From Owenia fusiformis (lineage: Eukaryota; Annelida; Polychaeta; Sabellida; Oweniidae): a stretch of 64,000 nt of DNA. Shown in pieces: positions 1 through 64,000 of this stretch. The notes under the pieces are model-generated. The model saw only the letters and a list, made by a program, of their open reading frames with translations. It searched no databases and was not told the DNA's origin. Position numbers and translations under genes: made by a program. Positions within the stretch are counted from its first letter, which is position 1, and every line of letters begins with the position of its first letter. The stretch spans positions 36,507,425 through 36,571,424 of the forward strand of contig CAIIXF020000010.1 in the NCBI GenBank assembly GCA_903813345.2. Reading direction: 5' to 3'.

Positions 1-40
1 GTGGAAACTGCATGATTTTTGGCCAGGGGGAGGTCTGAAT
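1..40. repeat. Fragment of dispersed repeat R1 (GGCCAGGGGG family)
   Basis: The words 'aaactgcatgattttt' followed by 'ggccaggggg' recur at 8851-9008, 37556-37722 and 50520-50695, and weakly at 16987-17098. The full unit at 37556-37722 starts with GGCCCGTAGCCAGGGGGGG, carries a central segment related to AAAATCATGCAGTTTTTCAC, and ends in a second homopolymer run. Probably a short non-autonomous mobile repeat; no coding capacity is seen. Confidence 0.6.
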
Positions 41-115
41 GACATAGTACTTTACTATGAAATGTGGCTACTCATCACTATGATTCAGTCAACTTTGTGG
101 TTTTATTGTACTTAC

Positions 116-353
116 TATTTCAGCCCAACGAGGCAATAAAAGTCTCTGATCATCCATAATCATCAACTTAACGTCGTTGTATTTGCTATTCGCAAGTGCC
201 GGTCCAAGGTCACTTGCTATAAAGTCTCGCTGGCTCTCGGCTGACCAGCCCATAGCTTGGAATGAAAATCGATCAATATTACCATCAGTGGGCTCATTTT
301 GAGCTGTTAAACCCCACATTGATATATTGTGTGACTCGTAAGCAGCCATAAAC
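116..353 (-). CDS. GBA1: GBA coding exon 6, copy b (candidate mutually exclusive exon)
   Basis: 238 nt, same length and phase as copy a, with acceptor cttccag and donor GTAAGT. It encodes FMAAYESHNISMWGL, TAQNEPTDG (Glu to Gln two before the acid/base Glu, which is kept), FQAMGWSAESQRDFIASDL and DDQRLLLPRWAEI. Differences cluster in the 8 residues after NEP and in ALANSKYND versus ALWDNGYKN. Splicing copy a directly to copy b would shift the frame and reach a TGA after 19 codons, so the two exons can only be used as alternatives in a productive message. A second gene copy is less likely, because 354-1291 holds no other GBA exon. Confidence 0.85.
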
Positions 354-3300
354 CTGGAAGAGTATATAATTACAAGCCTTAATTATGGGGTATAGTTTAG
401 CTAAATTATTTAAACCCCACATTGATATATTGTGTGACTCGTAAGCAGCTATAAACCTGGAAGAGTATATAATTACAAGGCTTAATTATGGGGTATAGTT
501 TAGCTAAATTATTTACCTAAAATGGAAGGGGTGAGGGACTGAGGGTTCCCTTAGAGAGCCTACAAAGGTTACTTATTAACTAAGTACAGTACTTAGCTTA
601 ACAGTCCTTTCTGAAAGCAATTATATATCATTTTAAAGCTTGCTTTTATTCAAAATTTGAGAATTACACAAATGTAAAGCGATTGCATAGAATGAATATA
701 CAAGACATGGGTGGGCCAATATGAATCCAGAAAGAGTTCAGCAGAACCCCAAATGCTGCATTAAGGCAACTAAAATGAATTTATAACAAGGGCTTACCCA
801 AGGGGGTTTCTGCTGTGTCACTGCTCACCGAGCAAATACGTATAGTAATTGTTATTCTTATTACATTTATTACATACTGTAACTAAATAATATCTCCAGG
901 ATTAGAGGGTCAGTAAATATAATAAATAACACATATACTGAACTTAACTAGCACACACACACACTGATATCATATACAGTATGCTTCCTCAGCCATCTAA
1001 TAGCTTAAATATAAATACCTAGTACCTACAGATAAAAAAGCGATTCTATTAAATAAATAAATATCAATACGATGATTAAATAAATAAATTAATTCGCTCA
1101 GTTGAATCTGGAAAAATATAATAAGCTCAGGTGTTAGATTTGAGACTGCCATCTATCTTAAATATCCCTGAAGATAAAATACTAACCATTATATAAAACT
1201 ATACAGCTCATTCGCATCTGGAAAAATAGAAAAGAAAGCTTAGGCGGTGGATAGGGATGGACGACAGACACTTCCTTAATAGAGAACTTACAGTTTCAGC
1301 CCAACCAGGGAGCATCAACCTCATATCGTCCAAAATCATGAGTTTAACGTTCTTATACCCATTGTCCCATAAAGCTGGACCTAAATCCTGGGCGATGAAA
1401 TCACGCTGCATTTCGGCAGTGAATCCCATGGCCTGAAAGAGGTAATCGGTCCTCAAACCCATGGTTGGCTCATTCTCTGCCGTGAGGCCCCAAACATGGA
1501 TACCATGTGATTCATAGGCCTGGAGGAACCTGAATAACATGCTATGGTTTAACATGCTATGCTTTAACATGCAAAATATGGAGGAGTGGAGAGAAATTAG
1601 CAAGGAACAAAGTACATACAGACATATGGTTAAAAATAAATTAGATGAAATACTAGTATAACATCCGAATAATGAATGAAAATAATGTTTTCAAAGATGA
1701 CATGAAATAAGGCGAGCATTACATATAAGACTCAAAGAAACACAGGAACAAACATCTACAAATATGAATAAATAAAGAAAACAATAAGAATATCATATTT
1801 ATCCACCAGGGGATATCAATATCTGCATTTTAATCTATTAAAACTTTGAAACCTGATCACCTTGACAACATCTGTGGTAAACAAATAAGACCTACTTGAT
1901 GAAATAATTGGCCCAAGTTTTGTAGTATTTTCCACCCGGACTTCCAATTAGAGTTCCCTTTCCCGTCATGTTTTGATTGGTCTTCATCCAAGCAGGGGCA
2001 CTCCATGGACTACCAAATATGGGTATATTCCTTCTACTCATTGCCATGGCTTTTTGTATGAAAGGTATCTGAAAAGTTTTGAGGAGAAAAATCAGATTAT
2101 CTACATTTAAATTACATGGGGAAGTGCCATATTTACCTTTGTCAAATACTGATTCTTTGATGGTTCATAAATGGTATTTTTGAAAACATCAAATAAATCT
2201 TGCTTGCTGCCACCCCCAGGCTGCCACCAGCTTCTTAACTGGAGGGACCACAGTTATCGTTTATCCGTGATAGAGAGAGAGAGTTCAGACACAACTCACC
2301 TTATATTTCAAATCTTCCATAGCCAATGAGAAATTCTTCAGATCAAAATCTCCTGGTGAATCATCATAAGAATATGGCCTTGTTGAGAAATCACATGACG
2401 CCATTGGGACTCTCCCCAGACTATATTCTATTCCTAAAAAATTTGAAAATGTTTTGGTAATTCATTTGCTTTAATATCAGAAACAAAAATACATTTAAAA
2501 TAAATCAATATGTGATTAATTTTTTTAATTAATCAAGCAATCCAAAACCCGAAATGGAAAAGTTGATCCCATCATTTAATCAAGACAGAAATCATGAATG
2601 TGTTTTTGTTATTCTAAACTGGTCTACTCATTAAAATTGTTGAGTCATGGATTTACCTTCTGGACTATAGTATGACTTGAGTAGATTAGTTTGAGTATCT
2701 GCACTCAAACTGGCAATGTTGATCCCAGCTGCATCAGTAAATGCTCCTCCGAATCCCAGAATACGTTGGAATGTGTGATTCTTAAACACGGTAAATACGA
2801 CATCATCTGAAAAGAATCTTTTAAAATAAATTGTACATTGAATCACTTATTCATTCATTTATGCAAGACATTCATTTAAAATAATCACAACTTAACAAAA
2901 CTTGATCTCCATTGGCTGGCCACACTACATTATGATTTTAACATGGAAGTTGATTAAGAGGTACATTGAAGGGGAAAAAAATATTTTTAAAATCCCTCCA
3001 TATTTAAAGACTTTTTGTCACTCCTTAGAAATCTTGGCAAAGTTTTTAGACCTTTAATCAAGGAATTCTATCTCATTTAAAGTGTGCTAACATATCTTGA
3101 AACTTAAAATCAACAAAGTGATTTTCTGCATAGCTAAAATTTTCAATCAATTCCTCAACTGAAGTAAGGTGCTGGATCCACTGGTGTTTTTGAAATTCAC
3201 CTTGCACCCACTTAAAATCCCATTTGCACCCCATTGAAAACCCATTTGCACTCAATTGAAAAATCATAAAAAATGACATACAGATTTTGAATATAACTAG

Positions 3301-5142
3301 CTGCAAAAAATTTGAATACTACCAAGAACCAGGGGCTTTCAATAGATTATTGAATGTCCATGCAAGAACAAAATTAATAGTTTAGGGTAATGGTTAAAGG
3401 ATTGAAGTCCAGGGATGAAAGAATCATGTAGGAATTTAAGTACAAGGACCTTATATGAGACTTTCAATGAGGGTGGTAGCCTGAATTCAATGCCTGACAT
3501 ACACTATACAAGACAAAAGAGTATCAAATCACCAATATTTCTTACGTACACCACTAAAAAGAATGAATTTTAATTTAAAAAAGTTACCTGAGCTATTGAG
3601 TGAACTTTTAAAAGTGTTAGAATTTCTTTTGAAGCGATCTCCTGCCTTGCTTGAGACGTAGATTGAATAAGAGCCTTTCTGGACCTTGATATTTGGTTCC
3701 ACTGTGTCACAATAGGTGGAGTTGCAAACACAAACATATGATCCTTTCCCATAATTTCTCGGCACGCATGGTTTCGATGCTAAAATATTGAAAGTAAGAT
3801 AAACAAGTAAGCATAGGTTGAAATCCAAGATGTATATAATTGGATACATAACGACACAAAAATGTGTTTCAACTACTGTTACAATACAAGTCACGCAATG
3901 AAATGTTACAGCCAAAAAACAATGGTCCTCCAGAAAGTTCTCCTTTCCTAAATTCCTTCGAGCTGATTGAGCACGTTATAAGGAAAACAAATCATTAGGT
4001 CTTATTATTCTTCAAATAGCTTTGCAATAGACATGAGGTATGTGACGTGTGACAGCGTATAGTTAGTGCCGAAAATTATCAAAATATAACAGAAGACTCA
4101 TTTACAAAGGCCCAGAAACATGTATAAAAATCGAGTCAAATACCACCAAGTATTGGTGTATTTGACTGATTTTTCATACATGTTCCCGGGACTATGCTAG
4201 CTCATTTAGTCCTGAGACCATCATAAATCTATGTTTGTCTCAGTTTAGTCTAATGTAGTTGTAACAACCCTTGATAGCAAGTTGCTACTATGGCCCAGCT
4301 GTAGTGGCTTAAGCCTTTATAGATTAGTTGGTAGAGCATCAGTCTTCAGGGCTCTCACCAGGAAATATTTAGGGTGTGGTGCTAACATCTTCAGAATAAC
4401 CGTTCAATCGTGATAAATCATATTATACCATAAAAGTGTTATGTTTTATCCTTTTTACATGCTATTATTGTATATTCGGTCAAGTTTAGACTGTGGAAAC
4501 AGTCATGATTTGCCAATAGGGTGTGGAGGGAGCTAAATAGAGTGTGGTGCTGCGCCACAGTCTAAAAGCCTGGCGAGAGCCCTGGTCTTAGGATCAAATG
4601 GTCCTAGGTTCGATTCCCACACGGGGCATTGAATTTTGCACACTTTTTTCAATTTCTTTATCTGGCTCAGATCCCTTGTCATAGTTTTTGCTTCAAAGCA
4701 GTCGATTTACGTCACCATACAAAAAACTGTACTCCGCTACTTTTTGACGTTGATGGTTAGGCGTGAAAATGAGGAACGGAGAAAAGGTCTTGGAACAAGA
4801 TACCTGTAAGGCAGAAGTCTTGTTCCAGTGCAATATGCCTATGATAAACAATGATACTGTATAAAAAATTTGAGTTACAATTCAGAAATCATCCAATATC
4901 CTCCCCTCACACATAAAAAAACTAAAATCACCTGATGGCCTGATCTGATCAGCAACCCTCTCAAAGTTTGGCCTGATTCGCTCTCATGTCTAAATCCCTT
5001 TATTTGAGGTAATAAGCAATTAGTGTAATCAAACACTTCGAAAAATAGACAAGATATGAACTCCAAACATACCTGTTGCTTGAAAGACCTGTATTATCCA
5101 CATAAATAGGAAAATAGACAAGACATTATATTTGTTTTCCAT
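116..5142 (-). CDS. GBA1: Glucosylceramidase (lysosomal acid beta-glucosidase, GH30), 5' part; runs off left edge
   Basis: Hydrolyses glucosylceramide to glucose and ceramide in the lysosome. Exons in transcript order: 5142-5073 (start codon, hydrophobic signal peptide containing LSIFLFMWII), 3779-3588, 2806-2657, 2433-2300, 2068-1896, then either 1529-1292 or 353-116. All junctions are GT-AG and phases join without a break, giving 319 residues. Family landmarks seen: the cysteine-rich N-terminus (KPCVPRNYGKGSYVCVCN), LGFGGAFTDAA, RVPMASCDFSTRPY, FGSPWSAPAWMKTN, and TAENEP, whose second Glu (about residue 260) is the GH30 acid/base. Exon lengths 192, 134, 173 and 238 match my recollection of vertebrate GBA1. 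The nucleophile Glu and C-terminal half lie left of the window. Identity is firm; the odd point is the duplicated sixth coding exon, listed separately. Confidence 0.93.
308..515. repeat. 103-bp tandem duplication covering the exon 6b acceptor
   Basis: Positions 308-410 are repeated almost perfectly at 411-513. Read on the minus strand, the unit carries the exon 6b acceptor and its first 46 bases, so a second, truncated acceptor sits near 457 upstream of the real one. The truncated copy reads F-I-A-A-Y-E-S-H before running into intron sequence. The near identity of the copies suggests a recent event. Confidence 0.9.
1292..1529 (-). CDS. GBA1: GBA coding exon 6, copy a (candidate mutually exclusive exon)
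   Basis: 238 nt, acceptor ttattcag and donor GTAAGT. The first base completes the Lys codon left open by exon 5 (1896), and the exon ends on a codon boundary. It encodes 79 residues beginning FLQAYESHGIHVWGL, including TAENEPTMG with the acid/base Glu, FQAMGFTAEMQRDFIAQDL and LMILDDMRLMLPGWAET. It is the copy nearest exon 5 and keeps the AENEP sequence as in vertebrates. About 51 of 79 residues match copy b by hand count. No stop or frameshift is present, so it looks functional. Confidence 0.9.
4118..4183. repeat. Short perfect-looking hairpin in GBA intron 1
   Basis: The arm 4118-4147 and its near reverse complement 4155-4183 are separated by a 7-base loop. Arms are about 29 nt with one or two mismatches or gaps. 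Could be a remnant of a foldback transposon or a small structured RNA; nothing else supports either. Confidence 0.6.
4303..4640 (+). repeat. tRNA-like SINE head split by an inserted element
   Basis: Two halves of a tRNA-like sequence flank the element at 4347-4584. The left half has TAGTTGGTAGAGC, like a D-arm/A box. The right half has GGTTCGATTCC, a perfect RNA polymerase III B box, and ends in cacacggggca. Joined, the halves do not give a clean acceptor or anticodon stem, so this looks like a tRNA-derived SINE or decayed tRNA rather than a working tRNA gene. It lies in GBA intron 1, antisense to the gene. Confidence 0.55.
4347..4584. mobile_element. hAT-like non-autonomous DNA transposon (238 bp)
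   Basis: The terminal inverted repeats are CAGGGCTCTCACCAGG at the left and CCTGGCGAGAGCCCTG at the right (one mismatch). The element is flanked by perfect 5-bp duplications GTCTT at 4342-4346 and 4585-4589. CAGGG ends with a 5-bp target duplication fit hAT-type (hAT5-like) elements. There is no open reading frame. It interrupts the tRNA-like sequence described above. Confidence 0.75.
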
Positions 5143-5580
5143 TTTACCGGTCAGGTCAAAGGTCATGGGATTTGTCTAAAATTCCAACTTTGAATTAAAA
5201 ATATTATTATATCATGATATTACAATATTGCGCCATAAAAGGTATTTTATTTTACATATTTTATCATTCATTTTTATTTTCTATACACCTATTATCAATT
5301 ATCTATGGCAAAGTTTACAAATATACGATTTCATCTTTTTCGTTCAAAGAGAAAGTTTGGAATTTAGTAATAATTCTTGTGCTTCCGGTTTTGTTTTTCA
5401 GAAAGCATAATTTCAATTTGCTATACTATTCTTTGGATATTAGAGAACTGTGTAGGTATTAAATGCAGAATTGTATTTCAATGGTGTCTAATATATACCC
5501 TGGTGTATGTCACATGTAATTGTGAGCTCTTCTTCAAATTTCACCTCCAATGTAGATAATAAGGTCACGACTCAAGGGGT
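5143..5580. other. Divergent intergenic stretch next to GBA start; nothing recognised
   Basis: AT-rich DNA just upstream of the GBA start codon, which should hold its promoter and 5' untranslated region. No TATA box, CpG cluster or conserved site could be picked out by eye. The short open frames here have no protein-like composition. Confidence 0.5.
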
Positions 5581-5584
5581 GTCT

Positions 5585-6455
5585 TCCCATTTCGCCCCTT
5601 CCGACTTTGCCCCTTCGCATTTCGCCCCTCATTTATTCCCATTTGGCCCCTACCCATTTGGCCCCTTCCCATTTGGCCCTTTTCTCAAAATGCCCCTTTC
5701 CCATTTTGCCCCTCTTCTATTTCGCCCCTGTCCCATTTATTTTGCCCCTCATTCCCCCTTCGCCCCTTCCCATTTCGCCCCTTCCCAATTGGCCCCTTTC
5801 CCATTTCATCCCTCGTTCATTCCCTTTTCGCCCCTTCCCATTTCGCCCCTAATTTATTCCCATTTTGCCCCTACCCATTTCACCCCTTTCCCAAATATGA
5901 TTGGTCAATGCGACGTTTAAGTAGGCGGAGCTTAAAGCTGGCATGCAGCTTGCATCTCCTTATATGTTACCAGTTCTGACACAAGGGGCGATAGACAAGG
6001 GGTGAAATGGGAAAGGGGCAAAATGGGACTGAATGAGGGGCAAAATTGAAAGGGGTGAAATGGGAAGGGGCCAATTGGGAAGGGGCGAAATGGGAAAGGG
6101 GCACAATGGGACTGAATGAGAGGCAAAATGGGAAGGGGCGAAATGGAGAAGGGGCGAAATGGAGAAGGGGCGAGATGGGAAGGGGCGAAATGGGAAGGGG
6201 CGATCGCGATAAGAGAAAGGGGCGATATGGGAAGGGGACAACACGGGAAAGGGGTGAAATGGCAAAGGGGCAAAATGGGAAAGGGGCGAAATGGGAAAGG
6301 GGCCAATTGGGAAGGGGCGAAATGGGAATAAATGAGGGGCGAGATGGGAAGGGGCGAAATGGGAAAGGGGCCAATTGGGAAGGGGCGAAATGGGAATAAA
6401 TGAGGGGCGAGATGGGAAGGGGCGAAATGGGAAGGGGCGAAATGGGAATAAACCG
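5585..6455. repeat. Minisatellite in two opposed blocks forming a long inverted repeat
   Basis: At 5585-5895 the motif CCCATTTCGCCCCTTC (about 16 bp, degenerate, variants with GGCC and TTGCC) runs on the plus strand. At 5990-6455 the reverse complement, GAAATGGGAAGGGGCG, runs as a second block. About 95 bp of unique sequence separate them. The long open frames here (Pro-Phe-rich or Gly-Lys-Trp-rich) follow only from the repeat and are not genes. The block lies between the divergent GBA and SUB1 genes. Confidence 0.9.
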
Positions 6456-6679
6456 ACTCAAGGTGCATGTTCGGAATTTTGCTGCAACCCTCAATAGGGT
6501 CACATGTTATTTTTTTAAATTTGAATCACTCCTTCCCCACAATGTCTACAGTGTCCAGTGTGGTACCTCTCTCCACCACAGGAACTTCTGTGTTGCAGGG
6601 GGCACCTGTGGAAATACCGAAGCTACCGATCAAGTCAGTTCAACATCAGTATGAATGCTTGTTACCTGTCAGTTTCATT

Positions 6680-7796
6680 ATCCCACCGAACGAAGTTCGA
6701 GAGGGATATAGGAAAGCCGTCCGTCCGTCCGTTCGTCCGTCTGTTTGTCCGGGCGAGAACTCAAATACCGTTTCACGGATTTGATTCAAATTTTATAGGC
6801 TTATGCCTTATGGGTGTAGGACCTCTGCTCGAGAAGGAATTTTCAATATGGCCACTGAATTCAAAATGGCCGCCATTTTTCGTAAAAAATGTAATCTTTA
6901 ATAACTCAAATACTAGTTTGCGGATTTGGTTCAAATTTTATATGCTGATGCCTAGGGACACAGTACATATGTTCGAGTAAAAATTTTCAAGATGGCGGCT
7001 AGATTTCAAAATGGCAGCCATTTTTCGTAAGAAAACTTAATCTTTGATAACTCAAATACCAGTGAACAGATTTGGTTCAAATTGTATATGATGATGCCAA
7101 GGGACACAGTACATCTGTTTGAGTTACAATTTTCAAGATGGCCGCTGAATTTCAAAATGGCGGTCATTTTTTGTAAAAAAACGTAATCTCTGGTAACTCA
7201 AATACCAGTAAACGGATTTGGCTCAAATTTTATATGATAATGCCTAGGGACACAATAGATCTGTTCAAGAAAGAATTTTCAAGATGGCGGCTTGATATTC
7301 AAAATGGCGGCCATTTTTGTAAAAAAAGGTAATCTTTGATAACTCAAATACCAGTGAAAGGATTTGGCTCAAATTTTATATGATGATGCCTAGGGACAAA
7401 GGAGATCTGTTCGAGAAAGAATTTTCAAGATGGCGGCTGAATTTCAAAATGGACGCCATTTTTCGTAAAAAAGGTAATCTTTGATAACTCAAATACCAGT
7501 GAACAGATTTGGCTCATTTTTTATGATGATTCCTAGGGACACAGTAGATCTGTTCGAGAAATTTTTTTCAAGATGGCGGCTGAATTTCAAAATGGTAGCC
7601 ATTTTTCATAAGAAAAATTGAATCTTTGATAAGTCAAATACCAGTGAACAGATTTGGTTCAAATTTTATATGCTGATGCCTAGAAACACAGTAGCTCTGT
7701 TCGAGAAAACATTTTTAAGATGGCGTGTGATCTTCAGAATGGCTGCCATTTTTCATTTTCGTAATCTTTGGTAACTCAACTGCCGTTCGGTGGGAT
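6680..7796. mobile_element. Inverted-repeat-bounded block of 145-bp tandem repeats
   Basis: A perfect 13-bp inverted repeat, ATCCCACCGAACG, bounds the block at 6680-6692 and 7784-7796. Inside are a (CCGT)n-like run at 6718-6745 and about seven copies of a 142-146-bp unit, marked by CTCAAATAC at 6760, 6905, 7051, 7197, 7343, 7488, and variants at 7633 and 7775. Units carry the phrases GATTTGGTTCAAATTTTATA, CTAGGGACACAGTA and AAGATGGCGGC. Short inverted ends around central tandem repeats are known from several non-autonomous element families, so I read this as a mobile unit. It has no coding capacity. Confidence 0.75.
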
Positions 7797-8056
7797 TTGC
7801 TACTCCCTGGAGTTGCTGTTTTTCTAGTTCTCATTGATCAATCAAAACTATCAGTAATTTCAATAAATTTTGATTTTGACGGCAATTGATCAAGTTGACG
7901 GCCCAATAATATCACCAGAAGTAGAACTAAGTAGAATCAAGAGCTGCATGTATACTGTTGAATAACTTGATCACATCATATCTAGTTGAAAGCGCATGAT
8001 CACATTCAATTTCAAGAGATTTCAAAGGGCCAAACAGAGTTATCTACAGGACAGTC

Positions 8057-8215
8057 AGGGGGGGGGGGGGGGTGCTGGCAGAAGCAAGGCAAAACAAAAA
8101 AATTAAGTTTTTTTTTAATTTTACAAATATTCCTTCCAACTTCCTTCATGATTGAGCTAGAAGCTTTAAATAAAAAGTATTTTAAAGCTCTTCTTTTTTC
8201 GGTGCAACCTCATCA
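8057..8215. repeat. Copy of dispersed repeat R2 upstream of SUB1
   Basis: A poly-G run at 8058-8071 is followed by a segment with TTGAGCTAGAAGCTT and AAAAAGTATTTTAAAGCTC. The same arrangement is found at 12720-12900 and, most completely, at 54345-54575, where poly-G or poly-C runs and GGCTACGCCC bound it. Likely a short non-autonomous mobile repeat. Confidence 0.65.
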
Positions 8216-8342
8216 AAACTATATACAGTATTCCGATGTTTTTTTTTCTGTCAATCAAATCGCAAGCATCAACTTAATGGGTCAGAATACAGCTATTTGT
8301 TGTTTTATAGATTATCTCCTCTTGCAAATTCTGCAATAGAAA

Positions 8343-9892
8343 ATGCCAAAAACAAAGAAGCCCGCCTCAGACACGAGTGACTCAGATTCTGGTCCCGATG
8401 ATGTCACAGTAAGTATGATTGAAATACAGTAAAACCTGTTTATCAGAATACCTTTAATGTGAACGCCCATTCTTGGTCTCATATGTGTTATTTCCCATTG
8501 ACTCTCATAATCAAAAGACCTTGAAATGTAAGCATCTCCTGATCTGAGCACTTTTGACTGGTCCCAATGGCGTTTGGATTAAACAGGTTTTACTGTATTT
8601 ATTTTGATTGGCAGTTAGAGGAAAACAATGCTTTTGATTAAGAATGTTGCCTTCATACTCAACAAATAGTATCATTGAATTGCTTGCATTTTTTTGATGT
8701 GCAAAATTTTATCATAATACTGTACATTGTATTTCATTTACATTTTAGCCGGTGAAGAAAGCTAAGACTTCAGGCCCAAAGACAAAAGAGGGAGAAGTGC
8801 AGTTCCAAGTAAGATTTCATTAGACTTTTCATTTCATAAGACTTATCAGGCCTGTAGTCAGGATTTGCCAAGGGGGTTCACTTGTGACAATTTTGGTCCA
8901 AAAATGGCCAAAATCAATTAAAAAGTGTTCAGAATTGTGAAAACTGCATGATTTTGAAATAATTTTTGGTCACTGGGGGGGGGGGGGGGGTTCGCTGGCT
9001 ACGGGCCTTTTAAACTTAGTAAGATTAGTCTAACTACAAGCCCTTGTGAGCCCTGACCATGCATCTTCCTACATGTGTTAGTGAAGTAGATAAAGGAGGA
9101 GAGAGATCCACAGTATTGAAGCAAGACTACATGTATAAAAATCTAATCATTTGAATTTATATTTTATTCATTCGGCATGATTATGTTACAGTGAAAAAGT
9201 TAAAATCTTTATCTTTTCAGCTCTCAAGGATGAGATTTGTAAAAATCAATGAGTTTCGTGGAAAAGTTTTTGTGAATCTCCGCGAGTTTTATGAAAAAGA
9301 TGGTGAGATGCTTCCTGGAAAAAAAGGTGAGTGTAACAAAAGTTTGGAAATTTAAACCTGGCTAATTCATGTTTTAAACTATTGTATTTTTATTTTGTTA
9401 TATGTAAATGGTGGCCAACCTATAATGCCGAAATGGCAATTGGTGGCCAGTAATGTATCAACTTTACAAAAATAGTTTACAATATAAAAAAATTCATGTT
9501 TTATATTGTTATCTTAAAGTTGGCCGACATGTATGATGCCTTTTGGCAATTGGCAAGCCATCTCTTGTAAACTTAGACTTAAGAAATAAATAGATCGCCA
9601 TAATATCATGTAGTTTTGCTGCATTGGAAGAGATCTCAGAAAAACATAAATGTTTGGGAGTACAGAAGCTTAATGCCTTCAGATAATGAAGGTGTTTGAT
9701 CTTGGGATTTGCATGACAAGGAATGACATGAGCCAAAAATATTCTAAAATTGAGACAATTTTTTGTTTAGCCTGTTTGCATATTATTTCTTCAATTTCAT
9801 TTTCAGGAATTGCTTTGAATATTGAACAGTGGAATAAACTGAAATCACAAGTAGATGACATTGACAAGGCTGTGAAAGAGTTATCTTCCTGA
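8343..9892 (+). CDS. SUB1: Transcriptional coactivator PC4 / SUB1 homologue
   Basis: Nuclear single-stranded-DNA-binding coactivator of RNA polymerase II transcription. Four coding exons: 8343-8408, 8749-8808, 9221-9326 and 9807-9892, all GT-AG, phases 0, 0 and 1, giving 105 residues. The N-terminus [17 protein letters not shown] is Ser/Asp-rich like the casein-kinase-II-phosphorylated tail of human PC4, then a Lys-rich stretch ([15 protein letters not shown]). The PC4 domain follows: [43 protein letters not shown] and [10 protein letters not shown]. The length is slightly shorter than the human protein (127 residues). The start is the first ATG before the acidic tail. Introns are short and one contains an R1 repeat. 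The match to the family is unambiguous. Confidence 0.95.
8851..9008. repeat. R1 repeat in SUB1 intron 2
   Basis: Begins CAGGCCTGTAGTCAGG and ends in a poly-G run followed by TTCGCTGGCTACGGGCC, with a central AACTGCATGATTTTG. Same family as the copies at 37556 and 50520, in the opposite orientation to the 37556 copy. Confidence 0.7.
9022..9132. repeat. AGTCTTGCTT foldback repeat, degenerate copy
   Basis: The right end reads ATCCACAGTATTGAAGCAAGACTA and the left end ATTAGTCTAACTACAAG. The same layout is found at 10420-10517 and, best preserved, at 38988-39108. Ends are inverted and the middle carries a purine-rich run. Confidence 0.45.
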
Positions 9893-10419
9893 GCTAGCAT
9901 CTTATTCAACTCTACAAAGCCATGACAGATTTATCTGCCTGACAGTGCCTGAGCTAGCATCTTATTCCAATCAACAAAGTTGTCCGATTTTTATAGTTAT
10001 GGAATCAAACTCTGGAAAAAACTTTTGAAAACCAGATGAAGTAGCCACATAATTTGTTAAGAACTTGAAAGTTATTTTTGAGTTTCGAGATGAGAAAATA
10101 GTGTGGATATGTGAATATAGATGGTGCTAAATAATTGCTTTTAAAAACAAGATCTAGAGATATGTTATTATTACATGTAATTAGTTGTCATGGTTACTGC
10201 ACATACTCTACAAGGCATGTATCTAATTAGGAATTATTCTTTTAATTTTTGTGAATTAATTTTTCAGTAAAATTTGTTCAAAGTGGACACTGCCTGGATG
10301 ATCTAAAATATGAGTTAATTAAGTTTTGATAGCATCTTTCAAATTAAAAAAAACAAAACTTTCAAATTAACAAAATGTGATCAAAGATATTTACATTCCG
10401 AACCGTTCTCGTCATAAAG

Positions 10420-10517
10420 ATGTCTTGTCTTGCGTCATGACTCTGGACCCACCTATCTGTGTTAGGGAAGTAGATACTCAGGGGGGGGGGGGTGTCCACA
10501 GTCTTGAAGTAAGACTA
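10420..10517. repeat. AGTCTTGCTT foldback repeat
   Basis: Ends read TGTCTTGTCTTGCGTCATGA and CACAGTCTTGAAGTAAGACT, roughly inverted, with a poly-G run at 10482-10492. It lies in the SUB1 3' untranslated or flanking region. Confidence 0.45.
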
Positions 10518-11101
10518 AAGGATGTATCCGTACTCTGCCTGGGTTATTGATTGATGTTGTATTATAAAAGAAGGATTATGAGGAGGGAATTTTTGTTTGT
10601 TTGTTATTCTACAAAGGATTAGAAGGGATCAAGATGAGCTAAATGTGAGTCGTGGGAGTGTATTTAGAAAAAAATGTGACAATTTATCTATATTTTTAGC
10701 TCTATCCTTCCTTGTCATGCATATTTCTTCACAATAATCCCATGACAACGAATTTGGACATTTTAGCATTTTAACTTTTCGAAAACTTCAACGTTTGATC
10801 AGATAAGCCTATCTAAATTCTTTTTTTCAGAAAAAGTGAAGATTTAAAAAAAATTTGGGGAAAGATGGCTTCTCATTGTTTTGTATCATTCAACCCTCTC
10901 ATTCCCTTCTAATTTCTTTAAAGAGAGCTAATTTGTTTGATTCAATTATTTTTTCAGCAAAATATATTTTGAGGATTGCTTGTACCATTTCAAATTGTTT
11001 GTCCCTTCTAATTCCTTTAAGATGTAATTTGTTATAAGGCAACTTTGTCAACGTGAAGTGTGTACTTGTAAAGTTGATAGTTTATATATTGCCAAAATGT
11101 A

Positions 11102-11107
11102 AATAAA
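11102..11107 (+). promoter_or_regulatory. Candidate poly(A) signal of SUB1
   Basis: AATAAA about 1.2 kb after the SUB1 stop codon, followed by T- and GT-rich sequence. Would give a long 3' untranslated region, as in other animal SUB1 genes. Not proven. Confidence 0.4.
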
Positions 11108-11977
11108 GTAGCTATGTGTTTTGTAAGAATGTGTTTTGAACATTATTTCGTCCAAGGATTTTTGAAACATGGATAAGTTACACTAGTGTGAAAGAAAATA
11201 TTGTTTCCCAGTGAATATTGATAGATGACATGAACATCCAGTTGATAATTGTCTACCCTAAGCTATAAGTGATAATGCCTGATGCGTAATTAATATTAAT
11301 TATCAAAATCAAAATATCGGAGAAGGGCCTTGAGAGGGCATTGATGTTTAGGTTGATCATTCAAAGGGCATTGATGTATAGGTTGATCATTCAACGTGTT
11401 CCTTTTGAAAATATACATGTACATATATGCCATTACTGTGAAATCTTATCATAACATTACCCCTAAAAATCCTTTGTATTATAAAGTGCTACCTAGAGCG
11501 AGAGGGAGAGAGGTGGAGGGAGAGGAAAGGAGAGGGAGCGAGAGTGCCAATAGGACGCCACTTAGAAGAAATCATTTTCGGAAATCTTTGTTTAACAGAC
11601 AACAAAATTGATATTATGAAAATAAATGACAAGAATCTGCAATGTTTTACCCTCAAGAAAACATTTTTAAATCTTATCATTTATTACGTGTCTAGTCAAT
11701 GGCCATACATGTGAAACACGATTTTCACCAATAAGTACGAATATAAAATCCTGTCGGCACAGTTTAAAAACTAATCAATTAAATATAAGTACATAGCTGA
11801 ATATTTGTGGCAATTTAATCCATGTTCTGTCATGTTCCATCAAATTCTAATGGAATCGACATTTACGGTAGCAACAATACGTGAACCATCAATCAGATAT
11901 GTCAGGCATTAACATAATCCTATTTTTTCAAGTTAAATCAATTTGTTGACTTTTTGTGGTTTGAGATTAACTTAGCC

Positions 11978-12419
11978 CACTTCCCCCGAACTCCCATGCA
12001 GTGTCTCGGTATAGACACTGCGGCGGGCAGACGAAGAAAATCCCCAAAATTTGGGGAAAATAGTTCCCTTTTTCATCATATATGTGGTCAATTTTCACAC
12101 AACTTATAAAATATGTATTCATAAATGTTCCCCAAACATTATTTTGCCAAAATATTTCAAAATTATTGAAATATGAGAAGAAATCACCGCGGAAGGAATT
12201 CTGAGTAAAAGTTGTGTTGATAATAGTTTACCGCACGTGTTGTTTATCAGTTAATACGCGCAATTCAACCAATGAAATTGTCTAAATTTAACAATCACGC
12301 GACCTGAGCATGGGACTAGAACCAATCACGTCAGTTGTTTATTAGAAGTTACCATGCTTACGGTGAGATACCTGCCCGCCGCAGTGATATTATCACTGCA
12401 CGGGAGTTCGCACTTCCCC
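11978..12419. mobile_element. Inverted-repeat element with a hairpin inside each end
   Basis: Left end 11978-12030 and right end 12372-12419 are about 50-bp inverted repeats sharing GAACTCCCATGCAGTG (GAACTCCCGTGCAGTG at the right end, complement strand) and CACTGCGGCGGGCAG. Each end also folds on itself: GCAGTGTCTCGGTATAGACACTGC at the left is a hairpin, and GCAGTGATATTATCACTGC is one at the right. Loop sequences differ while stems are kept. There is no reading frame in the 340-bp centre. Superfamily unknown. Confidence 0.75.
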
Positions 12420-12719
12420 TTGGTACAGACCCAATGCATCATGGGATATGAAGAAAACGTTTATTATCAGAAATATAACGTTTGTGATTATATATAATTT
12501 GTGAGATTTTTAGTTTTTATCCAATGGTTTTTACCATGTTGGATTCCCCTATCGACTACATCGAGTGTTTGAGCACTTTCTCTGATACCATTAGCGATAG
12601 TTGTTAACAGCCGATGCTACTTGACTTTGAGGTGTCCCTTGAAGTTAAGTACCACCAACTACCTTGTACAAACCCCTTGCTAAATAACAATATTTCGCAA
12701 AAAATTCCAGTTTTCAGTC

Positions 12720-12900
12720 AGTGGCATGAACAAGCCAAATGGTTACGATTTCTTATGAATTTTTTAAAAATCGATGTTACTTCCTTCAAAATTGAGCTAG
12801 AAGCTTCAAATTAAAAGCATTTTAAAGCTCATTTCTTCCTCTTTCTCATGGTGTATTTTTTTATGGAGGGAGCCATCGCACCCCACGGGCTACGCTTATG
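12720..12900. repeat. Copy of dispersed repeat R2
   Basis: Contains TTGAGCTAGAAGCTTCAAAT and AAAGCATTTTAAAGCTC, ending in ACCCCACGGGCTACGC. Matches 8057-8215 and 54345-54575. Confidence 0.65.
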
Positions 12901-15900
12901 GCAGCGATAGCTAGGAATATCTTAAAAAGGCCCAACGAAGCTGTCACATCAGCCGCGTGGACCCACCGTTCACCACTGATAATAATTTTGCGCATTAATT
13001 TTTTAATTAGTTTTGGTATTTGGTGTGAGGGGGATATCTTGCAGTGGTGTACATGTACCTACATGTACGCAAAGTACGCGCGTGCGTTACAGGAAAATAA
13101 GATTTCCAGATGTATTTACCTTTCCAAGATAGTCACCGAAGTCTGAAGAACTAGAGGAAGTCCAAAATCTTATCCCGAGTAGGAATTTAGCAGAACATAT
13201 TTGAAACGACATTGTTGCATTAAGGTGTTATATTTAATGAATATTCCATCCCGCATTCTGAATTCACGATGGAAGCATATATTCAACAACTATGATATAC
13301 AAGATGGAGAAATGTACATGTCAAAATGAAAGATTACATGAACGTTACGTGCTTCTATTTCCTAAAGGAGGCCAAAAATAACATATAGCATCCTTTCTAT
13401 CCCCCCTCCCCGACTACGCACATTCTTATTGTAAATAAATAACAACGGAGTCAGAGAACTTGAATACAATACTGTACCCATTTGATTTAATTTATTGTAT
13501 CTACCCATTTGATTTAATTTATTGTATCTACCCATTTGATTTAATTTATCATATCGCCACCAATAAGTGATGACAAACTTTAAAGCCATCGTTTTTGTTA
13601 CAGTGTAAAGGATCTTACTCCTCATTGGACCATATTTATTTTTTAAGTTTGGTTTGATGTCGGCGTTTTTATAGGTTGTATTTGCAACTTTTTGCAATTA
13701 ATTGTTATTCCGTATCATTTATGATTTCATAATGTCCTCAATGACTTTATATTGTGTGTGTTTTTGTTACATTACAATGTTAGCATTTTGCATGTTTTGT
13801 AACCACCATAAGTGGAGTCTTAAAATAATTTTATGTTCACAGTAACCATGGATCATGTTCAGAATTTTTTGAACTGATCGTGTACTTTAAGTATCGGACA
13901 GGGGTTAGCTGAGGAGGGACATGACGTCATTTAAAAGAACTGAACCCAAATATGAACCCGGAGGACGAACGTTTCGAAAAAGCCCCCCTGGCCCCTGGGT
14001 CCATACTAACAAATTGAATTCTAGCTGACATTAGTACAATATTGTAACGTTAGAACTGACATTCAAGAATTTCGATTTTGGACTTTGTCATCATTGGACA
14101 ATTGCCTTCATCATACACAGTGGCTGAAATGAGGAGCCCGCATGGGACCCAATGAAATGTTGGGCCCCAAATCTGCTTTTCCTCACATAAATGGGCAACG
14201 GAATATACTGGGAATTATTTTTTAATTTGGGGGTTAATTTTCAAGAAATTTGACCAACCATTTCAAAATTTAAGCCCAAATATTAAGGACGGAAATTGTT
14301 GACCCCCCTCCCATCTTGATTTTGGGAACCGCACTTGTCGTATGACGTTCTTTTTCTACATTCGAAGACTTTAAAATCGAGTTAATTTACACCAATATTA
14401 GTAAAATGGCAAACGTATATTGTGTCATCAAAATAGGAAAATACTGTTCCTCAATTTGATTCGAGGATCTACAGATGCAAAAGCCCACACGCACCAAGAT
14501 CTGATCATATTTGGGATATGCTGGGTAATATAATTTACAAGATGGTCATATCGCTCTTCGTATCAAGCACGATATTTGCCACTGAGTGTCTCCATATGTA
14601 AACTATTTTTATTCAATTTTCTATTAATAAACTTTCTAAATATAAAAAGTGCAACGTTCAGTGGTACGTGTTTGTAAACATGGAGCCATTACACAAATTC
14701 TAAGACATGAATTGTATAAATTAGATAAATATTGACAAAGTGAGTAACATTTTAGGGGAAAGGTATACTTATATGAGCAATTCTCGACAAAACTAGTCTT
14801 GTATCAAACTCGTGTACCCCCTTGCACTACAAACACACTTTTTAAGGGTGGGGGGGGGGCAGACCCGGCAGAGGCTCGACGACCTGACACGACAACATTC
14901 CCATTTCCTATAATAAACACCAAATTGACAGGTGTACTAGGTTAGATCCCATCAACAAACATAATGTGGATTGTTTAAAAGACATTAATGAATTATGGAT
15001 TCGTCCAATAGATTTATGCATTTATGTTTTCGTACTCGGATTTCCTTACGATTTGATATTTTTTTAGTAGACTTTATACAAAATATTTTCAGCATTCATT
15101 TGTGAATTCCTATGGTATTGGTTTCGTCAGCGTTTTCGTTCCTTCGTTTTGTCTTAGAAGATTTTTATTCTTTTTTCGCTATTGCTGAAAATTTTTAATC
15201 CATTTTCATAAATGAGAATTGGCTTCCTTAGCCTTCAAAAATGAAGATTTAGTAATGCACAAATTCACTCTACTATACCTAACCCCTAGAAATGTCCAAT
15301 TGTATTGTTTAGTATATTTTTGAAAGTACCTTATTAACATCTAACAGTCTTCCGATAAACCATTCACAAGGAACAAACAAATAAAAGCAAATAACATAAT
15401 CATTACTACTAAGCAAAATGTGTTGCTTATGAACACTAAATGCAAGGTATAGTGGAGTGATTATTCTCAAAATGAATGTGTTTAAAACTTGTGCATGAGA
15501 TGTGTTTCAGAATAAATTAAAATGCTTGTGGTTAATCCTTACAAAATATTCAATCTTCCTGTTTGATTCTACTTCACCTGAAAATATTTCGCAACAAAAA
15601 CGCTTACATTATTAAACATTTCTACGGTTTCGATAATGTCATTAGTTGTTACGCGCTTGTAATTTTATTTTGTATATTTTTAACGCATTCACTTTAAAAA
15701 CGGGAAGTGTTATATTTTAGGTTTGAAATGTAAAACAAAACGTGATTTAATAGTTTCAGTCTGGGGAATAAGACATAATTCAAACCATCCAGATGATTAA
15801 GGGGTAGCATTAAGGGCACCTATGTTGTTAAATTTAACTTTAAACGAGCTTACATTAAACAATATAGCTAAGCAATCTACAAAATTACTTTGGCCACTTA

Positions 15901-16128
15901 GTATAAAAAGGAAATTAACTTAAAGAATTAGCCAATCAAGTGCGTGTGATTCATTGAATATAATCGACGGCATTATTCGGATGAAAAGTTTGAGAATTAA
16001 TTTTAAGATTTTTAAACATCGTTTTTGTAATAGTGAAAATAGAATAAAATTATTATAAATAAAAACTTGACAAAAACGCAAATAACAAAACGATTTCAAA
16101 TTTCGATTATCAAAGTAAATAATAAAAA
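12901..16128. other. Intergenic DNA between SUB1 and the SLC22 gene; no gene recognised
   Basis: AT-rich with frequent stops on both strands. Apart from the 27-bp repeat and a poly-G run near 14850, nothing could be identified. The stretch before 16129 should contain the promoter for first exon 1a; a TATAAAT sits at 16054-16060, about 70 bp before the ATG, but in such AT-rich DNA this is weak evidence. Confidence 0.5.
13475..13560. repeat. 27-bp tandem repeat, three copies
   Basis: The unit TACCCATTTGATTTAATTTA plus TTGTATC is repeated three times with almost no change. Too few copies to be more than a local duplication. Confidence 0.85.
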
Positions 16129-16255
16129 ATGGAGTTAGACGAGGCTTTGATGAAATTGGGAAAATTTGGCAAATGGCAAATGCAAATGTGGATCATCATT
16201 TGTATCAGTTTTAATTGGACGTACGCCTGGCATTTCTTTGCAATCGTCTTTATTG
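16129..16255 (+). CDS. SLC22 gene alternative first coding exon 1a
   Basis: 127 nt, ATG to donor GTGAGT, phase 1. Encodes 42 residues beginning MELDEALMKLGKFGKWQMQM and covering the first membrane helix (WIIICISFNWTYAWHFF). It joins in frame to exon 24245. About 30 of 42 residues equal those of exon 1b by hand count. Using it requires an intron of about 8 kb that skips 1b and a separate promoter. Confidence 0.8.
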
Positions 16256-19200
16256 GTGAGTATATATTTTATTTATCTACTAGCATGAAAAGATGCATCA
16301 AAAACACTTGCGTATGATTTATTAAAGCAATAATTATGTAAAGGAATAAGTAGAGATACAAAGTGTAAAATATTTGAAGCAATTTTTTTCTATAGAAGAT
16401 TTTTAGTATTTTTTTAGAAAAGAATTGAGATATGATCAAACATAGAACTGAAGGATATGCGCCAAAATTCATAATAATTGATTAAGAAATTTTGTGGCAG
16501 ATAAACCTAGCAATCTAAAGGGTTATCCTAAAATAAAGTCGGGGTGTTGGATTTCTGAAGACCAGGAATGAAGCGTTTCCTAAAACTGTAAGTTTGAATT
16601 GAGGCTTTTCATATTGAAATCTCGTTAAAGTCTCGTTTTAATTCGAGGGTCACAATTTTAATGTTAAATCACAATCCACATGTCAACAAGGTCATAGTCA
16701 CATGCCAATGGATTTCACATGAATCCAAATGGAAACATTTGAAAAGGTGATTTTCTGCATGGAGTCTCTGTATACTTGTAATGGTATTCTAGCCCTACCA
16801 ACTCTCACACTGCCATCTATTGATCCTTCTCTATATATATCTGTATAGAAAATGGTCAATTTAACAAGAAGGATGTGGATGGTGGGTTGAATTTAAAAGA
16901 ACTCTTCTGTTTCACCAGACCTCAGTATTGCTGAGACTTGAAGAAAACTTTTTTTAAGAAATCTCAATATTCAATATTTAAACAAGTGTGGGGGGAGATT
17001 TCTTTCAAAATCGTGCAATCTTTCAGTTTTTGAGCATTTTCAAGTGATTTTTGGCCAAAATGTTTTGGTCACATTTGAATCCCCGACATTTTTAAAAACT
17101 GAACTCCCACTTGGCAAAAAGCTCGCCACGTTCCTGACACTCGCAAAAGTTTACCAATTTTAAATGAATACCGTACACCTCTCCATTGAAAGATTGGCAA
17201 TCCGTCAGATTTAAAGCCCGTTTACACATGCTATGCAAATTTTGCATACAATGATATTTAAAATTTGATGGAGTTTTTAAAAGCACACAGCATACATGTA
17301 TACGAGTATACGAGTTTCACCTCTTTAACAAAATTGGAAAACTTAAAGTTAAATTTCAACTTTATTTGAGCCAAATAAATTAATCTTAAACTATGTATAC
17401 ATGTACTTCTCTATCATAATATGCAAATATCCTCATAAAATATAAAAATATTATATGCATTATTGAAATCATAATCATGAAAATAATATGAAAATCCTTA
17501 CAATTAAGCAAGTTTTCAATGAATAAATCGAGGTTGCCAGACTTTTGATTTGGAGGGTAGTGAACCAACTATTACAATCATGTATCAATTTTTATTGAGT
17601 CAATAGCTTTTCTAGAGTAAAGCTAATATAATGGAACTCCTTTAAAATAGACGTAATGTGATGCTGTCGAAGCTATTTAGTTACTGTAAACGACACGGAG
17701 TAATACGATAATGCTTAAAGCATCGGATAACAATAGCTTATCTCATCACCTAGGTGATCAGAAAAGGTACAATAATCTAAACTTATACATCGATACAGAT
17801 CTTGCATTTTGTCACGTTTTAAATATCAAATTTTGAAAAAATACGGATTCTGAAGTATGTACTTGAATAAAACAATCTTCTATTTGACGTCGCATTCTTT
17901 TAAACACATCTGGTTTCCTTCTTAGACTTCGACTTGATTTCTTTTTAACATTCCAACAAACGAGAGAATGCCAAATCAAATGTATATATACATCCGATTC
18001 CTCAATATTTCCACTTTTTGGTCATCCTTCGTATAAATATGATGATTCATGAACTGGAGATCAGAAGTGGGGCTTGAGACAGGCAATTAAAATTTGACGG
18101 GACTACACCCCCTGGAACCGTCAATCAAAATCCATCATCCATCTACCTATAGATTCATCTATGTTAAACCAGAGACATATTATAACATTATTTTATGTCT
18201 CTGGTTAAACACATGTGCAATGTAAGTGGCGACATGTATTGCTTGATTGAAAATTGACAGCATATTGATTGATGTGTCAAATGCATTGATGTGTCAAATG
18301 CATGCTCAAATTTAAAAATTAGCTTCGTCATTATTACTCAACTTGTCTGGAAAGGCAACTAATTTGACAATTTGATTTCTATGGCAAACACTTAGTTGTA
18401 AAACTTTTGAGTGCCCGGAGTGACATCTATCGGCAACATAACTTTTACGAAACTGACCATGATCATTATGATAAACCATGACATCTCATTTCTTCTCAGC
18501 CCTGAGATGTTTCAGGTGAAACAGAAAGAATAGATGCTATAAGTATCAGAATGATGATAACGAGCGTCGTCACTAGTCATTTATTAATATGCAGGCCCGT
18601 TACAAGGGGGGTTATAAAAATGTTGCCCAAAGTTGACAATTATTGCCCAAAATCACTTGCTCAAATGGTGAAAAAATTGTGTTATTGGTTTACCCTGTAA
18701 TAAATATATAAAAAGCAGGAAAACAATCAAATTACATAGAATATATGCTGACACCTTCTGCAAAATAGTTCAGCGCTTAAGTTGGGACGTGGGACATACA
18801 TGATATATAATCCTGTATGAAAGTAAACATTTGAACAGTAAGGTAACCGGATTGTTCATTTTATTCGGACTACCCTAACCCCAATACAGTCATTGACCAG
18901 GGTACTAAAACCCAGAGACAAAATACAAAGGTAAAGCGAATATATATTTTATTTTTTTCTCTTATTTGTCTAATCATTTAAAGCGTTCTCAAGGAGGTCG
19001 TAACGACGTCAATTTGTTTGTGTAATTACACTCGAAACCACAAACTTTTACTTTCAACTTTGACAACTTTTATTTACAGAACTGTAAACTTTGGATTGAT
19101 CGGCATGATAGAAGTCAATAATTAGTCTATATTCCCAGTGACAGTTTATATATAATCCTAAAATATTGTTTCGCACCTTTTGATTTTATGAATAGAGGAA

Positions 19201-22200
19201 GGAAATGGGTGTACGGACTTGAGGCATAACGTGCATCATGATAAACAGTGACATCTCATTTCTTCTCAGCCCTGATATTTCAGGTGAAAGATGTTACGAG
19301 TATCAGAATGCATAACGTACACAGAAAATGGCCCTGGTGACCCCAAATCTCCATATATATTATATACTCGTGTATCCCCGTATAACATGGGCTTAGCGCT
19401 ATTTTTCTAAGTAGTACGCCTCCACCACAAGAACAAGAGTTGGCTGAATAAAAAAACAAGCATTCAGGGGATTTGGCTGTATTTGGAGCGAATTTGCAAC
19501 CATCTGGTATGCCTGTGCATCTGCATATGACCTAAAATCATAGAATTAGAGGTGCTATGCAATAGTATACAACGTTATTGCAACACAAAACAATGCGATA
19601 CATTTGTAATATAACTAAATAATTAAAATATAATACAATACCATAAAAATGTGTATATGTCTATGTTTTTACTCCCATATCATTCCCAACATTCATTTTT
19701 CATTTTTAAATTCAAGTATCACACCCTGTTGTAGCCATGAATAAAATATTATGGTAGCGCATTCGCCTTAAAATGCAAAACAGAGTTTAAAAGAGAGAAA
19801 TAAGCGTGAAATAGAGCAATTTTTTTTATTTGACACTCTTAATTGTATGAAAACGTCAGAAAATTAGACATCTTATGCGTGATTTTAAAACAAGCCTAAG
19901 ACATTTTAAAAACTGTCGTAAATCTTGAACGCTCTAGATCTGATTTGGGAGATATGGTAGATTTTCAAGATAAAATCAATTTAATTGAACCAAGAATAAC
20001 TTTAATTGGATTATAAAAGAGTTTGTACCGATTAAAAGTCAACCATAACCCAAGAGAAACAACAGCGTGAACTTTTTAAAACCGATTGAAAAAAACTAAA
20101 AAAAAACTGAAAAATCTTATGAGAACAAATAAAAAATCTAAATATTAAAAATAGCCCATTAGATTTGGAAAACACGATAAATTCTGGAAAAACACACCTT
20201 CAAGATCAGTTATGGAATTAGAAGAGGCTCTATTGCGGTTAGGGAAATATGGAAAATGGCAGATTTCAATGTGGGCGTTGATATGCGTTAGTTACAACTG
20301 GCCTTACGCGTGGCATTTTTTCGCAATAGTTTTCATGGGTAAGTTTGTAAAGCAGTAGATTCACTATCTCTAATTGTTTAAATGATCTTAAAACCTAAAA
20401 TATGAGTAACAAACTGTGAAATCTAGAAATGGACAAAATATTAGTATGTATTTCTCTTTAAGTCTGAAATTTAAAATTGGCAAAAAAATCATATTTTCTT
20501 TTTTTCTGCTGTTAACATGCTTTTAAGACCTCATGCAATGTTTAGAAAATATATTACCATTCGAGTTTCAACTTCGATGACTTTAATTTCTGTAAAATTA
20601 ATTCTGTCCTTTTCGAATCATTTGAAAATCATAGCTCCTCGATAACTTCAAAAAACGTTCCATCATTAAATGCATTTATTATATACCTCAAATGTATTCT
20701 AGATGCTCATTGGCTTATTCATGGTCACATGACATGGAATAGATGAACTAATTCCCTTCCCTGGAGAGTCCTAAATCCCTGCTTTCAGGGAAGATGAATT
20801 GTACTAATCACCAGTTAGGTCATGTGACCAGTCAATAGTACATTTTATCTTCCCCCAAATCTGAGATTATAGGAGTTGAAAGGTAAAATGCCTTTAAATG
20901 CCAATAAGAACCTGTGAACATTTGATATTGAAATGAAGACTTCTCATTTTGTTTTTGTTTACAGAGTACTTATCAGGTATATAATAAAACAAATAGTGAC
21001 TGCCACATTTTTGGGAAATAGTGTAAAAATTTTCCTCTCGGGAATATCCTGTCCACTGACTTGTTCCCTCGGCCTGCAGCCTCGGGAACATGTCAGTGGA
21101 CAGGATATTCCCTTGAGGAAAATATTTTGCACTATTTCCTTCAATGGCAGTCACTATTTGTACAATATTTACCTTAGTATGATTGTACTGGCATTCTCTC
21201 CTATATATACTTATAGTGCTAATATATCCGAGAGGTCATTTTGAATTGAAAGTAGGTCAATATATCACAGTTCATTTAACAATCTTAATCGTATTAAGAA
21301 AAAGAGGCCATTTGCATTAAAATGCCCATGAGAAAGAAGTGTGCTGGATGTATAGCACGAGAACTAATAGTAACGCTTTCTCTAATAGAATAGAGAGTGT
21401 ATATAAAATGTTGGACGCACTTTTAAAAAATCATTTCAGTATTTTTTAGTATTCTTATTTTCTGAGGAAGGAATTCAAAGCACCAGGTACAGCAAGGAAA
21501 ATGCGTTCAAACTGTCATATCTTTCACCATAAGTATTTTCTCAATTTGAAATATGAAATTTCTGATTATCAAAATATGATCACAAGGATAGTAAAAATAT
21601 CAATCAAACAGTTCGAAAAATAATTAATTGGGGCCCTAAATATGTCAACATTTTTCTTCAAAATGTTGAACCTATTTACTCAAAAGAGGATCTTCTTTTA
21701 TGATTTTTATTACATGAAAAGATTTTTCAACAAGGGGTATAAAACAAGGTCGCCCTTTTTGAAATGAAACCTTACATCTTTTAAAAAAGTGACAAGGTGG
21801 GGTCCTTATCCATAACTTTTCAGTGAGTTGGATTGATATTTTTGTAATCAGGGGGATTAACTAAAAGGAAAAAATATTGTTTCAATAAAAAACACTATAT
21901 TCCTGGTCAGAAAGTACCCATGGTAAAATATATGACTGTCCAAAATCACTTAGCAAACTATATCTGGTCCTTTCTGACCAAGCCTAGAAGTAATCGGAGT
22001 AATGTTTTTTATCAAGAGATTTTATTGCCATATATCATTATACATATCATAGTACATATCATACATGATGTAGTAATTATAGTTTGTAAACATGGTTTAT
22101 ACACAGTTATATATTAGATGAAAAATAATAAAGAAAGTATCTGCATAAATATATATACATATATACATTGGGGTTTGGGGGGCTGCTGTCTCTGCTTATG

Positions 22201-25200
22201 GGGTCCTAGAAACAAAGATATAGTAATATGAGTTTGGAAAAGAGGTTCAAAAATAGGTATGACATGGAATACTGAGAGTTCAGAATTTAACTCTACCTGT
22301 TACTGTTCCTTTTAGTCCCTGTATTGTACACGGTAACCATAAACAGTGGTCGATAGATAGCAGATAGTTTTACCTCGTTTTCACGATTCCAGGGAATATT
22401 TGTGCCAAAAATATGTCTATATATAAGTTCTCTTTTCTAAGTCAAAAATATCATTCCAATCGTCTTCCATGAACAAACAAGGAATTAATATGACAAAATG
22501 TCACCACCTTGTTGCTCACAATATTATAAGTTCAATCTAAAGTCAGATTTAAATTTCTGAGAACTTGTAGATGATTTTAAAAATAAAAATTGGTCAATTT
22601 GAAGCAATCCTTTTTTGAGAAGGTCACTTAAGGTGAAATCTCAAATCTAAACTTGTAGATGCATTTCAAAAATTTCTCGATTTGAAGCAAGTTGAAAAAA
22701 GACCTTTTTGACCTTGAGAAGGTCAAATATTTTTTCGACCTTGAGAATGTCATTGAAGATCAAATCTATAGTCAGATTTGAACTTTTGAGAATTGCTAGA
22801 TGATTTTGAAAAAATTTGTCAATTTGAAGCAAGTTGAAAAATACCTATTTGAGCTTTTTTGACCTTGAGAAGGTCAATGAAGGTAAAAAACTTAAATATA
22901 AAGTCAGATTTGAACTTCTGATAACTTGTAGATGATTTGAAAAAACTGAAGTCAGTCTAAACAGTATTTGTTAAGTTATTGGAAGTTTTAAGAATTGTTA
23001 CAGACGCCAACCACTTTTTATGTCACCACTTTTTGGTAGTGACATAGAAACAGTAATGATTGGCAATAATTATAAGTTTGATAAATGGGACATGGCATTT
23101 AGTATTTTTTTGGCTACTAAATTTTATGGAACAAGTTCAATATGTTATCCATTGATCTAGGTCATGTATATGGAAAATAAGTTATATTGCATATAGATGT
23201 TAAAGAAATTATAATATTTTTATTAATAAGTTTATTGGTCTCTTGAACACATTTAAGGTACATCCAGATAGTCCAATAAAGCAAATAACAAATAAAACTT
23301 CCAAGTCATGCATGGCAAAACATAATAATCACAATCCGATTTAATAATCACTTAGTAGTACAAAATGCTTTAACATCAATTTAGTTTAAAAAAACTTAAA
23401 TGTAATTTTATGAACTCTTGTAAAATAATCACCAATTGTTTCATTGATCGTATCATCATGCGCTATCAAAGAGTATAAAAATAAACTATTTGTATTGAAA
23501 TGAGAATAGTTCTGATTTTAGACCACGTCGAACTGTAAAACGTCCTTTAATTTAAATAAATTTTACATGCTACAAGTACGTGTTTAAATAGAAATAAAGT
23601 GCAAAGTAAAACACATAATTAAATACAAACATTGCCAAGAGCACTTCACAGACCCGGGACGCTAACGTTCTATCGCTAGACACATTTCAATTTCTTACTT
23701 AAAATTGTTGCCCGGTCTTAAATAATTCAAATCTATTTTCAGATTCAAGGACTCTCCATGTCTATAATAAATCCTTAACAGAATGTTACGTTGGTTTTAA
23801 TTCTGTTCGATTTGATATCTACAAATTGTTTTTTTTCGATTCGTGTTTTAATTGTTATACGGTCTTAAATAGTTCAAATCTATTTAGAGATTCAAGAACT
23901 CTCGAAGTCGATATAAAATATTTTAAAATCACGATTTTTGTCGTATCCATCAATCACCTATCATATCGAAAATAGGTTCATCGTACAATAGATTTGTATT
24001 GTATGTTTAACAACTCAAATGATATTCGTGAATCTTTTTGTCGATTCGACCGCTATGTATTTATCAAATCAAATAGCATTGTTTATCTTCAAAAACGTAC
24101 ATATTGGAGGTTGATGATTCTATATGACAGATTTTTTGATTTTATTGAATGTTTCTCCTTTACAGGTCCTTGTAATGAAAAGCCACCCATTTATTCTAAA
24201 AAGTGGAGGAACAAACCCATAATTTGATATTTTTATACTTCTAGGTGAGATCCCAAATGAGTTTTATTGTAAGTTTAACGATACCGTCCAAAGCCTAAAT
24301 GACACCATCCCCCGGGTTGACCTCGGTGACGGCCTCTCGGGGTGGGCCCAATGTGAAAAGTTCATATATCCCGGGGATTACACTGATCGAAACACTACAC
24401 AGTGCGACAACGGGTATAGTTACAATAAACCCCGGGAAGAGTTGGAGACAATGGTCACAGAGGTCAGTTGAATATATCTAAAAATATCAAAAATATTTAT
24501 ATAATGCTACAAAAGTATGCGAAAAGTAATAATGATAAATTAGGATTACATGAATATCTAAATACTACATTTATAGGAACTGGAGATTTCACTTGCTTGT
24601 ACGATTAGAAAACATATTATAATGCTAACTGTTTTTGCTAATTATTTTTTTTATTAAAAAACTAGTCATACGCCAATACTGATTAAAGGCCGAGTTCCGG
24701 GAAATATTAACACAATTGAACATGTTGAACAACTAATATACATACTTTCTGTGGCTTGGTTGAATGGCTATTAATCCCAAGTTCCGATGTGCCTCATCAA
24801 GAAGACGATAGAGTGACAAAGATTATGTCAAGCGGGGTTTATAATTTTTGTGCAAATTTTCTTCTTGGATCGAAAAATTTCATTTTAATTCGATTAACTT
24901 ACGATAGGTGGCAAAAGGTCTAAAGGTAGGTCACGTGACACAAAACAACGAATCATATGACACGAAACAATGATTCATTCGCCAGATGGCGCAGTTAAAT
25001 GAGGTCAATTTTACGACAAACGAAAACCGTTTAGCTCAGCTTCAATTTTGCTCTCGCAGTCGAACGAAACTGACACTTCTTTCGTTGATATCTAGGTGAG
25101 TGATTTTTTCAGGCTCCGGTATTTTGACAAAAGTAAGTTCACGTCGTAGCCATTCTTAGGGGCAGGTTTGAGGCACCAACGATTTATTTTGAAGTTTTTC

Positions 25201-28200
25201 TAAGGAATTATTCCCGATTTCCGATATTGTCCCTTTAAGGCATTTATTATAAAACACATTTACCAGCTCTAAAATGTATTTTCTCACTCAATTTTCATTT
25301 TATTATTTCCACAGTGGGATCTCGTGTGTGATCGTGAAATCATGATCACTAACGTCCATACAGTCTTCGTTGTCGGCCTCATGTTGGGCGGGATCGTCTT
25401 CACTGCTCTTTCGGACAAGCTCGGACGCAAACCGATCCACGTTTTCTGTCATTTTCTCACAGGAGCTGCAGGGATATCAAGCGCTGTTGTGCCCGATTAT
25501 TACATCTTTATGGGACTTAGCTTCGTCCGTGGGTTTGCATTGCAGGTTTGTTTCCTTGTTGTTTATAAAGTTATACATAGCCCTCCGAAATTTTGACAGC
25601 TCCTTCCCTTGCACAGCCAATTAATAGATAGTAAAATTCAAATTGTTTTTGAAACTTTTTTAAAACTTTAAAACCCGGCGCACATTTACAAGAATTCTCA
25701 ATTCTTATTTGTAGGGGATAATGCTTACTGGAGTAGTCGTCGCGGCTGAACTTTTCCCAAGTGTCATGCGACTAAAGATGGCGACATGTGTTCAGTTTTT
25801 CTGGGGCACGGGACTCATGGGATTGGCCCTCTGGGCATATTTTCTCCCTAATTGGAGAACAATGCTTATTGGGATATCCATACCCTCCTTCTTTGCACTA
25901 GTTTTAATATGGTAAGTTCTTCAATTCCTTAATTCTCCGACCACATGGGAGGGATATAGAGGGTGTCAAATAATTATGTTCTCCCTCCCCCTTAGCTTTA
26001 ACATATTAAAACCAGGCGTCATAGATAGACTCCACACGAAGTTTTAAATGAAAAAGAATTAGTATGAATATCTAAGCACGAGTGCCAAAGAGAAAGGACC
26101 AAAAGTTGTAATGGAACTTAGCAAGAAAAAGCAAACTCTTAGTGCATACCAGTCAAGAAAAACAAACCCCATATATCCCAAAACCATGATCTAACGTGAA
26201 AAGAAACAATGTCTAATACCCCCTTTCCCCCACCATTCAAGAACCGATATCACAATCCAAGACCAGAACACCAAGGGACATTTCATTCATACTGAAGTCA
26301 TAACAATACATGTTGAAGAAAAAAATTGAAATTGATATCCAATACTCATAACATCAAAAATAGTTGTTGATACAAGTACTCATACAAGAGTACTGAGCAT
26401 TCAGTCTCAAATGATGTGGGATAGATAAAATCCAGTCTCCATGACATTTATTTGACACCCTATACATGTATTTATAATACAAGCCAATAAATCAATGTAT
26501 TTTACTTAGATTTAGTATGCTCATAAAATCAATGTATTAGGCCTATACTTAATTGGTCAAAAAATGATTAAATCTTTATTATTTTATCAGCGTAACTAAT
26601 GTTATCATTATGGATGACGACGAACTAGGTTCTTGAATATTTGTTTCAGTATTATTCCCGAATCTATGGTTTGGTTAATATCTACGGACAAACCGGAAAA
26701 AGCCGAACGAATCCTAAGACGTGCTTCACTGACGAACAACATCGACGACATGCCCGCACAAATTTTGACCCCAAGACGAGGCTCGGGCACCGGAAGTACT
26801 GGAGGTGTGTCTAATGGTAGTTTGCCTGGGAAGAAGGGATCTATTGCGAGTGGTGGGTCATCTCTAAAATTTACAGACCTGTTTAAAACAAATAAGATGC
26901 GCACGATTACAATAGTTACGATCTTATATTGGTAAGTGTACATGTATTTATTATTTCATTTAAAGAGAGAATCAGATCTAGCGAGCAGCCTAACAAAAAA
27001 TTGTTTCAATTTTAGAATATTTCTGGCTTATTATGTCATTCCTTTTCATGTATATTTTCTAAAATCCCCATTCAGAATTGTAATAGATAAACTGATGTTT
27101 TTCTTAATGATAATGAAATTGCCAATCAAAAATATTTACAAACAAATCCTCATATTTCGAGCCACCGAATTAGAGCATAATGATAATATCGGAGTTGTAT
27201 CTCCTATTCATACGATTTGGAATACTCTGATAAGGTTCAATTTGTTGGACACGGCAAAGAACATGTTAAACACTGGTATTTATCCCTCAAAATCAGAGTG
27301 GCACAAGTTAGTATTAGGACGGGTAAGATACACTCAGAAACTTAACTTAATGATTAACTGTACTTTGAAATATTCTACCCATTTGTATATTCGAATAAGA
27401 TGTTCATTTAAACCACTAATCTGGTGGGTACTGTGCAACAGATATCCTGATAAATGCATGTATTTTAAACTAATGGTTAAGCTCTTAACAAACCAAACAC
27501 TGAATGGAAACAATAAATGGGGCAATAAAAAATGCCTTATATGTAATTCTGGTGAGATTGAGACATTAGAACATTTTACTATATTTTGTAGCTCTCTAGA
27601 TGCTGAAAGGGTAGCTCTACTAGCACTTTTTAAAATGGGAGAAGATAATGTACTCCAGATTTTTAAAGAGGATGATGATTTTAATATGATTTTAAAGGCC
27701 AAGGCAATTTATTTTATGTATAAAAAACGCAACATGTTGATGTAAATATGTTTGGACAAAATATTGAAAATTGTAATGTACTCACATAGTAATAATGTGG
27801 TAATAAAGGATACAATACAATACAATACAAAGTGACACTTTATTTGAGGAAAACTAAAGATTTCTACAATAATGTATTATTATTCTATAAGAATGGTTAC
27901 CATTCTTATTATTTGGGAGAATTTAAACATTTTCACCCATTTTTGAACTTTTGAATCCATTATAACTTCACCAATTTATAACATATCGTGAATCTTTTGG
28001 GATTGTAAGGAACAGATTGGTAGGTCAATTATACATATTAATTTTGTCACCCCCATAGATCTAATTCTGCCTTTAAAGCAATACGTGTAACATTTATTGG
28101 CGGAATGCCGCTTGGAGGTAGTCGTTAGTTCAACTCCCGTATCCTACACTGATATTTGCTTCAGAATAAAGAATATGTCATGTTACAATTTTATAAAATT

Positions 28201-30414
28201 CTCGTGAGCTATTTTTTGATTGTGTTATTAAATTATTTTCATTGCAAAATGGTCAAAATATTTGCATGGAGATGATTATACCTATAACATATTTATTCTT
28301 CAGGTTCTTCACTAACGTCACCTACTTTGGCGTGTCACTGGGAACAGGAGCTTTAGAGGGAGATTCTTATGTGAACTTCGCTATCAACGGGGCAGTGGAG
28401 ATTCCAGCAGCTATTATATGTCTTTTTGTTCTCCCGAGGTATCATCAATTCTACCATCTCGAGAGTCAGATGTTTATGAATTCCAAAGCCTAAATTTATG
28501 CTTTACTTAAATAGTTATGGCTGGTAAAGTGGTAATAGACCGATCAAAAGCTTTTGAAAATAGTAATGCCCACATTGTCGGACTGATTATAGTTAACTTT
28601 CGACGATATAATAGGGAGCTTGCAATGTTTTACACAACCTAGTCAACCGAAAATATTTAAGCGATGCATTTTTATGGGCGATTGGTCATACGTATAGGTT
28701 GGAGTTTCGACTTTATATGCAGGCTTAAACTCCCTATTATTGGTGTATTGTTACCTTCTATCTTGTATCATAGTCTTTGAATTCGGGCTTAAATCCATCA
28801 ATAAAATATTTTTAGATTCGGACGAACTCGGCCTTTACTGGTGTTCCACAGTATTTGTGGCGCTGCACTTATTGCTCAAGCCTTCACACCTAAGTTCGTT
28901 GACAATGGAGGTAGGTCTCCAATTTTTACCCGGGTGTTTATTCTTACAAACGTAGACGTTACTGGGTAAATTGGAATATAGATATTAACGTTGGATTGAA
29001 TTAAGCTTTTAATATACACATTTGAATGAATTAAGCTGTCAATGTTCACATTTGAATGAATTAAGCTGTCAATGTTCACATTGGGTTGAATTAAGCTGTC
29101 AATGTTCACATTTGAATGAATTAAGCTGTCAATGTTCACATTTGAATGAATTAAGCTATCAATGTACACATTTGAATGAATTAAGCTGTCAATGTTCACA
29201 TTTGAATGAATTAAGCTATTAATGTACACATTTGAATGTTTTAAGCTATTAATGCATGAATGTATTAAGCTATAAATGTACACAAAATGTATTTCAACTG
29301 TTGATGTTCATTTATGTTATGAAACGTTAAAATAACCACGTTGACATATTTTTTTCAAGATGGCACAAGGACCGATCTAGGCCCACTACTTCTAACGTTC
29401 TATTTCATCGCTAAATTTGCCATCAGTGGATGTTACCTCATCACGCTGTTCTTCACACCGGAACTCTTCCCGACTGCACTCAGGTACATGGTGGTCCATG
29501 GTTATTTGTTAGGTTAAGCTACGATATATGATTATGTTTCTCTCACTGTCATCCTAGTTTTATTATCTAAAAAGAATTAAGAATTGTCATTATCATTATT
29601 TTTGTTAATTTTCTTTAATTGATTTTTTTCAGGAACTTGTGTCTTGGATTGGCGTCAACTTCTGGAATCATTGGTGCAACAGTAGCCCCTTATATCTCAT
29701 ACCTGGTATGTGGACATCAACCTATGTCGATATAGTAAAATGAATGCCTTCTAAACTAGCACTAAAACCCCTAGAACTTGCCCGGCAAGGTGGTAATAAT
29801 ATCTAATAATGAGTATAGATATCGCACATGTTCCATCCCAACTTCACCCATTAATATACTCACTTCACATATTGTTTCTGCACCCAACTTTACCTTTCTT
29901 TGCATTTTACTTCACATATTGTATCTGCACCCAACTTTACATTTCTTTGCATTTTACTTTACATATTGTATCTGAACCATTCTTTTACCATTTATCTGTA
30001 TTTAACTTCACATATTTTATTCGCACTCAAATTGCAATATCATAATAAACTTTAACTACACCTTGCGTCTACGTTTTAAAGGAACCAATAGCAGTCTGGC
30101 TTCCCTACACAGTGTTTGGCGCACTGTCAATATGCGGCGGTATACTCGTTCAGCTTCTTCCCGAATCAATCAACCTGCCCCTTCCGGAAACTATCGAAGA
30201 TGTGGAGGCATTCCCGAGACGACCTTCCCGACCAAGCAAGGTCTTGAAAGATGACGTCAGCACATTTTTACATGATAAATATGGAGCTGATAGTAACTTG
30301 AAAAACCCCAATGAGAATGTCACAAATGGTGTACCCAAAAGCGATTCACAGCCGTATATGTCTACTGGTCAAAGTAACCCTGCATACGATTCGTATTATG
30401 ATGATAAACTTTAA
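16129..30414 (+). CDS. SLC22-family organic ion transporter (MFS), two alternative first exons
   Basis: Plasma-membrane transporter of organic cations, zwitterions or anions; the exact substrate cannot be told. First coding exon is 16129-16255 or 20212-20338; then 24245-24462, 25315-25545, 25715-25911, 26650-26931, 28304-28438, 28816-28910, 29360-29483, 29633-29705 and 30082-30414. All are GT-AG with matching phases, total 604 residues. Order seen: first membrane helix, large extracellular loop with NDT, NDT and NTT glycosylation sites and paired cysteines (WAQCEKF, TQCDNGYSYN), WDLVCDRE, MFS signature DKLGRKP, NWRTM, IPESMVWLIS, a Ser/Gly-rich intracellular loop, TPELFPTALRN, and a hydrophilic C-terminal tail. 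Length fits the family. The tail lacks a recognised motif. Substrate class (OCT, OCTN or OAT) is undecided. Confidence 0.93.
18469..19312. repeat. Two copies of an 80-bp sequence between exons 1a and 1b
   Basis: 18469-18554 and 19239-19312 share GACATCTCATTTCTTCTCAG plus CCCTGA and TTTCAGGTGAAA and GTATCAGAATG. They lie 770 bp apart in the same orientation. They may be shared promoter pieces or a dispersed repeat; the sequence alone does not decide. Confidence 0.6.
20212..20338 (+). CDS. SLC22 gene alternative first coding exon 1b
   Basis: 127 nt, ATG to donor GTAAGT, phase 1, same length and phase as exon 1a 4.1 kb upstream. Encodes MELEEALLRLGKYGKWQISM and the helix WALICVSYNWPYAWHFF. It has no splice acceptor requirement as it starts with its own ATG, so it most likely has its own promoter in the region before 20212. 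Both copies are free of stops, which argues against one being a relic. Confidence 0.85.
20993..21162. mobile_element. Foldback (MITE-like) element in SLC22 intron
   Basis: Two arms of about 75-80 nt are imperfect reverse complements (AATAGTGACTGCCA and TGGCAGTCACTATT; AATATCCTGTCCACTGAC and GTCAGTGGACAGGATATT), with a short GC-rich loop around 21075. No coding potential. Lies about 650 bp after exon 1b. Confidence 0.8.
22430..22960. repeat. Degenerate tandem repeat with TGACCTTGA / AAGGTCA motifs
   Basis: Three to four units of roughly 140-150 bp, each built from GTCAGATTTGAACTTCTGA, CTTGTAGATGATTT, CAATTTGAAGCAA and TGACCTTGAGAAGGTCA. The last part is itself a palindrome-like pair of AGGTCA half-sites, complete at 22709-22725 and 22860-22876. 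Located in the intron before exon 24245. Confidence 0.7.
24683..25238. mobile_element. Possible TTAA-flanked MITE in SLC22 intron
   Basis: TTAAAGGCCGAGTTCCGGGA at the left and ATATTGTCCCTTTAA at the right are roughly inverted (shared AGG, CGG and AAAT blocks) and both abut TTAA. About 550 bp without a reading frame. The ends match only partly, so this is tentative. Confidence 0.35.
26990..27835 (+). mobile_element. 5'-truncated non-LTR retrotransposon (LINE), C-terminal part
   Basis: Sits in the SLC22 intron 26932-28303, same orientation. An open frame to 27745 ends with a protein segment carrying CLICNSGEIETLEHFTIFC, the C-x2-C...H-x4-C cluster found at the C-terminus of many LINE reverse transcriptases (CR1/L2-like groups), with LGRVRYTQKL and LNGNNKWG before it. 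No catalytic reverse transcriptase motif remains. The 3' end is (ATACA)n just after AATAAAGG, the typical short-repeat tail of such elements. The 5' limit is approximate. It is inactive. Confidence 0.75.
28995..29285. repeat. 30-bp minisatellite in SLC22 intron
   Basis: About nine copies of CACATTTGAATGAATTAAGC plus TGTCAATGTT, best conserved in the middle and degenerate at both ends. Copies are directly adjacent with no spacers, so it is not a CRISPR array. Lies in intron 28911-29359. Confidence 0.9.
29855..30030. repeat. 46-bp tandem repeat in last SLC22 intron
   Basis: Three to four copies of CTTCACATATTGTATCTGCA plus CCCAACTTTACATTTCTTTGCATTTTA, gradually diverging towards 30030. Lies just before the last exon. 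Confidence 0.8.
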
Positions 30415-32298
30415 TGACGAATCTTTTAATGAGGACACGTTTGAATAATGATACTAAACATCGTCGCTAAGATTAAATAATTTTATATTAGGCGTGGCCA
30501 GAAAAGACATGGATCTTAAGATATTTCAGATGGTATGTGAATGAAAAAAATGCAATGGAATTTCATGGCTTTTTCCTATACTTTCTCAGAACCATATTGA
30601 TATTCCACCTTGAAACTGCAAGATAATATTTATAATATTTGAACTATATAGTCAAAATGATGTAAATGTATATATGGCTTATTTATATAAAGTTTCATGC
30701 ATGAGTTTGTATGAAAGATCGTTCATACTTGATGAGCGTTATTTTTCAAGTCAAAGTTGTTGTTTATGGATAAACTATGCAAGTGTTTTCATCTCGCATT
30801 AGTTCTATAAAAAATTTATGTTATCATTACGTATATTGGAGATTTAATGTGCGGTCGTGTAAATTATTTAACAGTAAATCTCATTCCGTTTATATTTTAA
30901 AATTGATGCTGCAATACTTAGCCCCATTGAATATAAGTTGCTTTTTGAAATCATTGAGAAATATGTCACTATCTGCATTAACGAATGTAAAATAATGCAA
31001 CGATAGAAAAGATTTAACCACACAGTAAAATAAATTGTGTAACTATGGGAAGAGCTGTAACCATCTTAGAGGATCAACGTTGTAATGGAGATTAAAATAA
31101 CTATCTATTTTCATAAATGTAATAATGGCGCTGTAAATATCTCGTAGAATAAATGTAACTATAGAGACAAATGTAACTCTCACGTAAAATAAAATAAATG
31201 TAACTCTGAATCAAGCAGAATAAATGTAACTTGAAGCCAAATGTAAATGTTTAGTAGAATAAATGCAATGTTGGAACCAAATGTAACTATCTAGTGAAAT
31301 GAATGTAATTTTGGAGAAAAAGTAGCAATCCAAAAGAATAAACTATGGAGACAAATACAACAATCAAGTGGAATAAATGTAACTTTGTAGCCAAAAGTAA
31401 ATAAATATGTAATAGAATCAATGTAACAATAGAGCCAAATGTAACTAGATAGCACATTAAATGTAACTATGGAGAAGAGTAACTATCTAGTAGAAAAAAT
31501 GTAACTGAAGAAAAATGTAACAATCAAGTAGATTATAAATGTAACTATATCTTACAGAATAAATGTAACTGTGGAGCTAAATGTAACTTTTTCGTGGAAT
31601 AAATGTAACTATAGATACAAATTTACAATCTACACTGCTATGCAAATATACTATTTATAGACAACAGAAATAAGATCATGAAATGAAATGTAACTATTGA
31701 TAAACTATGGAGACAAATACAACAATAAGTGGAATAAATGTAACTTTGTAGCCAAAAGTAAAAATAAATATGTAGTAGAATCAATGTAACAATAGAGTCA
31801 AATGCTATGTGATATCTGAAATTATGAGAAAATGTAACTGTGGGTATAAAATGTACATAGGGATATGAATATAACTTTAATGTTGAATAAAATCTATTGA
31901 ATATTGCATCTATAAAATAAAACCACTCTTTGTTCATTAATATAAGATACCTAACCAAAAACAATCTTTTCTAGAACTGTAACACTTTAAAATAGTTTGG
32001 ATGCTCATGTATGCACAGGTGTAACTGAATTTGTAATAAGTAAATAACAAAAATGTTGCATGTTCGATAAAAAATATATTTCTTATTTCAGAGCTAATGT
32101 TTAAATCAATCATAAAATCATTACAATACTGAAATATTAATCATGTAGTCACATTCATAATACCAAACATGATTTATTATGCTAAATATATTTAATAAAC
32201 ATATGTGTCATTGGTAGACTTATTGTCACATTTTGTAATATATGCCTGATTTTGCAGGCTTTTTATTTGAGCAAATGTCCTTGTAATAATATATAATA
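30415..32298. other. Convergent intergenic DNA with degenerate ATGTAAC repeats
   Basis: SLC22 ends at 30414 and the Ldh2-type gene ends at 32299 on the other strand, so both 3' ends lie here. From about 31120 to 31870 the words AATAAATGTAACTATGGAG and CAAATGTAACTATCTAGT recur every 35-45 bp in a very degenerate array. AATAAA-like words are frequent, so the SLC22 poly(A) site cannot be chosen. A minus-strand AATAAA (32262-32267) lies 32 bp after the Ldh2 stop codon and is a good candidate for that gene's signal. Confidence 0.55.
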
Positions 32299-35200
32299 TC
32301 ACTGGTTTGTCTTAAGGTCCTCAACGGACAGGGATTGTGCCAACTCAGTCTGAAAAGTAAAAGGTATATCAGATTAATGGACCACCTCTCGTTTTAAGGC
32401 AACTGTTAGTTAATCCTACTTTTGTTTGACTCAGTTCTTCACATAACCAATGACATTATCAATCCGACTGATATATCACGGTTTCTTTGTAGTAAAAGTT
32501 GGCTGAGTTTATTTGGAAGGTCAATTATTAAATTTTGTACGTTATTTCTTCCAATTTACTGTACGAACAAATAAGTAGTATTTCACAACGGGAGTTGGTT
32601 CAGCTCAACTAATGTAATGGTTTTCTTACTTTTACAATCTTGATATTTTTTACAAAAAAGCAATTTGATCCACTTTTCATAATTATCGAACAGTTTTAAC
32701 TTAAGATTATTTGTACTGCAAAATATGTTTTATTCTATTCTCTACTTGGCATTGAACTTTGAGCAGTGGTAGTCTAACTTAGCATTTGCGAATCCAACCA
32801 CCGAATGTCAGCTGACGGATTAACCTCAAGTTAAAGCCAAGCTCACTTAAATATGAATTGTAGCAGGTACTATTCATATTTAAATGAGTTGGCCATGAAC
32901 GTGGTTAATTCGTCAGCTGATAGCCGGAAGTTGAATTTGTAAATGCTAACTTCGCTTGTAATCGTGAATGCAGATAACGGCCGTCGGCTACCAGATTAAC
33001 CAAATATTTTATGGACAACTCATTTAAATATGAATAGTATCTGCCATTATTCCATTCATATTTAAATGGGTTGGTCATAAAATAGTAGTTTAATCCAGTA
33101 GCCGACAGTCTTTATTTGCATTCGCGAATGCAAGCTCAGACTAGGAAGAAGTGTATAAAACCAGCAATGCTTAGTGCTTACAGCATATTTTATTTGGTTA
33201 GGATGGTATGGAATTCCGCCTTCAGAATCACACAGTTGCATGTGTTTTCTTTCTGGATCACCAGGCACAAGAACTTCTGTTTCTCCTTCAATCTGGGAAC
33301 ATAAAGTTGAAAAAACGTAACACTGTTAATGTTGGTACTGTCATTAATATGATCATTTAGTTAACTTGTTGAAATCCTGCTTTTTTTAAAATATTTTGTT
33401 CCTCATTTTTTTGAACTTGGTCTAACTTCTACGTACTCGTAAATAAATCAATAAAAATATTGTGATATTATTATTACTGCAGACAACCATGAAAGAAAGA
33501 AAAAAACTTTATAAGTGACCATTACTAATCTAATAATAATGCATACGTAGATTTGGAATACTACATTAGTGAAGCCTAAAAGAGTATGTATTTTTTCTTT
33601 TTTTCTTACCGGTTGTAAGTCTCTCATCTGGTCGTTCAAGGTGGACATTCTGTCAGTGAAACCATCTGCAAACATTGCTGGGTTGATAGCAACAAAACAT
33701 TGACCCTAAAAAGTTCAATCATTAATGTATTCTTGAATATGATTCTTGGACAGCCAAGAGAGAAATTGGTCCGAAAGACATGCTGATGTCACCTTATACC
33801 ATACTTCTATTAAAGTATATGTCGTATGCCAATTGGGTGACACCTGATGAAAATGCAAAGTCAGACTTTCTGTATTATAATCAAATCATTGAGATACTTA
33901 GATTAATAGTCCACAAGATATTAAATAATAAATAAAAATCTTTAAAAAAACACGTTTATATATGCCTCAATGTTTCTTCATAAAAAATTCTTACAAGATT
34001 AGCTTCTTCTGTTTGATGCACCGTATTCCATTTTCTTATGTTGGGTCCAAAGCTGGATCCACTGAGTATTCCACAAAATAGCTCTACCATCATTGCTAAC
34101 CCATATCCTTTATAACCTCCTAAAAATGCAAAATGGTAGGTATTAAACCTGGACTTGAGTGTTTTGTATAGCAGATATGCGGTTTATAGCGGTGTATAGG
34201 GAGAAAAATCATTTGATAAACACTATATCATATGCCTCGTGAAACATATCTTCTGTTTATTTTAATCGGATCATTGAAAACTTAAATAATTGTTTATACG
34301 AATCACAATGATAGGCATTCTAAGTACAAAACAGAATATGGCCATCATATTTAAAAAAGCTGTAATTATAATGAAATTTGATTCTGAGTTAAACAAATGA
34401 TTGTGTATGTAAGAAATGCTTTAAAGATTTTCAGGTGAAAATTTCATGAAAAATTATGGAAAATTGAAAAAGTAATTAGGAAAACAGAGGTGGATGACAA
34501 TTCTATCCCGGCTACTAATTATCATAAAGTTTATAAAACCAAGAGGACAGTGTGAGACTTGATTTATTCATGCAATTGCTCCAAATTATTTCAAAAGTAC
34601 AACTTGAAATCCGTGGGATACATGTACTTACCGCATATCTCTGATCCCCCGAGTGGCATCTGTCCCCCTCCATCAAGTACAGCCCCAGGGTCGTTGCTCT
34701 CCTGTTAAGAGATACATTTAATGAATTGCAGATGAACTCAATAAATAACCTGTCATAACCTATACATTGTTCTTGAAAGAATGGAATATCTATTTGTGCA
34801 ACTTCAATTCACATGCAATTAAATCATTATCCAGATGTACAGGGTGGGCCCAAAAATGTTGCAACCATTTAAAAGGCTAGAAAAGTATCATAACATGAAG
34901 GTATTGACATAAAAATTGATTTACAGAAAGTTTAGGATAGGCATATTTTATCATTCAAATATCTAAGCTAATACTGACTTCTAATTTTTTTGACAGTTCT
35001 TTGAATACCAATGGTAAATTGTTCATGTGTCCGAGATTTACTGTTTTTCCAAGAAAATGTGACTTTTCATGATATTATGTGATCAACTATAACACATTTA
35101 TTATGTTCACTAAATCTGCTACAATCTTTGATATTTGTTTAACCAATGGCTAGTACAGTTTTATATTAGTATATACTTACTAAGGTATTATGTTATACGG

Positions 35201-38200
35201 TATCAATTAATTATATATTTAAAAACTTTCCATGCATCCGCCTTTCATCTTCACTATCACACAGACATAAGGGCGGAACTGCAATGGCGCCATTCAGCGA
35301 TTCTTGCGGTAGTTTCCATTTCTCCTGCAGAACTTCCTTTAGTTGATCAAAAGTTTGTGTGTGGATTACCATTAATTGCAATAAACTGCTCCAGGTGCCT
35401 CCATGTGTGATAGTCACAGGGGTTGGCATCTGGTGTATTGGACAGCAATTCATCAGGACTAATAAATCTAAAGGTATCTTCCTCCAGATATTCCAAAGCA
35501 ACCCTTGCCCGATGGCTGGGAGCGATAGTGAAGGTGAAAGGTGGATGTAAGAACATATGATTAATAATAGTTTTATAGATACAGTATAACATACCATTGT
35601 GAGTAGATATTAATATAAAATTGTCCTAGATATTGAATAAACAGTTATCAAAGATTGTAGCAGATTTAGTGAACATAATGAATGTGTTATTGTTGATCAC
35701 ATAAAATCATAAAAAGTCATATTTTCCTGGAAAAACAGTAAATCTTGGACACATGAACAATTTACCATTGATATTCAAAGAACTGACAAAAAATTAGAAG
35801 TCAGTATAAGTATAGATATTTGAATGATAAAATATATACTATACTAAACTTTCTGTAAATCAATTTTCATGTCAATACCTTCATGTTGTGATACTTTTCT
35901 AGCCTTTTAAAAATGTTGCAAAATTTTTTGGCCCACCCTGTATATGTACAATAGCGAAAGCAACCAAAGTATAATTAAAACATCATTCAATTCAATTTAA
36001 TTCAATATGGTACAAAATTAGACGATTTAGATCTAATAATGCGTGTCTTATTGATTCAACGTTACAGGGATTGACTTAAACAATTTGAAATGACAAACAG
36101 TCAAACAGTGATTACAGTATCTATGTGTACTTAATTTTCACCACGTATCTTAAGTAGTATTGTTTATCATATCATAAGTCTGTTTATACAATGGTAATTG
36201 ATAAACTATAAAATAGTGTTTTCATACCTGTCCTTCTTTATCTACTCCCCAACCATTTGGCATCGAGGTCTCCTTACGTTTTGCAAGCTCTATCTGAACA
36301 AATGAGAAGGTAAATTTAAATGTGAGACGATAATAACATATACTATGATTTATCCAAGGAACCATATTTTCACTATAGTATTAATTGTCACCAAATAATA
36401 AGATTTATTGAGTGCCAAAGAGTAGCAAATGCTTATATTAGCACTGAACAGTTTTTACTGACACTGGAATTCCGCGAGGTGTATTATGGCATATGTATGA
36501 CTTTTCAAAATTTACTTTTTAAAACTGATTTTATTTTTATATCAATGAATTAACATGCGTTCGAGTAGTTTAATACTATTTTAACTATACTACAAACTAC
36601 AAGCGCATCGTTTATATCAATAATATGACGTATATGTGTGACGTCAGACCATCTTACTTTTCCTAATGCCACTGTGGATGTTGCCATGTCAAGGACAAAG
36701 CTGTCATCATTGTTTGCAGGTGCTGCTACCGATATAGGGTTAGTCCCCAAGGCAGGCTGAAATAAAGATAGAACAATGCATTAAGATGCAACATTTCACT
36801 ACCTGCCATTTGTTACAGACGACGAACGAAAACCGCCCAGAAAAATTGGAAACTATAAAAATATGTGAGATATTTAACTATTACAGCCTCTGTGTTATGT
36901 GCGATTATTTTCACAAAATTTTATATTCAGTTTTTATTTCCACAAAATTGGAGAATAAAACTCAGTGTAAGTGTATCTAAACCTAAATTTAATATGACTT
37001 AATCATTGTTTAATAAAATGATAATATTATTTTAAATATATACAGAATGGGTGTTGGTATATGATGATATCACTAGAAATTGTCTAATATTGGGTTTATC
37101 TTATGATAACAATCAACAATTCAAAATTGTTTATCATACGGATATGCGGCTAATACAACGATATTTGAGAGTTTAAGCAATGCATATAAAATCAAAACGT
37201 CAACCTGTGCGCACAAGATGCCCTATGCGTAGTTTTCTCACCAAAATAGTCATTCAGTTACAGTGTTTACTTAGTCCGTTACACAGACTACACATCATCG
37301 TGCAATATGCCATTAATAGTTATATAGCTAGTTTTCTATGGTACATATTTTAAACAAGCTCGTTTCGTAAGAAATATGTATGACGCACATCATTTTCTCC
37401 AGAAAGCATTAATACTGTGAATCGAAATCAAAATTGCCAGCATAGTATTAAATATAAGTATATTGAGTATAATCCTGTTGACACCAACGCAAATCTCAGT
37501 CGCAGGTCTGAAGCTGATCGGGTATTTGAAGCAGACTAAGTAGCGCTTGTTTTGCAGGCCCGTAGCCAGGGGGGGTTCGCAGGGTTCGGGCGAACCCCCC
37601 CCCTGGCCAAAAATTCTTTCAAAATCATGCAGTTTTTCACAATTTTGAGCACTTTTCAAGTGATTTTAGCCATATTTGAGCCAAAATTGTAAAATGTGAA
37701 CCCCCCCTGGAAATTTCTGAAAACTGATCATATATAAATATCGCTAGCTTAAACCCTCTATTAGCCGCATATGGGGTTGATAAACGATTATCTGAAAAAT
37801 ATCACATGGATCTCCATAATATCAGAAATATCATTCACCCTTTAATTGTAAAGATTAATTAACACAAACTGATATGACAATAATCGTCTGATATTTGCGT
37901 ATTGTTGTCAATTATGGAGAATATGTTTTTGTTTAAAGCGGGAAAGGCCCAAAAGCTGTTTTCCAAATGAAAGCAGCAAATGCTTATTGTAGGAAAGTGG
38001 GTGCTTTATACTATTAAATATAATGCTTGAGTAAACATTGTATAAGTATGCAGCATTTGGCGTGTATCAATAACTATTGCATTTTAGCGTGATTTATTAA
38101 TTTATGGGTGTCTTTACATACCACAAGTGCCCTTGTTGGTACAACATTAGGAGATGTGCTAGTATATGCCATGCCCTATAATACAATCAAGCATAGAATT

Positions 38201-41200
38201 GTTAATAAATCTAATCGCATCTGCATACCTTTCTAGCTCGACATGGCACAACCAAAGGCGATGTGTTGCAATAGGCCATACCCTGGAATTGTAAAATATT
38301 CAAAACATGAAATTGATAAAGGCAGTTCAGCCAGTTATACATACGAGAGTCGTTCAATAAATACACATATAAAGGCTCTTAATTTCATGTTTTTAACTTG
38401 ACCTCCCTATGAGCATGAATTATGTTTTATCATATTGAACGCCTCTCGTATATGTGCAACTTATTTTAATCTGTTTTGTCTCTTTTGTCGTTGCCTGTGC
38501 AAAGCGTAGATAAAATCAAATTAATCAGGGCATTAAGATTTATGTAACAACTTAAAATGACAAATACATTTAGCTTCCCGCATATCGAAGATATGTTGAT
38601 GCACTTTAGTTAAAAGTGTGCGTTCGTCATTTTGATGTATATTAAATAGTATGAGATAAATCTAGGCTTGATGAAATTAAATGTTCTTTTTAAAATGATG
38701 GCAGCTTAAACATGCATACCGATAAATAAATACAGGAATAAAAAGATACATACCACCATTCCTTCTTCTACAGCTCTGATACTGTACCATCCAGCAATAC
38801 CAAAGTGATTAGAGCCTGGGAAAGAGAACAATCTTTTGCATTTGCTACAGTCCAACCGTTAAACCATTTATCATCGGAAACTATCACCTCAAAGAACATT
38901 TACATAGTCAATTTTCAAAGAATACTTAAATGGTCTACGTTCAAAGAGTATTTACATAGTTAAAATTAGACAATGAAAATAGGTAGTCTTGCTCAAAGAC
39001 TGTATCCGCCCCCCGTCACCTTCACTCTCTTTACCTGGCAATATACAGAGAGAAGGATAAAGGGGGGGGGGGGGAGTACAGGGTCTTTTAAGCAAGACTA
39101 GAAAATAGGCATAGTAATCTTTAAAATTATATTGTTATACCTTTTGCACATACCCATCCTATACCGACATCTTTGGCTTTCTTTATGGCAAGTTCAATAC
39201 AAAACTTTCCTACTACGGGACCTGAAAGAATGACGGAAGAACAGCATAATAGTTTTTACTCAGCAAGTTATCATATGAAAGATTATATTAAACGGTTTAT
39301 CATTACAAACTTAGAAAGAAGACGATCCTAAATTATTTTTGTGATGCCAAATAATTATTTTGAGTTTCTTGTTACCAACTACAACTTCTAAGTTTATGAT
39401 TATCACATTTATATTCAATTTGTGAAACAAATAAAATGTATACGATTACCTAGAATATTATTTCCGTTGACAAACGCAGTGGCAACAGTCTCTTTTTCTA
39501 TCGTAGGTTCCTTGTTACCTACAGTGGTGCCGCCCTTGATATCGTTGATGTACATAGCTATTGGAGAGAGAATATACGTCGATGAGGACATTTAACCTGT
39601 TCCAAGTGAGTAAATGGAGAAGTATAACATTAAATATTTTGTATTGCTCAATGAAAAATTGTATTTTGCAGAATGATTTTTTTGCGCAATGCAAAGTGGA
39701 AGGTAATACACTGCAAAATCAAATTGGAAGTAAAAATTGTAATATCTACTGCAGAATTAAATGATGCACATTCAAGAATAAAATGGTGTACTTTCATGAA
39801 TAATATGACGGTGTACACTCAAGAATAAAATGGTGTACATTCAAGAATAAAATGGTGTACATTCAAGAATAAAATGGTGTACTTTCAAGAATAAAATGGT
39901 GTACATCCAAGAATAAAATGGTGTGCATTCAAGAATAAAATGGTGTACTTTCAAGAATAAAATGGTGTACTTTCAAGAATAAAATGGTGTACATTCAAGA
40001 ATAAAATGGTTTACATTCAAGAATAAAATGGTGCACATTCAAGAATAAAATGGTGTACATTGAGGTTTGAAATGTAATACATTGCAGAATAGAATAACTG
40101 TATTTTGTAAAGTGAAAACATATTTCCTAGCCTATCCTTGGCCATTCATCCACTATTTCATGATTTCTTTGGTGGATATTCGATAACATTTGATATTGTG
40201 TGTGCTATATGGAATATATGTGAGACAAAAACGCACATAATCAGTGATATGACGTGCACGGACCTGGGGACAATATTCGGGAAATGCGGGCTTATCTCAG
40301 CTTTGAACGTTAATCTCTGCCTTATTTAAAAGCCCAACTATGTGTTTTACATATCATTTTGAAGTATTTTTATTCGCATTTCAATGAAATTATTTTTCCT
40401 TCAAAATTTTGATGGGATCCAACACATTTTTAAAGTTAAATATACTCCGACATCGTCAAATACGCTGTAAGACGTAACACTTTACGCTTACAGGGCTCGT
40501 TGACTCGGAAATTGAGATAACTTTTGAAATAATGATCAAAATCCCACTTAAATTTCACAATTTATTCAATGGAACATTTGCATTTATGACGTCACAATTG
40601 CTTAACGGCTACATTTCAAATTATCTTATACGAACGCTTTTAAAATTTTCAAAATTGTGTAAGGTTTTGAAGGCGAATGGGACGAGCAATAAGTATACCT
40701 TCATTTAACCTTCTAATTTAGGTCTGAATTGAAAGAAAATTTAACTGCACAATATTGTCATGGCGAAATTTACAAAACAATAACCGGTTTGTTTATTTTG
40801 CAAATAATATCAAAATAAGAGCTGGTTTTCGAGACTTGAAAAAATGTGACGCATCGATTTTTTACCACAAATTCCATACACATCAATTTTTACTAACGCC
40901 CCAAGTGGATTTCTTGACCGTTTTTCAAAATTCAAAAACATTTTAGAAATATTGTCCTCGAGATCTTGCTACTCTGTAAATTTTGTAATGATTAGATAAG
41001 GATAAAGTATTTTATTTTTAGGTTGACTAAACTTGTAAAAAATGTGATGCTTGTCGTTTTTGACGTTGTAAGGCTGTTTGCGCCCTATACTGCTCATTGT
41101 TTTGTTTTGTTTTTTGACGCCATGATGTTACGCTAATTGTCCCCAGTTTCGTGCGACGTGTATGAATCATCATTTGCATTTAATTGTGCTTTGAAGTTCA

Positions 41201-44200
41201 CAGTGGATTATGGGCAATCTGCACCGGATTGGCTTTTTTTGTGTTTCGGATTTTTGCGCATGCGCAAAATAGACTTCATTCCCACCATTCTTTAGTTGCA
41301 GTTTATGTCGACAAACGTTGTTACACGTTTCAAAACAGTTTGATATTCCTTATTGGTTGTTAAATCTAAGGCGATTCTATCAACTAGGACTGCGTGTAAA
41401 GATCAATGAAGGTGCGTTTATTATGTTAACATCAATAAAAAATACCCGGTCGGGGAATTTAAAGGCGAATTCAAAACAACAAAGAGTGTCTTATCAACCC
41501 AGAATGCCACTTAAAAATTTCACACATGTATAGACTAGCAAAAAACTTAGCCCCATCGTGGAGAAACACTCTGGTATAGTGGTTAGGGTGCTCGATCTCC
41601 ACTTCTGCGGCGTGGGTTCGATTCCCAGACGGAGCACTTCTTATTTTGAATAACAAGCCGGAAGTTTATTCTCCGAGGTCTGGAAATTATGTACACAATT
41701 TTTTCTAGAATTCTTGGGCTTGCTCAATCATCAATGTTTAATGAAATTAATCACTTGTATTGGCTTTGCTATAGTCATGAGAATACAGGGAATCCCATTT
41801 TAAGATGGCAAAAAGTATGATGAAGACCTGGGGATGAAAAAGGATCTTGTTTCTTCTAGATCAGCACATTTTGACGCAGTTTATCGTGAATGCAGGGACA
41901 TCAGCCAAGGGACATCACAGAATACACTTCCAAATATATTGCTCATTAGATTTCAATGCTGATTTTAGAATTTTTCACGTGACAAGATATTTTTGTATAA
42001 TATTTTCCTCACAAGTGAGAATTTAAGCACATGAGAGAGCACAAAGAAAATTTACAGTACAAGAGCTGAACTGTCGAGGAAACAGCGGCTTATGCAACAC
42101 AACAACAACACTTTTATCCTAGCCTCCACTCCATCAATAAATGTCTATACATCAAAATCTTTACTAAACGGACGTTGTGATTTATAGTGGATAAAATGGT
42201 AAAAATAACATTTTTCTGGCTATATACGTGATTGCCTGGTCTTACACCTTCTCTGGTGAACCAGAGACATATACCAGGTCGTTCAATAAGTTCACGGAAA
42301 AATGCTCTCATTTCAAAGATTTTTGATATTTTCTCATGAAATTTTCACACAATGAATAAAAAATACTTTCTGATTGAATATCAAAATATCAGCATCTCTT
42401 ATTTGATTGGTCAAAAATAAGGGTTACTATGGTAACTTGACTCTTGGGTATGCGGGGCACTTTTTACGTCACATTATTCATTAGAAAAACAACAGAATAG
42501 TAGGCAGTTTATGAGTATATCACATGAATTTCTTCTCCGCTTTCTACTTGTACATGATATTACTTAATGCAATAGTTACAACTATTGTCACATAAGGTTT
42601 CAGAAATATTCTCCCTCATGTTTAATGCACAGTCGCTTGCATTCAGCCCATTGATGATACATTGCTCTGAAGCCATCTGGAAAACTTGTTTAAAAGGCAA
42701 TCTTGACTGCAGTCGAAAGTTCCATAAAGTGCACCTCTTAGCTGATCCTTCATCCTAGTGAAAACAGCAAAATCAAGGATTGTCTCATCTGCAGAGTATG
42801 TAACTTGGGGCAGCTTTGCCATCTATTTTGCCAATTAATTGAGATGGTTTCTTGCACAATATTAGCAGTGTGATCGGCTGCATTATTACTATGGAAAAAT
42901 TTAGAGTTTGGCTGGTGGTTAAGTTTTAATCAACTTTCCATAGCATAGGCTGTACTCTTTGTTGATTTTCTGGTCCACTGGTACAGCATTGACTAGCACG
43001 ATTTCAGAAATGTTCGTGATAATAAGGAACATCAATTTTCCCTTTGAACATTTGTAATATAAATAAGAACAAATAAAAAATAGGGATCCTTCATTTGCAC
43101 ATATTGATAGATATATGTAATGGTAAATTGTGTGACGTAAAAAGTGCCCTGCCTACCCAAAAGTCAAGTTACCATAGTAACCCTTATTTTTGACCAATCA
43201 AATTTGAGATGCTGATATTTTAGGAATCAATCAGAAAGTATTTTTTGCACATTGTGTGAAAATTTTATGGGAAAATATCAAGAATCTTTGAAATGAGAAC
43301 ATTTTTCCGTGAACTTATTGAACGACCTGGTATTTTCGATATATGCATGAGTCCGTTCAAAATCGATGTTTGAACCATTAAAAAGCCAAATTTAGACTGA
43401 GGATTGAAAAGGTTCTTTTATTTCTCTCGGTAGACCGGAAGTAAATTTATGAGTCGAGCAAAAAGTGATAATGTTTTTTATGAAGTGGGGAAGTCAAAAC
43501 AGTACTAATAGAAGTCATAGTAAGCATTAGAAGATCATTTAAAACCATATAAATCAAATCGACGGCAAAGTTAGTTGAAATGACTGAAATCTTTATATGT
43601 TATCTTCTTCATCTTCGCGGACCTCAGAGAAGACACTTCCGGTTTAATAATCAGTGATTTTATCGATCAAAAAAATCTTCTTTTTGAATTTGTCTGATAT
43701 CTGCTAATATGGTATGTATATTTGTGCTGATTGTTGAATTACAAAATAGGTTGGGTATAGAATATGTGAAAGTCGTTTGATCTTGTCCAAGAAGCAACAT
43801 TTCGTCATTTCTGTCGCCTGGAATTCCTTTAAGGCTCTCTAGCAGAATTGGCTATCAAAATGCTAAAGAGCCTTAAAATTTAAGGCTCTTTAGCCAAAAT
43901 GCTAAGAACCTTAAAATTTAAGGCTCTTTAGCATTTTGGTAACCCATTTGGCTAGAGAGCCTTAATTTTTAAGGCTCTCCAGGCACGGCCTATATTCTAT
44001 TGCCACACTCGTGGCCATAGAATATGAAAGGGTAGAGCTCCCGTTTAATAATAGATTGCATTGCCATCTATAAATGTAAAGGCAATTTAAAATGGCTTAT
44101 ATGTGCGCATGCGTGTTAAAACTAATAAAAATGCGAGCCTGGCGCAGAATGTCCCTTGTAAACGGTGGGAGTAAACATCAAACATGTACGTACCTAGACG

Positions 44201-44476
44201 GTTCAATCCATGACTAAAGTGACCGCGGTAATCGGCCGATACCAGAAGATCTGAAAGTGATACAGCGTGTTCCTTTTTTGCACCGACTGCAACCATACAC
44301 CGGACTACAAAGGCGTGTACTTCATCCTTTTTCACGAATACAGGAGCTGGCTCCTGGTCATTGTTTGCCATTTTACTGAATAGTTTATTTGAGTTCAAGG
44401 TCGAATTGATTAAACCGTTTATGTTGTTCATATCCAGATATTTGAATCTGAAGATTCGCCTGCATATCGACCCCAT
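32299..44476 (-). CDS. Ldh2-family malate/L-lactate dehydrogenase-like oxidoreductase
   Basis: NAD(P)-dependent oxidoreductase of the Ldh_2 family (relatives: sulfolactate, ureidoglycolate and piperideine-carboxylate dehydrogenases, bacterial YjmC/YlbC). Substrate unknown. Exons in transcript order: 44476-44194, 39557-39450, 39221-39141, 38815-38754, then 38282-38229 or 38175-38122, 36756-36658, 36293-36228, 34701-34632, 34119-33995, 33705-33610, 33292-33182, 32349-32299. All GT-AG with joining phases; 401 residues. Landmarks: [35 protein letters not shown] (the His of NHFG corresponds to the proposed acid/base in this family), [61 protein letters not shown]. The start at 44476 gives a basic 35-residue extension before MANNDQEP that could be a mitochondrial targeting sequence; the inner Met is the alternative start. 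The family is common in invertebrates and bacteria. Confidence 0.93.
32783..33130. mobile_element. Two palindromic MITE copies side by side
   Basis: 32783-32955 and 32962-33130 are each imperfect palindromes of about 170 bp with the same plan: ends like AGCATTTGCGAAT, then GTCAGCTGACG or GTCGGCTACC, and a centre with two inverted CATTTAAATATGAATAGTA blocks. Both lie in the last intron (32350-33181) of the Ldh2-type gene. The two copies differ clearly in the outer arms, so they are related family members rather than a fresh duplication. Confidence 0.8.
34840..35940 (-). mobile_element. Mariner-like element with long inverted repeats and a decayed transposase
   Basis: Ends CAGGGTGGGCCCAAAAATG and its inverse near 35940 are flanked by TA at 34838-34839 and 35941-35942. 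The inverted repeats run about 294 bp each (34840-35133 and 35646-35940). Between them, minus-strand frames (35592-35347, then a shift to 35357-35211) encode a transposase C-terminal piece: [50 protein letters not shown]. This resembles the last catalytic Asp region (SPDLNPCDY) of Tc1/mariner DDE enzymes. The rest of the gene is missing, so it cannot move itself. Lies in the Ldh2 intron 34702-36227. Confidence 0.82.
37556..37722. repeat. Reference-quality copy of dispersed repeat R1
   Basis: Starts GGCCCGTAGCCAGGGGGGG and ends in a poly-C run followed by TGGAAATTTCTGA. Between lie CCTGGCCAAAAATTC, AAAATCATGCAGTTTTTCAC and GAGCACTTTTCAAGTGATTT. Positioned in the Ldh2 intron 36757-38121. Confidence 0.75.
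38122..38175 (-). CDS. Ldh2-type gene exon 5, copy b (candidate mutually exclusive exon)
   Basis: 54 nt, acceptor attatag, donor GTATGT, phase 0 on both sides, only 53 nt downstream of copy a. Encodes [18 protein letters not shown]; 12 of 18 residues equal copy a. Changes are C-N to T-S before TSP, L to N in SPLVVP, and R-K to L-V at the end. A 53-nt intron between a and b may be too short to be spliced, which would make the choice exclusive. Including both would keep the frame, so phase alone does not enforce exclusivity. Confidence 0.82.
38229..38282 (-). CDS. Ldh2-type gene exon 5, copy a (candidate mutually exclusive exon)
   Basis: 54 nt, acceptor aattccag, donor GTATGC, phase 0 on both sides. 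Encodes 18 residues [18 protein letters not shown]. It follows exon 38754-38815 ending in EEGMV and leads into PALGTNP, matching the family pattern NTSPLVVPT...LGTNP, so this copy looks ancestral. Confidence 0.88.
38988..39108. mobile_element. AGTCTTGCTT foldback MITE
   Basis: The left end, AGTCTTGCTCAAAGACTGTA, is the near inverse of the right end, TACAGGGTCTTTTAAGCAAGACT. The middle has poly-C then poly-G (39061-39073) with a pyrimidine/purine palindrome CTCTCTTTACC...AGAGAGAAGG. Same family as 9022-9132 and 10420-10517. Lies in the Ldh2 intron 38816-39140. Confidence 0.7.
39762..40065. repeat. 22-bp minisatellite in Ldh2 intron 1
   Basis: About thirteen copies of CAAGAATAAAATGGTGTACA plus TT, with single-base variants (TACTTTC, TGCATTC). 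Copies are adjacent without spacers. It starts about 200 bp upstream (in gene sense) of exon 2. Confidence 0.92.
41255..41266. promoter_or_regulatory. Palindromic NRF1-type site in Ldh2 intron 1
   Basis: TGCGCATGCGCA is a perfect 12-bp palindrome matching the NRF1 consensus. A second near copy (TGCGCATGCGTG) lies at 44104-44115, about 80 bp downstream of the exon 1 donor. In AT-rich DNA chance matches are unlikely, but function is unproven. Confidence 0.4.
41565..41640 (+). repeat. tRNA-like sequence (SINE head or tRNA pseudogene)
   Basis: Carries GGTATAGTGGTTAGG, like the D-arm of Glu/Asp tRNAs, and GGGTTCGATTCCCAG, a perfect T-arm and B box, with about 73 nt overall. The acceptor and anticodon stems do not pair well by eye, so it is called a tRNA-derived repeat rather than a functional tRNA. 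Confidence 0.5.
42274..43330 (-). mobile_element. Mariner-family element with ~215-bp inverted repeats and a decayed transposase
   Basis: The ends CCAGGTCGTTCAATAAGTTC and the inverse at 43330 are flanked by TA (42272-42273 and 43331-43332). The inverted repeats run to about 42490 and from about 43118. Minus-strand frames between them, broken by several stops, recall mariner transposase: a [11 protein letters not shown]-like piece (compare DNAPAHT), [12 protein letters not shown], and [20 protein letters not shown] followed by EGEYF. It lies in Ldh2 intron 1 (39558-44193). Confidence 0.78.
43838..43985. repeat. Cluster of palindromic TTAAGGCTCTTTAGC repeats
   Basis: At least six occurrences of AAGGCTCT or AGAGCCTT alternate in orientation, with CAAAATGCTA between them, so many alternative hairpins can form. 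Could be a decayed MITE cluster. Confidence 0.75.
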
Positions 44477-44889
44477 GTCAGAACGTATTTGATGTCTCGA
44501 ACAATTCGGTAGCTAATTTACTTCGATCTCTTTGAACCAGGAAATGATGTACACTAAATCGTAGAGTACTTCCTTATCCGCCATTTTTAAAGTTCATTGG
44601 ACGAGTTAAAAAAAGAGTAGGGGTGGCAGATTAAATAAAGCTGTTTGCATTTCATCTTGATCTGGAGACCGATATGATGACGAAAATCGTAAGCCTCCTG
44701 AAGAATGTATATAGATGGAAGGAGGATTGGACGCCGTTATTCAGACTTGGTCTTCCGTTGCTTGGTGTAGATCAACTTAGTAACAATATTACTCATATTT
44801 CGAACACGAGAAATACTTGGTCCAAAGAAAACCCTACAGCCTATTTTTACTAAATTGTCATACACAGGCAAAGGCCGAAAGGAATAATT

Positions 44890-45660
44890 TGAAAATAAAG
44901 ATGGCATGGTAATCGATCTGTGTTTGTTTATAAATATTCTCTCCGAAGAGGAGGGGAAGCCCCAGAGTTTAAAGATGACAGACATAATTACCTCTCTTGC
45001 TTACCACCTTCGTTCGTTCGAATTTTCAACGGCTGGTTATCAAATACTACACTTCGATGGGATGTTTTAATTGATATAGGCATATTCCGTACACCTTTCT
45101 TTATCTTGATGTAAAATGAGAAGCTATGATATTGGTTAACACGCCAGAAATGAACATAATATTATTCAAAGCGTATTTCGAAAATTTTGAAACCGCCATT
45201 GATGACGTCATTTGTTTGTCGACTTTTGACCAATCAGCGACGATGTCATCTCAATACAGATTTACATTATAAGCGTATGTCATCTTTGAACCCTGGTGTT
45301 TCTCCCCCTCTGTTCTCTCCGGAGAGAAAAAGATAATATTGGATTCTGTTGGTGCTGCCATCTTTATATCGGTCCAGAACCTATGAGAGGATCAAGTTTA
45401 AATAGTGGCCACCTGGTGGCTGCCAATCCGGCTGCCAATCATTATTCATGTTGCTATATGAATGTTTTTATTAGGTGAAATTTGCTAACTACCATCTTTA
45501 TATCGGATTAAAACCCCTGATTTAATTGTGTATACATCGTAAATGTCATAGCCCGGTGTCATAGGTTCTTGGTCGATATGAAGATTTAAGATAGCAGCAC
45601 CATCAGAATCCAGAATTTTTAGAACACAGATCGATTACTATGCCATCTTTATTTAAAAAT
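44890..45660. repeat. Imperfect foldback region upstream of the Ldh2-type gene
   Basis: 44893-44930 (AAGATGGCATGGTAATCGAT and CTGTGTT) is inverted at 45617-45655. 45333-45395 (TTGGATTCTGTTGGTGCTGC and AGAACCTATGA) is inverted at 45548-45612. The arms are contiguous on the right but separated by about 400 bp on the left, as if the left arm had been interrupted. A 56-codon minus-strand open frame (44906-44737) overlaps but has no recognised similarity. Confidence 0.55.
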
Positions 45661-46669
45661 ATTTCTATCTACAAATAGGGTCAAGATTGCAGTTAAAAAT
45701 CCGATTTAGGATCATTATAACGTTTCATTTCATAATGTATTCATGGGCACAGATCTAGCTAAGCGAAACAGCAGGGGCGGATCTGGGAACCAACAAGGGG
45801 GGATTTCAGGTCTGAGAAAAAAACGCCTAGTGTGTATGGTTCCGGTGTATGGTTGCAGCCAGTCTCCTAAAACGAAAAAGTGGGCCCAAAGAAGTTGTAT
45901 CGATATGGTGAAACTTTTGAAAACGCGTTTCTCTTAAACCAGTCATCAAAATCGTTTGTGGGTAAACTAGCCCCGGGAAATTGGCATATATTTCCGGAGA
46001 TAAATTTTGACCAATGATTACCATAGCCATTTTCAAATATATGCTAGCACCCCTAGTTTACATACACTCCCCTCCATAAGTTTGGCAACCTTTTTCCCCC
46101 ATTGAACTACGTGTTAAAGCCTCTTTACCTTTGAATTTTTATTTACTTAACCTGCCATGAAATAACTTATAATATTGATGGAAACGTAACTTGACTTTAT
46201 TTCCAATACCTCCAAATTTTCTCAATTTTTTCCCTCAATTACAATAGGTCGACAATTGATGATAAATTTGATGAATTTTTGAAAATCGTCATTCCCATGT
46301 AATCCAATGGGAAATGGAGGGTTCGGGGCAAATCAGAAATCAGGATATCTTTTCAGTAAAAGATTCAGCAAAAAATATTTTATATAGAAAATTGAATTGT
46401 CTAATTTTTATTTACTTAACCTGCCATGAAATAACTTATGATATTGATGGAAACGTAATTTGACTTTAATTGCAATACCTCCAAATTTTCTCAATTTTTT
46501 TCCTCAATTACAATAGGTCGAAAATTGATGATGAATTTGATGATTTTTTGAAAATCGACATTCCCATGTCAACCAATGGGAAATGGTAGGTTTGCCGCAA
46601 GTCATATGACAGAATATCCATCCATCCGAGTCCTTGCAAAAAATACCACAGCAAAAAATGTGAATCAAA

Positions 46670-47150
46670 CCACTGAATCCTGGAGTCAGGATTCATACAG
46701 GATTCATATGCACATATGAATCCTGTATGAATCCTGCCTCCAGGATTCATACAGGATTCGCTGTTTAAATAGTTTACAAATGAATCCTGCCTTCAGGAAT
46801 CATACAGGATTCATATGCAATATAGTTTACAAATGAATCCAGCCTTCAGGATTCGTACAGGATTCATATAGAAGGTAGTTTGCAAATGAATCCTGCCTTC
46901 AGGAATCATACAGGATTCATATGCAATATAGTTTACAAATGAATCCAGCCTTCAGGATTCGTACAGGATTCATATAGAAGGTAGTTTGCAAATGAATCCT
47001 GCCTTCAGGAATCATACAGGATTCATATGCAATATAGTTTACAAATGAATCCAGCCTCCAGGAATCATACAGGATTCATATGCAATATAGTTTACAAATG
47101 AATCCTGCCTTCCTGAAGGCAGGATTCATTTGCAAACTACCTTCTATATG
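46670..47150. repeat. Minisatellite of the left foldback arm
   Basis: Alternating units around GAATCCTGCCTTCAGGAATC, ATACAGGATTCATATG, CAATATAGTTTACAAAT and AGAAGGTAGTTTGCAAAT. Basic unit is about 55-60 bp and itself partly palindromic (CAGGATTCATA / TATGAATCCTG). The inverse array lies at 56405-56930, with the same order of variant units. Confidence 0.92.
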
Positions 47151-50100
47151 AATCCTTACATCGTACGTATCTGGATTTCGTTCATAATTGATTAATCTGT
47201 TAATGCGTTCCTCTAAGTAAATGAAACAATCATCACATCGTGTTTATAAGTGTAATTCAAGGGCGTATAATCTAACATGTCTAATGCTACTCATTTCATG
47301 GTATTACTTTCCGATCATTTGATAAAATAGAATACAATCAACATGTGGAAATCACGGATGACGGGAAAAACAATATTGTATAAATAGAATATATTTTAAT
47401 AAGAGATTCGTAATGTAAGAGATTCGATATTTAACAGATATTTAGAATGAATTGCAACATTATATTCCAAATTCATGAATAAACTGTACGTATCTGGATT
47501 TCGTTCATAATTGTTTAATGGTTCCTCATAGATAGTAATAAAGTCATCACATCGTGTTCATTAGTGTTAATTCGAGGTTGGATAATGTTTTTATAATATG
47601 ATGTTATAATTTTACATTTTATTTGTGTGTCTGAGTGAGGCTAAATTGAAAGTAAAACCTGTATAATCAGACGGGCAAATCACGATGAGGACAAATAATT
47701 ATTTAAATTAGTAAGATAAGTCTGTACATGTAGATTGTTCGTTGAAGTTGGACCGTCGGTGACTTTTATTCCTAGATTTCGTATCCCTCTCAAACAAATA
47801 AGTCAAAGCCAAATATAGTTGAACTGTTTTCGGGATTATTATTCATTTGTTGTAATACAGATTGACTTATAGACTGATATTGTAATGGGTTGTGCTTGGG
47901 ATTCACAGAATTATTCTATGATAGTCTCAGGATATATTGAAATGCGGATGTTTACATTAAAGATCTTGCTTTCAAACAAAAATATTGAAGTACTAAGATC
48001 GGATATTAGCGTACCCCAGTGGAAAAGAATCAAAAGATATTCCAATTTAACGCACTGCACAATAATTTGTCATTTTGGAAATTCGTCAATATGACCTTAC
48101 CATTTTGATCTTAATAATTTAAAATTTAAACAAGCGCTACCCCCCCCCCCCCCAGAACTAGCCTTCCCGGTAAAGCCAATACGACAGATATCTAAGGAAA
48201 GTTTCATTTTTATTCTTGATTTCTCTGACTCGGAATAGTTGAAATGATAAACATAAATTGCAATTATTATTACTTTGCTCTTTCATTTTGCTCAGTCATG
48301 ATCAACGCCTTCCTTAAATTTTCTGTCAGATCATCGATCCCAGACTTCAGCAAATATTCCAATCATATTTTGCGTTTTATCGTCTTTCCCAAAAGCTATA
48401 CGAATATGGTACTACAACTACTTAATGACAGTGGTTTATCGTTATTTTTGCAAATATGGATGTTTACACTGCTTGAATCTTATTCTAGGAAGTTTTATAG
48501 AGACGGGACTTCCTTTTCACAATGCAATTATATCTGTTTTGTAGGTTCCCGTGGGTAAGATACACACAAGAACAATACGGCCCATCCAAAAGGGACAGAT
48601 CCGTCAGTGGCGTTCTTCAAATTATAGCCCGTGGAGATATAGTTTATGAATCTTGCCTCAAGTGACGTGTTAAATCCCATATTGGGTTTGAGAAAGGGCC
48701 CGTATACACAGCCCGATACACAGTTGCTCGATACAAGTGCAAACTATAAAATAACCATAATATAACAATTATAGATAAATGTTTGGCATGCATTGTTTCT
48801 GTTTAATTGTTAAATTATTTGATAACTTATAATAAGCAGATAAGTTGCTTTTCAGGTATTAAGCGGCGATTAAGGACTGAAAACCAGCGTCACACATTTC
48901 TTCGGATATTCCTCCATAAGCAGATATACCTGTTTGCATGTTTTAATTTTGATTTGATTTGATTGTTTGAATTAGATAAAGTCTTTAAAATGTTACTAGT
49001 GTTTGGGGGGGGGGGGGCTGAGATTTCATGTAGGAATTAAAATTAGAATAAGATTTAAATACGATCTGTTTTGTTTGCATCGTTGTATAACGTTGATAAA
49101 ACACAAAGGGCAGCATTGGAATTACAAAATTGTGCGATTCCCTACCTCCCAAAATTATTCAAAATTATATTTCTGTCATTCTGATTTCCGTGTCGGGACA
49201 TTCTGATCTATTAGAGTCTCACTTTATCTAACGCTTTGGTATTCCAAAGGATTGTACTTGCCCGGGAGTACTTGCTGTATATCACGTCGGGAGATTAAAC
49301 CTCCTGGATTAAACCAGTGAATGTTCCGATCGTCGTAACATTCGATACACCGAGAGATTTCCCAGATTCATACATGCATACTGTATATTCAGCAGGAATT
49401 TTACATACTTTATCATTCCCTTCTTAATATATCGTATAATATTTGTATTCTGTTTCACAGATTCCCCTTGAAATACAAGGTAGACTAGATGCGAGTAGAA
49501 ATAATTTTGATTTACGTCATTAAATATTCAAAATTCAGTCAAAGTGATGTCATAATTTGAAATCTACATGAAAAAGTACATCTAAAAATACGGTTTCGAA
49601 AATTGTTTATCAAATTTGAAAATTACGACAACACGGGCAATATATGGCAGGTTAAATGAGTCGTCAAGATTATAACACGCCGGTCTTTATGTTACAGTTG
49701 ATGAAAGTACAATGTCAAAATCTCATGATGATTTCTTCCGACCTGTGTTTACTGACAAGGTGGGGTGCGCAGTTGTTGAAGCGAGTATAAACTAAGAAAA
49801 ATCCAAAGTCCGATAATTAATTAATTGGCATGGATCTGCTAATTGTTTTCGTTATTGTTACTTGTTCTATCTAGACGGTTTTATCTGCATCGATATGGCT
49901 GATTATAAGGCATGAACATTTTTCCCAGTTGTGTTAATTGTTATTCTTTAATAAGCGGATTTATATGTTTGAAATATTTATTATCCATTTTTCATTTTGA
50001 TATACTTTTCAAAGGACTTTTTGTTCTATCTATGTGTTTTGTCTATACTAATCTTTAACAGGAGTTAGCTTATTCCATATAGCCTACAATTGATTTTAAT

Positions 50101-50519
50101 TCATAAAGTTTGCTGATAATTGACTTAAGTATGGTAAAGCTCTCGAAGAGAGCATGTGCATGATCGCCAATAAAATTGCATTCTTTGTTTTGTTTTGACA
50201 GTTAGTTTAGAACTTTAGCCACGCGAAGTATACACGCAAACGCTTGTGTACTTTTGAAACATTAACTTGCAAGGCTCAAAGTCATTTCCATCTCCTCCGG
50301 TGTTATTTCTGTGGTAGAGGTTTTTCAAAAATAATTTAAAACTTTTGAGACCTTTGGGGTATAGGATATACGATCAAATCACATGTCCTTCTATTTTTAG
50401 TTTTTTTCCTGAGGGATAAGAAAATAAAAATCAAACATAGAGAGGCAAAGACGTAAAAATGTGGGGAAGTTATTTAATTTATGCTTTTCTATGAATATAA
50501 TTGCGACCTCCATGACATT

Positions 50520-50695
50520 TGACAAAGTCAGACCCCTAGTCAGAGAAGGGGGTGGGGGGGGGGGTTCAAGAACGCCTTTCTCCAAAATTTATTTAAAATC
50601 GTGCAGTTTTTCATCATTCTGAGCTTTTTTTTAAACTTAAGTGATGACCAATTTTGTTTAATGTGAACCCCCTGCCCCCATCACTCTGGAAGTGA
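50520..50695. repeat. Copy of dispersed repeat R1
   Basis: AGTCAGACCCCTAGTCAG is followed by a G-rich run and GGTTCAAGAACGCC. After that come ATCGTGCAGTTTTTCATCAT and a C-rich end. Same orientation as the 37556 copy. Confidence 0.6.
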
Positions 50696-53600
50696 TCATG
50701 ATACACTCAATCCACAAGGTGGGTCTAAAGATGAAAACCTAGACGATCTCTGTAATCAAAGGCTAAGACGATATTTTCTATTATCAGAGTCCTAGACGAC
50801 TTCTGCTGCAATCAGAGTCCTGGATGATGTTCAGACTTTTCTGTAATCAAAGTAGCCAAACATCCGCAGAGCACGGAAATTGATGGATAAGTGAATGGTC
50901 TTTTGTTTGTTTTCTTAACTATTGTAAGGAATAAAATTAAGATTTAAATGTTCACCCCCCCCCCCCCTCCTCCGTTTAATTTCGATTCAAACAAAATCAA
51001 ACGGGAATGATTATCTTACAAGGTACGCTGAGACTTAAGACAATAAAAGACGATAATTAACCTGATTGGATCCTGTGTCTTATTAGCGTCTGTTATTTAT
51101 TACTGTTGACCAGTACCAGGCTGATTGCGTATTGATAATCAAACCGGTCGTGGGATGCAATGATATATCTAAATTTATCCCATGATACTACTTCCCGATG
51201 AATAACACCTTGGAATATTTTTGATTTTGAAAGAAAATCGTATTGTCCCGCCAAATCCCGCTCACGAAAATGATATACTCCCATTTGAAAATTAAGAGAT
51301 TTTGAGACGTAAGGAGTATGAAGCCGCCTATTAAGCATAGTGTAATTGTAATTTCATGCTCTGACATAGCATACCAGTGTATTCCTTCAGTCATACAATA
51401 TTGTAATACCTTGATGGATCAAGATGCTTATAAGACAGTTAAAGTCGTAGAAACCTTAGCAATAGCGAATGTGTTTGGTCCCTCTAATATTAATATAATA
51501 TGAATATTGTTACAATATAACTGTATTGAATTTTTCTATGTTGATGTGTTTATGTTATATATCTACAATAAAATTTTTATATTTCAAAATTCCATACAGC
51601 TAAGTCACCGGACATTTTGTAGACTAATAATATAACAGACTTCTGGTTTTGTTCCATACACAATTTAGATAAGGATTGTGAACTTTAGATTTTATGAAGA
51701 GAGTTATTTATATCTATATAATTACGTTTTGAGTTGGAGGAAACTTACTCAATATCACTTTGATGTCTCGGTCACCTGGCCATAAAAGGCATTTGCTTAA
51801 TATGATATTTATTTTTTACAGGTTGTTTCCATTAACGGGGTGATACAGGCATGTGAAGTGTTTGGCTATGCATGGACCTCAAGGATGACACGGGGTGGAA
51901 GAGGGGCAAGGATTGGTGCAAGTCCCGGGGTGCAAGTCTGCACTCCCAGACTCCAGATAGGAGTGAAACGCATCATGGGATTAAATGCATTCGTTGAAGT
52001 TTACAGAAACAGTTGAATATAATGATCATTTGCGTTCAACAATGCGTTTATAGAGAGGTTTCGCAAGTTTTTGGCTCAATGTGTTGTGTTCACCAGATTT
52101 ATTACCCTTTACATTCGACTTCACTTCTTAATTAAAAGAGAGCTTCATCTTCTGTAGTTTATTTCTAGGCCTCTGCGCGTAGGGTACAGCACTTAAACGA
52201 GTTGAGGTTAATCCATTGTGCGAAACCTCTCTAATACCAGAGGGGTTATTCATCAAGCTAAATGACCCCTCGAGGCGATATATGTGTTATGTTACAGTTA
52301 CATGTTACAGTTACATGTTAAATTGTTAAGACTTGAAAGTTAATAATTAAGTTTTTTTGCGTTATCTTTCAGATACTTATAATTAGTACACGTTGCTCTC
52401 TATGTTGGCGGTGATGACACGTTCTGCTTTCTTTTCAAGAAGCTGCAGTCTAATCTTTAAATGTTACATTCATAATTTAAAAAAAGCTTTGTTTTGATTT
52501 ATTATTTAAAAAAATATTGTGGCTTGCTAATCGCACCCCCACCCCATTCTGACTGAAAATCGAATTTTTAAGGGGCAATCGCATCCCCCCTGACTGAAAG
52601 TTGACTACGCCCCTGTGTTTCCCTTTGTCCCCTTTCATTTATCTTCTGTAAACTTGTTTGAACAAATTAATACTAGTACTACAAAGATAACTTCATTCGA
52701 AACGCATGCAATTCACTCCAATATTATATTTATTCATGTATTTGCATTAGTGAGGGAAAGGGATTTGATTATAAAATTGACGGTGGTTGCGAAGTTGTGA
52801 TTTGGGAGGGAGGGGTATACTATACTAAGGTGTTATAAGACCCAATAATTAATATAAACAACTGAGCGCCTTCCTGATTGCATCCCAGCTCATCCTGTCC
52901 GCCAGTCTATCTCGATCGCATTTGATCAATGAATTCCTGATTAAACTGACTCTTGATTTTAAAATAGGAATTCTAAATCTGTTACTAGGATTTAAAAGTT
53001 GGTGTCTATTATGATACTGGAAATTGGAATACTATATTTTGTATTACTATTCTATCTCGATCTATAGTATATAAATATGAATTTCTAGGTCTACAGTCCC
53101 ACATGGGCTTCATTGAAACATACGACAAAGTTTATCCATTTCAAACAAGCCAGGAAAACAGATAACTAGTCTTGCATCAGGCCCCGCAAATGTCCAAATT
53201 TCTCTCGGGAAATACATAAATATCAGAGACATATTTCATAGCCAGAGGCCAAAAATGTCAAAATCGATATAAAATCTAAAAAGGATAAAATGTCCCCTCG
53301 AATACGGTACCTAGGTAATTAAATCTAATATTTCATAGTTCCCGCATAATAAGCATAAAACTTTCATTTACCGCTGTATCGAAATTCACATGATCCCTTA
53401 TTGAAGTTTTACTAAATAATTAAGTTTGATCATTTAATGCTGTTGGATAGAATATTAGGCTGAAAAGAATCAAAATTTTAGCCCATGTCTAAGCGAATGG
53501 TATAAATTCACATAGTTCTGATTACAATGAGAATGCTAAAAAAAAATCCTGGCATTTCCTTTACTCTACGTTTATAATCACGTATCATGCTTATTAACTA

Positions 53601-54344
53601 GATCAATACAGACTCGATTTCCTTTGCCCACCTTCAACATTGTTATGTAATGACGGGAAACAGTCACTGTAATCTTCTAATCAGCCGTTTGTTTTTATTG
53701 TAATTAGGAAACTAATCAATTTTGATTTCGTATTGTTTCAATGAACAAAAAGCACATTAGTTCAGCATTTCAAGGAAGGGGGGGGGGGTGTAAACAATTA
53801 CTGACTGTCAAGTACATGTATCTCTCACGAGGCCCTATTTCCACAACCCTCCACTCATGCATACGCCTATCATATAATGGATAGGGAAATATATAACATT
53901 CCAACAGATACTGTCTTGACCTCCTACCCTTTTACACCGGGTCTCTTCTTGAACCCCTCCCATATTCTTATGTTTCTCGAAACTGCTCATGTTAACTTTG
54001 GAAGGCAATGTAGGGTTTGCTACGGGTGTGACTTGCAATGTATAACTTACTTGTACTTGTATAAGAAATAAAAACAAATAAACAAACATAAAAACTTGTG
54101 CTCATAATTAATACGGTGATAAGCAACAAAAGGTTAAAATAAAAATTTTCAAAAACAGCCATGCACTACCCTGCATTTTAGCTGAAATTAAGTTTATTCC
54201 AAATAACTTATGTAACGAAATGGAAATGATTCGAAAAATAACAATTCGATGAACATTTCACAATGAAGCAAACAAAACCAGATAGTAAAGAATTATTCTA
54301 ATTTAAACCGACGTGAATCCTCAACCCTAAAGAGTTTTCGTTTT

Positions 54345-54575
54345 CGGTCAGGGGGGGGTGCGATTTTGCCATAAGCAACACAAAAAATTAAGTTTTCTTT
54401 TGAATTTTACAAAAATTGATGCAACTTCCTTCAAAATTGAGCTAGAAGCTTCAAATAAAAAGCATTTTAAAGCTCTTTTCTACCTCTATCCAATGGTCAT
54501 ATTTTCAAAGGTTATGGGGGGGGGGGGGTGCGATCGCACCCATCGCACCCCCCCCCCCCTGGCTACGCCCATGCT
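54345..54575. repeat. Best copy of dispersed repeat R2
   Basis: GGTCAGGGGGGGGTGCGATT at the left and a poly-C run with TGGCTACGCCCATG at the right bound TTGAGCTAGAAGCTTCAAAT and AAAGCATTTTAAAGCTC. The palindrome GGTGCGATCGCACC sits inside it at 54527-54540. Confidence 0.7.
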
Positions 54576-55185
54576 GGTGACATTTGAAAGACTAATTTCT
54601 TAATCTAATTTCAACAAAACAAATCAAAACCTAAACAGGTTGACGGTCGTTGTAGATTATAGACCATGCTAACAAAGTTTAAACATTTTATTTACGGCTT
54701 ATTTAAAACATGCAAACGGGTGTATTTACTGAAGGAATATGTTAGGAAATATATTTAAAGTGTATTCATGCCTGCAATCATCGCTGGCCACACCTGAAAA
54801 ACAACTTCTTAAAATACAAACATAATTCACTGCACTGCTGTATACGTCTACCTGCTCTCAAATCTAATAATGAAACGAAAAAAAATAATGCATGCCAAAC
54901 TTTTATCTATTGTAATATTATCTATGGTTATTTCAAAGTTTTACTCTTGCATCAAGCAACTGTGCCATTTCCCCAACAGTCCTGTCTTTAAGGACTAACA
55001 CTTTACTTGAGGCAAGATGCATAAACTTGAACTCCCTGGGCTATAACTCAATTGTCACTGCTTGTGTGTCATACTCATTGGCACCTGCAAAACAGAATAA
55101 TATAATAAGAATAACATCATGATGATATCAGATATCATATTTCATTTGGAGCCTTAAATATTAAACAAGGCATAAACATGAAAAA

Positions 55186-55296
55186 TGTCACCACCCGCCA
55201 TTTGTTACAGACGCTGAACGCCGACCCCAGACGCTAAACACCGTACATAAAAAAGTTGGAGACTTTAACAATATGTGACCACTTTTGGTGGTGACA
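55186..55296. mobile_element. TGTCACCACC MITE (111 bp)
   Basis: The end TGTCACCACC is the exact inverse of GGTGGTGACA. It includes TTTGTTACAGACGC, which recurs near 22995 beside a mini-palindrome TGTCACCACT...AGTGACA (23021-23044) and near 36810 (TTTGTTACAGACGA), so three family members are visible in the window. Confidence 0.7.
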
Positions 55297-56404
55297 TAAA
55301 AAGGGGAAGTCCCGTCTTAATAAAACTCCTGATTTCCAGTTTTTTGTAAACATACACCATTGCATGTTGATGGTTCGCATGACCTGCAGGTCACGATGAC
55401 AAATGAATGTTACGTTGTCAATAGAATGTAGGCTAACTAACTTTCACGTAAGGTAGATTCCCCGGGTAGATTCGCGAGATTCGTGATTATTCCCCCGGGA
55501 TTAGGCTATTCCAAAGCAAACACCAAAGATACCAAATCGAACTCCCAATGAATTATTGATCGTATCTATCCTAGGGCCTATCATTTCAATGTAATTTAAA
55601 GGCTTACAGGGGTGCTTCAAAATCATCCCTGCGGCCCAAGAGTAATTCATTGCATTGTGACATTCATGAGCTGCTATGAAAGCAGTGAAGGACCGATCTT
55701 GAAGGATGCTTCAAAATCGGGTTCAAATTGTAATATTGAGGCCTACTAATCTTTCATAACACGTGACGCATTCTATATTAGCATTAAGAAATGAGAAATG
55801 GGCGTAGGAGCGGAGTAAGAGACCCAGGATAAGAAGAACCATTGGGCAAGATGGCCCACCAAGTTTGTTTATCATCAAATATACATCGCCTGATATTATC
55901 TCCTGACAGGGACAGCATCGATCTCAATGGCCATTGCACTTTGTTTCATTTAGGCGGCACCTTCTCCAAGAAGAAACTCTTTTAACGGCACCACTTCTGT
56001 AAGTCTGTGGTAAAAAACCTCCCGTCCGAAGAAGTTATCTTACAGAACGGCCCCTTTTGACCCTCGGGGGCCCTTCTTGCCCTGCCATGGCCACACAAAA
56101 CCATTTCCAGTAGTGACATTTGCGAGTTAATACCAATAAGAATAAAACGGACCGAATAAAACCAATGTCCTTTTTTCAATAAACATGGCTACATTTATAT
56201 TTAAAGTTTATATACCCATTCGGGGAAGACAATATAAATAAAACAATGTATTTTAAATTAGCACACAGAACAACTTTTAAATAATTACACATTTTTATTA
56301 AATTTTTCGAATTCATTTGGTACGCCTGTGCGCATTTGGCGTAATATATGCGATACGCCAATGTGAGTGTTAGAATAGAAACATACACATCAATTCCAAT
56401 TTTC

Positions 56405-56930
56405 GTTTGATTCCTGTATGATTCCTGAAGGCTGGATTCATTTGTAAACTATATTGCATATGAATCCTGCTTGAATCCTGGCTACAGGATTCATTTGCAA
56501 ACTACCTTCTATATGAATCCTGTACGAATCCTGAAGGCTGGATTCATTTGTAAACTATATTGCATATGAATCCTGTATGATTCCTGAAGGCAGGATTCAT
56601 TTGCAAACTACCTTCTATATGAATCCTGTACGAATCCCGAAGGCTGGATTCATTTGTAAACTATATTGCATATGAATCCCGTATGATTCCTGAAGGCAGG
56701 ATTCATTTGCAAACTACCTTCTATATGAATCCTGTACGAATCCTGAAGGCTGGATTCATTTGTAAACTATATTGCATATGAATCCTGTATGATTCCTGAA
56801 GGCAGGATTCATTTGTAAACTATTTAAACAGCGAATCCTGTATGAATCCTGGAGGCAGGATTCATACAGGATTCATATGTGCATATGAATCCTGTATGAA
56901 TCCTGACTCCAGGATTCAGTGGTTTGATTC
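56405..56930. repeat. Minisatellite of the right foldback arm
   Basis: Reverse complement of the 46670-47150 array, including the distinctive distal end TTTAAACAGCGAATCC and GACTCCAGGATTCAGTGG. Shared variant order shows the two arrays are copies of one another, not independent expansions. Confidence 0.92.
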
Positions 56931-57790
56931 ACATTTTTTGCTGTGTACGAGTTAGGCAGGTAATTGAATTTGCTAACTTTATTTAACAAAAAATTGATAG
57001 GTTTCTTCAGGTTCAACAAAGTTAAAGGGCTTTAAAGTCAAAATTGTTTTTCAAAAAAACTCTCCCATTGAAATAACACAGGAGGCGAAAAATAATTTTC
57101 AAAAATGACTTTGAAGCCCTGTAACTTTAATATTCATCAAATAAACTAAACACTTAGTGTTCAAAAAAGTAAGACAATTCTATTTTCTATATAAAAATAT
57201 TTTTTGCTGAATCGTTTACTGAAAAGATATCCTGATTTCTGATTTGCCCCGAACCCTCCATTTCCCATCGGATTACATGAGAATGACGATTTTCAAAAAT
57301 TCATCAAATTTATCATCAATTTTCGACCTATTGTAATTGAGGAAAAAAATTGAGAAAATTTGGAGGTATTGGAAAAGTCAAGTTACGTTTCCATCAATAT
57401 TATAAGTTATTTCATGGCAGGTTAAAGGGATCCAACACCTTACAAAACTTCTTAACGGAGAGGAATAAGGGAAAATGCTTGCCGGATTCTGAATCTGTGT
57501 ATTTTTTAATGATTTTTCACCGTCTTAGAATTTCAATTTTTTTCCTTTGAAACAATGAGATTTGCATTGTTTTCCAATTAGAAAAATGAGTAAACATGAA
57601 TAGCTCGAAATCTAACGGTGAGATTTTGTTTTAAAAAATCATGGATATCAAGGCTAAATATAGCTATACAGTAAACATAAAAAAGCAATGCTTGGACTCT
57701 TCATATTCAGACAAAAAAAAATTAGTAAATGAGGTTTGATCATGTGAGAATAAGTTGTACGAGGTGCAATGCTCTACAAACACCAGACTA

Positions 57791-58032
57791 CAGGGTGGAT
57801 TAGGATCAATGACACACATAAAAATTAATTAAAAAATATTTCATGATAATTATCTCAAACAAAAGCAGTTAGCGAAGGATACGTTTCATTACACTCAATA
57901 ATAGTTATCACTTTTGACTATATATACATATCTCATGGGAATGTATTTCCATCTGCTCAAGATATCATATTTTAGCTTCGAAAATCACAATCGTTGGATA
58001 ATACATTTGTCTCAGAATGATAGGCCACCCTG
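57791..58032. mobile_element. Short mariner-like MITE (242 bp) nested inside the TTAA element
   Basis: CAGGGTGGATTAGGATCA at the left and CCTATCATTCTGAGACA-type inverse at the right, ending CCACCCTG. TA flanks both sides (57789-57790, 58033-58034). The ends resemble those of the element at 34840. No coding capacity. Confidence 0.65.
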
Positions 58033-58510
58033 TAGCAATGTAGCTTTCACTTGAAGTGTACCCTTGAGAATAATGAACTTCCTTTCAAATTGGTCTTGCT
58101 TTTGTGGTGTATGTGGCTTTTTAGCAAATCTGCCACGCTCATTTCTTTCCAGAACCATCTTGTTCAAATGTATCACGATATTATACGCGCATGTATAGAA
58201 TGCATTGACATAGATATACATATAAAGTATATATTGCACCTGTATTTACTTACATGGGAATATAAGTGAGTATATTCCCTTATGGAAAAATGCAAATGCA
58301 TGAACATATATTTTCATCTTATATATGACTTCAAGCTACCATATTATTTCATATTTATATTTTCATAGTTAGTTTAACATGAATAATAGATCCATGAGAA
58401 CAATATTCTTTGTTTTTTTTAAATTGATGGGTTTACTGTGAATTCAATAAATTACAATTTGCAAGGGGTAAGTATACTGTATCAGCTAGCTAGTGGCTTT
58501 GTATTTTGTG

Positions 58511-58931
58511 TTAGGTCAGGGTAATTAAATTAGTTGTTTCTCTTTCTTCTAATTTTCAAAATTGATACGGGAATGACGGTTTTTATATTACCTTTTTTGT
58601 CTATCTAAAATGCTGATGAGGGACGGGATGATTTTTTTTCTTTAAAATAACTGTAAAAACAAATAACTAATTTTGAAGGAAATAAACTGAGTTTATGTTG
58701 AATTTATATGTTGAATTTAGCCTACTTTACTGGTATATTTGATCATATATCAGTACCACGATATTGTCAATTATCCTGATCCATAAAAAGTAAATAAAGT
58801 GTTTCACACGCCATGGATGCGCGCGAGGTACGGTGTTTTTTTCTCAGAAATGGCAGAAAAAAGGTGGAGGGGGGATTGGGCCACACGCGGGCAAGAATGA
58901 GAAACAACTAATTTAATTACCCTAACCTTAG
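58511..58931. mobile_element. Inverted-repeat element with AGGGTAATTAAATTAGTTG ends
   Basis: TTAGGTCAGGGTAATTAAAT followed by TAGTTGTTTCTC (58511-58542) is inverted at 58899-58931 with one or two mismatches. About 420 bp, no reading frame. It is the second small element inside the TTAA element. Confidence 0.7.
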
Positions 58932-59249
58932 TTCATCCAGTAGTTCGTTTTTACTGCAAAGTAGTGTTTTTATATGCATCTTAATAGCATAAAATATGTT
59001 GAATGAAGCATATGGTATGGATTAATCGTGTGACACACAAACTGACCAATACATGAGGGTATTAGCTACTTTTCACATAAACCAAAGGAGGTCAGTGCTT
59101 TTATTTCAACTGGGAGCTTACCTCCACACGACTGATCATGTGACCATGGTGGTGGTCCCCTTTAAGTAAATAAAAATTCAAACGTAAAGAGGCTTTAACA
59201 CGTAGTTCAATGGAGAAAAAAGGTTGCCAAACTTATGGAGGGGAGTGTA

Positions 59250-60375
59250 TATTGAGCTAATCCAAATACTAGTATGTAATGTTACTTAACAAAATAAATC
59301 CGAAGGTCTACCGCAGCAAACGATATGATATGTAAGATGAGCTTATTGAATACGTTATTGCTCTTGATGCGAGATGTTGAGGACGGTGTTAATGCAATAC
59401 GTCATGATCTATAAATTAAATTCGTAAACTTAATATTAAAACTGCTAATATACGCCATCTTTTGAAAATGTTCGAAACTTTACTACGATATGATAGAAGC
59501 GCGTGTTTAATATTGTATTGCCCTTGATGTGATATGTTGAGGTCGGTGTTAATGCAATACGTTCATGATATATCAATCAGAATAATTCATGTTTCTACAA
59601 TTTTGTTACTGCGAATTTCAAAAGCCTTTGTGTACAGAGCATGCAATGTTTTTCAGTTTCAAGCAGGTTTTAGTACATTCTGACCAATTGTATTTTCAGA
59701 CTTATTCATTTCATGATTATGTTATACTGACCTACCGATCTGTTTAGCATATCTTTAACTCATTTTTTAAATCAGAAGTTGAAGTGCAGGGTGCCAACTG
59801 GTGGCCTTTGGTTTCAAGTAGGGGGGGGGGGGTAAACTGAATGGGGAGATCACTGTGATGTGATATTTTTGATTTAGTTTATGTTCATAGGCTTATCCAT
59901 ACATTATCATTTATTGATTCTTAATTTTCATTTATGGAATTCCATACATCCTTGTAATGAGTATTTTTGGGTGGTCATTGTAACATTTTAGGCTAGTTGT
60001 GGTTGCTATGGGAACATATACACTTGTACCCTGGAGAAGCAGCTCAAATGTCTTCATTAATAGGGAATCAATTTTTTATCTATGGTCTATGGTTGTTTAC
60101 ATTTATTTACCTATCTAAAATATGCAATGTATTAAATCAGATAGAGAAAAAATCTAACACCTTCATTATGTACTAGTAGCTCATACCAAAACAGAAGAAT
60201 AAAAATCTGTACAAATTGATTGATGCTAAATGCCAAAAATAGGTTTTAAAATGCTCATAAATATTAGATAGCTTATACATGCAATACACTGGAGTAATAC
60301 TACTCAGATAACATTTTGGTTATTTTACCTTGATATTTGAAGACAATTGTTAAATACATAAATATTAGACTTACA
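59250..60375. other. Intergenic DNA; nothing recognised
   Basis: AT-rich with short local duplications (TTGATG and GATATGTTGAGG words near 59365 and 59525) and a poly-G run at 59821-59832. No exon-like stretch was seen. Confidence 0.5.
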
Positions 60376-60379
60376 ATTG

Positions 60380-60595
60380 TACTTTTTTGTTACGATGTTA
60401 TATTCATTTCATATTCTGTCAATGTTTAATACAAATACATATTAGATTTATAATTGTACTTTTTGTTACGATGTTATATTCATTTCATATTCTGTCAATG
60501 TTTAATACAAATTAGATTTACAATTGTACTTTTTCGTTACGATGTTAAATTAATTTCATATTATGTCAATGTTTAATACAAATACCTGCATATAG
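60380..60595. repeat. About 76-bp tandem repeat, three copies
   Basis: TTGTTACGATGTTATATTCA, then TTTCATATTCTGTCAATGTT and TAATACAAAT, repeated with few changes. Confidence 0.85.
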
Positions 60596-60599
60596 ATAA

Positions 60600-61040
60600 T
60601 ATCTCAAACTGGGAAATGGGGACTGGGGACCAGCTTAGAAGATACATACATACATACATATAACATAGATATCTCAAAATGGGAACTGGGGACTGGGGAC
60701 CAACTTACAAGATACATACAAATACATATATACACAAACATAGATATCTCAAACTGGGAACTGGGGACTGGGGACCTTCTTAAAAGATGCATATAAATCA
60801 TATATATTATACGATATAGCATATAGATATCTCATACTGGGAACTGGGGACTGGGGACCTTCTTAAAAGATGCATATAAATCATATATATTATACGATAT
60901 AGCATATAGATATCTCATACTGGGAACTGGGGACTGGGGACCTTCTTAAAAGATACATACAAATACATACATATTATATATAACAATATAGATATCTCAA
61001 ACTGGGAACTGGGGACTGGGGACCAGCTTAGAAGATATAT
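60600..61040. repeat. 70-83-bp tandem repeat with GGGAACTGGGGACTGGGGAC
   Basis: Six copies start near 60601, 60669, 60745, 60828, 60911 and 60990, each with GATATCTCAAACTGGGAACT then GGGGACTGGGGACC followed by a variable (ATAC)n-like stretch that makes unit length differ. Minus-strand open frames through it are a by-product. Confidence 0.9.
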
Positions 61041-61237
61041 AGAGATTATCCTATATGAGGTTCAGGATATTGGGATTATTAGAGGCTAATATAATATATC
61101 ATGCCAATCATGAAGTCATTAATTTTGAACTCGTTTTTCACCTCAATGTTTCACCTAAAAAAAAGTTTGTAGATCAACGACTATAGTACTGTCTTCGCAA
61201 TACATTTAAAACTAAAAAGAGGTTTTAATGGTATATA

Positions 61238-62149
61238 CAGGGTGTTCAAAAAAAACGCAACCCAAAGAAATCCCAATATCTTGGAAAATACTAATCCAAT
61301 TATGTTCAGATTTTCAGGAAAGAAAGAAGAGACTGTGTTTGCAAGCCCCTGTTGTTAGTTAGTTGTAAAACATGATATCTTGGACACTTTCTCAAAAGAC
61401 AGTTGTACTAGCAAAATATGAAAAACGTGAATGGAAAATCACTATATCTTGGAAAATATTAATTCAATTATGTTCATTTTTTCAGGAAAAGAAGAAGAGA
61501 CTGTGTATGTATAGCTCCTGTTGTCAGTAAGTTATAAAACATGTTGCCTTGTACACCTGCTCAAATGACAGTTGTACTAGGAAAATATGAAAACGCAGTC
61601 AGAAGTGACTGCCACAGCAATAAAACCAAATAACTTTCTAACCATGGTGTTTTGGCACTTCAGATTTGGCACAAATTATCCTCATTCAATGTGTAGTAAA
61701 TTTGTGGAGTTTTATCAAAATCACTCCAGGGACTTTACAGTCATGGTCAAAATGGCTTCTTAAGTCTCTCTGAACCAGGGCGTTTGACTGCGATTTGAAA
61801 GCATTTCAGCCATAATTGTAAAGTCCCTGAAGTGATTTTGATTTCACTCTACAGATTTACCATACAATGAATGAAGATGATTTGTGCCAAATTTGAAGAG
61901 CCAAAACACTATGGTTAGGAAGTTATTTAATTTCTTCGCGGTTGCTGTCACCCCTGACTGGGTTTTTCATATTTTCCTCGTACAACTGTCTTTTGAGCAG
62001 GTGTCCAAGGCATCATGTTTTACAACTAACCATTTACAGGAGCTGTTCATGCAGTCTCTTCTTTATTTCCTGAAAATATGAACATAATTGAACCAGTATT
62101 TTTCAAGATATAGCGATTTCTTTGGGTTGCGTTTTTTTTGAACACCCTG
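61238..62149. mobile_element. Mariner-like foldback element downstream of STING
   Basis: The ends CAGGGTGTTCAAAAAAAACG and the inverse finishing at 62149 are flanked by TA (61236-61237, 62150-62151). Inverted arms extend over most of the 912 bp, meeting near 61770; the left arm has an internal duplication (61265-61420 and 61440-61600, phrase ATCTTGGAAAATA). No transposase. It lies 125 bp past the STING stop codon, so probably in its 3' untranslated region. Confidence 0.82.
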
Positions 62150-62273
62150 TATATATATGAACTTGTGAATACTGCCAAATAGGCCAGGCAATTGGGCGCT
62201 AAAAGGGCCAACCATCCAAAAAACATTAAGCTCTTTGAGTATATGAATGCTTCCACTATACAGCGGTGAAATA

Positions 62274-63016
62274 TCATATCAGCGGGGTATCTGACCCAAT
62301 GTCAACAACCTCTTTATCTATTTTCTCTTTAAGGACTTTAGATATCGTTGGCGATGAATCGTTGATATGTACTAGTTCAACAACATCACCATCCTCTCCG
62401 AAAGTGTTATCAATATAAAGTTTGAGAGCATCGTAAAATTTTCTCGTTTCATTCTTCTTGTCCTCGTCGTTCATGGTCAATTCCGGCAACTCTGACAACG
62501 TATGAAGGATAGTAGCAAACTCAGCCAAGGCGTGATAAACCTGGAAAATAGTTTGATTTAACAATTTGCAAATGGGTTTTTGATGAATACGGTATTCTAT
62601 AAAATATGAATTATTTCTGAGAAATTTTAATTGATTTATTTGTTTAATTTTTTAAAATTATTTTTTAAAAATTAATTTTTTCTTTTTTTTCGTTTTCAAG
62701 TATAATATAATAAAAGCGTGATTAACTCCATCCCTGTCATTCTAAAATAAACTATTCATAAACTAAAGTGAGTGATACGCTACCTGGTCTCCAATCTTAA
62801 ATTTCCACACTGTGTTTCTGAATATCCTCGCCGAACCTGCACGATTTGCTTTAAACGTGAAGAAATATGCTTCACTCATTTCGGGGTCCTTTTCGCTCAT
62901 CAATTTTGGACATCTTCCAGAATCAGGAACTAGTATATACAGCTTTTTAGCCATTTTAATTTTTCTTCGTTTCAAATCTTTTTTATCAATATATTCTTGA
63001 ATCGTGTCCTTCAATT
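62274..63016 (-). CDS. STING1: STING (cyclic-dinucleotide receptor), last two coding exons; runs off right edge
   Basis: Endoplasmic-reticulum receptor that binds cyclic dinucleotides made by cGAS-type enzymes and starts innate immune signalling. Two exons are visible: 63016-62784 and 62540-62274, GT-AG, giving 166 residues of the ligand-binding domain. Landmarks against human STING: ELKDTIQEY (ELQARIRTY), KKLYILVPDSG (QRLYILLPLDC), MSEKDPEM (MSMADPNI-like), ANRAGSARIFRNTVW (GDRAGIKDRVYSNSIY) and LAEFATILHTL (VLEYATPLQTL). The residues aligned with human Arg238, Glu260 and Thr263 are kept; Tyr240 is Phe. The chain ends soon after the domain, so the vertebrate C-terminal tail that recruits TBK1 and IRF3 is absent. 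Transmembrane exons must lie beyond the right edge. Confidence 0.87.
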
Positions 63017-63816
63017 CTGAAAAATACATTATCACGACATTCAGAGGTATCAACCAAGAAAGAAAAACTTCGCAAAACATCAACATGCAAACATCCATAT
63101 CGATCAGCCCATTTGAGCACTTTTAATAAATTCACAAAACAGTACATTCAACGAAGTACAGAAAGGAAAATTATTATAGCTTGCATGATTATCAATTCAT
63201 ACGTCCAATCTATTTTATGCGAGCCCATCGTTTTATATTTGTAATAGACGTGACAAATGACGATTGAATATCAAACTATTTCATATTCCTCTTCCTAACC
63301 AGGAATGAGACAATTATAATACCTGGCATGGGTTATATTGCTTAATTATGTCAAAAGCTTAAAAATATTGTTTCGTCATCGTCAATATTCGTCAAATCTG
63401 TGATTGTAGGATTTTATTCATCGATGGAAAATATCATTACTTATCAGGTCAATTTTCTAAAGATCCCCAAAAGTGTATACTTTATTCAAGTTAACTAAAG
63501 ATTTTTACAATAATTACCATTTATCAATTGCGATAGTTACCATTTTATTATTTGGGACATTTTAGATATATTTACCCCATTTTTGCACTTTTGACTTTTA
63601 ATAAGTTTTGTATGCCAATAGTACTTATGTTGCTTGCAACTTTCAAGTTCTTTCACTCATGTCACTATTAAAGTTTGAACTTGATGTGCCTTTTAAAAGT
63701 TATGCAGTAGATGATGAAAGATAAAATATATGGAGTACAATGAAAGATTTAATGAAGCAAATGGTGTCAACAGACTTGGTCACGAAAGTGTAAAGGTCGA
63801 GCTAAACGACATTCTA
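63017..63816. other. STING intron; no further exon seen
   Basis: Sequence upstream of the 63016 acceptor on the minus strand. I looked for the preceding STING exon (the last membrane helix and connector) and found none, so the intron is longer than 0.8 kb. Confidence 0.5.
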
Positions 63817-64000
63817 CAGGGTGTTATAAAAATATGTCATCTCCTTTAATTTTCAAAGTATAAAATTGTGTGCATAGATTGAAGTGCATCTAGTTGAGCT
63901 AGTCATCTGAAAATTTTTGTGGAGTTGCTCCATGACGCCTAGTTTTAAAGTACTAAAGAACAATTAAGATATCATGCAGACAAAAACGTTATGCAACATT
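63817..64000. mobile_element. One end of a probable mariner-like element cut by the window edge
   Basis: TA then CAGGGTGTTATAAAAATATG starts at 63817, very like the ends at 61238 and 34840. The partner end would be outside the window, so the call is tentative. Confidence 0.4.

Follow-up and report, generated by a model that had tools for sequence, protein, structure and literature searches.

The annelid Owenia fusiformis has a single GBA gene in which the exon encoding the acid/base glutamate was most likely duplicated in tandem long ago, with both copies kept as homologous mutually exclusive exons and both spliced. Judged from the DNA, the two exons, termed 6a and 6b, are a real and selected alternative pair; their exclusive use is very probable, and a functional difference between the resulting isoforms is plausible. 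An initial annotation of the window (the whole stretch of 64,000 nt analyzed here, positions 36,507,425 to 36,571,424 of contig CAIIXF020000010.1) had proposed mutually exclusive exons at this locus. Of that proposal the following stands: one gene contains two homologous exons as alternatives, selection has acted on each, and the reading frame enforces exclusivity; the use of both in vivo is what we infer.

A complete glucosylceramidase gene with two acid/base exons

When 20 kb of left flank was included, the minus strand was found to carry a complete GBA1-type glucosylceramidase gene, the 3′ end of which lies beyond the left edge of the window (Table 1). The GBA introns are GT-AG, and exons 6a and 6b, which are separated by an intron of 938 nt, share the same phases (2 at the start and 0 at the end). 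We re-derived the coordinates of the exons, the equal lengths of 6a and 6b, their GT-AG sites, common phases and open frames, and their identity of 51 of 79 residues, and all were as the initial annotation had them. The exon lengths of 192, 134, 173, 238, 225, 164 and 117 nt are presumably those of human GBA1, exon 3 being different at 150 nt here against 147. Human GBA1, the same enzyme, has one version of the acid/base exon, against two in Owenia.

Table 1. Features of the GBA locus (negative positions lie to the left of the window)
Feature	Position	Strand	Description
GBA exon 1	5073..5142	(-)	start codon, signal-peptide-like N terminus
GBA exon 2	3588..3779	(-)	gene model, alignment to human GCase
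GBA exon 3	2657..2806	(-)	gene model
GBA exon 4	2300..2433	(-)	gene model
GBA exon 5	1896..2068	(-)	gene model; precedes both alternative exons in the message, phase 2 at its end
Candidate Fox-1 sites	1538..1573	(-)	three GCATG motifs, the first TGCATG, just upstream of the 6a acceptor
Alternative exon 6a	1292..1529	(-)	238 nt, TAENEP form, Met at the human Gln284 position
Tandem duplication	307..515	(-)	103 bp, 2 copies with 2 differences (98% identical); contains the 6b acceptor and the first 47 nt of 6b
Alternative exon 6b	116..353	(-)	238 nt, TAQNEP form, Gln at the human Gln284 position
Intron 3′ of exon 6b	1..115	(-)	beginning of the intron
GBA exon 7	-448..-672	(-)	left of window, locus L004
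GBA exon 8	-1002..-1165	(-)	left of window, locus L004
GBA exon 9	-1431..-1547	(-)	left of window, locus L004
GBA exon 10	-1747..-1852	(-)	left of window, locus L004; ends in TAA

Isoforms A and B scored 500 and 497 bits, respectively, against the Pfam GH30 profile PF02055, and 47 bits against PF17189, so that the whole protein is accounted for as a GH30 TIM barrel with a C-terminal beta domain. Human lysosomal GCase (PDB 1ogs, 6t13) was matched by isoform A at 589.7 bits and the next solved GH30 at 214 bits, a comparison of scores and not a tree; the identity to human GCase is 249 of 503 compared residues. Taken individually, exons 6a and 6b scored 103.7 and 101.8 bits against GH30, which excludes chance. 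Both cover human GCase residues 216-294 and both contain the acid/base residue Glu235, while the region of the nucleophile Glu340 (STEAC, aligned to human ASEAC) is in the common exon 7. The predicted gene product is a GBA1-type lysosomal glucosylceramidase.

Two further features of the locus were seen. An in-frame stretch of 102 nt in intron 4 (window 2137-2238, minus strand) is open, has AG/GT flanks and occurs as a single copy in a DNA search; as a possible cassette exon it would add 34 residues between exons 4 and 5, with the frame staying open to the end. It was dropped as a regular GBA exon because human GCase has no counterpart there. Just upstream of the gene, at about 5500-6500 of the window, lies a dense array of short GGGGCGAAATGGGAA-like repeats with several overlapping, probably spurious open frames.

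Only single inclusion of 6a or 6b preserves the reading frame

In spliced translation, 6a alone or 6b alone gave a protein of 522 aa. When both exons were joined, translation ended after 338 residues, at a stop 684 nt ahead of the last junction; this stop is the 20th codon past the 6a/6b junction, in agreement with the TGA within 20 codons that the initial annotation had described. When both were skipped, translation ended after 299 residues, and the stop lay 325 nt ahead of the last junction. Under the usual 50-nt rule, messages with double inclusion or double skipping are therefore expected to be targets of nonsense-mediated decay. As far as the translations go, only single inclusion of one or the other exon keeps the frame.

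Such unproductive messages could also be the purpose of the arrangement. Both exons might be spliced with the swap being neutral, or serving mainly to tune the level of GBA, given that double inclusion, skipping and use of the acceptor upstream of 6b (described below) all end in premature stops, as in splicing-coupled decay. We regard this as unlikely: one poison exon would suffice for such tuning, which makes two separately conserved coding exons unnecessary, and the substitutions between 6a and 6b hit positions of the ligand cleft.

Both copies have been maintained by selection

The 79 codons of 6a and 6b are identical at 135 of 237 bases, and the 102 differences are spread over codon positions 1, 2 and 3 at 27, 18 and 57 codons. 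We obtained a pN of 0.29 and a pS of 0.97. Because the latter exceeds the Jukes-Cantor limit, synonymous sites are saturated, and the dN/dS comparison suggested in the initial annotation yields these two proportions with neither a dS nor a ratio. We then simulated 5000 neutral copies, placing all changes on one branch starting from 6a up to the observed 102 differences. The simulated copies retained a mean of 22.2 and a maximum of 32 of 79 identical residues, against 51 observed. Together with the conservation of residues despite saturated synonymous sites, this agrees with the earlier view that selection has kept both copies.

It is nevertheless conceivable that only one copy is used and that its duplicate is dead or almost so, with an intact frame that is a remnant. 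An open frame by itself is weak proof against this, since 261 of the 5000 neutral copies (about 5%) stayed open; moreover, the pyrimidine tract at the 6a acceptor is the poorest of the gene (8/16), and the 6b acceptor is duplicated. We consider a dead copy improbable, however, since synonymous saturation goes with strong amino-acid conservation, and splice sites and exact length are intact in both copies. The two are also about equally close to the human enzyme, which matches 6a at 44 and 6b at 41 of 79 residues. At the 28 sites where the copies differ, human GCase sides with 6a at 8, with 6b at 5 and with neither at 15 (chi2 0.69). With such near-equal closeness and no asymmetry of rate, neither copy looks released from constraint.

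The distance between 6a and 6b is 0.44, compared with 0.59 and 0.66 to human, a crude ratio of about 0.7. This suggests that the exon pair is old and should occur in related invertebrates. The 103-bp tandem duplication at the 6b acceptor is recent and may be polymorphic. Its extra acceptor, just above position 456, would if used produce a premature stop at codon 294; 6b could accordingly be weakened in this individual by a competing acceptor that breaks the frame.

6b appears to be part of the one GBA gene

Among the best-scoring candidates of a genome-wide GH30 search there were 12 matches, seven of them at the GBA locus (6a, 6b and five other segments with one match apiece) and the other five on contig C4, with no further GBA1-type match elsewhere in the genome. 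A tblastn search with both isoforms of the 84 kb comprising the left flank and the window found every other exon once, plus a partial duplicate of 47 nt of 6b. It gave no second copy of those exons, the remaining matches having E above 0.5. The initial annotation had left room for 6b to belong to a separate partial gene on the left. The flank holds one set of exons 7-10, closed by the stop codon, and the other exons are single in the 84 kb, so that 6b does not look like a piece of such a separate gene.

A related account, in which 6b is what remains of a second tandem GBA gene that was mostly deleted and had its own or shared transcription, is very improbable. The data do not distinguish duplication of the exon from duplication of the whole gene with later loss of its remaining exons, and the introns around 6a and 6b match by no more than 20 nt (best E 0.04). 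Against a separate gene, 6b is placed between 6a and the sole exon 7, and neither a second copy of the other exons in the 84 kb nor a further GBA1-type match among the best GH30 candidates was found. That an allele or paralog was stitched into the gene during assembly deserves almost no credence: assemblers do sometimes make patterns like the 98% identical repeat at 6b, but with 102 of 237 nt different, 6a and 6b are far above the allelic level, and a DNA search of the genome gave no second full copy of either.

The GH30 genes at three places on C4 (L026, L027 and L028) look, by eye and with no tree, intron-poor and of another type, with the peptide ITVQNEPL. A lateral or paralogous origin of 6b was rejected. 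Prokaryote contigs, scanned once for the 6b peptide, gave 27 pattern matches and no relative.

The two exons differ at positions of the ligand cleft

In human numbering, W228, T231, N234, E235, P236, F246, D282, D283 and R285 are kept in both exons. Positions 241, 244, 245, 246 and 284 read R, Y, L, F, M in 6a and I, F, S, F, Q in 6b; human Leu241 is thus Arg in 6a and Ile in 6b, Pro245 is Leu or Ser, and Gln284 is Met or Gln. The residues after NEP had been described as those that differ most. All six positions from 240 to 245 do differ between the exons, and the permutation p of 0.07 for a run of that length makes the clustering suggestive only. The related claim, that the differences lie near the rim of the active site, gains support from human GCase crystals. 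In these, a hydrophobic cavity at the dimer interface is formed by Leu241, Tyr244, Pro245, Phe246 and Tyr313, and a substrate-like aziridine in the narrow cleft is held through its N-acyl carbonyl by a hydrogen bond from Gln284, a residue also printed there as Glu284 and Gln283 (PMC9298352). Of these positions, 241, 244, 245 and 284 differ between 6a and 6b.

We infer that the swap would alter the binding of the aglycone or of a partner with the chemistry unchanged. If 6a and 6b are spliced in different cells or stages, two active enzymes would result, both with the catalytic residues kept, and these would differ in the lipid (aglycone) cleft and in the hydrophobic interface pocket.

A candidate switch at the 6a acceptor

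The donors of both exons are gtaagt and the acceptors cag, U2-like by eye, which removes a U2/U12 mismatch as the mechanism of exclusion. Exclusion by steric hindrance goes with a very short intron of about 60 nt or less, and the intron between 6a and 6b is too long for it. For competing RNA docking sites, 47, 3 and 5 of 60 shuffles paired equally strongly in the three intron pairs compared (uncorrected for three pairs); no pair was convincing, none clearly exceeding its shuffles.

Within 60 nt of the 6a acceptor, by contrast with the 10 other acceptors checked (the duplicated one included), which have none, there are three GCATG motifs. Neither strand of the window has another such GCATG triplet. 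When the intron was shuffled 5000 times, 13 of the shuffles reached three motifs, the cluster having been spotted before testing. The triplet sits on a 15-nt tandem repeat (array 1535-1572), and the three copies are therefore not independent. The 6a acceptor is also the poorest in pyrimidines among the GBA acceptors, with 8 of 16 against 9 to 12 at the others. Exons for Fox-1-like RRMs were found on contig C9, with matches of 80% over 35 residues and 78% over 23.

There is precedent for this layout. For exons 5A/5B of C. elegans egl-15 and exons 8/9 of FGFR2, Fox-1 family proteins act through a UGCAUG to repress the exclusive exon that follows it (PMC3585155, PMC2880598). The motif lies in the intron upstream of one exclusive exon, as at 6a; these are receptor genes in which binding and effect of Fox-1 were shown, and in Owenia GBA it is the motif that is seen. 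The UGCAUG of unc-32, a proton-pump subunit with exons 7a/7b, is in intron 7b (PMC3585155), a layout different from that of 6a. In Owenia, the weak 6a acceptor might be the point of choice: a Fox-1 family protein bound to the three GCAUG there would block 6a, and splicing would proceed to 6b. We offer this switch tentatively, as one possibility for how the exon is chosen.

Comparison with known exon switches in enzymes

As a positive control we examined coq-2. According to the published account, its exons 6a and 6e occur in nematodes, flatworms, annelids and molluscs, and their swap alters residues beside the active site and switches the substrate; the two forms carry Phe/Leu and Ala/Ser at two named positions, and the C. 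elegans exon of 134 nt is not a multiple of three (PMC7434440). In Owenia, the coq-2 gene (C2:21736600-21744600, L033) has an exon pair in which one exon carries Leu and Ser and the other Phe and Ala, as placed by motif. By reading, these exons are of unequal length, at 131 and 134 nt. Three UbiA loci were compared, and self-comparison of the other two, L032 (C9) and L029 (C1), gave no coq-2-like exon pair. The coq-2 pair fits the published switch, and the same exon anatomy therefore belongs, in this genome, to an enzyme switch of a proven kind. Both coq-2 and GBA have homologous mutually exclusive exons, of a length that is not a multiple of three, in a metabolic enzyme. Enzyme and fold are different, and for coq-2 splicing, phenotype and product switch were shown experimentally, whereas GBA is known from sequence. 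The intron that separates the alternative coq-2 exons also has three TGCATG in a stretch of about 130 nt.

Ketohexokinase (exons 3a/3c) and PKM (exons 9/10) resemble GBA in that a single-copy gene for a metabolic enzyme holds homologous exons in tandem; neither is a glycosidase. The PKM swap is described under protein interactions and tetramer state, and not as one of an acid/base segment (PMC7954323). A limited literature search found no earlier description in print of mutually exclusive exons in GBA.

Significance

GCase is the enzyme of Gaucher disease, and its gene is a major risk gene for Parkinson disease. In its fullest form, our reading would be of an ancient switch controlled by Fox-1 that yields two lysosomal glucosylceramidases, with the same catalytic pair and different lipid clefts and interface pockets (Gln284 versus Met284 with Arg241), for different sphingolipids or conditions; this is speculative, and we hold it possible rather than probable. 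One invertebrate GBA gene probably has the capacity for two enzyme forms, the type of exon switch itself being already known in other enzymes. Two natural, selection-tested catalytic segments in one protein background would constitute a ready experiment on how residues of the cleft and the interface bear on substrate choice and stability.
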